Shown: piece by piece, positions 1 through 64,000 of the stretch
Numbering within the stretch: the stretch's first letter is position 1
Layout: each line of letters opens with the position of its first letter
Origin: Halobaculum rubrum
GTDB taxonomy: Archaea; Halobacteriota; Halobacteria; Halobacteriales; Haloferacaceae
Assembly: GCF_019880225.1 (NCBI RefSeq)
Contig: NZ_CP082284.1
Coordinates: forward strand, 2,170,001 to 2,234,000
DNA: 64,000 nucleotides
Direction of reading: 5' to 3'
Program-made: the position numbers and the translations under genes
Notes under the pieces: generated by a model
Database searches by the model: none
The model's input: the letters and a program-made list of their open reading frames with translations, nothing else
What the model was told of the DNA's origin: nothing

Positions 1-650
1 CCCGCTGTGTCGTCGTCGAAGGCGAGGGGCCCGCGTTCTGTGCCGGCGGCGACATCGACTCCATGCAGGAGCGGCAGGGCTCCGACGAGCCGGTGGATCA
101 CGCGGTCCGTCACGTGATCCAAGAGATCGGCCGCTGTGTCAAACGGGTGTACGAGTGCGAGTTCCCGACGGTCGCCAAGGTGGACGGCGCCGCGTTCGGC
201 GCCGGCGCGAACCTCGCGATCGCCTGCGACGTGACCGCGCTCCACGAGGACGCCCAGATCGGCTTCGGCTTCCGCGAGGTCGGCCTCGCGGTCGACTCCG
301 GCACCTCCTACCTCCTCCCGCGGCTCGTCGGGGAGAACGTCGCGAAGGAACTCGTCTACACCGGGGAACTGCTGAGCGCCGAGCGAGCCGAGGAGTTGGG
401 CGTCGTGAACCACGCCGTCGACGACGACGAGTTCGAGGCGCGCGTCTCGATGCTGATCGATCGGATCGCGTCGGGGCCGACTGTCGCGCTGCGGACCTCC
501 AAGCGCCTGCTGCGCTCGGAGTTCGCCACCTTGGGCGAGGCGATCGAGCACGAGGCCGGTGCGCAGGCTGCCGTCTTCGACACGCACGACCACGCCGAGG
601 GCGTCGCCGCGTTTACCGGGAAGCGCCAGCCGGAGTTCGAAGGACGGTAG
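1..650 (+). CDS. Enoyl-CoA hydratase/isomerase (crotonase family), 5' end cut off
   Basis: Crotonase-fold enzyme acting on acyl-CoA thioesters, probably in fatty-acid or amino-acid degradation in the cytoplasm. The reading frame is open from base 3, so about 215 residues are visible and the N-terminal 40-50 are outside the window. The first visible stretch has the family's CAGGDI oxyanion-hole segment, followed by the second one (GAAFGAGANLA) and a helical C-terminal region. A glutamate occurs in the FREVGL segment, near where hydratases carry a catalytic acid, but reaction type (hydratase, isomerase, hydrolase) cannot be fixed from this. The next gene, a ferredoxin, is on the same strand 87 bp downstream and need not be related. 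Confidence 0.9.
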   Translation, partial: RCVVVEGEGPAFCAGGDIDSMQERQGSDEPVDHAVRHVIQEIGRCVKRVYECEFPTVAKVDGAAFGAGANLAIACDVTALHEDAQIGFGFREVGLAVDSGTSYLLPRLVGENVAKELVYTGELLSAERAEELGVVNHAVDDDEFEARVSMLIDRIASGPTVALRTSKRLLRSEFATLGEAIEHEAGAQAAVFDTHDHAEGVAAFTGKRQPEFEGR

Positions 651-737
651 GGTCCCGACCGACCGCGGGGCGAGCGAGGGTCAGACGGCAGTCCGCGGAG
701 CGAAACGTAGAAGGGACAACCCGAGAACACTGGTTGC

Positions 738-1073
738 ATGGCCGAGTACACCGTAGAGTTCGTCGGCACCGGCGAGACGATCGAGGTGTCCGACAAGCAG
801 ACCATTCTGAACGCCTGCATCGAGGAGGGCATCGCACAGGAGTACTCCTGTCGCGTCGGGATGTGTCTGGCGTGCACCGCCGAGATCGTCGAGGGCGAGG
901 TGGCCCAGCAGGCGGCCGTCGCCCGCGCGCTCACCGAGGAGGAGGCCGAAGACTACGCGCTCACCTGCATGGCCCGTGCGCAGTCCGATCTGAAGCTCGA
1001 TCGCGGCAAGTACCCGCCGAGCATCGAGGACGACGCCGCGACGTCCGCCGGCGCCGCGGCCGACGACGATTGA
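738..1073 (+). CDS. 2Fe-2S ferredoxin
   Basis: Small soluble electron carrier of the plant/cyanobacterial ferredoxin type, 111 aa. The cluster ligands are visible as Cys38, Cys43, Cys46 (C-x4-C-x2-C) and Cys77, the usual spacing for a beta-grasp 2Fe-2S ferredoxin. It lacks the long N-terminal acidic insertion of the main haloarchaeal ferredoxin (about 128 aa), so it is probably one of the secondary ferredoxins with a dedicated partner that cannot be told from the neighbours. The C-terminal 20 residues are Ala/Asp-rich and look like a disordered tail. The start is the ATG giving MAEYTVEF, directly before the first beta strand. Confidence 0.93.
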   Translation: MAEYTVEFVGTGETIEVSDKQTILNACIEEGIAQEYSCRVGMCLACTAEIVEGEVAQQAAVARALTEEEAEDYALTCMARAQSDLKLDRGKYPPSIEDDAATSAGAAADDD

Positions 1074-1107
1074 TCGACCACGATCGCGTCGAAAGCGTAG
1101 CCTCGCG

Positions 1108-1302
1108 ATGGCGCAAGCAGGGTCTCGTGAGACCGTCGCCAGCGAGGCTGAGTGGACGACCGTGGACGTGGTCGACGACGGGTCGAGTATCTCCGAGGAG
1201 GAACCGGCGGAGGGGGGCCTCGTCATCGAGAACCTCGGCCCGTGCGGCGTCCGGGTGTCCATGCGCTTCCGGTCGGCGGAGGCAGCCTCGAGTGTGTCCT
1301 GA
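1108..1302 (+). CDS. Small hypothetical protein
   Basis: A 64-residue ORF with haloarchaeal-looking codon use (mostly G/C third positions) and acidic composition. The C-terminal half (GLVIENLGPCGVRVSMRF) reads like two beta strands. No family recognised. It starts 34 bp after the ferredoxin stop and faces the 3' end of the AAC(3)-like gene with an 11-bp gap. It could be a ferredoxin-linked small protein or a chance ORF; the absence of any recognisable motif keeps confidence moderate. Confidence 0.45.
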   Translation: MAQAGSRETVASEAEWTTVDVVDDGSSISEEEPAEGGLVIENLGPCGVRVSMRFRSAEAASSVS

Positions 1303-1313
1303 CGAGTGCCGTC

Positions 1314-2117
1314 TCAGCGGTTCGCCTCCAGCCACTCGGCGGCGAAGTCGACGAGCGGCCGCATCCGGCAGACCGTGGCCTCGGCGTCGCCGACGGTTCC
1401 TCGCCATACCTCGCCACCCTGAGCGGACTCGAAGGCGGCCTCGATCGCCCGGAAGTCGTCGCGCGACTCCGGCTCGGTGAACTCGACCCACTCGCGCTCG
1501 CCGTCGACGATCACCGGACCGCCGTCGCGCTCGGGCTCCCCGCCGTAGTCGGCGCGGTACTCCGCGAGGTGCAGCGAGGTGTTCGCGTCGACGCCGATCC
1601 GGACGATCAGCGCGTCGCGGTCGTACAGCCGCGCGAGCGGCGACTCCTCCCCCATCGGCGAGTCGTACGCGTGATCCGCGGTCACCGCCTCGGCGTCGGC
1701 GCCCCACGCCGCGAACGACGTGGTCGGGTGGCGACTCCGCCGCGCACCGGGGCAGTCGCGCAGACACTCCGGGATCGCACCGACACCCCGCGTCGGCGTC
1801 ACATCGGGGCGGTACGGCGCCGCCTCCGCTTTGATCGACTCGACCCACTCGTCCGGAACGGGGGGGTTCTCCCAGCTCGTGGGGTCGGACAGCTGCGTCG
1901 AGTGGGTCGGCACCGCGAGCGTCCCCCGCGCGGTCACCGCCCCCAGCAGCGCGTCGACGACGGTCGGCGCGCCGCCGGCGACCCACCCGATCGCCGACAG
2001 CGACGAGTGGACGAGCGCGGTCTCGCCGGGCGTCACGCCCAGTTCACGCAGGTCCGCACGCAGCCCGTCGGTCGTCAGCGGCGCGTCGGTGCGCTCGACG
2101 ACCTCGTGTTCGCTCAT
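1314..2117 (-). CDS. AAC(3)-family N-acetyltransferase
   Basis: Member of the antibiotic_NAT family (aminoglycoside 3-N-acetyltransferase/FrbF/YokD), 267 aa, the normal length. Family signatures are visible: HSSLSAIG followed by VAGGAPTVVDALL near residues 41-61 (acetyl-CoA side) and RRSRHPTTSFAAWG about two thirds of the way to the middle, with the conserved His-Pro. The open frame runs on upstream, but MSEHEVVE is the only Met just before the conserved fold, so it was taken as the start. Archaea are not aminoglycoside targets in the usual sense, so the physiological amine substrate is unknown; 'resistance' should not be inferred from the family name. Confidence 0.88.
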   Translation of the reverse strand: MSEHEVVERTDAPLTTDGLRADLRELGVTPGETALVHSSLSAIGWVAGGAPTVVDALLGAVTARGTLAVPTHSTQLSDPTSWENPPVPDEWVESIKAEAAPYRPDVTPTRGVGAIPECLRDCPGARRSRHPTTSFAAWGADAEAVTADHAYDSPMGEESPLARLYDRDALIVRIGVDANTSLHLAEYRADYGGEPERDGGPVIVDGEREWVEFTEPESRDDFRAIEAAFESAQGGEVWRGTVGDAEATVCRMRPLVDFAAEWLEANR

Positions 2118-2161
2118 GGGACGACGGCACCGCCGAGGGTGAAAACGACTCCGGGTGCGTG

Positions 2162-3454
2162 CTACTCGACCGCACAGTTGTTCGGGCCCAGTTCGGCCTC
2201 GAACGCCTCCTCGTCGCCCATCGACTCGGCGCCGAGGTTCGTCGCGACGATGCGCTCGAAGTTCGCCGGACGCGGGGGAAGCTCCCCCGCGATCCGGTCG
2301 ACGAACGCCGCCCGGTCGAGCGCACACACCTCGAGCTCCGCGATCCGCGCCAGCGGCGCGACGTAGTCGTTCGCGCGGGCGTCCGCGAGGTCCGCGAAGT
2401 GTCCCGGCGCGATTCGCGTGTCGACGGGGAGCGCGAGCAGTCGGTCGTGGAGCGTGTCGTACGCCGTCGCCGCGAGGTCGCGGGCGCCCTCGTCGCCCGC
2501 CTCCAGGTCCGGCCGGCCGACGCTCCGCAGGAACAGGGCGTCACCCGTGAGGAGCATGTCCGCGTGCGCTCGGTCCGGCCGGCGGAGCCGGAGACACATC
2601 AGTTCGGTCGTGTGCCCCGGCGCGTGGATCGCGTCGAGTTCGGCGTCGCCGATGTCGAGCGTGTCCCCGTCCGACAGGGGAGTCGCGTCGAACCCCAGCC
2701 CGCGCTCGGTCGCGCCGGCGGGGAGAACGACGACCGCGTCGCCGTCGGTCGCCTCGCGGACCGCGCGGACCCCGCTGACGTGGTCGGCGTGGACGTGCGT
2801 GTCGATCGCGTACCGCAGTGAGGCGTCGCGAGCGTCCGCGTCGGCGACGTACCGATCGGCGAACGCGCGAAGCGGATCGACGACGGCGGCCTCGCGTCCG
2901 CCGGGGCCGTCGGCGACGACGAGATGCGCCAGACAGCCCGAGGAGGGCCGCTGGTACTGGATCACGGTCACGTCGTCGTCGCGGACGATCGGCTCCGCGA
3001 GGTACGTCTCCGCCCACGCGTCCATGCCGCCCGCGAGGTTCACCGCGTCGACCCCGGCGTCCGCGAGGTCGCGCGCGACCTCGGCGCTCGCCTCCCCCCG
3101 CCCGCAGACGACGACGATCGGCTCGGGCAGGTCCTCCGGGAGCGGGTCGGTCGGCTCCCCGCGGGCCCCGGCCGCAATGAAGTTCACGTGGGGGACCTGA
3201 CGGGCGGTCACGGCGCGGCCGCCGACGTGCCACGCCTCGAACTCCGGTCGGTCGCGCACGTCGAGCACCGATACCGGGTCGCCGGCGCGGAGGCGTCGCG
3301 CGAGCGCTTCCGGTGTGATCTCGCCGCCCGCCGGCGGCCCGAGCGCAGTGGGACGGCCGGATCCGTCGCCGCCCCCTGTCGAGGCGTCGTCGCCGGCCGG
3401 GTCGCCGGCGCCGGTCGTGTCGCCGTCACCCATCCCGCGGTCGGGATCGCGCAT
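2162..3454 (-). CDS. Rhodanese-metallo-beta-lactamase fusion protein
   Basis: 430 aa with two domains. After a 45-residue Gly/Asp-rich leader comes a rhodanese domain (about 48-150) with its active-site loop cysteine at Cys117 (VVVCGRGEAS). It is followed by a metallo-beta-lactamase domain (about 160-370) with the metal motif HVHADH at 220-225 and a later GHTTE His. Fusions of these two domains are associated with persulfide/polysulfide handling (ETHE1/CstB-type chemistry), which is the likely role, but the order here, rhodanese first, differs from CstB. Start uncertain: Met8 (MGDGDT) is also possible because the leader is not conserved-looking. The stop lies 44 bp from the AAC(3)-like gene start, on the same strand. 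Confidence 0.88.
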   Translation of the reverse strand: MRDPDRGMGDGDTTGAGDPAGDDASTGGGDGSGRPTALGPPAGGEITPEALARRLRAGDPVSVLDVRDRPEFEAWHVGGRAVTARQVPHVNFIAAGARGEPTDPLPEDLPEPIVVVCGRGEASAEVARDLADAGVDAVNLAGGMDAWAETYLAEPIVRDDDVTVIQYQRPSSGCLAHLVVADGPGGREAAVVDPLRAFADRYVADADARDASLRYAIDTHVHADHVSGVRAVREATDGDAVVVLPAGATERGLGFDATPLSDGDTLDIGDAELDAIHAPGHTTELMCLRLRRPDRAHADMLLTGDALFLRSVGRPDLEAGDEGARDLAATAYDTLHDRLLALPVDTRIAPGHFADLADARANDYVAPLARIAELEVCALDRAAFVDRIAGELPPRPANFERIVATNLGAESMGDEEAFEAELGPNNCAVE

Positions 3455-3463
3455 CGTGTCGGC

Positions 3464-3778
3464 TCACTCCCGCGGTTCGAACGCGTGTCTGACGACCTCG
3501 CTGTCGTCGTCCCACTCGAAGGAGTCGTGGACGCGTTCGAGTCGCTCCCTGTACGCCTCCAGGTCCTCCGATCCCTCCGCGCGGGCGTCCTCGTCGGTGA
3601 GGTCGCCGAGCGTGCGGCGCTCGATCGCGGTCACCTCGAACGTCGTCCCGTCGATCTCGAAGGTGTCGCCCTCGTCGGCGTATGCGTGCCCGCGGTGGAG
3701 CTGTGTCACCGCGCCCTCCGCCGCCATCTGTTGGACGTGATCGTTGGGCAGGATCTCCGAGGCGTCGATGTGTGCCAT
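3464..3778 (-). CDS. ASCH/PUA-like small protein
   Basis: 104 aa, resembling ASCH-domain proteins, a beta-barrel fold related to PUA that binds RNA. Visible pattern: N-terminal helix (ASEILPNDHVQQM), a G-H-x-Y-A segment, a beta hairpin (TFEIDGTTFEVTAIERRTLGD), then an acidic helix that includes EAYRERLERVH. It lies 9 bp upstream of the rhodanese-MBL gene on the same strand, so the two are probably co-transcribed. The long frame extends far upstream, but the region before MAHIDASE is the divergent promoter of the next gene, which fixes the start. Target RNA unknown. Confidence 0.78.
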   Translation of the reverse strand: MAHIDASEILPNDHVQQMAAEGAVTQLHRGHAYADEGDTFEIDGTTFEVTAIERRTLGDLTDEDARAEGSEDLEAYRERLERVHDSFEWDDDSEVVRHAFEPRE

Positions 3779-3838
3779 ACCGGATCGGTCGTGTCGCGCG
3801 GGGGAAACGTTAACGCCGCGCTCGGCGACCGATCGATC

Positions 3839-4522
3839 ATGGATGGCGAGGCCTTCCGCGAGCGCATCGAGTCGGCGAAGGCGACCGAGCTGGAGCGACT
3901 CGGCTCGAACAAGCTGCTCATCGCGCTCACCGACGCGACGCTGGAACCCGAGGCGGTACTGCGGGCCGCGGCCGACTCCGAGCACGCCGCACACACCACG
4001 TTCGCGGCGTGGGCTGACGACGGGCCGATCGACCGGGAGGCAGCCGACGACGGCACGGCCGACGGCGACGGCGAGCCCGCCGCGGAGCTGTTCGAGTGGC
4101 TCGCCGAGCGCGAGCGCGACCACCGCGAGCGCGTGCTCGACTCGCTGGCGGATCTGGGCGTCGACCACGACCCCGCAGACGGCGGCACCATGCACGAGTA
4201 CCTCCGCGCCCGCGAGGACCCGGTCGAGCGCGTCGCCGCCGGGACCGTCGGTCGCGGGCTCGTCAGCGACCGGTCGCACCTCCAGATCGTCTCGTTCTTC
4301 GTCAACGAGGGCGACGAGGCGCGCGCGGGTCTGTTTCGGGACCTCCGGGCGGAGACCGAGGAGGAACTGGAGCGCGGGCTGACCCTGTTGGAGGGGGCCT
4401 GCGAGACCGAGGAGGACTGGGAGCGCGCCCGGATGGTCGCCGAGTACGCGATCCAGATAGCCTACGACGACTACGCCGACGCGCTGGCGGGGATGGGTAT
4501 CGACGTGAAGCCGGTGTGTTGA
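3839..4522 (+). CDS. Ferritin-like/rubrerythrin-type helical protein, haloarchaeal
   Basis: 227 aa, almost entirely predicted helix and strongly acidic. The sequence has four helical blocks with Glu and His in positions reminiscent of ferritin-like four-helix bundles (for instance ATELERLGSN, SEHAAHTTFAAW, ERERDHRERVLD, EYAIQIAYDDYADAL). I recall similar haloarchaeal proteins being labelled rubrerythrin family, but the di-iron EXXH pairs are not clear to me, so metal binding is an inference. Divergent from the ASCH gene with 60 bp between starts, which must hold both promoters. Start ATG chosen because upstream codons lie in that promoter space. Confidence 0.7.
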   Translation: MDGEAFRERIESAKATELERLGSNKLLIALTDATLEPEAVLRAAADSEHAAHTTFAAWADDGPIDREAADDGTADGDGEPAAELFEWLAERERDHRERVLDSLADLGVDHDPADGGTMHEYLRAREDPVERVAAGTVGRGLVSDRSHLQIVSFFVNEGDEARAGLFRDLRAETEEELERGLTLLEGACETEEDWERARMVAEYAIQIAYDDYADALAGMGIDVKPVC

Positions 4523-4911
4523 ACCGGGCGCGACACCGGCCACGGGTCGGACCGCTCGGCGCGGGACACGCCCGTCGATCGGAGCGGTAAGAACGGATTT
4601 CGACCATCGACGGACCGCCTCCGTCAGCAGCCCGTCCGCGACCGAGCCAGTCCGGACGGGCACGTCCCTGTGAGACGTTCGGGACGCCGGCGTCGCGGGA
4701 GAGGCCGAACGGCGGTCGGTTCGTCGATCCGGACCCGTCGAGTACGGGCAGGATATCCTGCGGCGGGCAGCGATCGGGTGAGCCTACCCACACGTGTCGC
4801 CCCGCCCGAGACGGGCGACGAGAACGGAGCGTCGACCGTCCGAAAGTAATCGGCGGGCAGCGTCGGTACGTTCTCACAAACAAAGAGATTCGCCGGGAAA
4901 CACACGCCGAC
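4523..4911. other. Intergenic region without a recognised gene
   Basis: About 390 bp between two plus-strand genes. Open frames crossing it on the minus strand are arginine/proline-rich shadows. The last 60 bp are A-rich (ACAAACAAAGAG around 4874-4889) and probably hold the promoter of the acetyltransferase gene. No tRNA or repeat was seen. Confidence 0.5.
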
Positions 4912-6045
4912 ATGGCGACGGAAACCGAGATCCGTGAGGGTCGCTCGTACACGTTCCGCCCCTACGAGCCGGGCGACGTGGGTGACTTCCTCGATCTCTT
5001 CGAGGCGACGTGGGACGAGCGACGGAGCGAGGAGTGGGTTCGGTGGCGGTTCGAGGAGAACCCCTATCTCGACCACGTGCCGATGTTCGTGGCGGAGGCG
5101 GGCGGCCGCGTCGTCGGCGCCAGGCCGTACTTCGCGTTCCGGATGCGGGTCGGAACCGAGCCGGCGCTGGCGCTGTTGACGGTCGACACCATGGTCCACC
5201 CGGACCACCGCGGCCGGGGGCTGTTCACGACGATGACGCGGCGCTCGCTCGACTACTACGCCGACGGCGACGTCGACTTCGTGTTCAACCAACCGAACGA
5301 GGCGTCCCGCTCCGGATACCTGCGCCTGGGCTTTCGCGCGCTCGACCGATGCAGGACGTACCACCGGGTCCGCCATCCCGGCGCCTTCCTCGACGAATAC
5401 CTCGGCGAGTGGAGCGCCTCGGGGATCACGCGCGGCGCCGACCTCCTCATGTCGGGGTACCTCCAGCTCTCGACCGGCGACGGGTGGGACACCGACGACG
5501 TGAGCGTCCGCCGCGTTGCGGGCGTCGCGGTCGGCGAACTCGCTCACCTCGCACGGCGGCCCGTCCTCCCTGGCATCACCGCCGACCGCGACGAGGCGTT
5601 CTACAGGTGGCGCTTCGCGAGCCCCGAGTGGCAGCGAACCACCTACATCGCCTCCCAGGGCGGCGAGACGCTCGCGGCCGTCATCGCCAGAACGCGCACG
5701 AACGGGGAGGGCGTCATGATGACCCAGATCGCCGACCTAGCCCCGATGAGCGGCTGCCGTGACTGGAAACGCGGGCTCGCGGCCTGCACCGAAGCGGTGA
5801 TCGCCGACGCGAGCGCCTCGGACGTGGTGTCGGCGCCGACCCGGGCGTTCCCCGCGGACGTCGCGACCGCCTACGGCTTCCGCCGGGACGACACGCTCCC
5901 GCTGTCGGCCGGGTCGTCGACCGACTCGGTCCTGTGTGTCCGTTCGCTGCACGAGGACGACGACGACCCGTGGACTCTGCACGACGTGTCGCTGTGTGAC
6001 CCGCGCAACTGGGCCCTGAGCTTCGCCGAACGGGACACGACCTGA
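4912..6045 (+). CDS. GNAT-family N-acetyltransferase
   Basis: 377 aa. The N-terminal half (about 10-150) is a GNAT domain with the acetyl-CoA pyrophosphate loop HPDHRGRGLF and a following helix FTTMTRRSLDYY; the strand ALLTVDTMV precedes it as expected. The second half (about 170-370) is a less recognisable domain, as in two-domain GNAT/Eis-like enzymes. The amine substrate cannot be predicted. The BKACE gene follows after 44 bp on the same strand, so a joint transcript is likely; this could point to an amino-acid derivative as substrate, which is only an inference. Confidence 0.85.
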   Translation: MATETEIREGRSYTFRPYEPGDVGDFLDLFEATWDERRSEEWVRWRFEENPYLDHVPMFVAEAGGRVVGARPYFAFRMRVGTEPALALLTVDTMVHPDHRGRGLFTTMTRRSLDYYADGDVDFVFNQPNEASRSGYLRLGFRALDRCRTYHRVRHPGAFLDEYLGEWSASGITRGADLLMSGYLQLSTGDGWDTDDVSVRRVAGVAVGELAHLARRPVLPGITADRDEAFYRWRFASPEWQRTTYIASQGGETLAAVIARTRTNGEGVMMTQIADLAPMSGCRDWKRGLAACTEAVIADASASDVVSAPTRAFPADVATAYGFRRDDTLPLSAGSSTDSVLCVRSLHEDDDDPWTLHDVSLCDPRNWALSFAERDTT

Positions 6046-6089
6046 ATCAGCATGGACGACTCACTCGCACGACAGACCGCTCAGTAGAG

Positions 6090-7238
6090 ATGACTTACCG
6101 CGACTACCTCGACGGAAAGAAGGTGATCCTCACTGCCGCCCTGACAGGCGGCGTCCACGGAAAGGAGGCGAACCCGAACCTCCCGGAACACCCCGAAGAG
6201 ATCGCACGGGACGCCCGAGCCTGTGAGAAACTCGGGGCCTCGATCGTGCACGTCCACGGACGCGACCCCCACGGTGAGAACGACGCGCGACGCCTTCAGG
6301 CGGTCACGGAAGCGATCGGGGAGCGCTGTGACGACATCATCGTCCAGCATACGACCGGCGGCCAGGGGCCGCTCCGCGAGCGCATCGAGGGGATCCGGAC
6401 CGACCCGCCGCCCGAGATGGCGTCGCTGGATCTGGGTCCGTTCAAGCGCGGTCGCCACATCATCACCGACCACACCCGCCACAACATCGACACCCTCGCG
6501 GTGGAGATGCGCCGGCGCAACATCACGCCCGAACTGGAGGTGTTCAACAACGGCCAGTTGGCCGAGGTCACGCGCCTCGCGGAGGACGACCTCATCGACC
6601 CGCCGTACTTCGTCAACCTCGTCTTCGGCGGCGCGAACTTCTCGCCGCCGCGACCGGGGACCGTCCTCGAGACGGTGCGGTCGCTCCCCGACGACGCCGA
6701 GTTCAACCTCCTCGCGACCGGGCGGCATCAGCGCCCGCTCACCACGCTGTCGGTCCTGCTCGGCGGCCACGTCCGGGTCGGGATGGAGGACAACCTCTAC
6801 ATGGGGCGGGGAACGCCCGCGGAGAGCAGCGCCGAACTGCTCGCCGAGACGGTCGACCTCATCGACGCCCTCGACCGCGACATCGCGACGCCCGAGGAGA
6901 CCAGGAAGCTACTCGACATCGACGAGCGACAACTGGCCGGGGACCGCCACTCCGCGTCGGCCGCGGTGTCTCCCGGCGAGCGCGACGACGGGATGTGTCC
7001 TCACCTCGAGTACCGCCGCGAGGGCGACGGCCGGACGTTCGACAACCGACGCGCGTACTGCGCGATCGCCGAGGAGTTCGTCAGCCCCATGAAGGCCGAC
7101 GTCTGCAACGGTCGGTTCCACTTCCACCACGAGGAGCACTGTGACGTCTACCGCGAGCACGCGGAGGACCTCGACGTCGCGGGGGTCGAGCAGAGCGACT
7201 TCGAGACCGAGGGGTCGGAGTTTGAGGCGGAAGACTGA
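6090..7238 (+). CDS. BKACE (3-keto-5-aminohexanoate cleavage) family enzyme with C-terminal Cys-rich domain
   Basis: 382 aa. Residues 1 to about 290 are a DUF849/BKACE TIM barrel, a zinc enzyme condensing a beta-keto acid with acetyl-CoA. Visible family marks: TAALTGGVHGK at the N terminus, the zinc pair in VHVHGRDPHGE, a SLDLGP segment, FGGANF, and GGHVRVGMEDN with the catalytic-region Glu. After the barrel a 70-80 residue domain carries four cysteines, Cys303, Cys324, Cys339 and Cys351, with many His (FHFHHEEHC), suggesting metal or Fe-S binding; ordinary BKACE enzymes stop before this. The physiological beta-keto acid is unknown. A GNAT gene is 44 bp upstream. Confidence 0.88.
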   Translation: MTYRDYLDGKKVILTAALTGGVHGKEANPNLPEHPEEIARDARACEKLGASIVHVHGRDPHGENDARRLQAVTEAIGERCDDIIVQHTTGGQGPLRERIEGIRTDPPPEMASLDLGPFKRGRHIITDHTRHNIDTLAVEMRRRNITPELEVFNNGQLAEVTRLAEDDLIDPPYFVNLVFGGANFSPPRPGTVLETVRSLPDDAEFNLLATGRHQRPLTTLSVLLGGHVRVGMEDNLYMGRGTPAESSAELLAETVDLIDALDRDIATPEETRKLLDIDERQLAGDRHSASAAVSPGERDDGMCPHLEYRREGDGRTFDNRRAYCAIAEEFVSPMKADVCNGRFHFHHEEHCDVYREHAEDLDVAGVEQSDFETEGSEFEAED

Positions 7239-7387
7239 CCGTCGCGCCACGATGGGTCATCGATCCCGGGGTGACGACACGATCGCCGGCCGCGCGCTTC
7301 GGTGGATCCTACCGACATGCATCGAACAACAGTCCTGTCGGAACCGTCTTCGGACCCGAGCGTCGACGCTCCAACCGGGGTGAACCG

Positions 7388-7573
7388 ATGACCCTGGTTG
7401 ATCGACTCACGGCGGCGGTGGACCGGGTTCGACCTGTCGACCCGTACCACTACGAGTGTACCGCGTGTGAACGCGTCTTCCCGGCCGAGCGGTCGACGTG
7501 CACCGTCTGCGGCGGCGACGTCGAGCGGGTTCGGCGCGGCACGACCTCGACGCACGGCGATCCGTCGCCGTGA
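7388..7573 (+). CDS. Small zinc-ribbon protein
   Basis: 61 aa. Two CxxC knuckles, Cys24/Cys27 and Cys38/Cys41, form a short rubredoxin-like zinc ribbon after an amphipathic N-terminal helix (MTLVDRLTAAVDRVRPVD). The open frame reaches back to 7271, but the earlier part has untypical composition and lies in the likely promoter, so the ATG at 7388 was chosen. Similar tiny zinc fingers are abundant in haloarchaea and usually of unknown function. It sits alone between the BKACE gene and pyrB. Confidence 0.72.
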   Translation: MTLVDRLTAAVDRVRPVDPYHYECTACERVFPAERSTCTVCGGDVERVRRGTTSTHGDPSP

Positions 7574-7730
7574 CCGCGGACCGACCGCACCGAGGCGGGT
7601 CGCATTCGGCACCCGCCGTTTCGAATCTCGAAACCGCGTCCCCGCCGGGGTGCACACCTGTGCAAAATCGACAGACTGCGGGCGGATCTCCGAGCCGAGC
7701 GATTGAAGGGAACCGGCGACGGCGTATTCG

Positions 7731-8687
7731 ATGATGCGACACGACCACCTCCTCTCGGCGGGCCAGCTCACCCGGGAGGACATCGAGGCCGTCCTGGACC
7801 GCGCGGCCGACCTCGCCGACGACCCGGGGGCCGTCGGCGGGCGCCACGCCGACCGCCTGCTCGCGCTGTGCTTCTTCGAGCCGAGCACGCGCACGAAGAT
7901 GTCGTTCGACACCGCGATGAAGCGCATCGGCGGCGACACCGTCGACATGGGCTCCGTGGAGTCGTCGTCGGTGAAGAAGGGGGAGTCGCTGGCCGACACC
8001 GTCCGCGTCATCGAGGGGTACGCCGACGGGATCGTCCTCAGACACCCGAGTGAGGGCGCCGCGAAACTGGCCTCCCAGTTCGTCGACGTGCCCGTCATCA
8101 ACGCCGGCGACGGCGCGGGGCAGCACCCGAGCCAGACCCTGCTCGACCTGTACACGATGCGCGAGCGGGCGGGACTCGACGACCTCACCGTCGGGATCAT
8201 GGGCGACCTGAAGTACGGGCGGACGGTCCACTCGCTGGCGTCGGCGCTCACCAACTTCGACGCGCGAATGCACTTCGTCAGCCCCGAGTCGCTACGGCTC
8301 CCCCGAGGCGTCCGGTTCGACCTCCACGACGCCGGCGCCCAGCTCAGGGAACACACCGATCTCGACGAGGTGCTCGCGGAGCTGGACGTGCTGTACGTCA
8401 CCCGGATCCAGCGCGAGCGGTTCCCCGACGAGAACGAGTACCAGCAGGTCGCCGGGCAGTACCAGATCGACGCCGGGACGCTGGAGCGCGCCCGCGACGA
8501 CCTCACGGTGATGCACCCGCTGCCGCGGGTCGACGAGATCGCCCCCGACGTGGACGCGACCGACCACGCCGCCTACTTCGCGCAGGCGCACAACGGCGTC
8601 CCCGTGCGGATGGCGCTGTTGGACGAGCTGCTGGGCGATGGCGACGCCGGCGCTGCTGCTGCGACTGACGGAGGTGACTCGCGATGA
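7731..8687 (+). CDS. pyrB: Aspartate carbamoyltransferase catalytic subunit
   Basis: Condenses carbamoyl phosphate with aspartate to carbamoyl-aspartate, the committed step of pyrimidine synthesis. 318 aa, normal length. Carbamoyl-phosphate loop [12 protein letters not shown] with STRT at 52-55, HPSQTLLDL near 136, a KYGRTVHSL segment of the aspartate domain, and [10 protein letters not shown] near the C terminus are all intact. Either of the two adjacent ATG codons could start it (MM). The stop overlaps the start of pyrI (ATGA), so the two subunits of the holoenzyme are translationally coupled. Confidence 0.97.
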
Positions 8688-9154
8688 GCGACGCCCCCGA
8701 CCGGGAGCTTCGCATCTCGAAGATCCGGGACGGAACCGTCATCGATCACATCACCGGCGGGCAGGCGCTGAACGTGCTCGCGATCCTCGGCATCGGCGGC
8801 GACGAGGGGATCGGGGTGTCGATCGGGATGAACGTCCCTTCGGACAAGCTCGGGACGAAGGACGTGGTGAAGGTGGAGGGCCGCGAGCTGAGCCAGGGCG
8901 AGGTCGACGTGCTCTCGTTGCTCGCGCCGGAGGCGACGGTCAACATCGTCCGGGAGTTCGAGGTCGTCGAGAAAAAACGCGTCGAGCGCCCCGAGCGCGT
9001 CGTCGGGCTGCTCACCTGCCCGAACCACAACTGCATCACGAACGCCGACGAGCCCGTGGAGTCGGCCTTCGGCGTCGTCGACGACGGCGTGCGCTGTGAG
9101 TTCTGCGGCGAGATCGTCCGCGAGGACATCGGCGACCACCTGGCGGTTCACTGA
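8684..9154 (+). CDS. pyrI: Aspartate carbamoyltransferase regulatory subunit
   Basis: Allosteric, nucleotide-binding subunit of aspartate carbamoyltransferase, 156 aa. The N-terminal allosteric domain is followed by the zinc domain with the four ligands Cys112, Cys117, Cys138 and Cys141 that holds the contact to PyrB. The start ATG overlaps the pyrB stop by four bases. Presence of a complete zinc domain means a PyrB3/PyrI-type dodecamer with CTP/ATP control is likely. Confidence 0.97.
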
Positions 9155-9246
9155 AAATCCCGGACCGCCGCATCCGCCCGCACTGCCCTCGACTGTCGGC
9201 CCCCCGCTTCGGAAACGCCTATTCCGCTCGGCCTGCCACACCACGT

Positions 9247-10122
9247 ATGTCTCTCATCGACACGCTCCGCCGTCCGGAGTACACCGGAGAGAACCGATGC
9301 GGGCCGTGCACCGCCGTCAACGCGGCCGTCGTCGTCGTCGCGGCCGCGGTTGCCGCGGTGCGGCGCCGGTCGCTTGGGCTCGCGGTGTTCGGGGTCGGCG
9401 CGGCGCTCGTCTATCTGCGTGGCTACGTCGTCCCCGGCACGCCCGGGTTCGCCCCGGATCTCGTCCGGTCGCTGGGCCTCGAGGACCGCTTCGACCACGT
9501 CGCCGCCGGCGGCGGCGACCCCGAGCGCCGTCGCGAGTCCGACGACCTCGTCGCCGACACGGACCCGCAGGAACTGTTGGCCGCGATGTTCCGCCACGGC
9601 GTGATCGAGGAGGGCGACGGCGACGACGACGCGCTGTACCTGACGCCGGCGTTCGAGGACGCCTGGCGTGAGGAGCTGGCGGCGCTCCGGGCGGCGAGCC
9701 CCGACGACCTCGTCGAGGCGACCGCGGAGGTCGTCCCGTTCGAGGCCGAGGGCGAGCGGAAGTACGGCGGCGTCTCCGTCGAGGGCGAGGAGGGAGTCGT
9801 CTGGCTTCGGCCGACGAACGCCACCGGCGACGTGGCCGCCGTGCGCGCGATGGCGCGGCTGGACGTGCCCGAGTCGCTGCGCGCGCCGGCGACGACGCCG
9901 CTGCGGCTGTTCACTCCCGAGTGTCCCGCCTGTGGCGGTGATCTCGAGGAGCGCACCGTCGCCGACGGCTGCTGCGGCGGAACCATGGGGTTCGACGACA
10001 CGCCGACGCGGGAGGTGCTCGCGTGCGTCGACTGCGAGGCGGACGTGCACGTGTTCGACGACACTGGCGACGCCGGGGACGCTGGTGACGCCGGCGATCC
10101 GGACGACGCGTTCGACGCGTGA
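9247..10122 (+). CDS. Haloarchaeal membrane-associated zinc-ribbon protein
   Basis: 291 aa, no family I can name. N-terminal Cys18-x2-Cys21 (NRCGPCT) is directly followed by two hydrophobic segments (about 24-37 and 43-60). A soluble middle part is acidic, and a C-terminal region has CPACGG, then CC, then CVDC, which reads as a zinc ribbon. The tail is a short GDAGDAGDA repeat. The conserved NRCGPC next to a membrane helix looks like a metal site at the membrane face. It stands alone downstream of pyrI by 92 bp. Confidence 0.75.
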   Translation: MSLIDTLRRPEYTGENRCGPCTAVNAAVVVVAAAVAAVRRRSLGLAVFGVGAALVYLRGYVVPGTPGFAPDLVRSLGLEDRFDHVAAGGGDPERRRESDDLVADTDPQELLAAMFRHGVIEEGDGDDDALYLTPAFEDAWREELAALRAASPDDLVEATAEVVPFEAEGERKYGGVSVEGEEGVVWLRPTNATGDVAAVRAMARLDVPESLRAPATTPLRLFTPECPACGGDLEERTVADGCCGGTMGFDDTPTREVLACVDCEADVHVFDDTGDAGDAGDAGDPDDAFDA

Positions 10123-10154
10123 GGAGCGATCCAGGGACCGATCGTGGAGTTGGT

Positions 10155-10200
10155 CCCGTGGCAGTCCCGCGGTTGATCCCGTGGTCGTCCCGCGGTTGAT
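10155..10200. repeat. Tandem direct repeat, 2 x 23 bp
   Basis: Two adjacent 23-bp units beginning CCCGTGG and ending CGCGGTTGAT, differing at two positions in the middle (CA versus TC), followed by a partial third (CTCGGG). They lie between the zinc-ribbon membrane protein and the next small gene. Confidence 0.8.
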
Positions 10201-10261
10201 CTCGGGAACGGACGCGGTTCGGGTCGGAAACGATTAGTGCCCGCCGCCTGAACTGTTCGGT

Positions 10262-10372
10262 ATGTCCGGAAAAGCCAAACTCGTCGTGTTGTTCGGTGTC
10301 GTCGTGCTCATGTACGTCCTCTTCAGCTCCAAGAGCGAGCCGGTCGAGGTCGAAGTCGAGACCGAGGACTGA
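10262..10372 (+). CDS. Small single-helix membrane protein
   Basis: 36 residues: a short basic start (MSGKAKL), one transmembrane helix (LVVLFGVVVLMYVLF), and an acidic tail ending EVEVETED. The alternating basic-hydrophobic-acidic layout and G/C-rich third positions make it a plausible real microprotein with the N terminus in the cytoplasm or out, not decidable. No family assigned. Confidence 0.6.
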   Translation: MSGKAKLVVLFGVVVLMYVLFSSKSEPVEVEVETED

Positions 10373-10448
10373 GCGCTGTACCGGTCGCCCGACCACACGC
10401 CGGTTCGATTCACCCCGCTTTCGAAACACGTACCCTCGCGAGCGGCCA

Positions 10449-11366
10449 ATGGCCCGTATGACCGAGTACGGCGTCGTCACCCGCAACGCGGAGGAGACGG
10501 AGTGGCCGGAGTTCGACCTGGCCTTCTACGAGGTGAAGGACGTGACCGGGCGCTCGGCCGAACCGATCGACACGGCCGTGAACATGGTGTCGTGTTTCGG
10601 CGACAACGCCGCCGCCGAGGCGAATCCCGAGCTCGTTCCCGTCGACGCCGACGGTCGATCGGCGACCCGCGACCTGTCGTACTTCGACTGGGCGTACATC
10701 TGCCCGACCCACGAGGAGTACCGGCGCGGCCTGCTGGAGATCGTCGAGGACTGCGCGGCCGTCTTCGGCGACGTGCGCCTCGACGACGTGGGGTTCCCCC
10801 GGGAGGGATTCTGTCGCTGCGACCGGTGTGAACGGCTGTTCGAAGCAAGCGACCACCAAGAATGGGCTGACTGGCGCGCCGAGGTGATAACCGAGTTCGT
10901 CGCCGAAGCGACCGAGCGGATCCCCGGGAAAGCCTACCTCACGCTGTACCCCGACCCCTATCCGGGCCATCTGTACGACCGCGCCGGCCTCGACCTGGAC
11001 GCGCTGGCCGCCCACGTCGACGAGTTCGTCGTCCCGCTGTACGACACCAACTACGGGACGACGTACTGGCTGGAGACGATCGCGAAGGGGTTCGAGAGCC
11101 GGCTCGCGGAGCTCGACGTGACGTTCTCGGTGGAGCTGTACGCCGTGAACGTCGAGGTCGACGACCTGAACCACGCCGCGGAGGTCGCCGCCGCCTACGG
11201 CGAGGACGTGTTCTTCGGCTACGATGCGAGTCAGGCCGTGGCGGCGCTTCGTCGGATGAAAGCGGACGCCCGAGAGGGCCGGAGCTACGGCGGGGACGAC
11301 TCCGGGGCGGCGAGCGAAGGAGTAGTCGAGGATGACCAAGACGGGAATCACGATGAGTCCGCGTGA
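10449..11366 (+). CDS. Haloarchaeal TIM-barrel, glycoside-hydrolase-like protein
   Basis: 305 aa, function unknown. The pattern FPREGFCRCDRCERLF resembles the CxC/CxxC loop seen in several uncharacterised glycoside-hydrolase-like (beta/alpha)8 proteins, and the surrounding order (DWAYICPTHEEYRRG, then YLTLYPDPYPGH, then FVVPLYDTNYG, then FFGYDASQAVAAL) fits successive barrel strands with acidic and aromatic ends. The C-terminal 30 residues are Gly/Asp/Glu-rich and probably disordered. Two starts are possible, MARMTEY at 10449 or MTEY at 10458; a TTCGAAAC element 25 bp upstream favours the first. Enzymatic activity is not demonstrated by anything visible. Confidence 0.62.
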   Translation: MARMTEYGVVTRNAEETEWPEFDLAFYEVKDVTGRSAEPIDTAVNMVSCFGDNAAAEANPELVPVDADGRSATRDLSYFDWAYICPTHEEYRRGLLEIVEDCAAVFGDVRLDDVGFPREGFCRCDRCERLFEASDHQEWADWRAEVITEFVAEATERIPGKAYLTLYPDPYPGHLYDRAGLDLDALAAHVDEFVVPLYDTNYGTTYWLETIAKGFESRLAELDVTFSVELYAVNVEVDDLNHAAEVAAAYGEDVFFGYDASQAVAALRRMKADAREGRSYGGDDSGAASEGVVEDDQDGNHDESA

Positions 11367-11390
11367 CGGATCCGCGTGACAGGTTGTAGG

Positions 11391-11516
11391 CTACGACAGC
11401 GGACCGTACGCGAGCGCCCAGATGACGACGATCGTCAGTAGGAAGACGACCCCGGCGACACCGGCGAGAAGGAACAACAATCTGCCGGTCTCCTTCTTCT
11501 GCTCCTGATCGGCCAT
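11391..11516 (-). CDS. Small single-helix membrane protein
   Basis: 41 residues read from the minus strand: a charged start (MADQEQKKETGR), one hydrophobic helix of about 24 residues, and a short end GPLS. The charged N terminus and G/C third positions suggest a real gene. It resembles short haloarchaeal membrane proteins of unknown function. Converges with the barrel protein gene 24 bp away. Confidence 0.6.
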   Translation of the reverse strand: MADQEQKKETGRLLFLLAGVAGVVFLLTIVVIWALAYGPLS

Positions 11517-11683
11517 ACACGAGACACGAGTCGCGACCACAAAGGTCACTCGGGCGGATGGATCGGCGGCGTGGTTCCCTCTCCCTCGCTCGTCCGGTCG
11601 CCCGTTTCGCGGGCCGATCCATGGCCCGAATCAGTATTCGCGATCCGAGTGACTCTTTTCACCGGGCCTCCCGTACCCCGTCT

Positions 11684-12928
11684 ATGACTCTCTACGACAG
11701 ACTCTACGAGCTGTACGCGGAGTTCGACACGGAGACGCTCCGCGCGTATCGGGAGTTCGTCGACTTATTCCCGCCGCTGGACTCGCGCGTCGCCCTCGAC
11801 AGCTGGGACGACGCGAACGCCGACCTCGAAGAGCGCCGGGGGCGAATCGAGCGCGCCTTCGGCGGCGACGACGGCGACGCGCTGGCGGAGGTGGCGGCGA
11901 TCGCCGATCGCGAGTCGGCGTTCACCGCGCTCGATCTCCACGGGAAGTACGGCCGGGCGCCGAACGCGCTCGTGCTCGACGTCGACGAGACGCTGCGCTC
12001 GGCCGGCGACACGGACAACGAGATCCCCCGCGAGACGCTGCACCTGCTCACCGAGTTCGCCGAGCGCGGCGTCCCGCTGGTGATCTGCACCGGCCAGACC
12101 CTGGAGAACGTGAAGGGCTTCCTCATCCAGGGGCTGGGCAACGAACTCGTCCACTCGGGGGACGTGTCGGTCGTCTACGAGGCGGGCGCGGGGGTGTTCA
12201 CGCCCGGCAGCGGCGCCGACACCAAGCGGCTCCTCTACGACGACCTGGACGACGACGTTCGGGGCGTCGTCGACCGCGTCCGCGACGGCGTGGTCCACGA
12301 GGCGCCCGAGCGTGTCCGCCGGGGCTGTCACCTCCAGGGAAACGAGTTCAACGTCACCCTCAAGCCCAACTACGAGACCGGCAGCGACGACGCCGAGGCC
12401 GTCGTCGACGAGGCGATGGTCCACCTGCTCGATCTCGTCGGCGGCGCCGCGGGCGAGCGGCTCGCTCTCGACGACGGTCCGGCGGCGGCGCGGGCGCACT
12501 ACGCGGCCGAGGACCCGGAGATCGCGGGCGCGATCGACCGGGCCGACGCGAGCGCCGACGCGGCCGTACCCGAGGCTGCGGCGTCGCTGTTCGACCGACT
12601 CGAGGTCGCGCTGTACCGCGCCGACGCCGCCGAACTCGCCGCCGCGGAGCTCCACAAGGCCGCCGGCGTCGAGGCGTCGCTGGACGTGCTCGGCGTCGAC
12701 GACCCGTTCGTCTGCATGATGGGCGACTCGAAGTCGGACCTCCGGGTGATGGAGTGGGCCGAGGAGACCGGGTCGGGCGTCTCGGCGGCGCCGGAACACT
12801 CCTCACAGAACGTGTTGGACCACGTCAGAGCGACCGACGACCTCGTGTTCGCGCCGGGCGCTGCCGCCGACGTGCTCCGGACGATGTACGCGTGGTGTGC
12901 GCTGGCGGAGCTGAACGGTTCCGAGTGA
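11684..12928 (+). CDS. HAD-superfamily hydrolase
   Basis: 414 aa phosphatase-type HAD protein. Motif I is LDVDETL (the two Asp are nucleophile and acid/base), motif II is ICTGQ, and motif IV is CMMGDSKSD. About 100 N-terminal residues before motif I are helical and of unknown role, and a large cap lies between motifs II and IV, containing RRGCHLQGNEFNVTLK. The LFDRLEV and HKAAGVEASL segments resemble the C1/C2 region of sugar- or phosphomannomutase-type phosphatases. Substrate unknown. A TATA-like CTTTTCA lies about 27 bp before the chosen ATG, supporting a leaderless start. Confidence 0.85.
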   Translation: MTLYDRLYELYAEFDTETLRAYREFVDLFPPLDSRVALDSWDDANADLEERRGRIERAFGGDDGDALAEVAAIADRESAFTALDLHGKYGRAPNALVLDVDETLRSAGDTDNEIPRETLHLLTEFAERGVPLVICTGQTLENVKGFLIQGLGNELVHSGDVSVVYEAGAGVFTPGSGADTKRLLYDDLDDDVRGVVDRVRDGVVHEAPERVRRGCHLQGNEFNVTLKPNYETGSDDAEAVVDEAMVHLLDLVGGAAGERLALDDGPAAARAHYAAEDPEIAGAIDRADASADAAVPEAAASLFDRLEVALYRADAAELAAAELHKAAGVEASLDVLGVDDPFVCMMGDSKSDLRVMEWAEETGSGVSAAPEHSSQNVLDHVRATDDLVFAPGAAADVLRTMYAWCALAELNGSE

Positions 12929-12970
12929 GGAACCAGCCGTTTGAAGCCCCCCGCGGACGCCCCTGATCGC

Positions 12971-13873
12971 ATGACCGTTCGCATCATCGGTGCGCCGACC
13001 GACTACGGCCAGGACCGGCGCGGCGTCGACATGGGCCCGTCCGCCATCCGCTATGCCGGCCTCTCGGACGCGCTGGCGTCCGCGGGCGTCGACGCCGTCG
13101 ACGCCGGCGACCTCACGGTGCCCCGTGCGGAGGAGCGCGACCCCGACGCCCGACAGCCGAGCGCGGGGAACGCGAAGTTCCTTCAGGAGACCGAGGAGGT
13201 CACGACCGCGCTCGCCGACCGCGTCGCCGACAGCGTCGCCGCCGGCGAGACGCCGCTCGTGCTCGGCGGCGACCACTCGGTCGCGATCGGCTCGCTCTCA
13301 GGCAGCGCGCGCGACGCCGAGATCGGCGCCGTCTGGTTCGACGCCCACGGCGACTACAACACGCCGACGACCTCGCCCTCCGGCAACGTCCACGGGATGC
13401 CGCTGGCGGCCGCGCTCGGATACGCGGAGTGGGACGGCGTCGAGTGGGCGAACGCGCCCGGGTTGCGCGAGGAGAACGTCGCGTACGTCGGCCTCCGCGC
13501 GCTCGACGACAGCGAGCGCGAGGCGATCCGCGCGACCGAGATGACGGCCTACACCATGTCCGACATCGACGAGCGCGGGATCACCGACGTGGTCGAGGCG
13601 GCGCTGTCGGTCGCGAGCGACGGCGTCGACGGTGTCCACGCTAGTCTGGACATGGACTGGCTCGACCCGACGATCGCCCCCGGGGTTGGGACGCCCGTCC
13701 GCGGCGGCGTCACCTACCGGGAGGCCCATCACGCGATGGAACTCGTCGCCGAGACGGACGGGCTCCGCTCGATGGAGGTCGTCGAGGTGAACCCCGTCCT
13801 CGACGAGTCGAACGAGACCGCCTCGCTCGCGACCGAACTCGTCGCCAGCGCGTTCGGCAAGCGGATCCTCTGA
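12971..13873 (+). CDS. Arginase-family ureohydrolase
   Basis: 300 aa Mn-dependent hydrolase. Metal ligand motifs are complete: GGDHSVAIG, WFDAHGDYNTP followed by SPSGNVHGMPLA, and SLDMDWLDP. The SPSGNVHGMPLA segment is closer to arginase than to agmatinase, where this loop differs, so arginase (arginine to ornithine plus urea) is favoured; formiminoglutamase is less likely. DAHGDYN replaces the more usual DAHADxN, a small change near the second metal. The frame is open for ten codons upstream but the ATG giving MTVRIIGAPTD matches the family start. The HAD gene ends 42 bp upstream. Confidence 0.9.
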   Translation: MTVRIIGAPTDYGQDRRGVDMGPSAIRYAGLSDALASAGVDAVDAGDLTVPRAEERDPDARQPSAGNAKFLQETEEVTTALADRVADSVAAGETPLVLGGDHSVAIGSLSGSARDAEIGAVWFDAHGDYNTPTTSPSGNVHGMPLAAALGYAEWDGVEWANAPGLREENVAYVGLRALDDSEREAIRATEMTAYTMSDIDERGITDVVEAALSVASDGVDGVHASLDMDWLDPTIAPGVGTPVRGGVTYREAHHAMELVAETDGLRSMEVVEVNPVLDESNETASLATELVASAFGKRIL

Positions 13874-13925
13874 CCGCGGCGCGTATCGGGAACGACCGGA
13901 GGGGTTCGAGACGGGCCGGTAGGTA

Positions 13926-13943
13926 ACTGATATGGTTATCAGT
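13926..13943. repeat. Perfect 7-bp inverted repeat
   Basis: ACTGATA, four bases, then TATCAGT. It lies just past the arginase gene and at the edge of the low-GC block. It could be an operator, a hairpin at a transcript end, or a remnant of insertion; nothing decides between these. Confidence 0.5.
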
Positions 13944-13985
13944 ATTCGTCTCAGAGTGACCGTCCAAAACGCGGCTCTTACGCAC

Positions 13986-14237
13986 TCAGACTTGAGCTAG
14001 TTGTTGGTGAATGATCCAATCCAAAAGAAGGACAAGTGCAGGCGTTGCGACGAGAAAAATCCCGTACGTGACTATGACGGAACTATTAGAATCGATCCAC
14101 AGTTGTTGGAGGGAACTGAGCGATCGCGGGAAACGACCAGTACCGACGACGACAAGCCCGAGATTCAACGCGACGAACGATAGGCAAAGAACCGTGTAAC
14201 GGACTGCAAGGGTGTACAGCGAGCGGGGCGAAAACAT
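13986..14237 (-). CDS. Small two-helix membrane protein
   Basis: 83 aa from the chosen ATG (MFSPRSLYTL); the frame stays open to an ATG at 14324, giving 112 aa. Two transmembrane segments are clear: VLCLSFVALNLGLVVVG and VIVTYGIFLVATPALVLLL, joined by a polar loop with RFPRSLSSLQQ. No family recognised. It lies downstream of the PH-domain membrane gene on the same strand and is probably the last gene of that low-GC operon. Codon use has far more A/T third positions than genes outside the block. Confidence 0.6.
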   Translation of the reverse strand: MFSPRSLYTLAVRYTVLCLSFVALNLGLVVVGTGRFPRSLSSLQQLWIDSNSSVIVTYGIFLVATPALVLLLDWIIHQQLAQV

Positions 14238-14377
14238 CGTGTACTCCGTACTGCAGCGTCCGGTTAGTAATGCGGCCGGTAACCGAATTGCAACGGGTAT
14301 CCGGGTCCGGAAGGAGGAGTACATACGATAGCAGCTAGGTCGAAAGACGACAGTCCACGGGTCGTCTTCGGCTACTG

Positions 14378-15016
14378 TTAGACGTACTCGCGAATCTGGT
14401 CGGCAAACTCCGTCGACTGTTCCATGTTCCGCATGACGATCTTGAGCGAGCCGCCTCCCCCACCGCTTGCCACCTTCACGTTTCCGAGCCCGACTAGGGC
14501 CTCGGTTACTGATTTGCGTTCCTCAACACCACGGACTTTGTCCAGCGGGAGTTCCTGACGTATGAGTGATATGAGGCGGTACTCACGGATCATTCGTCGG
14601 TTCGTCAGGTAGTAGGTAGTGAGACTGTTCGACCAGTACACCTCCAGTCCCTTCGAGAAGAAATACAGACCGACGAGCAAGGTCACAGTTGGATAGACGT
14701 ATGGGACCTGCGAAAAGAACATAAGATAAACAGTCGCCGCGAGGAGTGGAAGGCCGAGGCAAATCTTCACCAGCGCAACTCGCTGTGTCGGATGGCGCTT
14801 GTCTACGATGTGCTCATCCCCCCGCATGGTCGGTGACTCTGGAGCCGCCACGAAGTGGATATAGAACCCCATAATGACGATGAAGCCTCCGAATACGGCG
14901 AACGGCAGGCCGAGAAGCGGCGGTACGTCAAGTTCGCCAAAATAGACATAGATTCCAGCGATGATGAACGGTAAGCCGAGGATCGTACTCCAGACCGCGG
15001 GTTTCCCTCGGGCCAT
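14378..15016 (-). CDS. Membrane protein with C-terminal bacterial PH domain (DUF304-like)
   Basis: 212 aa. Four hydrophobic segments occupy about 8-25, 33-55, 83-101 and 107-125. The C-terminal part has the typical bPH2/DUF304 run YYLTNRRMIREYRL, then LPLDKVRGVEER, a LGLGNVKV-like strand and a closing helix, so a PH-like domain sits on the membrane, probably on the cytoplasmic side. A Gly-rich stretch (GGGGG) is inserted in the loop before the last strand. The start codon is one base away from the stop of the propeller gene, so the two must be co-transcribed and likely work together in the envelope. Function of DUF304 proteins is mostly unknown. Confidence 0.8.
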   Translation of the reverse strand: MARGKPAVWSTILGLPFIIAGIYVYFGELDVPPLLGLPFAVFGGFIVIMGFYIHFVAAPESPTMRGDEHIVDKRHPTQRVALVKICLGLPLLAATVYLMFFSQVPYVYPTVTLLVGLYFFSKGLEVYWSNSLTTYYLTNRRMIREYRLISLIRQELPLDKVRGVEERKSVTEALVGLGNVKVASGGGGGSLKIVMRNMEQSTEFADQIREYV

Positions 15017-15017
15017 T

Positions 15018-16463
15018 TTATTGCCCTCCGATCATCGAGTGAAGGACGCCCGCTACAGAGAGGGCGAACCCACCGATGGTCAGTACGTAGGGGTCGCTCA
15101 GTGCGTCGAGTTGCCCCTCCTCTCCGTTTGTGAGGAATCCACGATTGACTGGCTCCTCTGTCGTGGGTTGAGGTTCTTCAGTCGGAGTCTGTTCTGTTCC
15201 CACCTCGTTTTGATCCGTGGACGTACTGGTCTCGTCTGAGACGTCAGCCTCTGTCTCGGTCGCAGTGGCCGTCTCTGTCTCGGTCGTAGTGGGCGTTTTA
15301 GGTGCGAATTCGTCGCTGGAGATCGCGTACAAGCTGTGATCCCAATTACCGACGAGGAGTACGCCGTCCACGATGGCGGGCGGGGAACTAATGAAATCGC
15401 CACGCGGATATCGCCAGAGGTCCTCACCAGTCTTTGCGTCTATCGCCCGCAGGTCACCTTGCGTAATAAACACCACTCCGTCGGCCACTGCGGGTGACGC
15501 TCGCACGCTCGCCTCTTCCTCAGAGATGAAGGCGGTCCACTCGACCGATCCGCTTGATCGGTCGAACGCATAGAAGTCGGACTGACCTTCGCCCCCTATG
15601 AATACCCGCTCGTCTGACACCGCGGGCGACGTGATGACATCCTGGTTCAGTTCGGTCGTCCATTCGGGAGCGCCGTCCGTGCGGGAAAGTGCGAAGAAGT
15701 TCCCGTTCTCGGTTCCCACATAGACGGTCTCATCGGTGACTGCTGGTGGGGCCCGAACTTCGCCTCCGAGGTCAGTACTCCACACAACTGACCCGTCACT
15801 CCCATCCAACGCGTACATAGTTCCCCCGCTGCTTCCGACATAGACCGTCTCGTCGACGAGTCCGAGCCCGGATTCGAAGAAGAACTCTTTGTCGAAGCGC
15901 CAGATCACTTCACCCGAGTCGGCATTGACTGCGTTGACAGCGTCGTCGATGAAATACACCTGGCCGTTTGATGCGGCAACCGGTGTGGTGATCTCACTGC
16001 TCGTGGATATGGTCCAGTTCCTGTTGCCCGTCACGGCGTTGAGCGAGTAGAGCTTCCCATTTTTTGACCCGACAAACACAGACTCGAAAGCAACACACGG
16101 CGTCGGTATATCCTCGGGGATATCACCCAACGGTTCATCGAGGCTGGTACGCCACTTCCGTGTGCCGGTCGCCAAGTCGACAGCGAACACCTCTCCCTGC
16201 GCGGAGGTGAAATACACTGTTCCGTCAACAACTGCGGGGCCCGACGGGAATCCCGGTAGCATATCGTACCGCCACCGTTCGCCGACGTTCTCTTTCGGCA
16301 CACGAGCGTGCGGGTTATAGCCCGTGTTTCCACCGTTCCCACCGAACGACGCCCAGTCAGCTGCTGTGTCGTTATCAGCTGTCGCCAGCGTAGGGCCCAC
16401 AGCCGTAGCAAAAAGAAGTGCACCGCTCGATTTTAACGCGGCTCTCCGACTTATTTGGCTCAT
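15018..16463 (-). CDS. Tat-exported PQQ-type beta-propeller protein with C-terminal membrane anchor
   Basis: 481 aa. The N terminus (SRRAALKSSGALLFATAVG) is a Tat signal ending near ALATA-like TLATA. Residues about 35-385 are a run of PQQ/WD-like blades, each with a V-D-G-x-V-Y or T-V-Y-V-G strand followed by A-L/V-D-x-x-(T/S)-G, seven to eight in all. A Thr/Glu-rich stalk (about 390-445) follows, then one hydrophobic helix near the C terminus (LTIGGFALSVAGVL). So it is a surface propeller held on a flexible stalk. No cofactor residues for a dehydrogenase are evident; a binding or scaffold role, as for BamB-like propellers, is more likely. It is first in a low-GC operon. Confidence 0.88.
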   Translation of the reverse strand: MSQISRRAALKSSGALLFATAVGPTLATADNDTAADWASFGGNGGNTGYNPHARVPKENVGERWRYDMLPGFPSGPAVVDGTVYFTSAQGEVFAVDLATGTRKWRTSLDEPLGDIPEDIPTPCVAFESVFVGSKNGKLYSLNAVTGNRNWTISTSSEITTPVAASNGQVYFIDDAVNAVNADSGEVIWRFDKEFFFESGLGLVDETVYVGSSGGTMYALDGSDGSVVWSTDLGGEVRAPPAVTDETVYVGTENGNFFALSRTDGAPEWTTELNQDVITSPAVSDERVFIGGEGQSDFYAFDRSSGSVEWTAFISEEEASVRASPAVADGVVFITQGDLRAIDAKTGEDLWRYPRGDFISSPPAIVDGVLLVGNWDHSLYAISSDEFAPKTPTTTETETATATETEADVSDETSTSTDQNEVGTEQTPTEEPQPTTEEPVNRGFLTNGEEGQLDALSDPYVLTIGGFALSVAGVLHSMIGGQ

Positions 16464-16924
16464 TAGCGTAGCGATAGACTCGATTATAAAAAGTGTTCCG
16501 TGAATTTGTTTTTTTATAAATAAGATGATGTGACAGGTGCGGATGTGTGAATCATAACACGGTAAAGTGGTACTGATACCATTGAATTGATCGTGGTAAT
16601 TGGATACATTCCGAGTGTTAAGTACCTACTGTGGGCAAGTTTGACTGCTTACTCCGCAATGATGTGATGAGGATCCGCTCCGTCAATCGATCGAAATCGA
16701 ACTGTCTGAAAGTCGTTCCGGGAGTGGTGAGAGAGTCAGTAGAATCCGGCAGACACGGTTCAACTGTGGAATCCGATTAACTCCAAATCACAATCTCTGA
16801 CTCCAGGAGAGAGATGTGAACGACTCTGTCACAATGTACAACTGATTCACCGTCTGACTCTCCCGACGGGTTCCAGCGAACGGTTGAGAATCGAGGACGC
16901 CCGGAGAGACCCGTTCTCGGTAGA
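16464..16924. other. AT-rich intergenic region
   Basis: About 460 bp, clearly lower in GC than the rest. It holds the propeller promoter (16484-16493), a T-run with TTTATAAATAAG near 16510-16525, and a palindrome TGGTA-CTGA-TACCA at about 16568-16581. No coding frame or transposase remnant is recognisable. It could mark the boundary of an acquired segment. Confidence 0.55.
16484..16493 (-). promoter_or_regulatory. TATA-like box of the propeller operon
   Basis: On the minus strand TTTTTATAAT lies about 25 bp before the ATG at 16463, the spacing of a leaderless haloarchaeal transcript. Confidence 0.6.
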
Positions 16925-17590
16925 TTGACCATCCCCTCGGCCCCACACGTCGACATCCGCTGGAGCGACGTCTCGACCGACGCCGACCTCGTCGCCTACA
17001 GTCGCGACTACGCCGAGTCGGCGGTCGCAACGTACGACTACCGGCTCCCGTCGCTGTCGGTGGTCGCCGACTGGAGCGTCTCCGGGCGGGCCAAGCGCCG
17101 CGCGGCGGTCGTGAAACACCCGAAGATCCCGGGGGCGGGCGTCGGCGACCGTCTCGACTGGGACGCCACCCGTCGCGAGCACGGCGACCGACTCCCCGCT
17201 CCCGACTCGCGGTTCGACTCCCTCCGCGAGTGCCACGTCGTCTGTTCGCGGCGCGCGGCCGACGCCTTCGACGAAGCCGAGTGGCGCCGGGTGCTCCGAC
17301 ACGAACTCGTCCACGTCGAGCAGTTCGCTCGGTTCGGCGCCACCGGCCACGGCGCGTGGTTCCGCGACCGGGCGGCGACGGTGAACGCCGACCGCCACTG
17401 CCCCACGTTCCACCGCGGGCGCTACCTGATCCGCTGTCGGGGATGCGGGGCGGTCGTCGCGGACCGGTGCCGTCGCTGTCGAACGACGCGGCTCGCGGGG
17501 CTGTCGATGCGTGAACAGCGCGAGCGACTGGGGCCGACCGACTGCTGTGGAGCGTTCTACGAACTGGAGGACACGCGGACGGGGGAGTGA
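16925..17590 (+). CDS. SprT-like zinc metalloprotease-fold protein with zinc ribbon
   Basis: 221 aa. HELVH at 126-130 with a downstream GHGAWF (141-146) gives the HExxH plus third His arrangement of SprT/Spartan-type gluzincins; Spartan proteases remove DNA-protein crosslinks in eukaryotes. A C-terminal zinc ribbon has Cys171, Cys174, Cys182, Cys185 and a CC pair at 207-208. No ATG or GTG is in frame upstream of the conserved part, so the start is taken as the TTG at 16925, unusual but workable. It lies next to the topoisomerase block and converges with gyrA, nine bp apart, which fits a DNA-maintenance role as inference only. Confidence 0.82.
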   Translation: MTIPSAPHVDIRWSDVSTDADLVAYSRDYAESAVATYDYRLPSLSVVADWSVSGRAKRRAAVVKHPKIPGAGVGDRLDWDATRREHGDRLPAPDSRFDSLRECHVVCSRRAADAFDEAEWRRVLRHELVHVEQFARFGATGHGAWFRDRAATVNADRHCPTFHRGRYLIRCRGCGAVVADRCRRCRTTRLAGLSMREQRERLGPTDCCGAFYELEDTRTGE

Positions 17591-17599
17591 CGCGAGCGC

Positions 17600-20134
17600 C
17601 TACTCCGCGTCGGCGTCGGCGGCGGCCGACTCCGTGGTCTGCTCCTGTGTCTCCTCGGCGCTCCGCTCGGCCGAGACGCGCTCGGCCGAGAGCACGTCGA
17701 CGGCGGCGACCGTGTCGCCCTCGTCCAGATCCATCACGGTGACGCCCATCGTGTTGCGGCCGATCGTCGAGATGTCCTCGACGCGGGTGCGCATGATCTG
17801 TCCGTCCGCGCTCATCGCGAACAGGTGATCGCCGTACGTGACCGCCTCGACGGCGCACACTCGTCCGTTCCGGTCGTCGGTCTTGATGTCGATGAGCCCC
17901 TTGCCGTTGCGGCTCTGTGTACGGTACTCGTCGAGGTCGGTACGCTTCCCGTAGCCGTTCTCGGTCACGGTGAGCACCCAGTCGTGGGCGTCCTCGTCGA
18001 TCGCGGCGATGCCGGCGACGCGGTCGTCGTCGGTGAGCTTGATCCCGCGGACGCCGCGGGCGGTGCGGCCCATCGCGCGAACCCCGCTCTCGTCGAACCG
18101 GATCGCCATCCCGCCGCGGGTGCCGATCACGAGATCGCGCCCGCCGTCGGTGACCTCCACGTCGGCGAGCGCGTCGCCGTCCTCCAGTTTGATCGCGCGG
18201 ATCCCCGTCGAGAGGATGTTCTCGAACCGGTCGCCGGCGGTCCGCTTCACGTAGCCGCCCTCGGTGACCATCGTGAGGTACTCGTCGCCGGTGAGGTCGG
18301 CGGTGTTGACGACGGCCGTCAGCTCCTCGTCGCCGTCCAGATCGAGCACGTTCACCGCCGACTTCCCGCGGGCGGTGCGCCCCATCTCGGGCACCTGGTA
18401 CGTCTTCAGCTGATAGACGCGACCCTTGTCGGTGAAACACAGCAGGTAGTCGTGGGTCGACGCGAGGAACACCGAGGACACCCGGTCGCCCTCCTTCAGG
18501 TCGGTGCCGATGATCCCCTTGCCGCCGCGATTTTGCGCGCGGAAGTCTGCCGCGGGCATCCGCTTGATGTAGTCGTCCTCCGAGAGGACGACCACCGACT
18601 CCTCCTCCGGGATGAGGTCCTCGTGGGTGACGCTGCCGGTGTCCTCGACGAAGCCGGTGCGGCGGTCGTCGTCGTAGGTGTCTTTGATCTCGCGGAGCTC
18701 GTCTTTGATGACCTCGAACAGCTCCGACTCGGAGTCGAGGATCTCGTTCAGGCGCTCGATGGTCGCCTGCACGTTCTCGTACTCGTCTTCGATCTCGGCG
18801 GCCTCCATCGAGGTGAGCGAGCCGAGCTGCATCCGAACGATGTGTTCGGCCTGCTCCTCGCTGAACTCGAAGGTGGTCCGGAGGGCCGCCCTCGCGGCGT
18901 CGCGGTCCTCGCTCTCGCGGATCGTCTCGACGACGTCCTCGGCGTTCTCCAGCGCCTTCAGGCGCCCCTCGAGGATGTGCGCGCGGTCCTCGGCCTCCTC
19001 CAGGTCGTACTCGGAGCGCCGGGTGACGACCTCCTTTCGGTGCTCGATGTAGTGCTCCAGCGTCTCCTTCAGGGTGAGCACCTTCGGCTGGCCGTCGACC
19101 AGCGCGAGGTTGATGACGCCGAAGGTGGACTCGAGGTGGTGCTCCAGCAGCTGGTTTTTCACGACCTCGACGTTCGCGCCGCGCTTCAGCTCGATGACGA
19201 CGCGGACGCCCTCGCGGTCGGACTCGTCGCGGAGGTCGGATATGCCCTCGATGACCCCCTCGTTCACGTCGTTGGCGATCCGCTCGACGATGCGCGCTTT
19301 GTTCTCCTGATACGGCAGCTCGGTGACGACGATGCGCTGTCGGTCGTTGCCGTGTTCCTCGACCTCCATCTCCGCGCGAACACGGACGCGGCCGCGACCC
19401 GTGGTGTACGCCTCGCGCACGGAGTTGCGGCCGACGATGTTCGCGCCCGTCGGGAAGTCCGGCCCCTTCACGTGCTCCATCAGGTCCGCGACCGTCGCGT
19501 CGGGGTCGTCGATCAGCTCGATCGTCGCGTCGATCACCTCCCCGAGATTGTGCGGCGGCACCTTCGTCGACATGCCGACCGCGATCCCGGTCGACCCGTT
19601 GACCAACAGGTTCGGGTACGCCGCCGGGAGCACGTCCGGTTCCGTCAGGCGGTCGTCGTAGTTCGCCGAGAAGTCGACGGTGTCCTTCTCGATGTCCGCC
19701 AGCAGCTCCGCGGCGATGTCGGCCATGCGGGCCTCCGTGTACCGCATCGCGGCGGCGGGGTCGCCGTCCATCGAGCCGAAGTTCCCCTGCCCGTCGATCA
19801 ACGGGTACCGCATGGAGAACTCCTGGGCCATGTTGACGAGCGTGTCGTAGATGGCGGAGTCACCGTGCGGGTGGTAATCGCCCATCGTCTCCCCGATCAC
19901 CGACGAGGACTTCCGGTGGCTGGTGTTGCTGGTGACGCCCATCTCGTGCATCGCATAGAGGATGCGCCGGTGGACGGGCTTGAGGCCGTCCCGCACGTCG
20001 GGCAGCGCGCGACCCGCGATGACCGACATCGCGTAGTCGATGTACGACTGCTCCATCTCGTCCTCGATGCGGACGCGCTCGACCTGTGCCGCCTCCACGT
20101 CGTCGGGGTCCACGTCGGGTACGTCGGAGCTCAT
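17600..20134 (-). CDS. gyrA: DNA gyrase subunit A
   Basis: 844 aa DNA-cleaving and wrapping subunit of DNA gyrase. The catalytic tyrosine is Tyr132 ([10 protein letters not shown]), the winged-helix active-site region precedes it, and the C-terminal propeller carries the gyrase-defining GyrA box as QNRGGKGI, so negative supercoiling rather than only relaxation is expected. The quinolone-pocket region has [11 protein letters not shown], with Ser at position 93. The C-terminal 30 residues are an acidic tail. It follows gyrB on the same strand with a short coupled ORF between, and has a GGAGG ribosome site a few bases before its ATG. Confidence 0.98.
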
Positions 20135-20237
20135 CGGGATACCTCCGTCGTCCCGTCGTCGGGTCGCGTTGCTCCGGTCGCTCGCGTCGTCGGTGTCGCG
20201 CTGGTCGGTGTCGCGTCGGTCATTGTCGTCACTCGCA

Positions 20238-20238
<1 letters not shown>
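20131..20238 (-). CDS. Micro-ORF coupled to both gyrB and gyrA
   Basis: 35 codons reading [17 protein letters not shown] and on, about one third threonine. Its ATG shares one base with the gyrB stop (TGATG) and its stop overlaps the gyrA start (ATGA), so ribosomes leaving gyrB could pass through it to gyrA. It may serve only as a coupling device, or be a chance frame in a spacer full of GGTGTCGCG-type repeats. No family recognised. Confidence 0.4.
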
Positions 20239-22256
<2,018 letters not shown>

Positions 22257-22288
22257 TCAGGCTCATCCGGTCCCCTTGCTCTGCGGCT

Positions 22289-22305
22289 CCGCGCGCTCAG
22301 CGCGG
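22289..22305. repeat. GC-rich hairpin in the gyrB-top6B intergenic region
   Basis: Stem CCGCGC and GCGCGG around a five-base loop, halfway between the two divergent promoters. Function unknown. Confidence 0.4.
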
Positions 22306-22415
22306 CACGGAGCGTGCTGAACGGACAGTCAGGGCGGTTTAATAACCTCGTTGACAGTCTTCGGACCGTCTCCCCGTCGACGGCCGCCCGTTCACTTCCA
22401 CCGCGGTGAGGACAC

Positions 22416-22425
22416 GGTTATAACC
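22416..22425 (+). promoter_or_regulatory. Palindromic TATA box of top6B
   Basis: GGTTATAACC, a perfect 10-bp palindrome, with its centre 32 bp before the top6B ATG. A related GGTTTAATAACC occurs at 22336-22347. Confidence 0.5.
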
Positions 22426-22452
22426 CCGCGTCGGATAGGGATTGCCACGAGA

Positions 22453-24858
22453 ATGACGTCGTTCCAGTCGCAACTCGGCGAGGATCAGGGGATCGCCGAC
22501 GAGCTGGCCGAGGGTCAGCGGGAGATCTCCATCGCCGAGTTCTTCGAGAAGAACAAGCACATGCTCGGGTTCGACTCGGGCGCCCGCGGGCTGGTCACCG
22601 CTGTCAAGGAGGCCGTCGACAACGCGCTCGACGCCTGCGAGGAGGCGGGGATCCGGCCGGATATCTACGTCGAGATCAGGGAAGTGGGGGACTACTACCG
22701 CCTGATCGTCGAGGACAACGGCCCCGGGATCACGAAAGAACAGCTTCCGAAGGTGTTCGGGAAACTGCTGTACGGCAGCCGCTTCCATGCCAGAGAGCAG
22801 AGTCGCGGTCAACAGGGGATCGGTATCTCCGCGGCCGTTCTCTACTCCCAGCTCACCTCCGGGAAGCCCGCGAAGATCACCTCCCGTCCGAAGGGCGAAG
22901 TCGACGCGCAGTACTTCGAGCTGATCATCGACACGGACACCAACGAGCCGGAGATCAACGCCGAGCGGACCACCTCGTGGGATCGCTCACACGGTACGCG
23001 CATCGAGGTGGAGATGGAAGCGAACATGCGCGCGCGCCAGCAGCTCCACGACTACATCAAACACACCGCCGTCGTCAACCCCCACGCCCGGCTCGAACTC
23101 CGCGAGCCCGGCCTCGACGAGCCGCTGAAGTTCGAGCGCGGCACCGACCAGCTCCCCGCCGAGACCAAGGAGATCCGCCCGCACCCGCACGGGGTCGAGC
23201 TCGGCACGCTGATCAAGATGGTGGAAGCGACCGAGAGCTACTCGGTGTCGGGCTTCCTCCAGGAGGAGTTCACCCGTGTCGGCAAGAAGACCGCCGACAA
23301 GGTGGTCGACAACTTCCGCGACCGCCACTTCGGCCGCGAACTCGGCTGGAGCGCCGACGAGGACGCCGTCGCCGAGGCGGTCGGGGAGGCGGTCTCCAAC
23401 AAGGGCGCCGACGCGACCGACTTCTTCGCGAACGAGATCGCGAGCACGCTCGGCGGGCGCGAGCGGACGAGCCACCACGAACTCGTCGGGATCGTCGACG
23501 AGGTCGCCGACGCCGCCGAAGCGGAGCACGGCACGCGCTTCGGCGCGACCGTCCGCGACAACGCCGTCGGGGCCGCGTGGGCGACGATGACCGCCTACGA
23601 CGAGGAGGCCGACGAGGACGAGCTCACCGATGACCTCTACGGCCTCGTCGACGAGGCCACCTCCACCCGGAAGGACGACGCCGTCGTCGCCGGGATGGCC
23701 CAGCGGCTCGCCCGGCGATTCGCCGCCGCCGACGAGCGCGTCCGGGCGACCCACGACGAGCTCCTCCGCCTCGTGGACGAGGCGGCCGACGACACCGAGG
23801 AGTTCGACGACGCCACGTTCGGGGAGACTGCCCGCGAGAACGTCGTCGACGCGCTGTGGTCGCGGATGGTCACCGTCCCCGACGACCCGCCGAAGGTTCG
23901 CGAGACGGCCGGCGACCGCGACACCGCCAGCGAGCTGCTGGAGGCGATGCGCGAGACGGACATCCTCGCGCCGCCGACGGACTGCCTCGCGCCCATCACC
24001 GCCGAACTCGTCGAGGCGGGCCTGCGCAAGGAGTTCGACGCGGACTTCTACGCGGCCGCGACGCGCGACGCCGAGGTCCACGGCGGCGACCCGTTCATCG
24101 TCGAGGCCGGCATCGCCTACGGCGGCGAGCTGGAGGACGGCGGACAGGTCGACCTGCTCCGGTTCGCCAACCGCGTCCCGCTGGTGTACCAGCGCGGCGC
24201 CTGCGCGACCACCGACGTGGTGAAGCGGATCGGCTGGCGCAACTACGGGCTCGACCAGCCCGGCGGCTCGGGGATGCCGAACGGCCCCGCGGTGATCATG
24301 ATCCACGTCGCCTCGACGAACGTGCCGTTCACCAGCGAATCGAAGGACGCGCTCGCGAACATCCCCGCCATCGAAGACGAGATCGAACTGGCGGTGCGGG
24401 AGGCCGCCCGCGAGCTCAAGAGCTATCTGAACAAGCGGCGCTCGATGCAGAAGCGCCGGGAGAAGCAGGACGTGCTCGGACGCATCCTCCCGGAGATGGC
24501 CGACAAGGTGTCGGAGGTCACCGGGCGCGAGCGCCCGAACATCGACGCCGCGTTGGCCCGCATCATGAACAACGTCGGCATCGAGCGCGAGCGCGAGGGA
24601 GACACCGTCCGTCTCATCGTCGAGAACCACTCCGACCGCACCGAATCGCCCGACGTGACCGATATCGTCAGCGTCGAACCGACGGACGTGCCCGACGAGG
24701 CGACGGTCGTCGACCTCGACGGCGAGTGGTTCGTGAAGTGGAACCCGAGCGTCCCCGGCGGCGAGGAGGCCGTCCTGGAGTACACCGTCATCGGCGACGC
24801 CGACTTCGACGTGAACGTCGACGGCATCGAGACCGAGAAGCTGACCGTGAACGCCTGA
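22453..24858 (+). CDS. top6B: DNA topoisomerase VI subunit B
   Basis: 801 aa ATPase subunit of topoisomerase VI, which passes one duplex through another to decatenate and relax DNA. GHKL motifs are [23 protein letters not shown] and [13 protein letters not shown]. The transducer region follows with [10 protein letters not shown] and the switch-lysine region. Compared with crenarchaeal enzymes (about 530 aa) it is much longer; most of the extra length is a roughly 190-residue insert inside the H2TH domain, between KKTADKVV and APPTDCL, carrying internal repeats. A C-terminal beta domain (about 700-800) is also present. The ATG giving MTSFQSQ was chosen over the frame start at 22351. It is followed by top6A after one base. 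Confidence 0.97.
23473..23868 (+). repeat. Protein-level repeats within the Top6B insert
   Basis: Codons for residues 341-379 and 433-472 encode two similar units: [11 protein letters not shown] with [12 protein letters not shown] in the first, [11 protein letters not shown] with [12 protein letters not shown] in the second. A diverged third unit ([10 protein letters not shown]) lies between at about 393-424. The order suggests duplication of a short helical module within the H2TH insert. Confidence 0.65.
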
Positions 24859-24859
24859 T

Positions 24860-25969
24860 ATGAGCGCAGACACACCCCACACCAAGCTGAACGAGGAGAA
24901 GGCCCGCGAACAGCTGATCGACCTCGCGGCGGAGTTCTACGACCAGTTCGAGCACGGGGACATCCCCGAGATGACGCTCCCCACGCGGACGAAGAGCAAC
25001 ATCGTCTTCGACGAGGAGGCGGGCGTCTGGGTGTACGGCGATCGCACCTCCACCCGCTCGGCCAACTCCGTGCGCGGCGCGCGAAAGCTCCTGAAGGCGG
25101 TGTACGCCGTCGAGTTCCTCGCCCAGCAGCTGGACGAGGACCGGTCGTCCACCCTTCGTGAGCTGTACTACCTCTCGGAGTCGTGGGACTCCGAGGAGGC
25201 GCAGTTCACCTCTCAGGACGAGTCGAACCAGCTGATCGAGGATCTGGAGATCGTCTCGGGGGTCACCCGCGAAGACTTCCACATGCGCCCGGAGGAGTCG
25301 GGCGCGAAGGTGATGGGCCCGCTACAGATTCGCGAGCAGACCCGCCGCGGCGACCGCGACATCCACTGTCAGGAGGACGTCGGGCAGGGGGGGTACCAGA
25401 TCCCCAACAACCCCGACACGATCGAGTTCCTCGACAACGACGCTGAGTTCGTTCTCTGTGTCGAGACCGGCGGCATGCGCGACCGGCTCGTCGAGAACGG
25501 CTTCGACGTCGACCACGACTCGATCGTCGTCCACCTCGGGGGACAGCCGGCCCGCGCGACCCGCCGCCTCACCAAGCGCCTGCACGACGAACTCGACCTG
25601 CCGGTCGTGGTCTTCTGTGACGGCGACCCGTGGTCGTACCGGATCTACGGCTCGGTCGCGTACGGCTCGATCAAGTCCGCGCACCTCTCGGAGTACCTCG
25701 CGACGCCGGAGGCCGACTACGTCGGTATCCGCCCGCAGGACATCGTCGACTACGACCTCCCGACGGACCCGCTCGCGGACTCGGACGTGAACGCCCTCGA
25801 GTCGGAGTTGGACGACCCGCGCTTCCAGACCGACTTCTGGGAGGAGCAGATCGAACTTCAGCTCGACATCGGGAAGAAGGCCGAACAGCAGGCGCTCGCG
25901 GCGCAGGGCCTGGACTTCGTCACCGACACCTACCTCCCCGAGCGCCTCGGGGAGATGGGCGTCATCTGA
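24860..25969 (+). CDS. top6A: DNA topoisomerase VI subunit A
   Basis: 369 aa DNA-cleaving subunit, homologous to Spo11. The catalytic tyrosine lies in LRELYYLSE (Tyr103-Tyr104, the second being the likely nucleophile), in a CAP-like winged helix, and the Toprim domain has [14 protein letters not shown] with the metal-binding DxD. Length is normal. It begins one base after the top6B stop and so forms an operon with it, giving the A2B2 enzyme. Confidence 0.97.
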
Positions 25970-25980
25970 GGCGTCGGATC

Positions 25981-26883
25981 CTACCCCCGTTCGAACGACC
26001 GCTCGCGCTCTCGTTCGTCTTCCCTCCCATCCTCCTCCCGGAGCCGATCCAGTTCCGCGTCGACGTCGTCGACGTCGGACGTCCGGTCGGACCCGTCGGC
26101 ACAGGCGTCGCAGTAGACGTTCTCGCCCGAGCGTGTCGTTCGCAGCGGGACCCCGGCGACGTAGAACCGCCTCGCGTACCGGCGGTGCTCCCCGCGGAAC
26201 ACCCGCCGGCCGCAGGCGGCACACGGCTCCGGCGGGTTGCGGACGCGCTCGCGCTCGACGGTCCCTGCCGTACCGAACGTGTCCGGCGATTCGAGCCCGT
26301 CGCGGGCCACCTGCGGGATCGCGATCGCGACCAGCGCCGACAGGACGAACACGAGCGAGCCGAGCACGGCGACGAGCACCGAGAGGTTCGCGGCCACGGC
26401 CGCGCCGGCCCAGACGGCGCCGCCGAACACGAGCAGCCCGGCGGCGGCCGCGGCGATCACGGTCGCGAGGTCCCGCGTGGCGCCGTTGCTCCCCGAGAGG
26501 GACCGTTCGGTGCCGTCCGCGTACACCGCGCGACGCGGCGCGCCCGAGGTGTAGCGGTACAGCGCGTACAGGAGGTTGCCGACCCCGCCGGTCAACAGGA
26601 ACAGGACGGCGTGGATCGGGAGCCGACCGACGCCGCGCTTGCGAACGACGACCCGCTCGCCGTCGTCGGCGACCGTCTCCCAGCCCTCCGCGTGGAGGTC
26701 CGCGACGCGTCGCCGGAGCCACGCTCGGTCCTCCGCGCTGGGGGATTCGCGCCCGCGCTGGTCGCGGTCGGTCGACCGAACGGGGCGGCCACAGCCCGAA
26801 CAGAACCGGTCCTCGGGGTCGATCCGGGTTCCGCAGCCGTCACAGGTTCGCGAGCGATCGGCCGCCGACGATCGGGAGGGCAT
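25981..26883 (-). CDS. Membrane protein with N- and C-terminal zinc ribbons
   Basis: 300 aa from the chosen ATG (MPSRSSAADR). An N-terminal zinc ribbon has Cys14, Cys17, Cys28 and Cys31 (CDGCG, CSGCG), followed by a helical segment RRRVADLHAEGWE, a hydrophobic hairpin LPIHAVLFLLTGGVGNLLY, then two transmembrane helices in the middle and a second ribbon (CAACG, CDAC) near the C terminus. An Arg/Glu-rich tail closes it. The family is unknown to me; similar zinc-ribbon/TM proteins are common in haloarchaea. The frame starts earlier at 26970, but that part lies beyond a plausible start. It converges with top6A. Confidence 0.78.
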   Translation of the reverse strand: MPSRSSAADRSRTCDGCGTRIDPEDRFCSGCGRPVRSTDRDQRGRESPSAEDRAWLRRRVADLHAEGWETVADDGERVVVRKRGVGRLPIHAVLFLLTGGVGNLLYALYRYTSGAPRRAVYADGTERSLSGSNGATRDLATVIAAAAAGLLVFGGAVWAGAAVAANLSVLVAVLGSLVFVLSALVAIAIPQVARDGLESPDTFGTAGTVERERVRNPPEPCAACGRRVFRGEHRRYARRFYVAGVPLRTTRSGENVYCDACADGSDRTSDVDDVDAELDRLREEDGREDERERERSFERG

Positions 26884-26999
26884 CGACCGGTACGTCGCTC
26901 GTCCGTCGGCAAGTAGCTTGCGTGCAGTGTCGCTACGGGGTGGCTTCATGGCGCGTTCAGGGGCCGACACGGACGCCGCTCGCTCGCGGGTGTGTGGGG

Positions 27000-27776
27000 C
27001 TACTCAGCCGACTCGTCGAGCGCGACCGGGATCGCCCGCTTCGCCACGTCGCTCGCGAACGCCGCGGAGTCGGCCTCGAGGAACGCCTGCGTGTTGTAGT
27101 GGATCGGGACGACCAGATCCGGGTCCATGCGTTCGGCGAGGGCGGCCGCCTCGGGACCGCTCATGCAGACGGACCCGGAGACGTTCGCGAGCAGCAGCGA
27201 CACGTCGAGTTCGGCGAACGCCGCGAGCGCGTCCGAGTCGCCGGGCCAGAACACCGAGGTCCCCTCGCTCCCGACGGTGAACCGGTAGCCGACGCCGAGG
27301 CCCTTCGGGTGCGGCACGGAGCCGTCGTCGTTCGCGTGCGGGCCGTCCGCCTCGTTGTACGCCGGCATCGACCACACGTCGCCGACGCCGTCGACGGCGA
27401 CGTGGTCCGCCTCGCCGACCCGGACGACCTCGAACGGCAGTTCGTCGACGGGCTTCACGTCCCGGTCGATGTTCGTGGCGTCGACGCCCTCGTACACGAC
27501 GACGGTGGCGTCGTCCGCGGCGACGCGCTCGATCCCCGCGGAGTCGTAGTGGTGGTCGTGGGTGACGACGACGAGGTCGGCGTCCATCGGCCGGCGGTCG
27601 GTGGCGCGCGGGTGCGCGGCCTCCTTCGGGTTGCCGCCGCCCGGCGGGGTCCACTCGCCGGTGAGCACACCGTACCGTCCGGGATCGGTGTACGCGACGG
27701 TGCCGTCCTCGCTCTCGATACGCGCGGTGGCGTAGCCGTACCACGTGACCCGCAGGTCGTCGTGTCGAACGGTCAT
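27000..27776 (-). CDS. Metallo-beta-lactamase-fold hydrolase (UPF0173-like)
   Basis: 258 aa. The metal motif is THDHHYDS, with a preceding strand ADLVVV and later WPGDSDAL and VPIHYNT, as in the UlaG/UPF0173 branch of the fold. Substrate unknown. The extended loop with PPGGGNPKEAAHPRATDRR before the metal motif is haloarchaeal-looking. It stands alone; the next gene upstream on the same strand is a small membrane protein 24 bp away. Confidence 0.85.
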   Translation of the reverse strand: MTVRHDDLRVTWYGYATARIESEDGTVAYTDPGRYGVLTGEWTPPGGGNPKEAAHPRATDRRPMDADLVVVTHDHHYDSAGIERVAADDATVVVYEGVDATNIDRDVKPVDELPFEVVRVGEADHVAVDGVGDVWSMPAYNEADGPHANDDGSVPHPKGLGVGYRFTVGSEGTSVFWPGDSDALAAFAELDVSLLLANVSGSVCMSGPEAAALAERMDPDLVVPIHYNTQAFLEADSAAFASDVAKRAIPVALDESAE

Positions 27777-27800
27777 GTGGTCGATCGTGGCGGGCGCCGT

Positions 27801-28004
27801 CTATAGGTATCGTTCGGCGAGCGGGCCGGCCGAGAAGCCGACGGCGAAGGCGAACAGCACGGTCGAGAGCGCGGCGAACCGGAGCGTGAGCGACAGCGAA
27901 CCTCCGCCGGCGGCGACGACGGCGGTGGCGACGAGCGCGGCGGCGGTCGCGACGCCCAGCAGCGCCTGCAGCGGGTACGCCGCGACGGTCCGGCGTGGGT
28001 TCAT
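27801..28004 (-). CDS. Small two-helix membrane protein
   Basis: 67 aa with two hydrophobic segments (ALLGVATAAALVATAVVAA and FAALSTVLFAFAVGFSAG) and short basic ends (NPRR, AERYL). No family known. It lies 34 bp downstream of the ligase gene on the same strand and may be co-transcribed with it. Confidence 0.65.
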   Translation of the reverse strand: MNPRRTVAAYPLQALLGVATAAALVATAVVAAGGGSLSLTLRFAALSTVLFAFAVGFSAGPLAERYL

Positions 28005-28038
28005 ATCGGCCCCACGAGCGCCCTCCGCTAGTGTCTTG

Positions 28039-29988
28039 TCACTCGTCGCCGACGAGCCGGCGGACCCGCGTCAGGGAGTCGGCATCGGCCGGCGACTTGT
28101 CCTCACGCACCGCGAGAAATCGCGGGAACCGTAGCGCGTACCCGGAGTCGTACGTCGGCGACGCCTGGATCTCCTCGTAGCCGACCTCGAAGACCACCTC
28201 GGGGGCGAACGTCACGGTCTGTCCGGACTCGGCGCGCACGTGCGGCTCCAACAGGTCGGTGAGGTCCGCCAGCTCCTCGTCGGTGATGCCGGTCGCGACC
28301 TTGCCGACGGTGGCGTACCCGGCGTCGCCGTCATCCCTGTCACCGTCGCTCCCGGCGCCGCTGCTCCCGCCGTTGTCGACGCTGCCGGCGTCGCCACCCG
28401 TACGGACACTCACCTCGAACGTCCCGAACAGCTCCGCGCGGCGGCCCTCCCCCCACTCGGCGCCGGTGACCACGAGGTCGAGCGTCTCCACGTCGGGCTT
28501 GCGCTTGAGCCACTCCTTCCCGCGGTTCCCGGGATCGTACGTCGACTCCGGGCGCTTGAGCATCACGCCCTCGTGACCGGCCGCCAGCGCCTCGGATTCG
28601 AACGCCTCGATCTCCGCGGCGTCGTCGGAGACGAGCAGTTCGGAGACGCCGTCGTCGAGCACCTCGCGGAGCCGGTCGTGGCGCTCGGAACACGGCGCGT
28701 CGAGCAGGTCGTCGCCGCCGGCGTGCAGGCAGTCGAACGCCCGAAGCTCGACGCGCACCTCCTCGCGCATTCGGTCGACGTCGTGCTTGCGGCGGAAGCG
28801 CCGGAGGATCTCCTGAAACGGAAGCGGCTCGCCGTCGTCGTCGACCGCGACCGCCTCGCCGTCGAGGATCGCCGGCGGCGTGGCGTGCTCGCGGACGTGC
28901 TCGACCAGCTCCGGGAGCGCGGCCGTCACGTCCTCCATGTTGCGCGAGTAGATCGATATCGGGCCGTCGGCGCCGGCCTCGGTGGTGTCGACCCCGGGGT
29001 CGTCCGCGTCGCTCCCATCCGCGTCGTCTCCCGTCTCGTAGTGGATCTGTACCCGCGCGCCGTCGTACTTCGTCTCGACGGCGACCTCCTCCCACGCCGC
29101 CAGCGCGTCCGCGACGGTCCCAGTCTGCGCGAGCATCGACCGGACCGGCCGGCCGACCGACAGCGACACCTCCCGGAGTCCCCGCTCGCCCTCGTCGCGG
29201 GCGAGTTCGGCGACCCGGCCGTGGTCGTTCGTCACCTGCAGCGCGCGCTCGACCAGCGCGACCAACTCGTCGGTGCGGTCGTCCTCCCCGCGCTCCTCCG
29301 TCGGCGTCGTCACCGACGCGCCGAGGAACGCCTCGGCGGTGGCGTCCCGAAGCGTGCCCGAGCCGACGCCGATCCGCATCTCCCCGAGCACGAGCCGCGC
29401 GAGGTACGTCGCCTCGACCGGGGTTGCTCGCGTGAACAGCCCGAACAGCGTGTCCTCGCGGAACGACTCGCTGCCGTCGCCGGTCGCCTCCGCGACGGCG
29501 ACGAGTTCCTCGTACACCTCGCTGACCGTCAGGTCGCCGCCGCCGGCGTCGTCCGCGTCGCCCCCCGCGAACGCGGCGAGTCCGGTCTGTCCTCCCAGAT
29601 CGAGGTCGGCCGCGACCGCGCCGATCTCGCCGGTCTCCGCGAGTCGCTGCTCGATGTCGTCGGCGGTGACGTTCGCGCCGGCGGCACGCGCCAGCGCCGC
29701 GTGACACAGCGACGGGCCCACCGAGAGCGTCCGGCCGTCCCACCCCGGAAACACTGCCCCGCGGAGGAACCGTGCGACGATCGCGAGGTCGTCGCCCTCG
29801 GTGACCCTGTCGCCGTCGGATACGTCGTCGCTTCCGGGCGCCGTGTCGCCCTCGACGGTCGCGTCGGCTCCGGTCGCTGTGCCGCCGGCGGCGGCCGACA
29901 GCGCGTCGGCGACGAGCGCGACGGTCGCGAGGTCGCCGGGCTCGGCGGCCATCGACTCCGCGCGCTCGGCGAACGTGGCGAACTCCAT
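28039..29988 (-). CDS. lig: ATP-dependent DNA ligase
   Basis: 649 aa archaeal replicative ligase. The adenylated lysine is Lys307 in motif I (ETKYDGARVQIH); motif III-IV regions (LDGEAVAVD, GHEGVMLKRP) and motif V (WLKRKP) are visible, then the OB domain ending with LRFPRFLAVREDKSP. The N-terminal 280 residues are the DNA-binding domain. Several Asp/Gly-rich loops, at about 35-65, 140-150, 325-345 and near 545-575, lengthen it beyond the usual 550-600 aa, a haloarchaeal habit. It seals Okazaki fragments and repair nicks. Divergent from the GCS-like gene. Confidence 0.95.
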   Translation of the reverse strand: MEFATFAERAESMAAEPGDLATVALVADALSAAAGGTATGADATVEGDTAPGSDDVSDGDRVTEGDDLAIVARFLRGAVFPGWDGRTLSVGPSLCHAALARAAGANVTADDIEQRLAETGEIGAVAADLDLGGQTGLAAFAGGDADDAGGGDLTVSEVYEELVAVAEATGDGSESFREDTLFGLFTRATPVEATYLARLVLGEMRIGVGSGTLRDATAEAFLGASVTTPTEERGEDDRTDELVALVERALQVTNDHGRVAELARDEGERGLREVSLSVGRPVRSMLAQTGTVADALAAWEEVAVETKYDGARVQIHYETGDDADGSDADDPGVDTTEAGADGPISIYSRNMEDVTAALPELVEHVREHATPPAILDGEAVAVDDDGEPLPFQEILRRFRRKHDVDRMREEVRVELRAFDCLHAGGDDLLDAPCSERHDRLREVLDDGVSELLVSDDAAEIEAFESEALAAGHEGVMLKRPESTYDPGNRGKEWLKRKPDVETLDLVVTGAEWGEGRRAELFGTFEVSVRTGGDAGSVDNGGSSGAGSDGDRDDGDAGYATVGKVATGITDEELADLTDLLEPHVRAESGQTVTFAPEVVFEVGYEEIQASPTYDSGYALRFPRFLAVREDKSPADADSLTRVRRLVGDE

Positions 29989-30173
29989 GCCCGGCCGGAG
30001 TCGGGCGGCGAGAATAACTCCGACGACTCGCGCTCACGGGCGAACGTGACTGCCGCCTTGCGACAGCGATACGCCGACATCCGAGCAGTAGGGTATCCAT
30101 CCCGGGTCCCGACCGTGATATCGTGGCAGCCGACCCCGACGGCTTGAAGGACGCCGCGAATGCATCGGCGACT

Positions 30174-31757
30174 ATGACTGACGCCGACGGGGGGCTCGCC
30201 GATCGGGTCCGAAGCGTGTTGGAGACTGACCCAGAGGAGTTCCGGCAGCGGGCGGAGGCGGACGCGGAGACCGTGAAGGCGGAGCTTCGCGACGGAACGT
30301 TCGACAACCACCAGTCGATCATCGGCCTGGAGTACGAGTTCTACGCCGTCTCGGAGGGGCGGTGGCGGGAAGGGGGCGAGGAGGACGTCGACGGGGCGGG
30401 GCAGGTCGCGGCCGACGTGAACGCCCCACATCTCAGCAGGGTTCCCCGCCGTCTGCTGGAGCTCATCGGCTTCGAGAAGGAGCTGGGGCTGCACAACGCC
30501 GAGATGACGACGAGCCCGCAGCCGCTCAACGCCGCCGGCGTGCGCGCGCAAGCGGCCGAGGTTCGCGCCCGGCTCGAGGCGGCCGAGGAGACGACCGGCG
30601 CCGAGGGGATGCGCCTCGTCTCGGACGCGATGTGGACGGTCCCGCCGGTCGGCGAGACCGCCCGCGAGTACCTCACCGACTCCGTCGAGGACGACGGCGT
30701 CCGCGTCGCGACCAACATGAGCGACGCCGTGCGCTATCACGCGATGGCCAACGGTCCCGGGTCGGAGTCGTTCTCGATCGACGCCCCGCACGTCGAGTTG
30801 ACGGCGGACACGGTGCTGCCCGAGAGCCTCATCACGTCGATCCAGCCGCACTACCAGGTCGCACGCGCCGAGGACATCCCCCGGATCCACACCCTCGCGC
30901 TCCGGATCGCGGGACCGCTGCTCGCGCTCGGGGTCAACGCCCCGTTCTTCCCGCCGGACCTGTACGCCGACGACGCGACCGCGGCGGACGTCCTCGCGGA
31001 CGGCTGGCACGAGAACCGCGTCGCGGTCTTCGAGTCGGTCCTCAACGAGGAGGGAGCCGAGAAGGTGACGTTCCCCGAGGACCTCGCCACCGTCGAGGAG
31101 GCGGTCGACCGCGTCGCCGCCGACCCGACGATCGTTCCGATGCCGGTCGCGGAAGGCAACCGCTTCGACGACGCGTTCGCGACGCTGCGTCGCAAACACG
31201 GCACCTTCTGGCGGTGGGTGCGCCCGGTGTTCGACGGCGCCACCCGCTCGGCCGCGAACGCGCGTATCGAGTTCCGACCGATCCCGGCTCAGCCGACCGT
31301 GAGCGACTCCGTCGCCTTCCTCGCGGCGTTCGCGGGCCTGCTGGAGAGCCTCCCCCGGCGGCGCCATCCCGTGTACGACCTCGACTGGGAACTCGCCCGC
31401 GACAACTTCTATGCGGCCGTTCGCGACGGGATCGAGGCGGATCTCTCGTGGATCACGACCGACGGCGTCGAGACGAGCGACGCCGACACGATCTTCGACG
31501 ACCTGCTGTCGCACGCCGAGGCCGGCTTGGAGGACGTCGGCCTCTCGGAATCCGCGGCCGAGTCGTATCTCGCACCGCTGCGCTGGCGGGCCGAGGCGGG
31601 AGTGACACCCGCGGCGTGGAAGCGCCGTCGCGTCCGCGCGCGTCTCGACGACGGCGCAGACCTCGCCGACGCGATCCCCGCGATGCAGCGAACGTACGTC
31701 GAACGACAGCGCGAGACGCTGGTCGACGGGACGCTCGCCGACTGGGTCGACGAATAG
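30174..31757 (+). CDS. Glutamate-cysteine-ligase-like (GCS2 fold) protein
   Basis: 527 aa. GLEYEFYAVSE near residue 48, LHNAEMTTSPQPL near 103, and NARIEFRPIPAQPT in the second half fit the ATP-grasp-like glutamine synthetase/GCS fold, where acidic residues bind Mg-ATP. Haloarchaea make gamma-glutamylcysteine, but their gshA enzyme is shorter (about 350-360 aa), so this may be a related carboxylate-amine ligase with another substrate. The frame is open from 30123 but MTDADGG fits the promoter spacing better. Divergent from the ligase gene and convergent with psmB. Confidence 0.7.
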   Translation: MTDADGGLADRVRSVLETDPEEFRQRAEADAETVKAELRDGTFDNHQSIIGLEYEFYAVSEGRWREGGEEDVDGAGQVAADVNAPHLSRVPRRLLELIGFEKELGLHNAEMTTSPQPLNAAGVRAQAAEVRARLEAAEETTGAEGMRLVSDAMWTVPPVGETAREYLTDSVEDDGVRVATNMSDAVRYHAMANGPGSESFSIDAPHVELTADTVLPESLITSIQPHYQVARAEDIPRIHTLALRIAGPLLALGVNAPFFPPDLYADDATAADVLADGWHENRVAVFESVLNEEGAEKVTFPEDLATVEEAVDRVAADPTIVPMPVAEGNRFDDAFATLRRKHGTFWRWVRPVFDGATRSAANARIEFRPIPAQPTVSDSVAFLAAFAGLLESLPRRRHPVYDLDWELARDNFYAAVRDGIEADLSWITTDGVETSDADTIFDDLLSHAEAGLEDVGLSESAAESYLAPLRWRAEAGVTPAAWKRRRVRARLDDGADLADAIPAMQRTYVERQRETLVDGTLADWVDE

Positions 31758-31950
31758 CGCTTCGGGCGGGCAGTCCCTGCTCGACCGCGTCACCCCGCGA
31801 GTCAGGGTCGCCACGGCGGACGGGGGGACCGCCTCGCGGTCGGTGGTGGCTGTCGCCGGCGGTGAACAGGTGTGAGCCGCGCCCCGGTACCGCCTCGGTC
31901 GCCGTGATCCGCGCGCCGGAGGCCGTCGACGGCGCGTTCGCTGTCGGGGA

Positions 31951-31980
31951 TAAAAAACGTCGGCGCCCCGAAGCTTCGGG
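31951..31980 (-). terminator. Hairpin plus T-run after psmB
   Basis: Read on the minus strand after the psmB stop: a perfect 14-bp palindrome CCCGAAGCTTCGGG, a few bases, then TTTTTTA. Hairpin followed by six T fits a transcription terminator for psmB, which converges with the GCS-like gene. Confidence 0.55.
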
Positions 31981-32009
31981 TGCCGGGGACCGCGAGAACG
32001 GCCGTGGTC

Positions 32010-32735
32010 TCAGGCGGTGAGTTCGTCGACGTCCTTGTGCTTCGTGACCTCGACGCCCTCGTCGGTCACGACGCACATGTTGATGCCGTTGCCGGTGGCG
32101 GTGTCGCGCTCCAGCGCGGACTTGACCGCGCGGGCGGCGACGCGCTTCGCGTCGTCGATGGACAGGTCCTCGTCGTATTCCTGCTCGAGCACGCCCAGCG
32201 CGAACTGCGAGCCGGAGCCGGTGACCGTGTACTCCTCCTCGGTCATGCCGCCGGCCGCGTCGATGGAGTAGATGTGTGCGCCCTCGTCGTCGACGCCGCC
32301 GAGGATGGGCTGGACGATGAAGAACGCGCCAGAGCGGAGGAGGTTTCCGGTGAGCGTCGACAGCGCCTGCATGCTCATGTCCTTGCCGCGGCGAGTCTCG
32401 TAGAGGTTCGTCTCGGCTTTCAGCGTCTGGATGAGGTTCTGCGCCGCGGAGACCGACCCCGCGATGGTGAGCGCGCCCGTCGGGTGGATCTGCTCGACCT
32501 TCTGGACGTCCTTCGAGGAGACCATGCGACCCAGCGAGGCGCGCATGTCCGTCGCCAGCACGACGCCGTCCTCGGTTCGCAGGCCGACGGTCGTCGTTCC
32601 GGTCTTCATCTCGCCTTCGCCGGTCGACTGGGCACGACGCTCGTCGGCGTTGGGGAACTCCCCGAGTTCCGGCCCGAACACGGTTTCGTCGCCGCCGATG
32701 GCGTCGAGGTCCGCGAGGTCACTAGATGGTCGCAT
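32010..32735 (-). CDS. psmB: Proteasome beta subunit
   Basis: 241 aa including a 46-residue propeptide. Self-cleavage is expected before TTTVG, giving Thr47 as the N-terminal nucleophile; the partner residues Asp (mature 17, ATDMRAS) and Lys (mature 33, KDVQKVEQ) are in place, so it is an active subunit of the 20S particle. MRPSSDLADLD was chosen as start because it matches the haloarchaeal propeptide and lies 29 bp from a TTTAT box at 32762-32766; MSMRP, six bases upstream, is possible. A PAC2 protein elsewhere in the window may relate to assembly. Confidence 0.97.
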   Translation of the reverse strand: MRPSSDLADLDAIGGDETVFGPELGEFPNADERRAQSTGEGEMKTGTTTVGLRTEDGVVLATDMRASLGRMVSSKDVQKVEQIHPTGALTIAGSVSAAQNLIQTLKAETNLYETRRGKDMSMQALSTLTGNLLRSGAFFIVQPILGGVDDEGAHIYSIDAAGGMTEEEYTVTGSGSQFALGVLEQEYDEDLSIDDAKRVAARAVKSALERDTATGNGINMCVVTDEGVEVTKHKDVDELTA

Positions 32736-32799
32736 TGACATTCGATAGGGCTCCGCCGCTGATAAATGCACTCTTTCAGGAACTCGCCCGACGGCCACG

Positions 32800-33027
32800 C
32801 TATCGCTGGGTATCGTGGCCCTCGTCGGCGGTACCAGCGTCGCCTGCCGACTCCGCGGCGGCGTCGTAGGCGTCGTGGATGCGGGCGACGACCTGACCGA
32901 ACGGGAGTGTCACCCCGGCCCGGCGGCCGAGGAGTACGACGGGGAACGCGAGGATCCCCGCGAGGACGGTGAGGTGATGGAGCGCGTTGAGTCCGACAGT
33001 TCGGACAGCGTGTGCGGCGTGCGTCAT
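32800..33027 (-). CDS. Small membrane protein upstream of psmB
   Basis: 75 aa: an N-terminal amphipathic stretch MTHAAHAVRTVGLNALHH, one hydrophobic helix (LTVLAGILAFPVVLLG), then a soluble helical and acidic tail. Haloarchaeal hypothetical; no motif recognised. It ends 64 bp before the psmB start on the same strand, so the psmB promoter lies between them. Confidence 0.65.
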   Translation of the reverse strand: MTHAAHAVRTVGLNALHHLTVLAGILAFPVVLLGRRAGVTLPFGQVVARIHDAYDAAAESAGDAGTADEGHDTQR

Positions 33028-33319
33028 GACCGTTGACAGCCCAGGACCGTCTTCCAGTAATAACTCTTTCGTGGCGCGGGTGACAGCCTACCCCTCCGCA
33101 GTAGTGCGGTTTTGTCGATCGCACCCCGATCCGCCGTCGGAGCCGAATCAGCTCCGTGAGAACCGAGACGTTCGGAGGACCGACACACCGGATTCGCATA
33201 CGTTACGAGAAACCCGCGGGTGTCGTGCGGGTTCCCATCCGACCGGACCGGCGGCGTGTGATGGAGCGTGCCGTGATGGACAGCGGAGTGGCGAGGAACG
33301 GGGCGACGACGAGGATCGA

Positions 33320-33499
33320 TCAGTTCCGCAGGGACTCGGTCCGCGACCCCGACCGGGTGTCGGCTCCCGGGGCCACCTGTGCCCCGAGTGCCGACTCCAG
33401 TTCCGCCGGCGAGATGCCGCTCTGTGTGGCCGCCTGATCGACGGTGAGTGAGGTGCCGCGATACAGTGTCAGAGCCGTGGTCAGCGCTTTCAAGCACAT
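33320..33499 (-). CDS. Small HTH-like protein, haloarchaeal
   Basis: 59 aa: MCLKALTTALTLYRGTSL, then TVDQAATQSGISPAELESAL and a short polar tail. The Q-A-A-x-x-S-G-I-S-x-A-E-L pattern is a helix-turn-helix of the kind seen in small haloarchaeal regulators with an LTxALxLYRxxxL start. It is too small to bind a ligand and may act as a dimer or as an antagonist. Its promoter lies in an AT-rich segment with long inverted repeats (33505-33569), suggesting autoregulation. Confidence 0.6.
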   Translation of the reverse strand: MCLKALTTALTLYRGTSLTVDQAATQSGISPAELESALGAQVAPGADTRSGSRTESLRN

Positions 33500-33504
33500 T
33501 GGCT

Positions 33505-33569
33505 GAGTACACCGATACGACAGAGTTGTTGGTATTAACTCGTTCTAGTGAATACATAGTGTACTCACT
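33505..33569. promoter_or_regulatory. Operator-like inverted repeats before the small HTH gene
   Basis: GAGTACAC (33505-33512) and its exact inverse GTGTACTC (33559-33566), 46 bp apart. The distal arm is part of a tighter near-palindrome, AGTGAATAC-n5-GTACTCACT at about 33547-33569 with one mismatch. They flank the AT-rich promoter of the HTH gene. Confidence 0.5.
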
Positions 33570-33781
33570 GTTGTATGGCTGTAGAACAAAACAATATTCG
33601 AAATCTATTCTTTGAATCTGATTATATGTGTGTTTTGTCTCACCGAGATGATCGGGTTCTGCCCGCACCGATGTCGGACCGGATCGGACCGCATCCGTGG
33701 GGAGAGGTTACCTCGCCGGAGCCATCGAATGCCCGGCCCCGGAATCAACGGGTTATTGTCCACAGGTCGGCGAGTAGGTGT

Positions 33782-34144
33782 ATGAGCAACTATCTCGTCG
33801 CGCTCGAGGCGGCCTGGTTGGTACGGGACGTGGAGGCGATCGACGACGCGATCGGCGTCGCCGTCAGTGAAGCCGGCCGTCGGCTGAACGAGGCGAACAA
33901 GGAGTTCGTCGACGTGGAAGTCGGCGCGACGCCGTGTCCCGCCTGTGGGGAGCCGTTCGACTCGGCGTTCATCGCCGCCTCGACGGCCCTCGTCGGGCTG
34001 ATGCTGGAGATCGACGTGTTCAACGCCGACAGCGAGGAGCACGCCACTCGGATCGCGAAAAGCGAGATCGGCGGCGCCCTCCGCGACGTGCCGCTGGACG
34101 TGCTGGACGTGGTCGAGACGGAAGCCGACGACGAGGACGAGTGA
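33782..34144 (+). CDS. DUF555 (UPF0212) family protein
   Basis: 120 aa archaeal protein of unknown function. MSNYLVALEAAWLVRDV and the central CPACGEPF knuckle followed by a hydrophobic helix (AFIAASTALVGLMLEIDVFN) are the family pattern. A CxxC pair could bind zinc in a dimer. An acidic tail closes it. The frame is open earlier, but MSNYLVALEA is the family start and a GTTATT element is about 30 bp upstream. Confidence 0.85.
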   Translation: MSNYLVALEAAWLVRDVEAIDDAIGVAVSEAGRRLNEANKEFVDVEVGATPCPACGEPFDSAFIAASTALVGLMLEIDVFNADSEEHATRIAKSEIGGALRDVPLDVLDVVETEADDEDE

Positions 34145-34182
34145 GCCGCGACGGTCGGTAACCACCCGGTACGACCGAACGA

Positions 34183-34204
34183 TTTTTAATTACCTTGGGT
34201 AATT
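34183..34204 (+). promoter_or_regulatory. TATA box and palindromic operator of the HTH-CBS gene
   Basis: TTTTTAAT at 34183-34190, centred 25 bp before the ATG at 34212, so the mRNA is probably leaderless. Overlapping it is a perfect inverted repeat AATTACC-TTG-GGTAATT (34188-34204) that would cover the TATA edge and reach close to the start site, a position fit for repression. Confidence 0.7.
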
Positions 34205-34211
34205 CGGGTAC

Positions 34212-34751
34212 ATGGAACTCCCGACGCCGCAGGACCTGCGCGAGCGGCGGACGTCGCTTGATCTCACCCAGAGCGCGCTCGCCGAGCGCGCGGACGTGTC
34301 GCAGCCGCTGATCGCCCGTATCGAGGGCGGCGACGTGGACCCGCGCCTGTCGACGCTCCGGCGCATCGTCGAGGCGCTCGACGAGGTCGAGGGCGACGTG
34401 GTCCGCGCTCGCGACATCATGCACGAGTCGGTGATCAGCATCGCGCCCGACGACTCGGTTCGCGAGGCCGTCGACCTGATGGAGGAGGAGGCGTACTCCC
34501 AGCTTCCGGTGATCCAGAACGGCACCCCCGTCGGCTCCATCTCCTTTTCGGACGTGAACCAGGCGGGCGAGGACGCCGCGGAGCTCCCGGTCAGCGAGGT
34601 GATGTCGGAGTCGTTCCCGCCGGTGAGCCCGGACGCGACCGTCGACGAGATACGGAACCTACTGGAGCACTACAAGGCGGTCGTCGTCACCGACGGCGGC
34701 GACGCCATCGGGATCATCACCGAGGCGGACCTGGCGGCACAGTTGTCCTGA
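34212..34751 (+). CDS. Transcription regulator: XRE-type HTH plus two CBS domains
   Basis: 179 aa. The N-terminal helix-turn-helix (about 8-60, with LTQSALAERADVSQPLIARIEGG) belongs to the XRE/Cro type. Two CBS modules follow (about 68-120 with the RDIMHESVISIAP start, and 127-179 with VSEVMSESF), which in other proteins bind adenine nucleotides. So DNA binding may respond to adenylate state. Archaeal HTH-CBS proteins of this layout are known but target genes are rarely established. The palindrome over its own promoter suggests autoregulation. It ends 26 bp from the end of dnaJ, which runs the opposite way. Confidence 0.85.
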   Translation: MELPTPQDLRERRTSLDLTQSALAERADVSQPLIARIEGGDVDPRLSTLRRIVEALDEVEGDVVRARDIMHESVISIAPDDSVREAVDLMEEEAYSQLPVIQNGTPVGSISFSDVNQAGEDAAELPVSEVMSESFPPVSPDATVDEIRNLLEHYKAVVVTDGGDAIGIITEADLAAQLS

Positions 34752-34777
34752 ACCCGGGGCCGAACCCGCGGCCCCGT

Positions 34778-35956
34778 CTACAGCGAGTTCTTGATCTTCT
34801 CGAAGAACCCCTCGCTCACGTCGATCTTCTCGCCGCCCTCCTCCGCGAACGTCTTGAGCGCCTCTCGCTGCTCGGTCGTGAGGTCCTCGGGCGTGACGAC
34901 CTGCACCTGCACGTAGAGGTCGCCGTTCCCGCGCCGCCGCAGTCGGGGCATCCCCTTCCCCTTCAGGCGGAACGTCTCGCCGCTTTGGGTGCCCGCGGGC
35001 ACCTCGAACTCGACGCTCCCGTCGAGCGTCTCCAGTTGGATCGTGTCGCCGAACACCGCCTGCGGGAACGAGACTGGCTCGGTGAGGTGGAGGTCGGCGC
35101 CGTCGCGCTCGAAGCGGTCGTCGCCCTCGACGTGCACCTCGATGAGCAGGTCGCCGTCGCGGGCGCCGGGCTCGCCGGGCGCGCCCTCGCCGTCCATTCG
35201 GAGCGTCTGCCCGTCCTGGATCCCCGCGGGCACGTCGACGGAGAGACTGGCCTCCTCGCGCGTGACGCCCGAGCCGTCACACACCGCACAGTCCTCGGAG
35301 TACAGCTCCCCCTCGCCCTCACACCGCGGACACGTCCCGGTCTGCTGGACGCGCCCTAGCGGCGTCTGTTGGACCTGCCGCACCTGTCCGCGGCCGTCGC
35401 ACTGCGGGCACGTCTGCACGTCGGCGTCCTCCGGATGACCGCTCCCGCCGCACTCCTCACAGCGGCTGGGTCGTGCGACCGAGAACTGCTTCGTGACGCC
35501 GTCGTGGGCCTCCTGCAGGTCGATCTCTAGGTTCGTCCGAAGGTCCTTCCCGGGCCGCGGGCCGCCGCGGCCGCCGCCCCCGCCGCCGAAGAACTCCTCG
35601 AAGATGTCGCCGAGGCCGCCCATTCCACCGCCGCCGCCCATCCCGCCGCCCATGCCGCCGCCGAAGGGACCGCCGCCCATCCCGCCGCCCGCGCCGCCGG
35701 GACCGCCGCCCTCGAACCCGCCGCGCTTCTCGGCCTGCTCGAACTGCTCGTGGCCCATCTGGTCGTACGCCTGGCGTTTCTCCTCGTCGGTGAGGACCTC
35801 CTTGGCCTTCTTGACCTGCTTGAACTTCTCCTCGGCGTCGGGTTCGTCGCTGACGTCCGGGTGATACTCGGTTGCCTTCTGGCGGTACGCCTGCTTGATC
35901 TCCTCCTCGGAGGCGTCCCGCGAGACCCCGAGCACGTCGTAAAAGTTCTCGCTCAT
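34778..35956 (-). CDS. dnaJ: Chaperone DnaJ (Hsp40)
   Basis: 392 aa type I Hsp40. J domain with the HPD tripeptide (YHPDVSDE, about 33), a long Gly/Phe/Met-rich linker (about 85-130), and four CxxCxGxG zinc repeats: CEECGGSG, CPQCDGRG, CPRCEGEG, CAVCDGSG. The C-terminal substrate-binding domains follow. It stimulates the ATPase of DnaK, encoded directly upstream on the same strand. GAAATA about 30 bp before the ATG suggests its own promoter, so it need not depend on the dnaK transcript. Confidence 0.98.
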   Translation of the reverse strand: MSENFYDVLGVSRDASEEEIKQAYRQKATEYHPDVSDEPDAEEKFKQVKKAKEVLTDEEKRQAYDQMGHEQFEQAEKRGGFEGGGPGGAGGGMGGGPFGGGMGGGMGGGGGMGGLGDIFEEFFGGGGGGRGGPRPGKDLRTNLEIDLQEAHDGVTKQFSVARPSRCEECGGSGHPEDADVQTCPQCDGRGQVRQVQQTPLGRVQQTGTCPRCEGEGELYSEDCAVCDGSGVTREEASLSVDVPAGIQDGQTLRMDGEGAPGEPGARDGDLLIEVHVEGDDRFERDGADLHLTEPVSFPQAVFGDTIQLETLDGSVEFEVPAGTQSGETFRLKGKGMPRLRRRGNGDLYVQVQVVTPEDLTTEQREALKTFAEEGGEKIDVSEGFFEKIKNSL

Positions 35957-36073
35957 TGGTTGTTCGTGGTTGGTCGCTCGTGCTATTTCAATCGCGTGGC
36001 TCGCGGGAGGACTGATCGATCTCGGTCTCGTGAGTGGACGAACCGACTACTCCTCGGTTTCGTCCTCGTCCAC

Positions 36074-36104
36074 TTCAGAACCCTCGTTCCGCTCGCGTTC
36101 TGAA
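36074..36104. repeat. Hairpin between dnaK and dnaJ
   Basis: Arms TTCAGAAC and GTTCTGAA around a 15-base loop rich in CGCTCG-like sequence. Haloarchaeal intergenic spacers often carry such inverted repeats; it may end the dnaK transcript. Confidence 0.45.
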
Positions 36105-36159
36105 AATACGAAGAACTCGCTCCGCTCGCCCTTCGAGCCTCGGACGACTCCTCGGACGC

Positions 36160-38088
36160 TTACGCGTCCTCCTCGTCGTCCACGTCCTCGAAGTCGGCGT
36201 CGACGTACTCCTCGTCGTCGCCGTCGGCGGCCGCGCCCGCGTCGGGACCCTGACCGCCCATACCGCCCATGCCGCCCATACCGCCGGGACCGGCGCCCGC
36301 GGCGCCTTCGGGGCCGCCCGCGCCGCCGGGGCCGGCCTGGGCCTGCTGCTGGTACATCTGCTTGCCGATCTCCTGGAGCGCCTCCGAGAGCGACTCGGTG
36401 GCGTCCTCGATCGTCTCGGTCTCGGCGTCCTCGTCGGCGAGCACCTCCTCCAAGTCCTCGATCTCCTCGCGGATGTCGGACTCGAGGTCGTCGTCGATCT
36501 CCTCCTCGTTCTCCTCGAGGAGCGTCTCCGCGCGCTGGACCGCGCTCTCGGCCTCGTTGCGGGCCTCGATCCGGCGGCGACGTTCCTCGTCCTCCTCGGC
36601 GTGCTGCTCGGCCTCCTCCTGCATCTGCTCGATCTGCTCGTCGGAGAGGCCGGCGCCGCCCTCGATGGTGATCGACTCAGCGTTGCCCGAGCCCTGGTCC
36701 TCGGCTTCGACGTTCACGATGCCGTTCTCGTCGATGTTGAACGACACCTCGATCTGGGGGGTGCCCGCCGGCGCCGGCGGGATGCCGGTGAGCTGGAACT
36801 CGCCGAGCAGCTCGTTCTCCTCGGCGATCTCTCGTTCGCCCTGGAAGACGCGCACCTGCACCGAGGTCTGGTTCGCGGCCGCGGTCGTGAAGATCTTCGA
36901 CTCCTCGGTCGGGATGGTCGTGTTCTTCTCGATAAGGCGCTCGAAGAGGCCGCCCTTCACCTCGATCCCCAGCGACAGCGGCGTCACGTCGAGCAGGACG
37001 AGGTCGTCCACGTCGCCCGAGAGGACGCCGCCCTGGATGGCCGCACCGAGCGCGACCGCCTCGTCGGGGTTGACGTTCTTCTTCGGCTCGGTGCCGAGGA
37101 TCTCCTCGACTTTGTCCTGTACCTGCGGCATCCGGGTGGAGCCGCCCACGAGGATCACCTCGTCGATGTCGTCGGCGTCGTAGCCGGCGTCCGAGAGCGC
37201 CTGCTGGGTCGGCTCGACGGTGCGCTCGATGAGGTCCGAGGTGATGCTCTCGAACGTCGCGCGGGTGATCTCGGTTTCGAGGTGGACGGGACCGGAGTCG
37301 GTCGCCGTGATGAAGGGGAGATTGACGCTGGCCTGCTTGCGCGATGAGAGTTCGATCTTCGCCTCCTCGGCGGCGTCCTTCAGTCGCTGGAGCGCCTGCC
37401 GGTCCTCGCGGAGGTCGATCCCGTGGTCGTTCTGGAACTCCTCGGCGAGGTGGTCGATGATCGCCTCGTCCCAGTCGTCGCCGCCGAGGTCGTTGTCCCC
37501 GTTCGTGGCGACGACCTCGTACACGCCGCCGCCCAGGTCGAGCACGGACACGTCGAAGGTGCCGCCCCCGAGGTCGTACACCATGACGGTCTGGTCGGAC
37601 TCGTCGTCGAGGCCGTACGCCATCGAGGCGGCGGTCGGCTCGTTGACGATGCGTTCGACGTCGAAGCCGGCGATCTCGCCGGCGTCCTTCGTCGCCTGGC
37701 GCTGCTTGTCGTTGAAGTACGCGGGCACCGTGATGACCGCCTTCTCCACGTCGTCGCCGAGGTACTCCTCGGCGTCGCGCTTGATCTTCTGGAGGATCAT
37801 CGCCGAGATCTGCTGGGGCGTGTAGTCCTCGCCGTCGATCTCGACGGTGTGGCCCTCCTCGCCCATGTGCCGCTTGATCGACTGGATCGTGCGGTCCGGG
37901 TTCTGGACGGCCTGGTTCTTCGCGGGTTTGCCGACGAGCCGCTCGCCGTCGTCGGTGAACGCGACGACGGACGGCGTCGTTCGGTCGCCTTCGCCGTTCA
38001 CGATGATCTCGGGGTCGTCACCCTCCATCACCGCGAACGCGGAGTTGGTGGTCCCGAGGTCGATTCCGAGGATCTTGTTTGTCGCCAT
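36160..38088 (-). CDS. dnaK: Chaperone DnaK (Hsp70)
   Basis: 642 aa. ATPase domain with [12 protein letters not shown] at the N terminus, [17 protein letters not shown] and the later GGSTRMP, then the hydrophobic [10 protein letters not shown] linker region, substrate-binding domain and a helical lid. The C terminus is Gly/Met-rich with an acidic end. In archaea the DnaK system was acquired from bacteria; here it is complete with dnaJ and grpE within 5 kb. A GTTTAA element about 30 bp upstream of the ATG is a possible TATA box. Confidence 0.98.
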
Positions 38089-38300
38089 CTTGGCCCCGAA
38101 TAGCGCCGCGAGTCCGTTAAACGTTACTAGACAGAGCGTACCGCGGTCTCCGTGGTACCCGCTGCTGTCTTGCGATTCGAGCTATCTCGCGGTCGGACGA
38201 GTGACAACGCTTATCACGAACCGCGAATCCAGCCGACGAGCGGTCGGCAGATCGAACGGACGGCGCGATGTGCTCTCTTCCCCGACCGCTCGGTGGGTGT

Positions 38301-39002
38301 CTACCGGAGCGCGCCCGGCCCGTCGCGAAGCGCGGCGACGGCGTCCGCGACGATCGCCGTCCGTCCGGGCGACGCGAAGCACTCGTGTCCGCCGTCGTAC
38401 AGCCGGATTCGGTCGGCCGGTAGCCGGTCGCCGATCGCGTCGACCCCGACGAGTCCGTCGGTCAACGTGCAGAACGCGACCGCCTCGTCGCCGGCGGCCG
38501 GCAGCGACGACTGCGCGCGTCGGATCTCCCGTACGAACGGGGGAGCCAAGCCGATCGCGTCGCGCGCGCTCGGCTCCGCGAGTTCGCCCAACGTTTCTCG
38601 GTCCGGTTCCACCGGGACGAGTTCCCTCCCCGTCGGAAGGAGTCCGAGCACGCGAAAGAGGACCCGTTGACTCGGGTGTAACCCCCACCACGGGCTGAGG
38701 TGGACGGCGCGCTCGGGCAACACGCCGGCGTCGATGGCGTGGGCGGCGATCAGTCCGCCGGTGCTGTGTGAGAGCACGCTGTCCGCGCTCGGTCCGTCGT
38801 CGACGGCGGCGGCGAGCGGGTCGAGATACTCGTCCTCGAAGCGTCGCACGTTCGTCGGGATCTCGACGGCGCGGGTTCGGAACCCGGCGTCCGCGAGTTC
38901 GTCGAGCAGCCAGCCGACGGCGGGCTGTTCGGGCGTGTTTCCCCAGCCCATCACGAACCACAGGGGGTCGCCGTCCGCGGGACCGTGAACGGTGACGTTC
39001 AT
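38301..39002 (-). CDS. Alpha/beta-hydrolase
   Basis: 233 aa, cytoplasmic. The nucleophile elbow is SHSTGG, preceded by the LSHSTGGLIAAHA helix, the acid is probably in TDGLVGVDAIG, and the catalytic His in GGHECF near the C terminus. The first strand region LWFVMGWGN contains an oxyanion-hole-like Gly-Trp-Gly. Substrate unknown. Chosen start MNVTVHG; six upstream codons (MSRRAR) are in frame. It sits between dnaK and grpE on the same strand, but with its own spacing, so a role in stress is only a guess. Confidence 0.85.
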   Translation of the reverse strand: MNVTVHGPADGDPLWFVMGWGNTPEQPAVGWLLDELADAGFRTRAVEIPTNVRRFEDEYLDPLAAAVDDGPSADSVLSHSTGGLIAAHAIDAGVLPERAVHLSPWWGLHPSQRVLFRVLGLLPTGRELVPVEPDRETLGELAEPSARDAIGLAPPFVREIRRAQSSLPAAGDEAVAFCTLTDGLVGVDAIGDRLPADRIRLYDGGHECFASPGRTAIVADAVAALRDGPGALR

Positions 39003-39111
39003 ACGTGCACGTCTTGACACGGCGACAAAACGGTACGCCTCCTCGTAGTCGAGCTCTCACCTCGTTCGCTCGAATCCGCTCACGGCTCGCTTCGCTCACC
39101 GTTCGCGCGTC

Positions 39112-39134
39112 GAGGCCTCACTTCGTTCGGCCTC
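39112..39134 (-). terminator. Hairpin after grpE
   Basis: GAGGCC and GGCCTC around an 11-base loop, starting eight bases after the grpE stop on the minus strand. No T-run follows, so termination is a guess; this hairpin type recurs in haloarchaeal spacers. Confidence 0.35.
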
Positions 39135-39141
39135 ACATCAC

Positions 39142-39765
39142 TCACTCGCCGTCGCTGACGGTCACCTGCGCGGCTTCGATCACCTTGTCGGCCATCTCGT
39201 ACCCCTGCTTGTACACGTCGGCGACCGTTCCCGCCGGATGCTCGGAGTCGACGCGCATCATCACCTCGTGGCGCTCGGGGTCGACCTCCTGCCCGGGTTC
39301 GGGGTCGATCACGGCGACGTTCTCCTCGCCGAGGACCCGATCGAACGTCTCCAGCGTGGACTCCACGCCGGGACGGATGTCGGCGCCCTCCTCTTGGTCG
39401 AGCGCGCGCACGAGGTTGTCCCGTACCTCGGTCAGGCGGCTCACGAGCGACTCGGTCGCCCGTGCCTTCTCCTGTTCCTGACGCTTCTTGGCACGCTTCT
39501 TGTAGTTCTGGAAGTCCGCTTTCGTCCGACGGAGGCTCGACTCCAACTCCTCAACGCGCTCGCCGGACTCGACGGCCTCGCGTTCGAGGGCCGCCACCTC
39601 CTTCGCCAGCGCGTCGTCGTACGCGGCCACCTCGTCGGCCAGCGCGGTCTCGGTCACCGCGTCGTCGCCGCGTTCCGTCGACGGGCTCGCGTCCGCGGTC
39701 GCCGCGTCGGCGGCGTCGGTCGCGTCCTCCGAGTCGTCGTGTCCGGCGTCCGCCTCTTCGCTCAT
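39142..39765 (-). CDS. grpE: Nucleotide exchange factor GrpE
   Basis: 207 aa. An acidic Ala/Asp/Glu N terminus is followed by a long coiled coil (about 45-110, with ALEREAVESGERVEELESS and NYKKRAKKRQEQEKA), and the beta-wing domain with VDPERHEVMMRV and GTVADVYKQGYEM. It dimerises and releases ADP from DnaK. It lies upstream of dnaK in the same direction but separated by the hydrolase gene. Start ATG MSEEADAGH was chosen as the frame before it is Thr/Arg-rich noise. Confidence 0.96.
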   Translation of the reverse strand: MSEEADAGHDDSEDATDAADAATADASPSTERGDDAVTETALADEVAAYDDALAKEVAALEREAVESGERVEELESSLRRTKADFQNYKKRAKKRQEQEKARATESLVSRLTEVRDNLVRALDQEEGADIRPGVESTLETFDRVLGEENVAVIDPEPGQEVDPERHEVMMRVDSEHPAGTVADVYKQGYEMADKVIEAAQVTVSDGE

Positions 39766-39871
39766 ACCCCACCGAAGCGGTCGCGCGGAGATACGGATTG
39801 CGGATCCGAGCGTGGCCGAGACTGTCGACCGGCAAGTAGCACACGAACGTTCGGCCGTCGCCCGCGCCGTC

Positions 39872-40117
39872 CTACTCGTCGCCCGCGCCGTCGTCGGCCT
39901 CGGCGGACTCGGCGGCGTCCCGCAGGTCGTCGATCCGGCTCGACAGCACCGACAGCGCCGCGTCGGCGTCCACGTACCCCCGGTCGTAGTCGCCGTACAC
40001 GTCGTCCGCACCGGCGAGGAACCGCGAGACGGCCTCGTTCATTCCGGCGTCGGCCCCGTCGCCGCCGTCGCTCTCTTCGTGGTCCCCGTCGCCGTCGTGG
40101 GCCGCGTCGTCGCTCAT
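39872..40117 (-). CDS. Small acidic hypothetical protein
   Basis: 81 aa. A disordered Asp/Gly/His-rich N terminus of about 25 residues is followed by a helical part (AVSRFLAGADDVYGDYDRGYVDADAALSVLSSRIDDLRDA). It is possibly cotranscribed toward grpE, 106 bp away. The helical part resembles a short haloarchaeal family with a coiled dimerisation segment; no function assigned. Confidence 0.6.
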   Translation of the reverse strand: MSDDAAHDGDGDHEESDGGDGADAGMNEAVSRFLAGADDVYGDYDRGYVDADAALSVLSSRIDDLRDAAESAEADDGAGDE

Positions 40118-40285
40118 GGCTTCCGGTTGGTCCGTGGGGCATGAGTGGCTTGCGGCGCGTGACGCGCGGAGGGTGTGGAGCGAGTACGAGGGGGATACCC
40201 AACCGCTCGGGCGCCGAGACACCACACGGTCGAAGATGTCACGATCCACCGTCCGGGCGCCCGAGCGCCGGCTTCCTCCGTCCAC

Positions 40286-41131
40286 ATGAGCGACGGGCGT
40301 TCGAGGGGGGCCGCGGCCATTCTCCGGGCCGTCATCGAACGCGCCCGCGACGAGTGGATCGGCTTCCTCGCGGCCGCCGTCGCCTACTACGCCCTCGTCT
40401 CGATCGTGCCGCTGACGGCGCTGATCGCGCTCGCGGTGGCGACGGTCGCCGGCGACGCGGTCGCGGGCTGGGTCCTCGCCGCGCTCGGGGACACGCTCTC
40501 GGGCGCCGGGCAGGAGGCGATCCGACGGGGTCTCACCACCGCGACCGCCCGGTCGCAGGCGACGGTCGTGGGGCTCCTCGTACTGTTGTGGGGCGGATCG
40601 CGGCTGTTTCGCGGGCTCGACCGCGCGTTCGGACGGGTGTACCGGACCGACGACGGCACCGACACGGTCGGGCACGCGCGCGACACCGTCCTGGTGCTCG
40701 TCGGCGTGTTGTCCATGGTCGTCGCCGTTGCGACGGTCGGCGCGGCCGCGGTCGCGATCGCACTCGCGGTCGCCACGGAACTCGACCAACTGCGTTCGCT
40801 TGCCGAGGTGCGGACCGCACTCGACGGGATGATGGACGGAGCCGTCGGCGTCGTCGCTCAGGTCGTGCTCATCGTCGCGCTTCTGTTCCCGGTGTACTAC
40901 GTGCTCCCGAACGTGCCGGTGACCGTCCGGGACGCGGTCCCCGGCACCGTCATCGCCGCCGTCGGCTGGACTGTGCTGTTCGCCGGATTCGATCTGTACG
41001 TCGGTCTCGCGAGCGGGAGCGCGCTCTCTGGCGTTCTCGGCGGCGTCGTCGTGGTCGTGACGCTGCTGTACGTCGCGTCGTTCCTCCTGCTCGTGGGCGC
41101 CGTCGTCAACGCGGTGCTCGCCGAGGCGTGA
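40286..41131 (+). CDS. YihY/RNase-BN-like integral membrane protein
   Basis: 281 aa, about six transmembrane helices. The N-terminal signature FLAAAVAYYALVSIVPL and the later WGGSRLFRGLDRAF match the YihY/BrkB family, once called ribonuclease BN but now regarded as membrane proteins of unknown function, possibly transporters. The central region VYRTDDGTD is a loop, and the C-terminal half (LFPVYYVLPNVPVTVRDAVPG) is the conserved family block. Start at ATG 40286 (MSDGRSRG); the frame is open well upstream. Confidence 0.88.
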   Translation: MSDGRSRGAAAILRAVIERARDEWIGFLAAAVAYYALVSIVPLTALIALAVATVAGDAVAGWVLAALGDTLSGAGQEAIRRGLTTATARSQATVVGLLVLLWGGSRLFRGLDRAFGRVYRTDDGTDTVGHARDTVLVLVGVLSMVVAVATVGAAAVAIALAVATELDQLRSLAEVRTALDGMMDGAVGVVAQVVLIVALLFPVYYVLPNVPVTVRDAVPGTVIAAVGWTVLFAGFDLYVGLASGSALSGVLGGVVVVVTLLYVASFLLLVGAVVNAVLAEA

Positions 41132-41229
41132 CCCGGGAGACGCGCGGAGCGAGCCACCGGTACGGAACGCCTCCGGAGCGTGGCCGCCCCGACGGCGGAC
41201 TTATCCGGCACGGAGTCCCACCGCCGAGC

Positions 41230-42576
41230 GTGCCGTCGGTAACGCTCACCTACGAGGACGGGACGGTCGGGGTCGCGGGCACGTCCGAGGAGTCGCTTCC
41301 GGGCGTCGAGACCGACGACCGCTCCGGCACCCGGCGAGCCGCCGCCTACCGCTACCCGGCGCTGCGCGACGCGCTCCGGGAGGCCGGCCACGAGATCGAC
41401 GACCACGTGCTCGATCTCCCGGAACTCCCGCCGCTCGACTCCGCCTACTCCCTCCGCGAGTACCAGCGCGAGGCGCTCGACGCCTGGGAGGCGAACGACC
41501 GCCGCGGGGTGCTCGAACTCCCGACCGGCAGCGGGAAGACCGTGATCGCGCTGGCGGCGATCGCGGCGACGGGGACGCCGGCGCTCGTCGTCGTCCCGAC
41601 GGTCGACCTGCTGGAGCAGTGGCACCGGGAGCTGTCCGCCACGTTCGACGTGCCGGTTGGTCGCCTCGGCGGCGGCGAGCAGACCGTCGAGGCGCTCACC
41701 GTCGCCACCTACGACTCGGCGTACCTCCGCGCCGACGAGTTGGGCGACCGCTTCGGCCTGCTCGTCCTCGATGAGGTCCACCACCTCGGCGGCGAGGGCT
41801 ATCGGGACATCGCGCGGCTGTTCGCCGCGCCCGCCCGCCTCGGGTTGACGGCGACGTTCGAGCGCCCCGACGGCGCCCACGAGGCCGTCGCGGAGCTGGT
41901 CGGCCCGGTCGTGTACGATCTCGACCCCGACGACCTCGCGGGCGAGCACCTCGCGGACTACGAGGTCCGCCGGGTCGAGGTGGAGCTGACCGACGCGGAG
42001 CGCGAACGGTACGAGGAGGCGCAGGGGACGTTCCTCGAGTACGTCCGCGAGGTGGGGATCACCTTCCGCTCGGGCTCCGACTACCAGGAACTGGTGAAGC
42101 GGTCGGGGAACGACCCGCGGGCTCGCGAGGCGCTGCTCGCCAAGCAGCGCGCCCGCGAGGTGATGATGAACGCCGACGCGAAGCTCGCGGAACTGTCCCG
42201 GATCCTCGACCGCCACCGCGGCGAGCGGGTCATCGTCTTCACGGCCCACACCGCGCTCGTGTACCGGATCTCCGAGCGGTTCCTTATCCCCGCTATCACC
42301 GCCGAGACCGGGACCGAGGAGCGTCGCGAGATCCTCTCGCGCTTCCGGGACGGTACCTACTCGCGGGTCGTCGCGGCGAACGTGCTCGACGAGGGCGTCG
42401 ACGTGCCCGAGGCGAGCGTCGGCGTCATCCTCTCGGGCAGCGGCTCCGAGCGGGAGTTCACCCAGCGGCTCGGGCGGATCCTCCGGCCCGGGGCCGACGG
42501 CGCGAAGACGGCGACGCTGTACGAACTCGTGACGAACGAGACGGCCGAGGAACGGGTGGCGCGGCGGCGACGGTAG
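41230..42576 (+). CDS. XPB-type DNA helicase
   Basis: 448 aa superfamily 2 helicase, archaeal XPB. Walker A is LPTGSGKT, Walker B is LDEVHH, motif III GLTATFER with an ERPD replacing the RED motif, then a thumb-like region (about 265-330), and motif VI QRLGRILRP. A GTG start at 41230 was chosen: a TATA-like ACTTATCC lies 28 bp upstream and the translated VPSVTLTYEDG matches the family start. In archaea XPB works with the Bax1 nuclease; its gene lies 590 bp downstream. Confidence 0.92.
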   Translation: MPSVTLTYEDGTVGVAGTSEESLPGVETDDRSGTRRAAAYRYPALRDALREAGHEIDDHVLDLPELPPLDSAYSLREYQREALDAWEANDRRGVLELPTGSGKTVIALAAIAATGTPALVVVPTVDLLEQWHRELSATFDVPVGRLGGGEQTVEALTVATYDSAYLRADELGDRFGLLVLDEVHHLGGEGYRDIARLFAAPARLGLTATFERPDGAHEAVAELVGPVVYDLDPDDLAGEHLADYEVRRVEVELTDAERERYEEAQGTFLEYVREVGITFRSGSDYQELVKRSGNDPRAREALLAKQRAREVMMNADAKLAELSRILDRHRGERVIVFTAHTALVYRISERFLIPAITAETGTEERREILSRFRDGTYSRVVAANVLDEGVDVPEASVGVILSGSGSEREFTQRLGRILRPGADGAKTATLYELVTNETAEERVARRRR

Positions 42577-42621
42577 CGGGAGACGGAGCGAAACCGGAAC
42601 AGTGCGCACGAACGCGCCGAT

Positions 42622-43035
42622 TCAGACGATCTCGACGCGGATCGACCCGGACTGGCTGAACGACTCGAACGGCAGCGACGTGGGGACGGTCACGTCCGTT
42701 CGCTCGCCCGAGCCGACGGTCACCGCCTCGGAGGCCGTCTCCTCGGATTCGGAGCCGTCGACGGTCACGCTGGCAGTGACGATCACGGTTCCGGTCCGTT
42801 GCTCGCTGCCACGGTTCTCGACGGTCACGCGCACGAGCAGGTCGCCCTCGTCGCCCTCCACGTCGGTGAAGTCGGTGACGACGAGCCCTTCGCCCCCCGA
42901 GGCGGTCGCCTCCGGGGAGCGCGGCGGCGTCATCGGCCCCGACGGCTCGGCCGGCTCCGTACAGCCGGCGAGCGCGGCGAGGCCGCTGGCGGCCGCGAGG
43001 CGTGCGCCCGTCGCGAGCAGGCGCCGGCGGTTCAC
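42622..43035 (-). CDS. Tat-exported lipoprotein
   Basis: 137 aa from a GTG start. The N terminus NRRRLLATGARLAAASGLA followed by the lipobox LAGC (Cys25) is a Tat lipoprotein signal. The mature part is one beta-sandwich-like domain (VRVTVENRGSEQRTG, GERTDVTVP) like FxLYD/CARDB domains that bind surfaces. It lies on the minus strand between the XPB and Bax1 genes. Function unknown. A CTCATACC element is about 26 bp upstream, supporting the GTG start. Confidence 0.78.
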   Translation of the reverse strand: MNRRRLLATGARLAAASGLAALAGCTEPAEPSGPMTPPRSPEATASGGEGLVVTDFTDVEGDEGDLLVRVTVENRGSEQRTGTVIVTASVTVDGSESEETASEAVTVGSGERTDVTVPTSLPFESFSQSGSIRVEIV

Positions 43036-43169
43036 GTCTACCCGGTTTCGCGGATCCGGTATGAGCCTTGTCCATCGCGGCGTCCGTCGGTGGGGTGCCG
43101 AGACTGGAGGAATGAGGAACGACACCGCCGCCGCTTTATCGCCCGGAACAGTACACCCGGCGACGTTCC

Positions 43170-44699
43170 GTGATCACGAAGGACCTCCTGCGCGTCAGCC
43201 GCCGCGGCGGCTACCGCCCCCGGTTCGTCGCCGGCGACTCCGAGGCCCGTCGCCTCGCGGCACGCGTGTTCGGCGTCTATCAAGGCCACGTCGGCGAGCG
43301 CAAGGCCGATCTCGACGAGGCGCTTTCGGCGCTCGAACGCGAGGCCGACGACTACAAGCTCGTCCGCGGGTTCGCCGCGCTGCTCGATCGGGAGGCCACG
43401 TTCGAGACGCGGGCGCCGCTCCCGCCGCGGCGCGCCCGCCGGGTCGCCTTCGAGGCCGCGGAGACCGTCGGCGTGACGGGCGACGAGCAGCGCCCGGCGG
43501 CCCTCGACCGCGCGGGCGACCGCCTCGGCGTCGACCCCGCGGACATCGACTCGTCGCTGTACGCCGACCGCGACGCGAACCGCGTGCTCGCCGCCTTCGA
43601 CCCGCGCTGGGACCCCGACGAGCTGCTCGTGCAGTACGACCTCTCGCTGGCACAGACGGCCCTGTTCGACGCGACGGAGGTGCGCGTTCGGTCGACGGAC
43701 CCCAAGGCGCTCGTCTCGGCGGCCAAGCGGCTCGGCCTCCTGTACGAGATCCGCGTGCGCCACGGCGGCGGCCCGACCGATCGCGAGGTGGTCATCACCG
43801 GTCCGGACGCGCTGTTCCGCCGGACGCGACGCTACGGGACCGCCTTCGCCCGCCTGTTGCGCACCGTCGCGGGCACCGCCGACGAGTGGACGCTGGAGGC
43901 CGATATCGACGACCGCGGGCGCGAGTACCTGCTCGAACTCGACGACGGCGACGTGTCCGTGCCCGGCGTCGAGCCGCTCGCCGAGCCCGCGTTCGACTCC
44001 GGCGTCGAGGCCGACTTCGCCGCCCGGTTTCGCGCGCTCGACCTCGACTGGGACCTCACTAGGGAGCCGGAGCCGCTCGAAGTCGGTGCGAGCGTCATGA
44101 TCCCCGACTTCGCGTTCGAGTACCGCCACGCCGACTACCGCGTGTTCTTCGAGGTGATGGGTTTCTGGACGCCCGAGTACGTCGAAAAGAAGCTCGCCCA
44201 GCTCGCGGACGTGGAGGACGTCGAACTGGTCGTCGCTGTCGACGAGAGCCTCGGCGTGGGCGAGGAGATCGCCGCCCGCGACCACCGCGTCGTCACCTAC
44301 TCCGGGACCGTCCGCGTGAAGGACGTGGTCGACGTGCTCCGCGAGTACGAGGCCGAACTGGCCGACGAGGTGACCGCCGACCTGCCCGCCGAGTTGGACC
44401 CCGACGCCGACGTTGTCGCCGTCGACGACCTCGCCGCCGAGTACGGGGTGCCGACGGACGCCCTCGACGACGTGGGCTTCCCGGAACACCGGCGGATCGG
44501 CGGGACGCTCGTGCGGCCCGCGGTGCTGGACCGCGTCGGCGACGGGATCGAGCCGGGGATGTCGTACGCCGACGCCGAGGCGGTGCTGGCGGACGCCGGA
44601 CTCACCGACGCCAGCGCGGCGCTGTCGGCGCTCGGCTACCGCGTCGAGTGGGAAGGGCTCGGGGGCGGGACGGTGCGCGAGCAGTCGGAGACGGTGTAG
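43170..44699 (+). CDS. Bax1-type nuclease (DUF790), XPB partner
   Basis: 509 aa. DUF790 proteins bind archaeal XPB and act as structure-specific nucleases. The N-terminal half (SRRGGYRPRFV, then YKLVRGFAALLDR) is the XPB-binding/thumb part; the nuclease core shows IPDFAFEY (Asp313), FFEVMGFW (Glu328), and a basic helix YVEKKLAQL, a PD-(D/E)xK-like set with the K position unusual. The start is a GTG, with a TTTATC box about 32 bp upstream. XPB is 590 bp upstream on the same strand. It likely acts in excision repair of bulky damage. Confidence 0.9.
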   Translation: MITKDLLRVSRRGGYRPRFVAGDSEARRLAARVFGVYQGHVGERKADLDEALSALEREADDYKLVRGFAALLDREATFETRAPLPPRRARRVAFEAAETVGVTGDEQRPAALDRAGDRLGVDPADIDSSLYADRDANRVLAAFDPRWDPDELLVQYDLSLAQTALFDATEVRVRSTDPKALVSAAKRLGLLYEIRVRHGGGPTDREVVITGPDALFRRTRRYGTAFARLLRTVAGTADEWTLEADIDDRGREYLLELDDGDVSVPGVEPLAEPAFDSGVEADFAARFRALDLDWDLTREPEPLEVGASVMIPDFAFEYRHADYRVFFEVMGFWTPEYVEKKLAQLADVEDVELVVAVDESLGVGEEIAARDHRVVTYSGTVRVKDVVDVLREYEAELADEVTADLPAELDPDADVVAVDDLAAEYGVPTDALDDVGFPEHRRIGGTLVRPAVLDRVGDGIEPGMSYADAEAVLADAGLTDASAALSALGYRVEWEGLGGGTVREQSETV

Positions 44700-44719
44700 T
44701 AGCGCAGCGATCGGTCCGG

Positions 44720-45268
44720 CTACTCGCCGAGGTCGGGCAACTCCTCCTGGTACCCCTTCGGTACGACCGATCGAAGCTCGTCGTAGAGGTACAGCCCCAC
44801 GCCGATGGGAACCCGACCGCCCGCGAGTTCGTGCGTGGCGATCAGGTATCCCCAGTCGCCGTCCCACTCCGGGAGGTCCTGATCGTGGCCGGCGGCGAAC
44901 GCGGTTGCCTCGCCCGGCGACAGCTCGATGACGTTCCTCGTCGCGAGATGACCCCACTTCCTGACGGCCGTGGTCGTCGGTTTCCAGTGCTCCTGGCGGG
45001 TGCGCAGGACCGTCATCCCGACGCCCTCGCGCTCCTGCGGGCTGGGGAGACCGTCGGCGAAGACCCAGATCTTCCCCTTCCCCTTCTCCCAGAAGGTGTG
45101 GCCCTCGAACGTCCCCGAGTCGATCCCGAAGCGCTCGTCCCACCAGTCGAGTACCGCCTCGCGGGTCGCGCGCCCGTCGACCTCGCGCTCGTCCGCCGTC
45201 GCCGGCAGCCGGTCGAACTGGCCGCCGTCGTTGCCGGGGGCGCCCGCTCCATCGGCTGTGTCGCTCAT
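44720..45268 (-). CDS. PUA-like partner of the m5C methyltransferase
   Basis: 182 aa, mostly beta with conserved Trp residues (WDERFGID, FWEKGKGKIWVFADG, HWKPTTTAVRKWG, EWDGDWGYLIA). It resembles the C-terminal RNA-binding region of RsmF/NSUN-type enzymes, here a separate protein. Its ATG overlaps the stop of the methyltransferase gene (ATGA), so the two are made together, which suggests one RNA-modifying complex. The PUA assignment is by pattern and context, not proven. Confidence 0.75.
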   Translation of the reverse strand: MSDTADGAGAPGNDGGQFDRLPATADEREVDGRATREAVLDWWDERFGIDSGTFEGHTFWEKGKGKIWVFADGLPSPQEREGVGMTVLRTRQEHWKPTTTAVRKWGHLATRNVIELSPGEATAFAAGHDQDLPEWDGDWGYLIATHELAGGRVPIGVGLYLYDELRSVVPKGYQEELPDLGE

Positions 45269-46242
45269 GCCGCCACCTCCGCTTCCTCGTCCGCGTCGTC
45301 GCCGGCGGCCTCTCCGCCCCCGTCGCCACCCACGCGAAGCTTCGCGAGGAAGAACCCGCCCGTGTCGTTGTGGTGCGGGTAGATCCGCGTCGACCTCGCG
45401 ACGCTCGGGTCGTACTCCTCGTCGTGCCACTCTGTCACCCCCGGAACCGACTCCAGGGGGCAGTCCCACTCGACGATCCGGCAGTCCTCCTCGCGGAGCA
45501 CGTGATCCAGCACGGCCTCGTTCTCCTCGGGCGCGAACGTGCACGTCGAGTAGACGACCGTGCCGCCGGGCCGGGTCGCCTGCACCGCGCGGCGGAGGAT
45601 CCCCTTCTGGACGCCGGCGACCTCGTGGACGTGATCCAGCGTCCACGTGTCGAACGCGTCGGGGTTCTTGCGGATCGTCCCCTCACAGGAGCACGGGGCG
45701 TCGACGAGCGTCGCGTCGAACGCCTCGAAGTCGAACCCGTTCAGCGAGTAGTTGCGCGCGTCCTGCTGGTCGACGACGAGGTTCGTCACGCCCAGTCGCT
45801 CGGCGTTGTGCCGCAGCGCCGACAGCCGCCCGAGGCTGGTGTCGTTGCCGACGAGGACTCCGGCGTCGTTCATCCGTGCGGCCACCTGCGTGGTCTTGCT
45901 CCCCGGCGCGGCACAGGTGTCCCACACGCGCGTGCCGGGCTCTGGGTCGAGCGCGAGCGCCGGGAGACAGGACACCTCCTCCTGCCCGTGCACCCAGCCG
46001 TGGGCGTACGGCCACGTCGTCCCCGGCGACCGGTCGGCCATCCGGAAGAGCCCGTCGTGCCAGCCGGCGCGCTCGTATTCGGTCCCCTCCTCGTCGAACG
46101 CGCGGGCGACGCGGTCGGCGTCGGCCGCGAGCGTGTTGACGCGCACGACCGACGGAAGCGGCCGCTCGCAGGCGGCCCGGAACGCCGCCTCGTCGTCGAC
46201 GAGCGAGGCGTACCGGTCGAGTACGCCGCCGTCATCGTTCAT
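45265..46242 (-). CDS. RNA m5C methyltransferase (NOL1/NOP2/Sun, RsmB family)
   Basis: 325 aa SAM-dependent enzyme making 5-methylcytosine in rRNA or tRNA. SAM-site motif I is CAAPGSKTTQ; motif IV has the DAPCSCEG cysteine and motif VI the STCTFAPEENE cysteine, both needed for catalysis and release. No RNA-binding domain is fused; the N-terminal 90 residues are short. Its partner is the overlapping PUA-like gene. The ATG at 46242 (MNDDGGVLDRY) was chosen because the frame beyond lies in the promoter shared with the PAC2 gene. Target RNA unknown. Confidence 0.92.
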   Translation of the reverse strand: MNDDGGVLDRYASLVDDEAAFRAACERPLPSVVRVNTLAADADRVARAFDEEGTEYERAGWHDGLFRMADRSPGTTWPYAHGWVHGQEEVSCLPALALDPEPGTRVWDTCAAPGSKTTQVAARMNDAGVLVGNDTSLGRLSALRHNAERLGVTNLVVDQQDARNYSLNGFDFEAFDATLVDAPCSCEGTIRKNPDAFDTWTLDHVHEVAGVQKGILRRAVQATRPGGTVVYSTCTFAPEENEAVLDHVLREEDCRIVEWDCPLESVPGVTEWHDEEYDPSVARSTRIYPHHNDTGGFFLAKLRVGGDGGGEAAGDDADEEAEVAA

Positions 46243-46326
46243 ACGCACGAATCCGTGCCGCCGCGGTTGTCCCTTTCGGACGGCGGCGCGACCTAGGTTT
46301 ATGCCCGAGAGCGGTCGAGTACGCGT

Positions 46327-47070
46327 ATGGGACATATCGACGTGGTCTCCGAGCGGTCGTTCGACGATCCGGTGCTCGTGGAGGGACTCCCGGGCGTCGG
46401 GCTGGTGGGGAAGATCGTCGCCGACCACCTCGTCGAGACGCTCGACATGGAGCTGTACGCGACCGTCCACTGCGACGGCCTCCCCGCGGCGGCCGCCTAC
46501 GCCGCCGGCGACCGTGCCGTCACGACCCCGGTACGGCTGTACGCCGATGCCGACGCGGACCTACTCGTCCTCCAGTCGGACGTCCCCGTCACCCCGGACG
46601 CCGCCGAGGAGTTCGCGGGCTGTATCGAGGGCTGGTTCCGCGAGGAGTCGGTCACCCCGCTGTACATCGCGGGGCTCCGACGGGAGGGCGAGGGGGAGGA
46701 GCTGCCGACGCTGGCCGGACTCTCGGTCGCCGGCGCCGACGCGGTGCTGGACGGGCTCGATATCGCCGCTCCGGACTCGGCGGGGCTCGTTTCGGGCCCC
46801 ACCGGCGCCCTCCTGGCGCACGCGATGGAGACGGACCTCCCGGCGGTCGGACTGGTCGTCGAGGTCGACCCGCAGTTCCCGGACCCCGCCGCCGCCCGCG
46901 CCGTTCTCGAGTCCGCCGTCGAGCCGATCACGGGCGTCGACGTGAACGTCGACCGGTTGGACGAGCAGGCCGAGCGCATCCAGCGCGCGAAAGAACAGCT
47001 CGCCGCGCAGCTCCGAGAGCAGGGGGAAGAGAACATCTCACAGGCACAGCGGCTCCGGATGTACCAGTGA
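46327..47070 (+). CDS. PAC2-family (proteasome assembly chaperone-like) protein
   Basis: 247 aa. VLVEGLPGVGLVGKIVADHLVE at the N terminus, GLPAAAAY, LLVLQSDVPV and the later LAGLSVAGAD are the PAC2 pattern of archaea, distant relatives of eukaryotic proteasome assembly chaperones. The C-terminal helix ERIQRAKEQLAAQLREQ is an extension that could form a coiled coil. A GTTTATG element 46297-46303 lies 27 bp before the ATG. Proteasome link in archaea is inferred only. Confidence 0.88.
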   Translation: MGHIDVVSERSFDDPVLVEGLPGVGLVGKIVADHLVETLDMELYATVHCDGLPAAAAYAAGDRAVTTPVRLYADADADLLVLQSDVPVTPDAAEEFAGCIEGWFREESVTPLYIAGLRREGEGEELPTLAGLSVAGADAVLDGLDIAAPDSAGLVSGPTGALLAHAMETDLPAVGLVVEVDPQFPDPAAARAVLESAVEPITGVDVNVDRLDEQAERIQRAKEQLAAQLREQGEENISQAQRLRMYQ

Positions 47071-47267
47071 GAAACCCCGGGTCGGATCGGACCTCTCGGA
47101 TCGGGTCTCTCGGGTCGGATCGGCGGGTCGCCGCCGGTAGATCGGCGTCCGGAGGGTTCAAATGTCGGCTGGCGGGGATGGATCCCCACTTCGGTTTCAA
47201 CGGACCACGTTCGCGGACCGTCGCGAACGGGGAAACGACTAACACCGCCGCCGCCGCGCGTTCTCAC

Positions 47268-48386
47268 ATGACGACCTTCTCCGATCGCGTCGAACGGATC
47301 TCCATCAGCGGCATCCGCGAGGTGTTCGAAGCCGCCGGCGCCGACGCCATCAACCTCGGGCTCGGCCAGCCCGACTTCCCGACGCCCGAACACGCCCGGC
47401 AAGCTGCGATCGACGCCATCGAGGCCGGCGACACCGACGCCTACACCGGCAACAAGGGTATCGAGGCGCTGCGCGAGGCGATCGCCGACAAGCACGCCCG
47501 TGACCAGGGGATCGATGTCGATCCTGGCGACGTGATCGCGACCGCCGGCGGCAGCGAGGCGCTCCACCTCGCGATGGAGGCGCACGTCGACGCCGGGCAG
47601 GAGGTCCTGATCCCGGACCCGGGGTTCGTCGCCTACGACGCCCTGACGAAGCTCGCGGGCGGCGAGCCTGTGCCGGTCCCGCTGCGCGAGGACCTGACGA
47701 TCGACCCCGCCGCGGTCGAGGCGGCGATCACCGACGACACCGCCGCGTTCGTCGTCAACTCCCCCGGCAACCCCACGGGAACCGTCTCCTCGGAGGAGGA
47801 CGTCCGCGAGTTCGCGCGGATCGCCCGCGAGCACGACGTGTTGTGCATCTCCGACGAGGTGTACGAGCACTTCGTGTTCGACGGCGACCACCGCTCGCCG
47901 ATCGAGTTCGAACGCGACAACGTCGTCGTCGTCAACGCCGCCTCGAAGGCGTACTCGATGACCGGCTGGCGCCTCGGCTGGGTCACGGGCGCGAGCGACC
48001 GCATCGAGCGCATGCTGCGCGTCCACCAGTACGTCCAGGCGTGTGCCTCCGCGCCGGCGCAGTACGCCGCCGAGGCGGCCCTCTCCGGGCCGCAGGGGGT
48101 CGTCGACGAGATGCGCGAGGCGTACGAACGTCGGCGCGACCTCGTCGTCGACGGCCTCGCGGAGGCCGGACTCGACTGTCCGACGCCGGAGGGTGCCTTC
48201 TACGCGATGCCGCGCGTGCCCGAGGGGTTCGTCGACGAGTGTATCGAACGCGGCGTCGTCGTCGTCCCGGGCGAGGCGTTCGGCGAGCACGGCGCCGGCC
48301 ACGCGCGCATCTCCTACGCCACCGGGGAGGACGACCTGGAGATGGCGCTGGATATCATGGCCGAGGCCGCGGAGGTGGTTCGGTGA
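47268..48386 (+). CDS. Class I/II PLP aminotransferase
   Basis: 372 aa aspartate-aminotransferase-like enzyme. LGQPDFPTPEHARQ at the N terminus, NSPGNPTGTV, SDEVYEHFVFDG and the Schiff-base lysine Lys227 in ASKAYSMTGWRLGW are present, as is the C-terminal Arg-containing HARISYATGED for carboxylate binding. Substrate (aspartate, alanine or aromatic) cannot be decided. Its stop overlaps the GTG of the next PLP gene, so the two enzymes are coupled. Upstream spacer has short GGGTCGGATCGG-like repeats. Confidence 0.93.
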   Translation: MTTFSDRVERISISGIREVFEAAGADAINLGLGQPDFPTPEHARQAAIDAIEAGDTDAYTGNKGIEALREAIADKHARDQGIDVDPGDVIATAGGSEALHLAMEAHVDAGQEVLIPDPGFVAYDALTKLAGGEPVPVPLREDLTIDPAAVEAAITDDTAAFVVNSPGNPTGTVSSEEDVREFARIAREHDVLCISDEVYEHFVFDGDHRSPIEFERDNVVVVNAASKAYSMTGWRLGWVTGASDRIERMLRVHQYVQACASAPAQYAAEAALSGPQGVVDEMREAYERRRDLVVDGLAEAGLDCPTPEGAFYAMPRVPEGFVDECIERGVVVVPGEAFGEHGAGHARISYATGEDDLEMALDIMAEAAEVVR

Positions 48387-49555
48387 CGGCACCCGAGTTC
48401 GACCCGGATCCGGACGCCAAGCACGGCGAGCGCCCCGACTCGCCCGAGGCGCTGCGGGAGTCGATCCCCGCGTGCGACCGCGTCGCCTACTTCAACACGG
48501 GCGCGACCGGCCCCTCGCCGGGCCGCGTGCTCGACGCGTCGGCCGCGTGGGAGCGGTACCACAAGGTGGACGTGCTCGCCGAGTCGGACCCCTACGAGGT
48601 CGCGTTCGCCGAGTACGAGCGCCTCCGCGAGCGACTCGCCGCGTTCCTCGGCGCCCCGAGCGAGGCGGTCGGGCTGACCGAAAGCACCGCCGACGGGATC
48701 AGCGCGGTCGCCGCCGCGCTCGACTGGGAGTCCGGCGACGTGGTCGTCCGCACGGACCTCGAACATCCCGCCGGGACGCTCCCATTCGACCGCCTCGAGC
48801 GCCGTCACGGCGTCGAGGTGCGCGTCGTCGAGACCGAGGACGGCCGGATCGACACCGACGAGTTCGCCGACGCCGTCGCCGACGCGGATCTGGCGTGTTT
48901 CTCGTCGCTGTCGTGGAACTACGGCACCCGACTCCCAGTCCGGGAGCTGTGTGAGATCGCCGCCGACGCGGGCGCGTTCTCCCTCGTCGACGCGGTGCAG
49001 TCGCCGGGCCAGCGCCCGCTGTCGGTGCCCGAGTGGGGCGCCGACGCCGTCGCCTGCTCCGGACACAAGTGGTGTCTCGGGCCCTGGGGCGCCGGACTGT
49101 TGTACGTCGACCCGGCCGTCGAAGCGGATCTGCATCCCGCGCAGATCAGTTATCGAAGCGTCGAGTCGCCCGGCGCCGACGCGTACGAACTGAACCCCGG
49201 CGGCGCGCGCTTCGAGCGCGGAACCGCGTCGCTGGCGCCGCACGTCGGCCTCCGCGAGGCCGTCGAGACCATGGAGTCCGTCGGGCTCGAGGCCGTCCAC
49301 GGGCGCGTGCTCGCCCTCTCGGATCGGCTGACCGACCGGCTCGACGGCGACCGACTGCTGTCGTCGGCCGACCCCGACTCGGGACTCGTGACGGTCGACG
49401 TGGCCGACCCCGAAGCGACCGTCGAACGCCTGCACGACGAGGGGATCGTGATCCGCGACATCCCCGATCCCGAGGCGGTTCGGGCGTCCGTGCACGCGTT
49501 CAACACCGAGTCGGAGGTCGATCGGCTCGCGGAGGCGCTGAACGCGGAGCAGTAG
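48383..49555 (+). CDS. Class V PLP aminotransferase (cysteine desulfurase/isopenicillin-epimerase-like)
   Basis: 390 aa. FNTGATGPSPGRV at the start, LTESTADGISAVAAAL, and the Schiff-base lysine Lys229 in CSGHKWCLGPWG are class V marks. No catalytic Cys loop of a true cysteine desulfurase is obvious, so it may be an aminotransferase or lyase. It starts with GTG overlapping the previous stop (GTGA), which explains the lack of an upstream ATG; a working pair of PLP enzymes is implied. Confidence 0.9.
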   Translation: MTAPEFDPDPDAKHGERPDSPEALRESIPACDRVAYFNTGATGPSPGRVLDASAAWERYHKVDVLAESDPYEVAFAEYERLRERLAAFLGAPSEAVGLTESTADGISAVAAALDWESGDVVVRTDLEHPAGTLPFDRLERRHGVEVRVVETEDGRIDTDEFADAVADADLACFSSLSWNYGTRLPVRELCEIAADAGAFSLVDAVQSPGQRPLSVPEWGADAVACSGHKWCLGPWGAGLLYVDPAVEADLHPAQISYRSVESPGADAYELNPGGARFERGTASLAPHVGLREAVETMESVGLEAVHGRVLALSDRLTDRLDGDRLLSSADPDSGLVTVDVADPEATVERLHDEGIVIRDIPDPEAVRASVHAFNTESEVDRLAEALNAEQ

Positions 49556-49601
49556 ACGGGGACGACCCCTTCGCCCGTGGCGTCGGTGTCGGGGTGGACG
49601 G

Positions 49602-50783
49602 CTACGACGCCGTCGAGACGACCTTGATCACGTCGCCCTCCTCCAGTTCGGCGTCCTCCCCGATCCGTCGGTCTTCGCGCGCGTCGACGGCGTGGAGGTA
49701 GCCCTCGCCGATGTCGGTGTGGACGGCGTACGCGAGGTCGCGGGGGCCGCTGCCGCTCGGGAGCAGGAACGCGTCCGGGAGGACGTTTCCCCTCGCGTCG
49801 GTCCAGTGGGTCTCGTTTTGTACGGGGAAGGCGGTGATCAGATCGAGGAGTCCGTACACCGCCTCGTTCAGCGCCGCCTGAACCCCGGTCCCGCCGAACT
49901 CGTCCATTACCTCGCGGATCCGTTCGAGTCCCTCCGCCTGCTGGTCGCTGAGCTCGCCGACGATCTCGAAGTCCTCGTCGCCGGGGTCGTAGTCGACGAC
50001 CCCGGCCTCGGCCGCCCGTCGGAGCGCGAGTTCGCCGTCGGCAGTCGCGGGGATCACGGGCTTGTCGGTCTCGCGCAGGCGCTCGATGTTCCCCGCCGGC
50101 GCGATGTCGGCCTTGTTCGCCACGAGCACGATCGGCTTCGTGCGGGCGCGGATCGCCGCCGCGAGCTCGTCGCGGTCCTCGTCGCTCCACTGGATCGGGT
50201 CGTCGGGATACTCCAGCCCGCGGAGGACGATCGTCACGTCGTGTTCGGTCGCGCCGAACCCCGTCAACAGGTCCGTGAGCGCCTCCTCCAGATCGAAGTC
50301 GGGCGAGCGCGACTTGCGCTCGACGGACTCCCAGTTACGGTCGAGGATGCCCGCGAGCCACGCGTCCATCTCCGCCTCGACGAAGTCGACCTCCTCGACG
50401 GGGTCGTACTCGCCGACCTCGACGGGCTCCCCCTCGGCGTTCGTCGCGCCCGCGGCGTCGACGACCTGCAGGATCACGTCGGCGTCGGTCAGCGCGTCGA
50501 GGAACTGATTGCCGAGCCCCTTCCCCTCGTGAGCGCCCGGCACCAGCCCTGCCACGTCGAGCAGTTCGACGGGAACGTAGCGCGTGCCGTCGTGACAGTC
50601 CTCGTCGCCGCAGCGCTCCTCGCGTTCGAGGCACGGGCAGTCGGTACGGACGTGGGTGACGCCCCGGTTCGGGTCGATCGTGGTGAACGGGTAGTTGCCC
50701 ACGTCCACGTCGGCCATCGTCGCGGCCGTGTAGAAGGTGGACTTGCCCGCGTTGGGCTTGCCCGCGAGCGCGATGGATATCAT
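49602..50783 (-). CDS. YchF/OLA1-like GTP-binding protein
   Basis: 393 aa. G1 is GKPNAGKSTF, G3 region DVAGLVPGAHEGKGLGN, G4 NKADI. Between G2 and G3 is a short cysteine-rich insert (CPCLEREERCGDEDC) typical of archaeal members. A C-terminal TGS domain (LPDAFLLPSGSGPRDLAYA) follows. Family members bind ATP or GTP and associate with ribosomes. Start MISIALAG was chosen; the frame extends upstream into the neighbouring promoter. Divergent from the small gene at 50896. Confidence 0.93.
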   Translation of the reverse strand: MISIALAGKPNAGKSTFYTAATMADVDVGNYPFTTIDPNRGVTHVRTDCPCLEREERCGDEDCHDGTRYVPVELLDVAGLVPGAHEGKGLGNQFLDALTDADVILQVVDAAGATNAEGEPVEVGEYDPVEEVDFVEAEMDAWLAGILDRNWESVERKSRSPDFDLEEALTDLLTGFGATEHDVTIVLRGLEYPDDPIQWSDEDRDELAAAIRARTKPIVLVANKADIAPAGNIERLRETDKPVIPATADGELALRRAAEAGVVDYDPGDEDFEIVGELSDQQAEGLERIREVMDEFGGTGVQAALNEAVYGLLDLITAFPVQNETHWTDARGNVLPDAFLLPSGSGPRDLAYAVHTDIGEGYLHAVDAREDRRIGEDAELEEGDVIKVVSTAS

Positions 50784-50865
50784 GGAGAGCACTCGACTGT
50801 GCCGCCGAAAGGCGTTTTCGGTCCCGGGGGCTCGGGCCGTCGCCGCTCCCGGCCGGTGCCGTTCG

Positions 50866-50873
50866 TTTAAATA
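50866..50873 (+). promoter_or_regulatory. TATA box of the small gene at 50896
   Basis: TTTAAATA, about 27 bp before the ATG at 50896, giving a leaderless mRNA. Confidence 0.6.
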
Positions 50874-50895
50874 TTCCCGACGGCTACGGTCGGCC

Positions 50896-51090
50896 ATGAC
50901 CGCGCTTTCGTTCGACGAGACCGGCGTCGACGTCGTCTACGAGGGGACCGAGTTCCGACTGGAGAAGGAGCTGATCGAGGAAGCGACCCGTAAGTCGTAC
51001 ATGGACGTGACCGACCACGAGGTGCTGCAGATCGTCGAGGAGTCGCCGTCGCTGTCGGGCGAGCCGCGTCGCATCGGTGACATCGTCTGA
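50896..51090 (+). CDS. Small haloarchaeal protein (DUF5800-like)
   Basis: 64 aa: MTALSFDETGVDVVYEGTE, then EKELIEEATRKSYMDVTDHE and LQIVEESPSLSGEPRR. It matches from memory a short conserved haloarchaeal protein annotated as DUF5800. Acidic, one strand hairpin and two helices. Function unknown; independent promoter. Confidence 0.7.
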   Translation: MTALSFDETGVDVVYEGTEFRLEKELIEEATRKSYMDVTDHEVLQIVEESPSLSGEPRRIGDIV

Positions 51091-51133
51091 AGCGGGCCGC
51101 CGCCCGGGAGGGATCGCGTTCGACGGCGGTTCG

Positions 51134-51916
51134 CTACGACTCGCCGAGCGTCGTTCCGATCGGGTCGTCGCCGTCGGGAACCGTCTCCCGGTGGAGCCGC
51201 CCGGCTACTTCATCCGCGAGCGTCCGTAGGTTCACCGTGTCGTCGCGGTTGTACGAGATCAGCCGCTCCAGCGATCGCTCGTCGCCACGCTCGTACTCGT
51301 GCCACAGTCGGACCGCATCACGGCCGGTGATGTCGGGCCCGTCGCGGGCGATGCCCACCTCCGTCTCGATGGGTTTCAACCCACCTGTCAGCCCGAGCGT
51401 TCGACAGGGGTACATGAGATCGAGGTGGGGCGTGTCGATCTCCATGTCGAAGGAGGTTTCGAGGAAGGGCACGTCGAAGCTCGTTCCGTTGAACGTCACC
51501 AGGAGATCGGCGTCGCGGAACTGCTCTCGCAGCGACTCCGCCGAGAGGTCCCGCCCCTGCACGAGCGTCGTCGTCTCGCCGTCCCGGTGAAACGAGACGG
51601 TGGTGACGCGGTCGCGGTCGTGCGAGAGACCGGTCGTCTCGATGTCGAAGAAGCACGCGCCGTCGCGGAAGTCCTCGTACAGCCGCCAGCGCTCGCCCGA
51701 CGGGAACGCCCGATCGAAGAAGGGGGCGTCGCGGTCGTCGAGGCGTTCGGTCGCCTCGTCGATGAACGACTCGATGCGCGAGGCCGTCGTCGCGCCGACG
51801 CCCGGCGCGCGGTCCTGCCGGAACTCCCCCCACTCGCGGATCCCGTTCTCCCACATGCGGCGCTCGGTCGTCGCGCCGACTCCCTCGACCGGAATGAAAC
51901 TGTTTCTGATGCGCAT
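51134..51916 (-). CDS. RNase-H-fold exonuclease (YprB-like)
   Basis: 260 aa. Catalytic acids are arranged as in DEDD-type nucleases: FFDIETTG, FNGTSFDVPFLE, HLDLMYP, and YNRDDTVNLRTL. An N-terminal HhH-like segment (VEGVGATTERRMWENG, then GVGATTASRI) precedes. The family (YprB/RNase_H_2) is predicted single-strand or 3' exonuclease. Divergent from the SRAP gene with about 190 bp between starts; both suggest DNA maintenance. Confidence 0.87.
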   Translation of the reverse strand: MRIRNSFIPVEGVGATTERRMWENGIREWGEFRQDRAPGVGATTASRIESFIDEATERLDDRDAPFFDRAFPSGERWRLYEDFRDGACFFDIETTGLSHDRDRVTTVSFHRDGETTTLVQGRDLSAESLREQFRDADLLVTFNGTSFDVPFLETSFDMEIDTPHLDLMYPCRTLGLTGGLKPIETEVGIARDGPDITGRDAVRLWHEYERGDERSLERLISYNRDDTVNLRTLADEVAGRLHRETVPDGDDPIGTTLGES

Positions 51917-52110
51917 GGTGTGTCCGCGACCGCGGGGGCGAGGTGTCGCCCGAGCCGCGGCCGCCGTGTTGGTCGATGTGGAGTCACACCGAGGCTAAAG
52001 GGTTCTGTTGCGATCCGTCCGACTGTCCGTCTGCCGTCCACCGGCGGCGACCGATGCAGCGGGGAGACCCACGCGGTACGGTTATTCCCTCGGCGCTCCT
52101 CCGGGTCGGT

Positions 52111-52815
52111 ATGTGCGGTCGCTACTCGCTCACGCTCTCCGCCGGCGATCTCGCCGAGCGGTTCGACGCCACCGCGCCCGACGACTGGGAGCCGCGGTAC
52201 AACTGCGCGCCGGGGCAGGACCTCCCCGTCGCCGCCGGCGACGCTCCCGACGAGTTCCGCCGGATGACGTGGGGGTACACCCCGCCGGAGGCCGACGACG
52301 CCCGAGACCTGATCAACGCCCGAACCGAGACCGTCGACGAGAAGCACGCCTTCGCGGAGTCGTTCGAATCGCGCCGCTGTCTGGTGCCCGCGGACGGCTT
52401 CTACGAGTGGAGCGACCACGAAGGCAGGAAGCGTCCGTACCGAGTGGCCTTCGAGGACGAGCGCGCGTTCGCCATGGCCGGCATCCACGCGACGTGGGAG
52501 CCGCCGACGCCGGGGCGGCAGGCCGGCCTCGGCGAGTGGGGCGGCGGGAGCGAGGACGGCGCGGGCGACGAGCGGGTCGAGGCGTTCGCCGTGCTCACGA
52601 CGGAGCCGAACGAGTTGGTGGCCGATCTCCACCACCGGATGGCGGTCGTGCTCCCGCGCGACCGGGAGCGCGACTGGCTCGCGGGGGAGGTCGGGAAACC
52701 GGACCTCCTCGCACCGTACCCCGGCGACGACATGCGGTACTACCCGGTCTCGACCCGCGTGAACTCCCCCGCGAACGACGAGCCGTCGCTGATCGAGGAG
52801 CGGACCGCTCGGTGA
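52111..52815 (+). CDS. SRAP-domain protein (HMCES/YedK-like)
   Basis: 234 aa. The protein begins with Cys2 after Met removal, the nucleophile that forms a thiazolidine crosslink with abasic sites in ssDNA. Asn69 (LINARTETV), Glu99 (GFYEW) and His174/175 (HHRMAVVL) complete the active site. It protects AP sites during replication. GTTATT 28 bp before the ATG supports the start that puts Cys at position 2. A disordered Gly/Glu insert (about 140-155) interrupts the fold. Confidence 0.95.
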   Translation: MCGRYSLTLSAGDLAERFDATAPDDWEPRYNCAPGQDLPVAAGDAPDEFRRMTWGYTPPEADDARDLINARTETVDEKHAFAESFESRRCLVPADGFYEWSDHEGRKRPYRVAFEDERAFAMAGIHATWEPPTPGRQAGLGEWGGGSEDGAGDERVEAFAVLTTEPNELVADLHHRMAVVLPRDRERDWLAGEVGKPDLLAPYPGDDMRYYPVSTRVNSPANDEPSLIEERTAR

Positions 52816-53128
52816 CCGTGCGCCGATCGCTCGCGGTTCACCGCGCTCGTGGCCGAAGTCGCCGATTCGACGGTCGAGTGACGCCGTCGCGGTCGAGGCG
52901 CGCTCGCGGGTGCCACCGAGAGTAGCCGGGCCGCTCGCCGTTCTCCGAGCCTCGAGATACTTCGCCATATCGAACCGGATTCAATATAGCGATATACAAT
53001 TTACCCGACTGACAGCGAACTCCGGATACACGAGTGTACCGATCCAACGAGCGTCCGATGAGTTGCCCCGTGGAGCGATCGGCCGATCGGAGCGGCGTCG
53101 ACGAGAGCGTCCCCACGCCGCCGTTCCG
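52816..53128. other. Convergent intergenic spacer with AT-rich patch and palindrome
   Basis: About 310 bp between the 3' ends of the SRAP and recombinase genes. An AT-rich stretch (about 52970-53010) contains AATATAGCGATATAC, and a perfect 14-bp palindrome CGATCGGCCGATCG is at 53076-53089. No gene is recognisable. Its position beside a tyrosine recombinase makes a recombination site possible, unproven. Confidence 0.45.
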
Positions 53129-54205
53129 CTACTCCAACAGCGAGTAGATGTGTTCGTCGTACGTCTCCCGGACGTTGTCGCCCCAGTTGTGGGTGTAGGT
53201 GTCGATGATGTCGTCGCCGACGTCGCCGCGGAGGTACTTCACGACGCCGCGGTCGCCGGTCCGGTCCCGCAGGTGGGTCGTGAAGAAGTGCCGGAAGTAG
53301 TGGGGCGTCACGTTCTCGGTCGCCCCGGCCCCGCGCTCGTACCAGCCGGCGTCCTCGGCGTGTGTTCGGACGATGCGGCCGACTTGTTCGGGTGTGAGGC
53401 GCTCGCCCCATCCGCTCCCGGTGCCCACGAACAGGGGCTCGGCCGGCGAGACGGCGTCGGGGCGGATCGCGAGCCACCGGACGAGCGTTTCCGACAGCTC
53501 GTCGTCGACCGGGATCACCGTTCCGCGCTTGCGTTTGTTCGAGGCGGTCCGCTCCTCGCCGTTGTACGACTCGCCGATCGACGGCTCGCTGGCGACGAAC
53601 AGCGAGTCCGGTCGGCCGTCCAACTGGGCGCGCGTCCCCGCGTTGTCCCCCGCGGGACCCCGTGAGATGGTCAGATCTCGACGGTCGAGGTTGCACAGTT
53701 CGCCGACGCGCATCCCCGTCTTCAGCAGCGTGACGACCAGCGCCCGCTCCAACGGGTGGGCGATGCCGCCGACGAAGCGCCGCATTCGCGGCACGGAGAT
53801 CTCCCGGCGAGCGGGGTCGGTGTCGATCCGCTCGTCGAGCTCCTCCATCACCAGCGCCATCGGGTTCGCGTCGAACGCCCCCACCTGCGTCATGTACGCG
53901 AAGAAGCGGTGCAGGTACGCCGCGTACGTCGCCGTCGTCGACTCCGCAAGGTCCGGATCGCGGCGCAGTTCGTGGACGAACGCCATGCAGTCGCGGTGGG
54001 AGGCCGCCGCCGCCTCGCTCGCGCCGTCCGCCGGTCCCCGACCCTCCTCCGTGAGGAACGACTCGAACCGTCGGAGCACGCGGCCGTACTCCGCCCGCGT
54101 CCGCCGACTCTTCCCGTGAAGTTCCATGTCCTCGAGGAAGTACCCGATCGGACCGTCGCCGGCGCCGTCGGCGTCCTCGTCTTCCGGCCCGTCCGCCGCG
54201 CTCAC
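53129..54205 (-). CDS. Tyrosine recombinase (XerC/phage integrase family)
   Basis: 358 aa. N-terminal SAM-like arm-binding domain (about 18-125), catalytic domain from 135. Active-site residues: Arg166 (TGMRVGELCNL), Lys224 or 226 (NKRKRGT), His302 and Arg305 (PHYFRHFFTTH), and Tyr337 (DTYTHNW). The usual LGH third-His position reads LRGD, a variant also found in other haloarchaeal integrases. Translationally coupled to the upstream DUF5805 gene by ATGA overlap. It could be a chromosomal resolvase or the remains of a mobile element; no element ends were found nearby. Confidence 0.92.
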   Translation of the reverse strand: MSAADGPEDEDADGAGDGPIGYFLEDMELHGKSRRTRAEYGRVLRRFESFLTEEGRGPADGASEAAAASHRDCMAFVHELRRDPDLAESTTATYAAYLHRFFAYMTQVGAFDANPMALVMEELDERIDTDPARREISVPRMRRFVGGIAHPLERALVVTLLKTGMRVGELCNLDRRDLTISRGPAGDNAGTRAQLDGRPDSLFVASEPSIGESYNGEERTASNKRKRGTVIPVDDELSETLVRWLAIRPDAVSPAEPLFVGTGSGWGERLTPEQVGRIVRTHAEDAGWYERGAGATENVTPHYFRHFFTTHLRDRTGDRGVVKYLRGDVGDDIIDTYTHNWGDNVRETYDEHIYSLLE

Positions 54206-54663
54206 GAGTCCACCAACACGTAGCCGCCGTCGCGGCCGCTGTAGCGAACCCGCCCCCGCGACTGGAGATCGCCCATCGTCTCGTCGACGCGTGCCTCGAT
54301 GTCGCCGGCGACCGCCTCGACGAGTCCGTCGAACGACACGGCATCGCCGTCCGAGAGGGCGCCGAGGAGGTCGTCTTCGAGGCCGTTACCCCCAGGGTTC
54401 GAGGGGGGAGAACCTCCCTCCACGGTTGCGGAATCGGGTGCCGGTTCATCGCCGTCCTCGGCCGATCGCGACTCGACTCCCGCGGGCGGCCCGAACTCGT
54501 CGGCGATCCCGAGGTCGCGGCGGCCGGCCTGCACCATCGTCCGGAGGAACTCCGATTGGGACATGTCCAACCGTTCGGCGTCGGCCACCCACGCCTCCTT
54601 TTGGTATGCCGGCACCCGCGCTGTCACGGCGACTCGTTCGGTGTCGGCGTCCGCCTCGCTCAT
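54202..54663 (-). CDS. DUF5805-like DNA-binding protein coupled to the recombinase
   Basis: 153 aa. The N-terminal part (RVAVTARVPAYQKEAWV, then LDMSQSEFLRTMVQAG) reads as a ribbon-helix-helix type DNA-binding fold; a disordered Gly/Pro/Glu linker follows, and the C terminus (DAVSFDGLVEAVAGDIEARV) is a winged-helix-like block. Two potential DNA-binding ends suit an accessory factor of the recombinase whose gene its stop overlaps. The frame is open to 54708, but MSEADADTERV is the better start. Confidence 0.82.
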   Translation of the reverse strand: MSEADADTERVAVTARVPAYQKEAWVADAERLDMSQSEFLRTMVQAGRRDLGIADEFGPPAGVESRSAEDGDEPAPDSATVEGGSPPSNPGGNGLEDDLLGALSDGDAVSFDGLVEAVAGDIEARVDETMGDLQSRGRVRYSGRDGGYVLVDS

Positions 54664-54858
54664 ATCCGCATCTTCGCCGCGGAGTACATGAATCTGGTGC
54701 ACTCCCACGTCCTACTGCCCTAATTCTGTATGTTTCATCTAATACGAAGTGGGGCATAGAGGCGTTCAAGAGCATAAAATCGGCCAAAAACTGCAGTATC
54801 GGCTGGCTCCATACGTGATGCAGAAATCTGTCTCTATATCTGTCCGACGGTGGCCCGA

Positions 54859-55839
54859 TCAGTCCGCGGCGACGTGTTCCTCGACCAGCCGATCGATGTC
54901 GTCGTCGATCTCGTCGATCTCGTCCGTCTGGTCGTCGACCGCCTCGACGATCGCCGCCGTTCCGGACGCCGTTTCCTCGGTCGTCTCGATGACCTCCTCG
55001 ACCATCGTGGTCACTTCCTCGGTGCCGGCGGCCTGCTCGTCGGTCGCGCGGGCGACCTCGTCGATCCCCTGATCGACTTCCTCGACCACCTCGTCGATCT
55101 CCTCGAAGGTCTCCGTGGCCTCCTCCACGGCCGTAACGCCCCGCTCGATCCGCTCGTTGTTCTCCTCCAGGCTCTCGACGGCGGTCTCCGTCTTCGTGTG
55201 GATCCCGTCGATCATCGACTCGATGCTCGCGGCCTGCTCCTGTGAGTCCTCGGCCAGCGATTTGATCTCGTCGGCGACCACGCCGAAGCCCTCGCCGCCG
55301 TCGTCGACGCGTGCGGCCTCGATAGACGCGTTGAGCGCCAGCATGTTCGTCTGTTCGGTGATCCCGTTGATCACCTCGATCACCTCGTCGATCTGCTTGA
55401 CGCTCTCCTGAATGGCCTTCACGTCGTCGGTAACGCTGTCGGCCGCGCTGCTGATCGCCGTCATCGCGTCGGCGATCTCCTCGGCCGACTCCGCCCCCGA
55501 CGCCGCGAGCTCGCGGGCGTCGGAGCTGGCTCCGGCGACCTGTTCGGAGGAGGCGGCGATCTGCTCGACGGCGGCGCTGAGGCTGCCGACCTCGTCGCCG
55601 ACCTGTTCCATGGCTTCGTGCTGCTGAGCCACCTGCTCGCGGATCTCGTCTACCTGTCGGGCGATCTCCACTGACGACCCCTGTAGCTCCCCGATGGAGG
55701 TCTGGATCTCGCTTGCGGCGTCCACGTCGAACCCGTCGTTCCGGTCGACGTTGTCCCGGATCTCCTGGTCGATGTCGACGTCGATATCCTCGTCGATATC
55801 GCTCTTCGACGCCAACTCGTCGGCGTGTTGAGACGACAT
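54859..55839 (-). CDS. Soluble methyl-accepting chemotaxis-type transducer
   Basis: 326 aa with no transmembrane segment. The signalling hairpin tip is intact ([18 protein letters not shown], then [16 protein letters not shown]) and flanking coiled coils continue to the end; the last segment could interact with a membrane receptor array. The N-terminal 60 residues are acidic ([14 protein letters not shown]) with no recognisable sensor domain, so its input is unknown. MSSQHADE was chosen because the upstream in-frame Met lies inside the TATA box. Confidence 0.92.
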
Positions 55840-56182
55840 ATACTCACCAGTGCTTGGCAAATAAAAAACGCTGTTTTGGAGGTATCATATCTGAGTACAG
55901 GCGTGATCGAGCGCGAGGTGGTGTGGCGTCGCATAAATCACATACTGCGATATCTATTCGAACCGCCGTCACTCCCACAGTTTCGGATCCGTTGTGTGTC
56001 ATCTCACAGAGAGACCGACTGGGTGGGGTACTGTCCGGTGATTTTCGTCGTCGGGTAGAAACGGCAAGTCAAAAAATTCTCTGAGTGATAAGAATGACAA
56101 ACAGCTGTACAACACCCGTTTCACACTTCACGACGGAGGAATAGAAGACACGCCTCAGATCCATCCTCCGAAACTGAGTCAC
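55840..56182. other. Intergenic region without a recognised gene
   Basis: About 340 bp between the transducer promoter and the end of the ABC operon. AT content is above average. Plus-strand frames through it show no family and use unusual codons. A 15-bp palindrome ACTGAGT-C-ACTCAGT (56173-56187) overlaps the end of the last ABC gene. Confidence 0.45.
55859..55868 (-). promoter_or_regulatory. TATA box of the transducer gene
   Basis: TTTTTTATTT on the minus strand, about 24 bp before the ATG at 55839; leaderless start. Confidence 0.6.
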
Positions 56183-56187
56183 TCAGT
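56173..56187 (-). terminator. Palindrome at the end of the peptide ABC operon
   Basis: ACTGAGT, one base, ACTCAGT, covering the stop codon of the last gene on the minus strand. Could form a hairpin at the transcript end; no T-run follows closely. Confidence 0.35.
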
Positions 56188-57625
56188 CGCCGTCGTACCG
56201 TCGAGCCATGACGGCATCGGGTGACTCGTACGCGTCCTCATGTCGGACGCACGCGCTGACCCGGCCGTCGTCGTCGACGACGTGACGGTCAGGGCGGCGC
56301 TCGTCGCAGACGGAACCGAACGTCCCCGTGAGGATCGCGGTCGCCTCCCCGTCGTTCCCGCGGCGCGCGGCATCGACGGCGTCTTCCACGGCCGTGCGTG
56401 CGTCACCCGACAGGAGCGGCTCGTCCGGACCGTCACCCTCGGTCGTCTCCCCGTCACCGGGGCGCCAGCCGAACAGGTCGGCGACCACGTCGTCGATGTC
56501 GTCGGCGGCAGCCGTCAGTCCGAGGCGGCGCCGCACTTGCTCCGTCAGTCCCGTCTCGGCGTTTGCACGCTCGCGAAACACCGTGTGCAGTGCGTCGAGG
56601 CGTTCCCAAGCGGTTCCCGAGAGGTGGTCGAACTTCTCGGGGCGGACCTTCGCAGGGCAGCGCGTCGCGAAGCGACAGCCGGACGGCGGGTCCCGCGGCG
56701 ACGGGGGCGTCCCGCGCAGCGTCACGCGATCGCGGTCGGTCCCGGTGTGGCTGCCCGGGATCGCCGACAGCAGTGACAGCGTGTACGGGTGCGCCGGGTC
56801 GGTGTACACCGACTCGGTGTCACCCAACTCGACGAGGTCTCCGAGGTACATCACTGCGACCCGATCGGCGATGTGGCGGACGACCGAGAGGTCGTGGGCG
56901 ATGAACAGGTACGTGAGTCCAAGCTCCTCCTGAAGATCCTCCAGAAGGTTGATCACCCGAGCCTGGACGCTCACGTCGAGCGCGGACACCGGTTCGTCGA
57001 GTACGATGAACTCGGGTTCGAGCGCGAGCGCCCGGGCGATGCCGACGCGCTGACGCTGCCCGCCCGAGAACTGGTGCGGGTAGCGGTAGTAGTGCTCCTC
57101 GTTGAGTCCGACGAGATCGAGCAGCTCGAACACCCGCCGTCTGCGTTCCGAGGCGGTCTCCCAGTCGTGGGCGTCCAGCGGCTCCCGGACGATCTCGCCG
57201 ACCGTCATACGGTCGTTCAGGCTCGCCTCCGGGTCCTGGAACACCATCTGGGCGTCCCGCTGCCACTCGCGGAGCTGTTTCCCCGTGAGGCGCGCCACGT
57301 TGCGCCCGTCCGAGACGACCTCGCCGCCGGTGGCGTCCTCGAGTCCGAGGATGGTCCGGCCGAGCGTCGTCTTCCCGCAGCCGGACTCGCCGACGAGTCC
57401 CAGCGTCTCGCCGCGGCGGATGTCGAATGAGACGCCGTCGACCGCCTTGACCGGATCGTCGCCGAGGAACCCGTCGTCGTCGTAGTACTTCTTCAGGTTC
57501 CTGACCTCGACGAGGGGGTCGTCGGCCGTGACGTCCGAGTCGGCTCCGGCGGTCGACTCGACAGATCGACTCGCGTTGAACTCGCTCGCCGTCTCCGACT
57601 CCGTCGGCTCGTCGTTGCGGCTCAC
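56183..57625 (-). CDS. Oligopeptide/dipeptide ABC transporter ATPase (DppF-like)
   Basis: 480 aa, long for the family (about 330). Walker A is GESGCGKTT (78-86 region), signature [15 protein letters not shown], Walker [13 protein letters not shown]. The C-terminal oligo-peptide domain begins [12 protein letters not shown] but the usual Cys-x-Cys closing pair is separated by about 110 inserted, Asp/Arg-rich residues before CDERRP and SACVRHED. It starts with GTG overlapping the stop of the DppD-like gene (GTGA). It powers peptide import with the other four genes. Confidence 0.93.
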
Positions 57626-58725
57626 GCGCGATCACCGCCGTCGGCGACGGCGTCGCCGTCGGGGGTTCTTTCCCCCCGGGGATCGCCGGCGTCGAGATCG
57701 TGATCGTAGCCCTCCTCGTGGAGCAGACACGCCGCGGAGTGGTCGGGGCCGACCCGGACCGGCTCCGGGTGCACCCTGTCGCAGGCGTCGAACGCCTCCG
57801 GACAGCGGTCGGCGAACCGACAGTCGTTCGGTTCACTCGTCGGCGTCGGGACCTCGCCGCCGATCGTCGGCAGACGGTCGCCCGACACCGTTCGGCCGGG
57901 AATCGACGCCAGGAGCCCCCGCGTGTACGGGTGTTTCGGGGAGCCGAACAGTTCGGCGACGGGTGCCGACTCCACGATCTCGCCGGCGTACATGACGTTC
58001 ACGCGGTCGGCGGTCTCCTCGATGACGCCCATGTCGTGGGTGATGAACATGATCGCGAGATCTTCTTGGCCTTGTAGGTCGTCCAGCAACTCCAGGATCT
58101 GCGCCTGGATCGTCACGTCGAGCGCGGTCGTCGGCTCGTCGCACACCAGCAGATCCGGGTCACACGCGAGCGCGACGGCGATGACCGCCCGCTGGCGCAT
58201 CCCCCCCGAGAACTGGTGGGGATACTCGGTGACCCGGCGGCGTGCGTCCGGGATCCCGACCGACTCCAGCAGTCGGACGGCCTCCTCGCGGGCCGCCTGC
58301 CCACGCAGCCCCTGGTGGATCCGCAGGGTCTCGCGGATCTGATTGCCGACGGTGTACACCGGGTTGAGCGAGTTGCTCGGGTCCTGAAACACGATCGAGA
58401 TGTCGCCCCGGTGGGTGTCCCAGTTGTCGTCGGTCAGTTCGTCGCCGCGGAACCGGATCGAGCCGGACTCGATGACGCCGGGGGAGTCGATCAGCCCGAG
58501 GACCGAGCGGGCCGTGACCGACTTCCCCGAACCGGACTCGCCGACGATCCCGAGCGTTTCGCCCTCCTCGACCGTGAAGGAGACGTCGTCGACCGCGCGG
58601 ATCGTCTCCTTGTCGGTGTGGAAGACGGTCGTCAGCCCCTCGACCTCGAGGAGCGCGTCGCCGCCGTCCGCCGGGGCAGCCTCATCGACTATCTCTCCCG
58701 CGTGCGCGTCGTCGTCGGCCGCCAT
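57622..58725 (-). CDS. Oligopeptide/dipeptide ABC transporter ATPase (DppD-like)
   Basis: 367 aa. Walker A is GESGSGKSV (about 62-70), signature [16 protein letters not shown], Walker [13 protein letters not shown]. The C terminus holds a compact four-Cys set ([12 protein letters not shown], then [10 protein letters not shown] and [10 protein letters not shown]), the oligo-HPY domain that may bind an Fe-S cluster. Acidic tails at both ends. Start ATG overlaps the DppC-like stop (ATGA), so the operon is tightly coupled. Confidence 0.94.
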
Positions 58726-60179
58726 CAGGCACCACCTCCGCGACCACTGGCGGCGCCCTGGTCTTCGGCGTCGGACTCGGGATCGATCGCGTCGCGGATC
58801 CCGTCGCCGAGAGCGTTGAACCCGGTCACGACGAGCGTGATCAGGATCCCCGGGATGAGCGAGATGTGCCAGGAGGCGGTCGTCACGTAGTCCTGTCCGG
58901 CGTTGACCGCCCGTCCCCACTCGGGGGTGGGCGGGTTGACACCCAACCCGAGGAACGACAGGCCGGCGATGGCGATGATCGCGCCGCCGAGCGTCATCGA
59001 CCCGTACACGAGCACGTAGCCGGTGATGTACGGGAGCATGTGTTTTCGCATGATCGCCGTGGGCGTCTGTCCGAACGACTTCGCGGCGTCGACCCACTCC
59101 CGGTTCGACACCTGCAGCGCCGGGCCGCGGAACGAGCGCCACATCGCCGGCCAGCCGGTGCCCGCGAAGATCAACGCGAGCACGAACGCCCCCGAGTATA
59201 TCTTCCCGATCCACGTTCCAGAGAGGATCACCGAGAGCATGATGAGCAGGAGCAACTGCGGCATCCCCAGGACCGCGTCCGAGACGAGCACCGCCCCGAG
59301 ATCGACTTTTCCGCGGTAGTACGCCGACAGGAGCGCGAGGACGATCGCGACCGACACGGAGAGCCCGACCGAGACGAGCCCGATCACGAGCGAGATCCGC
59401 GACCCGTGGGCGATGAACGTGAACAAGTCCTTGCCGCTCGGGAGCGTCCCGAACGGATGGATCCGGCCGTAGTCGTCGTACTGCATCGGACCGACGTTCT
59501 CCTGTGGCGTCCCTTGCGACTGCGACCCCAGGTTCGCCTGTCCGACCGTCACGGTCTGGGTTCCGCCGTCGGCCCAATAGGTGACCTCGTGTCCATAGGG
59601 GTCTTCGAGGTTCGCGGCCGTCGTCGTGGGACCGAGCGCCGGCGCGAACAGGACCATCACGAAGAACATCACGACGACGGCGACGCCGAACAGCCCCCAC
59701 TTGTGACTCCGGAACCGGTCGACGACGTCGTCGCGCGGCGTCCAGTCGGCGATCCGGTAATAGGTTCGATACCGCTCGTAGCCGACCCACACCCACGCCA
59801 ACGCCGCGAACGAGTACGCGTAGATGAGCGCCGCCCGGAGCAGCCACGCCAGGTCCGGCGACAGGCCGAGGAACGTCCCGACGTAGCCGCTCCCGTCGTA
59901 GTATCCCTGATTCGGAATCGTCTCGCGTGAGAGGAGCGTCGGAACGCCCTCGGCCGCCCGTTCGAGCGCGAGCACCGTAGCGGGGACGGCGACGCCGGGC
60001 AGCGCGGACGCGGCGTCCGCCAGCAGCGCCGAAAGGAACTGCGCGACCGCGCCGGCCTGGAGGGCGAACAGTACGGCCGCGACCCCCACCCAGACCGCCG
60101 CAGGGCGGGGGTTCGCGGTGATCCGGTCTCGAAGCGGTTCAGCCTCGCTGTCGGTGTAGGTTCTGGTAGGTGTCGCCAT
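58725..60179 (-). CDS. Peptide ABC transporter permease (DppC-like) with N-terminal extension
   Basis: 484 aa against about 300 for the family. The core permease starts near residue 155 (FRSHKWGLFGVAVVVMFF) and carries the EAA loop AKSFGQTPTAIMRKH before the last helices. The first 150 residues add two hydrophobic helices (about 27-55 and 113-133) and a loop between them with LSRETIPNQGYYDGSGYVG; the extension is not part of usual DppC. A further loop (about 185-245) is expected outside. ATG start 6 bp after the DppB-like stop. Confidence 0.93.
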   Translation of the reverse strand: MATPTRTYTDSEAEPLRDRITANPRPAAVWVGVAAVLFALQAGAVAQFLSALLADAASALPGVAVPATVLALERAAEGVPTLLSRETIPNQGYYDGSGYVGTFLGLSPDLAWLLRAALIYAYSFAALAWVWVGYERYRTYYRIADWTPRDDVVDRFRSHKWGLFGVAVVVMFFVMVLFAPALGPTTTAANLEDPYGHEVTYWADGGTQTVTVGQANLGSQSQGTPQENVGPMQYDDYGRIHPFGTLPSGKDLFTFIAHGSRISLVIGLVSVGLSVSVAIVLALLSAYYRGKVDLGAVLVSDAVLGMPQLLLLIMLSVILSGTWIGKIYSGAFVLALIFAGTGWPAMWRSFRGPALQVSNREWVDAAKSFGQTPTAIMRKHMLPYITGYVLVYGSMTLGGAIIAIAGLSFLGLGVNPPTPEWGRAVNAGQDYVTTASWHISLIPGILITLVVTGFNALGDGIRDAIDPESDAEDQGAASGRGGGA

Positions 60180-60185
60180 GTGGAG

Positions 60186-61232
60186 TCAGGTCCCCTCGTA
60201 TCCGACACGCGGGTCGATCAGCGTGTAGAGGATGTCCTGTGCGATGTTGATCGTGAGCATGAGCACGATAAACACGAACATCAGCGATCCCACGAGCGGC
60301 AGGTCGCCCTGGATCGCGGCGTCGAAGAACAGCTTCCCCATCCCGTTGATACCGAACACCTGCTCGACGAGCACGCTCCCGCCGATGAGGAGGAACGCCT
60401 CGGTGGTGATCACGGGAACCAGCGGGACGAGCGCGTTGCGGAACACGTGCTTCCAGACGATCGCCCGTCCGGGGATCCCACGTGCGCGAGCGAAGTCGAC
60501 GTACTGCTCGTTTTTCGTCTCCAGAACCGCCGTCCGTCCGATACGCATCTCGTTGCCCATCGACGCCGACCCCAACACGAGCGCGGCCGGGAGGATCTTC
60601 TTGATCGCCGCGAGCGTCTCCCGCGGCTGCGTGAAGAGGGCGAGGGGGTCGCCGGCCATGTACGACAGGCCGGGGTTGCCGGTTACGCCGGACGGGAGGG
60701 TGATCAGGAACGTGTCCCAGTCGAAGCCGAACAGCGACTCCGACCCGACCAGCAGCGCGAGGAGGATCACCGCGAGCCAGAAGTTCGGCATCGCGCGCCA
60801 GACGATCCCCGAGACGGAGGCGATGTAGTCGGCGACCGTGTTCGACCGGATCCCGGCGTAGAAGCCCAACGGCACGCCGATGCAGATGGCGATGAGCACC
60901 GACCAGAAGCCGAGCCAGACGGTGCGCGGGAGGAAATCCAGCACCAACGCGCCGACGTTGGAGCCGGTGTACACCAGCCACGTCTGTCCGAGATCGAGCG
61001 TGAACAGGTTCCACATCCAGTCGACGTAGTGCTGTAACGGGGGTTGATCGAGGCCGAGTTCGGTCCGGGCCGCCTCGTATTTCGCCTCCGTGAGTCGCTC
61101 GTTTCCGCTCAGGAGGTTGGCGGCCGGGTCCACGGGACCCTGGTAGATGATGAACCAGGTCATACTGGTTCCCAACCACAGGACCGGGACGGACATGAGA
61201 ACGCGCTTGACGATGTATTTCAGCCGGTTCAT
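60186..61232 (-). CDS. Peptide ABC transporter permease (DppB-like)
   Basis: 348 aa, normal length. An N-terminal helix (VLMSVPVLWLGTSMTWFIIY), the conserved DPAANLL loop, and the EAA-type loop RARGIPGRAIVWKHVFRNAL mark DppB/OppB. Six helices in all. It lies 88 bp after the binding-protein gene, probably the same transcript with a short gap. Confidence 0.95.
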   Translation of the reverse strand: MNRLKYIVKRVLMSVPVLWLGTSMTWFIIYQGPVDPAANLLSGNERLTEAKYEAARTELGLDQPPLQHYVDWMWNLFTLDLGQTWLVYTGSNVGALVLDFLPRTVWLGFWSVLIAICIGVPLGFYAGIRSNTVADYIASVSGIVWRAMPNFWLAVILLALLVGSESLFGFDWDTFLITLPSGVTGNPGLSYMAGDPLALFTQPRETLAAIKKILPAALVLGSASMGNEMRIGRTAVLETKNEQYVDFARARGIPGRAIVWKHVFRNALVPLVPVITTEAFLLIGGSVLVEQVFGINGMGKLFFDAAIQGDLPLVGSLMFVFIVLMLTINIAQDILYTLIDPRVGYEGT

Positions 61233-61320
61233 GTGTTTCGGGAGGTCAGGGGGTCTCGTTGGTCACTTCGATCGCACTACAAAAATACTGTTGAATCGAG
61301 GAGGCCGGCGCTCGATCGTG

Positions 61321-63474
61321 TCAGTTGCCGTCCTGGTCCTCGAGCGTGAGGGTGTTGAACGTCTGGTTCTCCATCGTCCCGGCCATTCGGACGTTCACCC
61401 GGTTCTGCCAGAGGCGCTGGGAGACGGAGTGGACGAGCGGGAGCTCCTGGACGGCGGCCCAGTTGACCTCCTCCTGGAAGTAGTAGACCTCGTCGCGTGC
61501 GCGGACCGCCTCGTCGCTCGGTCCGCGGTTGTCGAGGTACGTGTCCCACTCGCGGTCCGACTCCGGCATCAGCGGGTCGAACGGTGCCTGCGTGGACTCT
61601 GCCCCGTCGTGGCTGTACCCCGCGGCGTCGAGCGCCGACTCCAGCTCGTCGGGAGTGACGTCCTCGATGGCGACGCGAACCCGGTTGTTCTCGGTGTCGA
61701 CCTTCACGTGGTCCTCGGGGAAGTCGCCGTCGAGCTCCGCGTAGACGTTCGAACGGACGGTGTCTCCGTCGTCGCCGCCGAGGTCGACCCCCTCGGCGAC
61801 GACCTGGTACGTCCACCGGGTGAACATCCCGCTGGCGCTGTCGTACGGCGGGATGAACCGGAGGAAGTTGTCCGACTCCGGCCACTCCATCCCGTCGCCC
61901 AGCGAGAACATGTCCATCGCCCCGTCGAGGGCCTGCCCGATGATCGTCCCGAAGTCGGCCTTGACGATGTTGATGTCGATGTAGGCGGCCGTCGCCTTGT
62001 CGCGCAGCGTCTGGGCGATCGATTCCCAGGCGCCGTCGCCGGAGAACACCGTGAACTCGATCTCCGCGCGGTTGTCCTCACCGTAGCCGGCCTCCTCCAT
62101 GACGCGCTGTGCCTCGCCGATGCGGGCCTCGCCGACGCCGTACGGGTAGCCGTCCGAGAACTGATCCATCCGGTTGCGGTGCCCGTCCTGGTAGTGCTTG
62201 TTGTAGTTCTCGCCGGGGTTCTCGCCCTCCCGGGCCATGAACGCGCCCGGCGGTGTGAGGTGGTATGCCGCGGGCTGGAGCCCCTTGTACACGTCTTGGG
62301 AGATACGATCCTGGTTGATCAGGTAGGCGATCGCCTTGCGGACCGGCTTCGGGGTCCGCGCGGCGTTGAACACGAGGTAATCCGTCGACAGCGTCGGAGC
62401 TTCCCCGTAGTTGGCGGTGTTCCCGTTGTCGAGTTCGTAGGTGCCCGTCCGGTAGGTGCCGCGGTTACGGTCGATGGACCGGCGGTCCGAGTTGAACGCC
62501 GCGGTCGGCATTCCCTCCAGAAGGATGTCGAGGTTTCCGTTCTTGAACCGGGAGAACCGCGTCTGCTGGTTCCCGATCACGGTGTACACGATCTCATCGA
62601 TATAGGGACCCTCGCCGTAGTAGTCCTCGAACGCCGACAGGCGGATCTGGTCGCCCTTGCTCCAGGCGTCGATCTGAAACGGCCCAGTGCCCGCGAAGTA
62701 GGGGCCGTCACCCGACGTGGAGAAGTACTCGTTGTACTCGTACTCGCCCTCCCACATGAGGCCGTCGACGCCCTCGTGGTCCTCGTAATCCTTCGGGTAC
62801 GCGACCGAGCCCTCGGGGATCGGGGCGAACGTGCCGCTGGCGATCTGCGACATCGTGCCCGTGAACGGGGTCGCCATCGTGAACTCGAAGGTGTAGTCGT
62901 CCACCGCCTCGACGGCGAGCGTACCGGGGATGTACGCCGAGACGCCGTCCTTGTCGCCCTGTTTCTCGTGGGCGATGGCGAAGGTGTCGCCGACGATGTC
63001 GTCGGCGTTCCGGGTCTCCTCTGCGCCCGCGAGCCGCTCCCACGAGTACACGAAGTCCTGTGCCGTCAGCTCGTCGCCGTTGTGGAACTGGACCCCCTCC
63101 CGAAGCTGGAAGGTGTAGGTGAGCCCGTCGTCTGACACCTCGTAGTCCGTCGCGAGCCCGGCGACCGGCGGGAGGTCGCCGTTCTCGAACGTCATGAGCG
63201 TGCCGTTGTACTGGTTATAGCCCGCGCCCGACCCCTTGGCGTTTATCGGGTCGAGCGTCTGGACCGGACCGTTGGAGGCCAACTGGAGCGTCCCGCCGGT
63301 GTACTCCCGCTCCGCCTCCGGCGTCGACGTTGCCGTCGAGGTCGACGCCGGCGTGTCGGTGTCGGCTTCCGTCGACTGTTCGTCCGGTTGGTTCCCGGAG
63401 CAGCCCGCGAGCGCCGCCGCCACGCCCGAGCCTGCCGCGGTGAGAAAACGCCGCCGAGTGGTGTCCTCGGACAT
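61321..63474 (-). CDS. Peptide-binding lipoprotein of the ABC importer (SBP family 5)
   Basis: 717 aa. N terminus RRRFLTAAGSGVAAALAGC is a Tat signal with lipobox (Cys25), followed by a Ser/Thr/Asp linker and the family-5 solute-binding protein, with typical VQTLDPI, QLREGVQFHNGDELT and FQIDAWSKGDQI segments. At 717 aa it is longer than the 500-550 typical, mostly in loops. Start MSEDTTRRR was chosen: a TATA-like CATTATG lies 26 bp upstream, while MYV is too close to it. First gene of the importer operon. Confidence 0.94.
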   Translation of the reverse strand: MSEDTTRRRFLTAAGSGVAAALAGCSGNQPDEQSTEADTDTPASTSTATSTPEAEREYTGGTLQLASNGPVQTLDPINAKGSGAGYNQYNGTLMTFENGDLPPVAGLATDYEVSDDGLTYTFQLREGVQFHNGDELTAQDFVYSWERLAGAEETRNADDIVGDTFAIAHEKQGDKDGVSAYIPGTLAVEAVDDYTFEFTMATPFTGTMSQIASGTFAPIPEGSVAYPKDYEDHEGVDGLMWEGEYEYNEYFSTSGDGPYFAGTGPFQIDAWSKGDQIRLSAFEDYYGEGPYIDEIVYTVIGNQQTRFSRFKNGNLDILLEGMPTAAFNSDRRSIDRNRGTYRTGTYELDNGNTANYGEAPTLSTDYLVFNAARTPKPVRKAIAYLINQDRISQDVYKGLQPAAYHLTPPGAFMAREGENPGENYNKHYQDGHRNRMDQFSDGYPYGVGEARIGEAQRVMEEAGYGEDNRAEIEFTVFSGDGAWESIAQTLRDKATAAYIDINIVKADFGTIIGQALDGAMDMFSLGDGMEWPESDNFLRFIPPYDSASGMFTRWTYQVVAEGVDLGGDDGDTVRSNVYAELDGDFPEDHVKVDTENNRVRVAIEDVTPDELESALDAAGYSHDGAESTQAPFDPLMPESDREWDTYLDNRGPSDEAVRARDEVYYFQEEVNWAAVQELPLVHSVSQRLWQNRVNVRMAGTMENQTFNTLTLEDQDGN

Positions 63475-63485
63475 CACGTACATCC

Positions 63486-63507
63486 GTTACTTCGGGCATA
63501 ATGTAAC
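63486..63507 (-). promoter_or_regulatory. Promoter and flanking inverted repeat of the importer operon
   Basis: CATTATG (63497-63503 on the minus strand) lies about 26 bp before the ATG. It is flanked by GTTAC (63486-63490) and GTAAC (63503-63507), an inverted repeat around the TATA box that could be an operator. Confidence 0.45.
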
Positions 63508-63684
63508 TTGTCATCTACAGTCCTATGTGTATATATAGGCACACAGATCGCTCTCTATTCCACACATCTGCATTTTCACGTATCGTCCATTATATACACT
63601 CACACGGCGAACCCGGTGCGATCGGTCCGCTCGCGAACGCCCGGGACCGGGACCGTTTTGAACCGGGTGTCCCACGCCACCGAT

Positions 63685-64000
63685 ATGGGTACACCGCTCG
63701 ACAGGTCCGGCTCCCCCGAGGGCTCGCTGATGGCCTCGCTCGACCAGCCGTCCACCGACGAACGGACGCGCGTCGCCGTCATCGCCGACCCGCATCTCTC
63801 GACCGAGGAAACGGGCACCTCGAAGCTGTTCGACCGCACCGAGGAGCACGTCGCCACCGCCGTCGCGGATATCGCCGGCCGCGACGTGGACGCGACGCTG
63901 TGTGTCGGTGACATCACGAAGGACGGCGAGCCGTGGAACTTCGACCGGTTCGACGAGCTCGCGACGGACCTCGACGCCCCCTTCTACTCGATCCCCGGCA
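63685..64000 (+). CDS. Metallophosphoesterase, 3' end cut off
   Basis: The first 105 codons are in the window. IADPHLS is the metal motif I (D-x-H) and LCVGDITKDG the motif II (GD) of calcineurin-like phosphoesterases. About 30 N-terminal residues precede the fold. Substrate cannot be told. The upstream 200 bp are AT-rich, shared with the divergent importer operon; GTTTTGAA near -30 is a possible TATA box. Confidence 0.85.
   Translation, partial: MGTPLDRSGSPEGSLMASLDQPSTDERTRVAVIADPHLSTEETGTSKLFDRTEEHVATAVADIAGRDVDATLCVGDITKDGEPWNFDRFDELATDLDAPFYSIPG

Follow-up and report, generated by a model that had tools for sequence, protein, structure and literature searches.

The window, a 64,000-nucleotide stretch of the Halobaculum rubrum contig NZ_CP082284.1, carries the three minus-strand genes given in a preliminary description. 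Our own gene calling placed a surface protein gene (481 aa) at 15018-16463, a PH-domain membrane protein gene (212 aa) at 14378-15016, and a small two-helix membrane protein gene (112 aa) at 13986-14324. A single base was counted between the stop codon of the first, which encodes a beta-propeller, and the start codon of the second, as had been reported. A putative TATA-like promoter element (TTTTTATAA) is present on the minus strand at 16484..16492, 21-29 bp before the propeller ATG, and comparison of the sequence upstream of the propeller gene with that of a congener, G004, determined that TTTTGATAA is preceded by the same CACGGAACAC there; we infer that 16484-16492 is the promoter element of the propeller gene. 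GC content was 0.53-0.59 in 1-kb windows within 14001-17000 compared to 0.66-0.73 in the neighbouring 10-13 kb and 17-22 kb. GC3 of the three cassette genes was 0.65, 0.68, and 0.58; a simple gene-calling script of our own gave 51 genes in the window, cassette ORFs included, with a median GC3 of 0.907. The block is richer in A/T, as first described.

The gap between agmatinase and SprT is 35-44 bp in three congeners (G005, G002, and G007) compared to 3054 bp in this genome. The inserted block covers approximately 13923..16923, with its ends set by eye, and the site is empty in those three congeners. G004, a fourth congener, carries the same three genes at a different site, and the stretch 14001-16535 is common to the block and the G004 cassette. 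The absence of the block from this site in three congeners, its low GC3, and its presence elsewhere in a fourth congener support its acquisition by this genome, as had been proposed. Low GC was rejected as a hallmark of the module, since 14 of 31 loci were lower in GC than their surroundings.

The hexamer CGGTAG is found at both ends of the insert (13917-13922 and 16918-16923); it has 12 copies in the window and 3 in 13800-17000, and the pair could be a target duplication or chance. No long direct repeats were found at the block ends in this genome. The ACTGATA palindromes noted at both edges could not be confirmed as meaningful. The inverted repeat at 13926 has arms of 7 and is one of 2 with arms of at least 7 and a loop of up to 6, compared to a mean of 1.28 such repeats in shuffled sequences, 72 of 200 of which reached 2. 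At 16568, TGGTACTGATACCA has arms of 5 only and is one of 10 such repeats. ACTGATA has 2 plus-strand copies in the window (13926 and 16572). These do not mark ends, because the second lies within the block, approximately 350 bp from the right boundary indicated by the congeners, and both are outside the part common with the G004 cassette. We therefore rejected the palindromes as ends of a mobile unit; they look like chance. Nor does the insert look like a self-mobile element: none of the three proteins matched a recombinase in Pfam or NCBIfam, and no other long gene would fit beside them. A decayed fragment inside it (16661..16744) resembles the start of an unrelated haloarchaeal gene; at the DNA level it is 75% and 83% identical to parts of L192 and L193 that were taken as gene starts by eye. 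No PH relatives were confirmed in phage records or in viral contigs, the latter scanned with one short peptide pattern, and a viral origin was rejected.

Two hydrophobic regions are clear in the small protein, which matched nothing in Pfam or NCBIfam at E ≤ 0.1; its dN/dS compared to G004 is approximately 0.52. Its gene was found in 2 of 197 genomes, this one and G004. It is therefore accessory, and not the third part of the system that it had been taken for. Neighbouring genes were clustered unannotated, and no third gene family was present in more than 4 of 49 neighbourhoods. Some of the 4-locus neighbour families are unexplained by shared synteny, and one of these resembles Orc1/Cdc6 by eye.

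The preliminary description gave the surface protein a Tat signal, a Thr/Glu stalk, and a C-terminal anchor; all three are present, the first as a Tat-type SRRAAL motif and the last as a single hydrophobic helix. A BamB/PQQ-type beta-propeller occupies approximately residues 35-385 (Pfam PQQ_2, PF13360; E 1.3e-51, 176 bits, above the curated cut-off of 27.6), and the structure model consists of the propeller and a helix at 458-478. The closest PDB fold to the propeller is a BamB model, 9a3d (Foldseek E 1.4e-26). The protein shares this fold with BamB and other PQQ-type propellers but is below the NCBIfam cut-offs for BamB and PQQ dehydrogenases: the BamB equivalog TIGR03300 scored 174.1 bits (285.2 required) and the PQQ-dependent alcohol dehydrogenase TIGR03075 scored 103.7 bits (480.05 required). 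Residues 441-481 (15021..15143, minus strand; RGFLTN...LTIGGFALSVAGVLHSMIGGQ) form a tail that contains the membrane helix and is constant among relatives. The motif RG[FLI] was present in 48 of 50 surface proteins, followed by a helix that is typically LTxxGFxxSxxGI; the exceptions are L058, which has RKL, and L170, which has no motif. When 30 surface proteins that differ in their outer domains were aligned, R441, G465, and S469 did not vary. Between G000 and G004, dN was 0.011 for the tail (41 codons), 0.021 for the PH protein, 0.060 for the propeller, and 0.158 for the stalk, such that the tail and PH protein are the most constrained and the tail is the slowest-changing part of the surface protein. 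Pfam gave nothing convincing for the tails beyond one weak DUF1206 row, and no CTERM model in NCBIfam matched any of 22 tails at E ≤ 1. At the level of sequence, then, we found what appears to be a C-terminal domain that has no convincing Pfam or NCBIfam model.

The PH protein matched bPH_2 (PF03703; 36.8 bits, E 4.8e-9, residues 133-208), above the curated 22-bit cut-off. AlphaFold2 modeled it with high scores (pLDDT 90.8, pTM 0.85) as four helices and a PH barrel, with nothing beyond short loops on the face away from the PH domain. The PH fold match covers approximately residues 61-212, and the comparison barely tests the fold of the four-helix part. Solved relatives by sequence were not convincing (best E 0.11). 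Talin heads were among the weak fold matches. Membrane helices and a bacterial PH domain are likewise found in YdbS/YdbT and DdE/DdF, and the cassette could be an export or envelope-protection unit of that kind in which the surface protein is accessory. DdE and DdF are PH proteins required for export of enterocin DD14, a leaderless bacteriocin, and the PH domain of the window protein is of the same Pfam type; however, DdE and DdF are two PH proteins beside an ABC transporter, and the accessible part of that report mentions no constant-tail surface protein for either pair (PMC8657885). Here, one PH protein, the only one of the three cassette proteins with such a domain, accompanies a surface protein, and no second family recurs across the 49 loci. 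We consider an export unit improbable.

Rather than being unlinked in relatives, the PH gene was directly 3' of a secreted-protein gene in 31 of 32 relative loci fetched in a neighbourhood search. Likewise, a tail match was directly upstream for 32 of 33 PH matches of more than 100 bits in 197 genomes; the exception, L045, has no tail and a PH domain fused to a long acidic region, and the remaining count (32 of 32) is partly by construction, as the tail profile, A1, was built from 22 of those tails. Two of the upstream tail matches were very divergent (E 2.3e-8 and 7.9e-10). No tail match at E ≤ 1e-3 was without a PH gene in the 197 genomes among the candidates scored. In 391 genomes of the class, 15 tail loci were in genomes outside the profile set, and all had a PH gene within a few bases, although some are near relatives of profile loci (the L156 PH protein is 99.5% identical to that of L040). 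Haloarcula argentinensis is among the species with the module. In each genome a limited number of first-look candidates was scored (17 for the 391-genome search), and an orphan tail could thus be missed. The propeller-PH pairing proposed earlier stands insofar as the PH gene is constantly beside a surface protein gene, but the propeller is one of several interchangeable outer domains. Judged from these sequences, what constantly accompanies the PH protein is the C-terminal tail rather than the propeller, and the four-TM PH protein would be the dedicated partner of the tail. Among the openly searchable papers listed for this subject, we found none that names the pair. Two leads were rejected from their accessible parts: PMC11237479, considered for DUF304, concerns DUF3046, and the propellers and Ig proteins of PMC10936438 belong to Vps4 neighbourhoods, with no PH pair.

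Outer domains at the relative loci were BamB-type propeller, CARDB, carboxypeptidase-regulatory (CpD)/Ig, LamG, and cupredoxin. Two of these, CARDB and CpD/Ig, have Ig-like folds and could be distantly related. The outer domains of 50 proteins fell into separate BLAST clusters with different Pfam domains; the 50 pairs leave out L128, a near-copy of L158, and L171, which has a weak PH match and no tail. The PH tree used for AU tests held 34 of the 50 pairs, as 16 long-branch, near-identical, divergent, or damaged rows were removed after the first tree was inspected. A single group of PH proteins with PQQ propellers was rejected (p-AU 3.64e-5, 7 rows), as was a single group with Ig/CpD partners (p-AU 5.74e-5, 7 rows). 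L043 was left out of the propeller group because the BLAST link of L043 and L044 to propellers runs via a PKD domain, and the Ig class of L157 was assigned late; with L043 and L157 added, p-AU was 3.06e-5 (propeller) and 0.00119 (Ig/CpD), and both rejections stand. L045, having no tail, was left out of the tails, Pfam rows, and trees, L053 (a near-copy of L051) was left out of the trees, and L047 and L053 were also left out of set A2. Because the PH tree is incompatible with one origin for propeller-type partners, and likewise with one for Ig-type partners, outer domains have been exchanged on a constant tail and PH unit. Tail and PH identities correlated (Mantel r 0.79, 46 loci, 0 of 2000 permutations as high), a correlation that can come from co-inheritance alone; allowing for outer-domain class it was 0.78 (41 loci). 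The 46-locus test leaves out L047, L053, L157, and L170 and counts L043 and L044 as propellers. The tail retains some outer-domain signal (partial r 0.37), and the tails of the Ig-type L034, L036, L121, and L162 are about as similar to that of L040, an Ig-type locus of another clade, as to those of propeller-type rows of their own clade.

These results bear on three further explanations. The gene pair could travel as mobile passengers with no joint function, and both the fixed gene order and the presence of the block at two different sites in the genus agree with this. However, constraint is strongest in the tail of these otherwise dissimilar proteins; among the candidates scored, no tail was found apart from PH, and outer-domain exchange spares the tail. 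We regard passengers as highly improbable. Alternatively, the variable outer domains could recognise kin, competitors, or viruses; self/non-self or conflict recognition is among the roles proposed, in the accessible part of PMC8416519, for the VARTIG module of Thermococcales. That module resembles ours as a recently acquired archaeal surface-type module whose variable Ig protein has a short conserved C-terminal motif by a hydrophobic region, but it has Ig domains, a DNNxxxGG motif, and changing downstream genes, whereas the window protein is a propeller ending in GGQ and not a large Ig protein with a C-terminal DNNxxxGG; the term "PH domain" is absent from the text of that paper. Horizontal gain, outer-domain exchange, some plasmid carriage (4 records), and a patchy distribution (the tail was found in 42 of 391 class genomes, among the candidates scored) would suit a recognition device. 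On the other hand, no third family is common at the loci, and the propeller is under purifying selection between G000 and G004, with no diversification. PADLOC models also matched none of the three window proteins (0 families at E ≤ 1), on which basis an anti-phage system was rejected. Recognition is quite unlikely.

The third explanation is that the PH protein serves the tail as sortases serve CTERM tails, as a dedicated factor for insertion, maturation, or sorting that then releases it to be cleaved or handed on. The tail is a short motif followed by a helix, as in known C-terminal sorting tails, the modeled PH protein has only short loops opposite its PH domain, and the gene adjoins that of its target, an arrangement often seen for sorting-type enzymes (PMC8416519, accessible part). 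A close parallel is archaeosortase A of Haloferax volcanii, which acts on varied Tat- and Sec-secreted proteins with a common C-terminal motif and helix (PMC7157517, accessible part). However, the motif there is PGF, compared to an RGF-type motif here (RGF in the window tail), and a positively charged stretch follows the helix there, whereas the window protein ends in HSMIGGQ with no basic cluster past the helix; several relatives' tails end in R or K. With no CTERM match either, the window tail is outside the PGF-CTERM family. Moreover, that system has one enzyme for diverse targets, compared to one partner gene per target gene here, and the partner does not look catalytic. Archaeosortases and exosortases have conserved catalytic Cys and His residues. 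No Cys or His was invariant or nearly so in 23 PH proteins (set A3), and a sortase-like enzyme is disfavoured for this reason. A sorting factor thus seems unlikely, if less so than recognition.

The best explanation, in which we have moderate confidence, is that the block is an acquired instance of a two-gene haloarchaeal surface module, a modular receptor or adhesin with the PH protein as its chassis. The first gene product would be exported by Tat or Sec and possesses an exchangeable outer domain (here the BamB-like propeller), a disordered stalk, and the constant tail, in which a juxtamembrane RGF-type motif is followed by one membrane helix with a GxxxS face. The second is a membrane protein of four helices that leaves hardly anything outside and places its PH domain inside; the topology and models fit the earlier suggestion that it acts at the inner face of a cell-surface system. 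Linkage and conservation suggest that the GxxxS face may dock into the four-helix bundle in a stable 1:1 complex. The outer domain would then bind a ligand or surface, and the PH domain may connect the complex with a cytosolic partner or with the inner face of the membrane, the PH protein being the fixed part. More tentatively, the tail helix and PH protein could be a receptor chassis with plug-in outer domains (propellers, Ig repeats, lectin-like, and cupredoxin) that spreads between strains as a cassette and is convergent with animal adhesion receptors. Integrin and talin may offer an analogy, with an adhesion receptor helix and a PH/PTB-like domain on the inner face; homology is not claimed, and the haloarchaeal tail has few residues past the helix.

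The ways in which archaea use single-pass surface proteins to sense their surroundings or hold on to them are, to our knowledge, poorly understood. A constant tail with a dedicated partner gives a simple sequence handle for finding such proteins, and for a PH membrane protein the module suggests a function that can be tested, that of partner to a surface protein.

The cassette is carried on the minus strand and comprises genes for a surface propeller protein (15018-16463, 481 aa), a PH protein (14378-15016, 212 aa), and a small two-helix protein (13986-14324, 112 aa). The preliminary description of three low-GC genes, a one-base gap, and their domain readings agreed with our sequence checks, and the palindromes it had placed at the edges were not convincing. 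No family match for the small protein was found in Pfam or NCBIfam. The cassette itself is an ordinary-looking acquired envelope cassette; it exposes a modular surface system, of which no description was found in the literature searched. Genomic evidence strongly supports the coupling of the two genes in this module, the constancy of the tail that ends the surface protein (residues 441-481, an RGF motif plus a membrane helix), the exchange of outer domains, and acquisition.

We searched 197 relatives with the PH protein and obtained 33 matches above 100 bits, one being the window's own; the other 32 loci were all fetched. A tail gene directly preceded the PH gene on the same strand in 31 of these 32. 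The distance between the two was at most 44 bases in 29 loci; the 180-200 given for L061 and L064 is measured to the aligned part alone, as the PH frames there have earlier starts. In L047, where the gene before PH is broken, all that survives of it is a tail-bearing frame of 73 residues. The exception was L045, which had no tail gene and encoded a PH relative of 1139 residues (L045:6499-9915) that runs on into about 900 residues rich in acidic repeats. Named relatives (20 loci) were all haloarchaeal. The PH gene occurred on 4 plasmid records, with a transposase annotated near one. Genome G035 held two module copies with identical scores (L051 and L053; G035:C1:26704-27348 and 2858591-2859235), which share flanking genes yet lie far apart on one contig.

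Proteins preceding PH differed in their outer parts and had their last 40-48 residues in common. R441, G465, and S469 were invariant in an alignment of 30 rows, and RG[FLI] was present in 48 of 50 tails (L058 reads RKL; L170 has neither). When 22 tails were compared with NCBIfam, only single-row matches resulted, at E 0.049 or worse; with Pfam, one row matched DUF1206 at 1.3e-4 and two others matched weaker models. A profile built from 22 tails was searched against the same 197 genomes, with a limited number of candidates scored in each genome here and in the class-wide search. It gave at least 32 matches with E no higher than 2.3e-8, all 32 adjoining a PH match by coordinates, and at least 6 further matches between E 0.0016 and 0.01. 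In 391 class genomes, a set overlapping the 197, at least 43 matches at E ≤ 1e-3 were obtained in at least 42 genomes. Among the 43 listed, 28 were known already and 15 lay in genomes new to the analysis; a PH homologue was within a few bases at all 15 new loci listed, some being close relatives of known loci and L170 having a degenerate tail. The L170 tail lies beside an open PH gene, as do the surface-protein genes of L047 and L157, which are split into two frames; decay, sequencing error, or phase variation may account for the damage in these three. A PH profile searched against 294 phylum genomes (E ≤ 1e-12) matched at least 8. The 8 listed all belong to the same order, and among them G122 had a weak PH relative without the tail.

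BLAST clustering divided 50 proteins into a CARDB type (19), a propeller type (15), a carboxypeptidase-regulatory/Ig type (8), one pair, and six singles; L043 and L044 joined the propeller type through a PKD domain only, and L157 was placed with the Ig type after initial clustering. Pfam domains in the outer parts were PQQ_2, PKD, DUF6923, CARDB, CarboxypepD_reg, Big_1, Laminin_G_3, and Copper-bind. The Haloprofundus halobius surface protein (L196:2517-3998), which falls in the CARDB cluster as L056, is recorded as 'PH domain-containing protein', the same as its neighbour, perhaps a misapplied name. On the PH tree, five coarse outer classes needed 7 changes, the minimum possible being 4. On a smaller tree with 34 rows, keeping the 7 PQQ-propeller rows as one group cost 63.0 log units (p-AU 3.64e-5), and keeping the 7 Ig rows as one group cost 80.2 (p-AU 5.74e-5); with L043 and L157 added, the costs were 69.8 (3.06e-5) and 56.5 (0.00119), respectively. 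All 17 plain CARDB rows fell in a single clade. Tail identity tracked PH identity mostly, not wholly: its partial r with PH was 0.78 when outer class was controlled for, and its partial r with outer class was 0.37 when PH was controlled for. CARDB-type PH proteins had acidic C-terminal extensions, and the loop joining helix 1 to helix 2 was longer; in CARDB-type tails a Cys-Gly region replaced the Asn region and the spacer was shorter (altered rows L048, L049, L050, L051, L052, L054, L055, L056, L057, L059, and L060). This is possibly a matched change, though in one clade.

The agmatinase-SprT spacing was 44, 35, and 38 bp in congeners G005, G002, and G007, and 3054 bp by the same measure in the window, the distances being taken from match coordinates, in which the query fixes where each gene starts. 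The SprT-like gene (16925-17590 in the window) is patchy across the genus, with strong matches in 4 of 11 genomes and a weak fifth match located elsewhere. The insertion site itself is variable, and genes seem to have come or gone repeatedly in the stretch that follows agmatinase. A short remnant upstream of the propeller gene (16661-16744) resembles an unrelated gene start and is similar to sequence in two other genomes. The same three genes occur at a different place in congener G004, with 87% (propeller), 96% (PH), and 62-66% (small protein) identity and with DNA similarity limited to window 14001-16535. A repeat of the neighbouring gene's 3' end (92% over 141 bp, or 95% over 129 bp) flanks the G004 copy at L033:7525-7665 and 10486-10626, one copy truncated and the other within the intact gene, a layout suggestive of integration at the end of a gene. 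The G004 cassette showed no recombinase gene.

Between the window genome and G004, dN was below dS (Nei-Gojobori) in all five parts, most markedly in the tail (0.011 and 0.463) and PH protein (0.021 and 0.602); values were 0.060 and 0.685 for the propeller, 0.158 and 0.407 for the stalk, and 0.285 and 0.549 for the small protein.

An AlphaFold2 model of the PH protein from 23 sequences (mean pLDDT 90.8, pTM 0.85) placed helices at 6-26, 33-56, 79-101, and 107-132, a strand at 70-74 between helices 2 and 3, and the PH domain after the helices. The PH fold aligned over model residues ~61 to 212 (Z 10.9 to 5yqr; Z 10.1 to 3dcx, rmsd 2.6 over 94 residues; best Foldseek match E 2.4e-3). An alignment starting that early points to helices 3 and 4 being inserted in the PH domain. 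In the surface protein model, the propeller was well predicted, with BamB structures nearest, the stalk was disordered, and helix 458-478 had middling confidence. With a cytosolic PH domain, the protein would expose just two loops of about five residues on the outside, so contact with the tail would have to occur in or at the membrane. We infer that the tail helix would dock into the four-helix PH protein as a stable 1:1 complex, the outer domain binding a ligand or surface and the PH domain giving an output at the inner face, so that the PH protein may be the fixed chassis of a modular receptor or adhesin.
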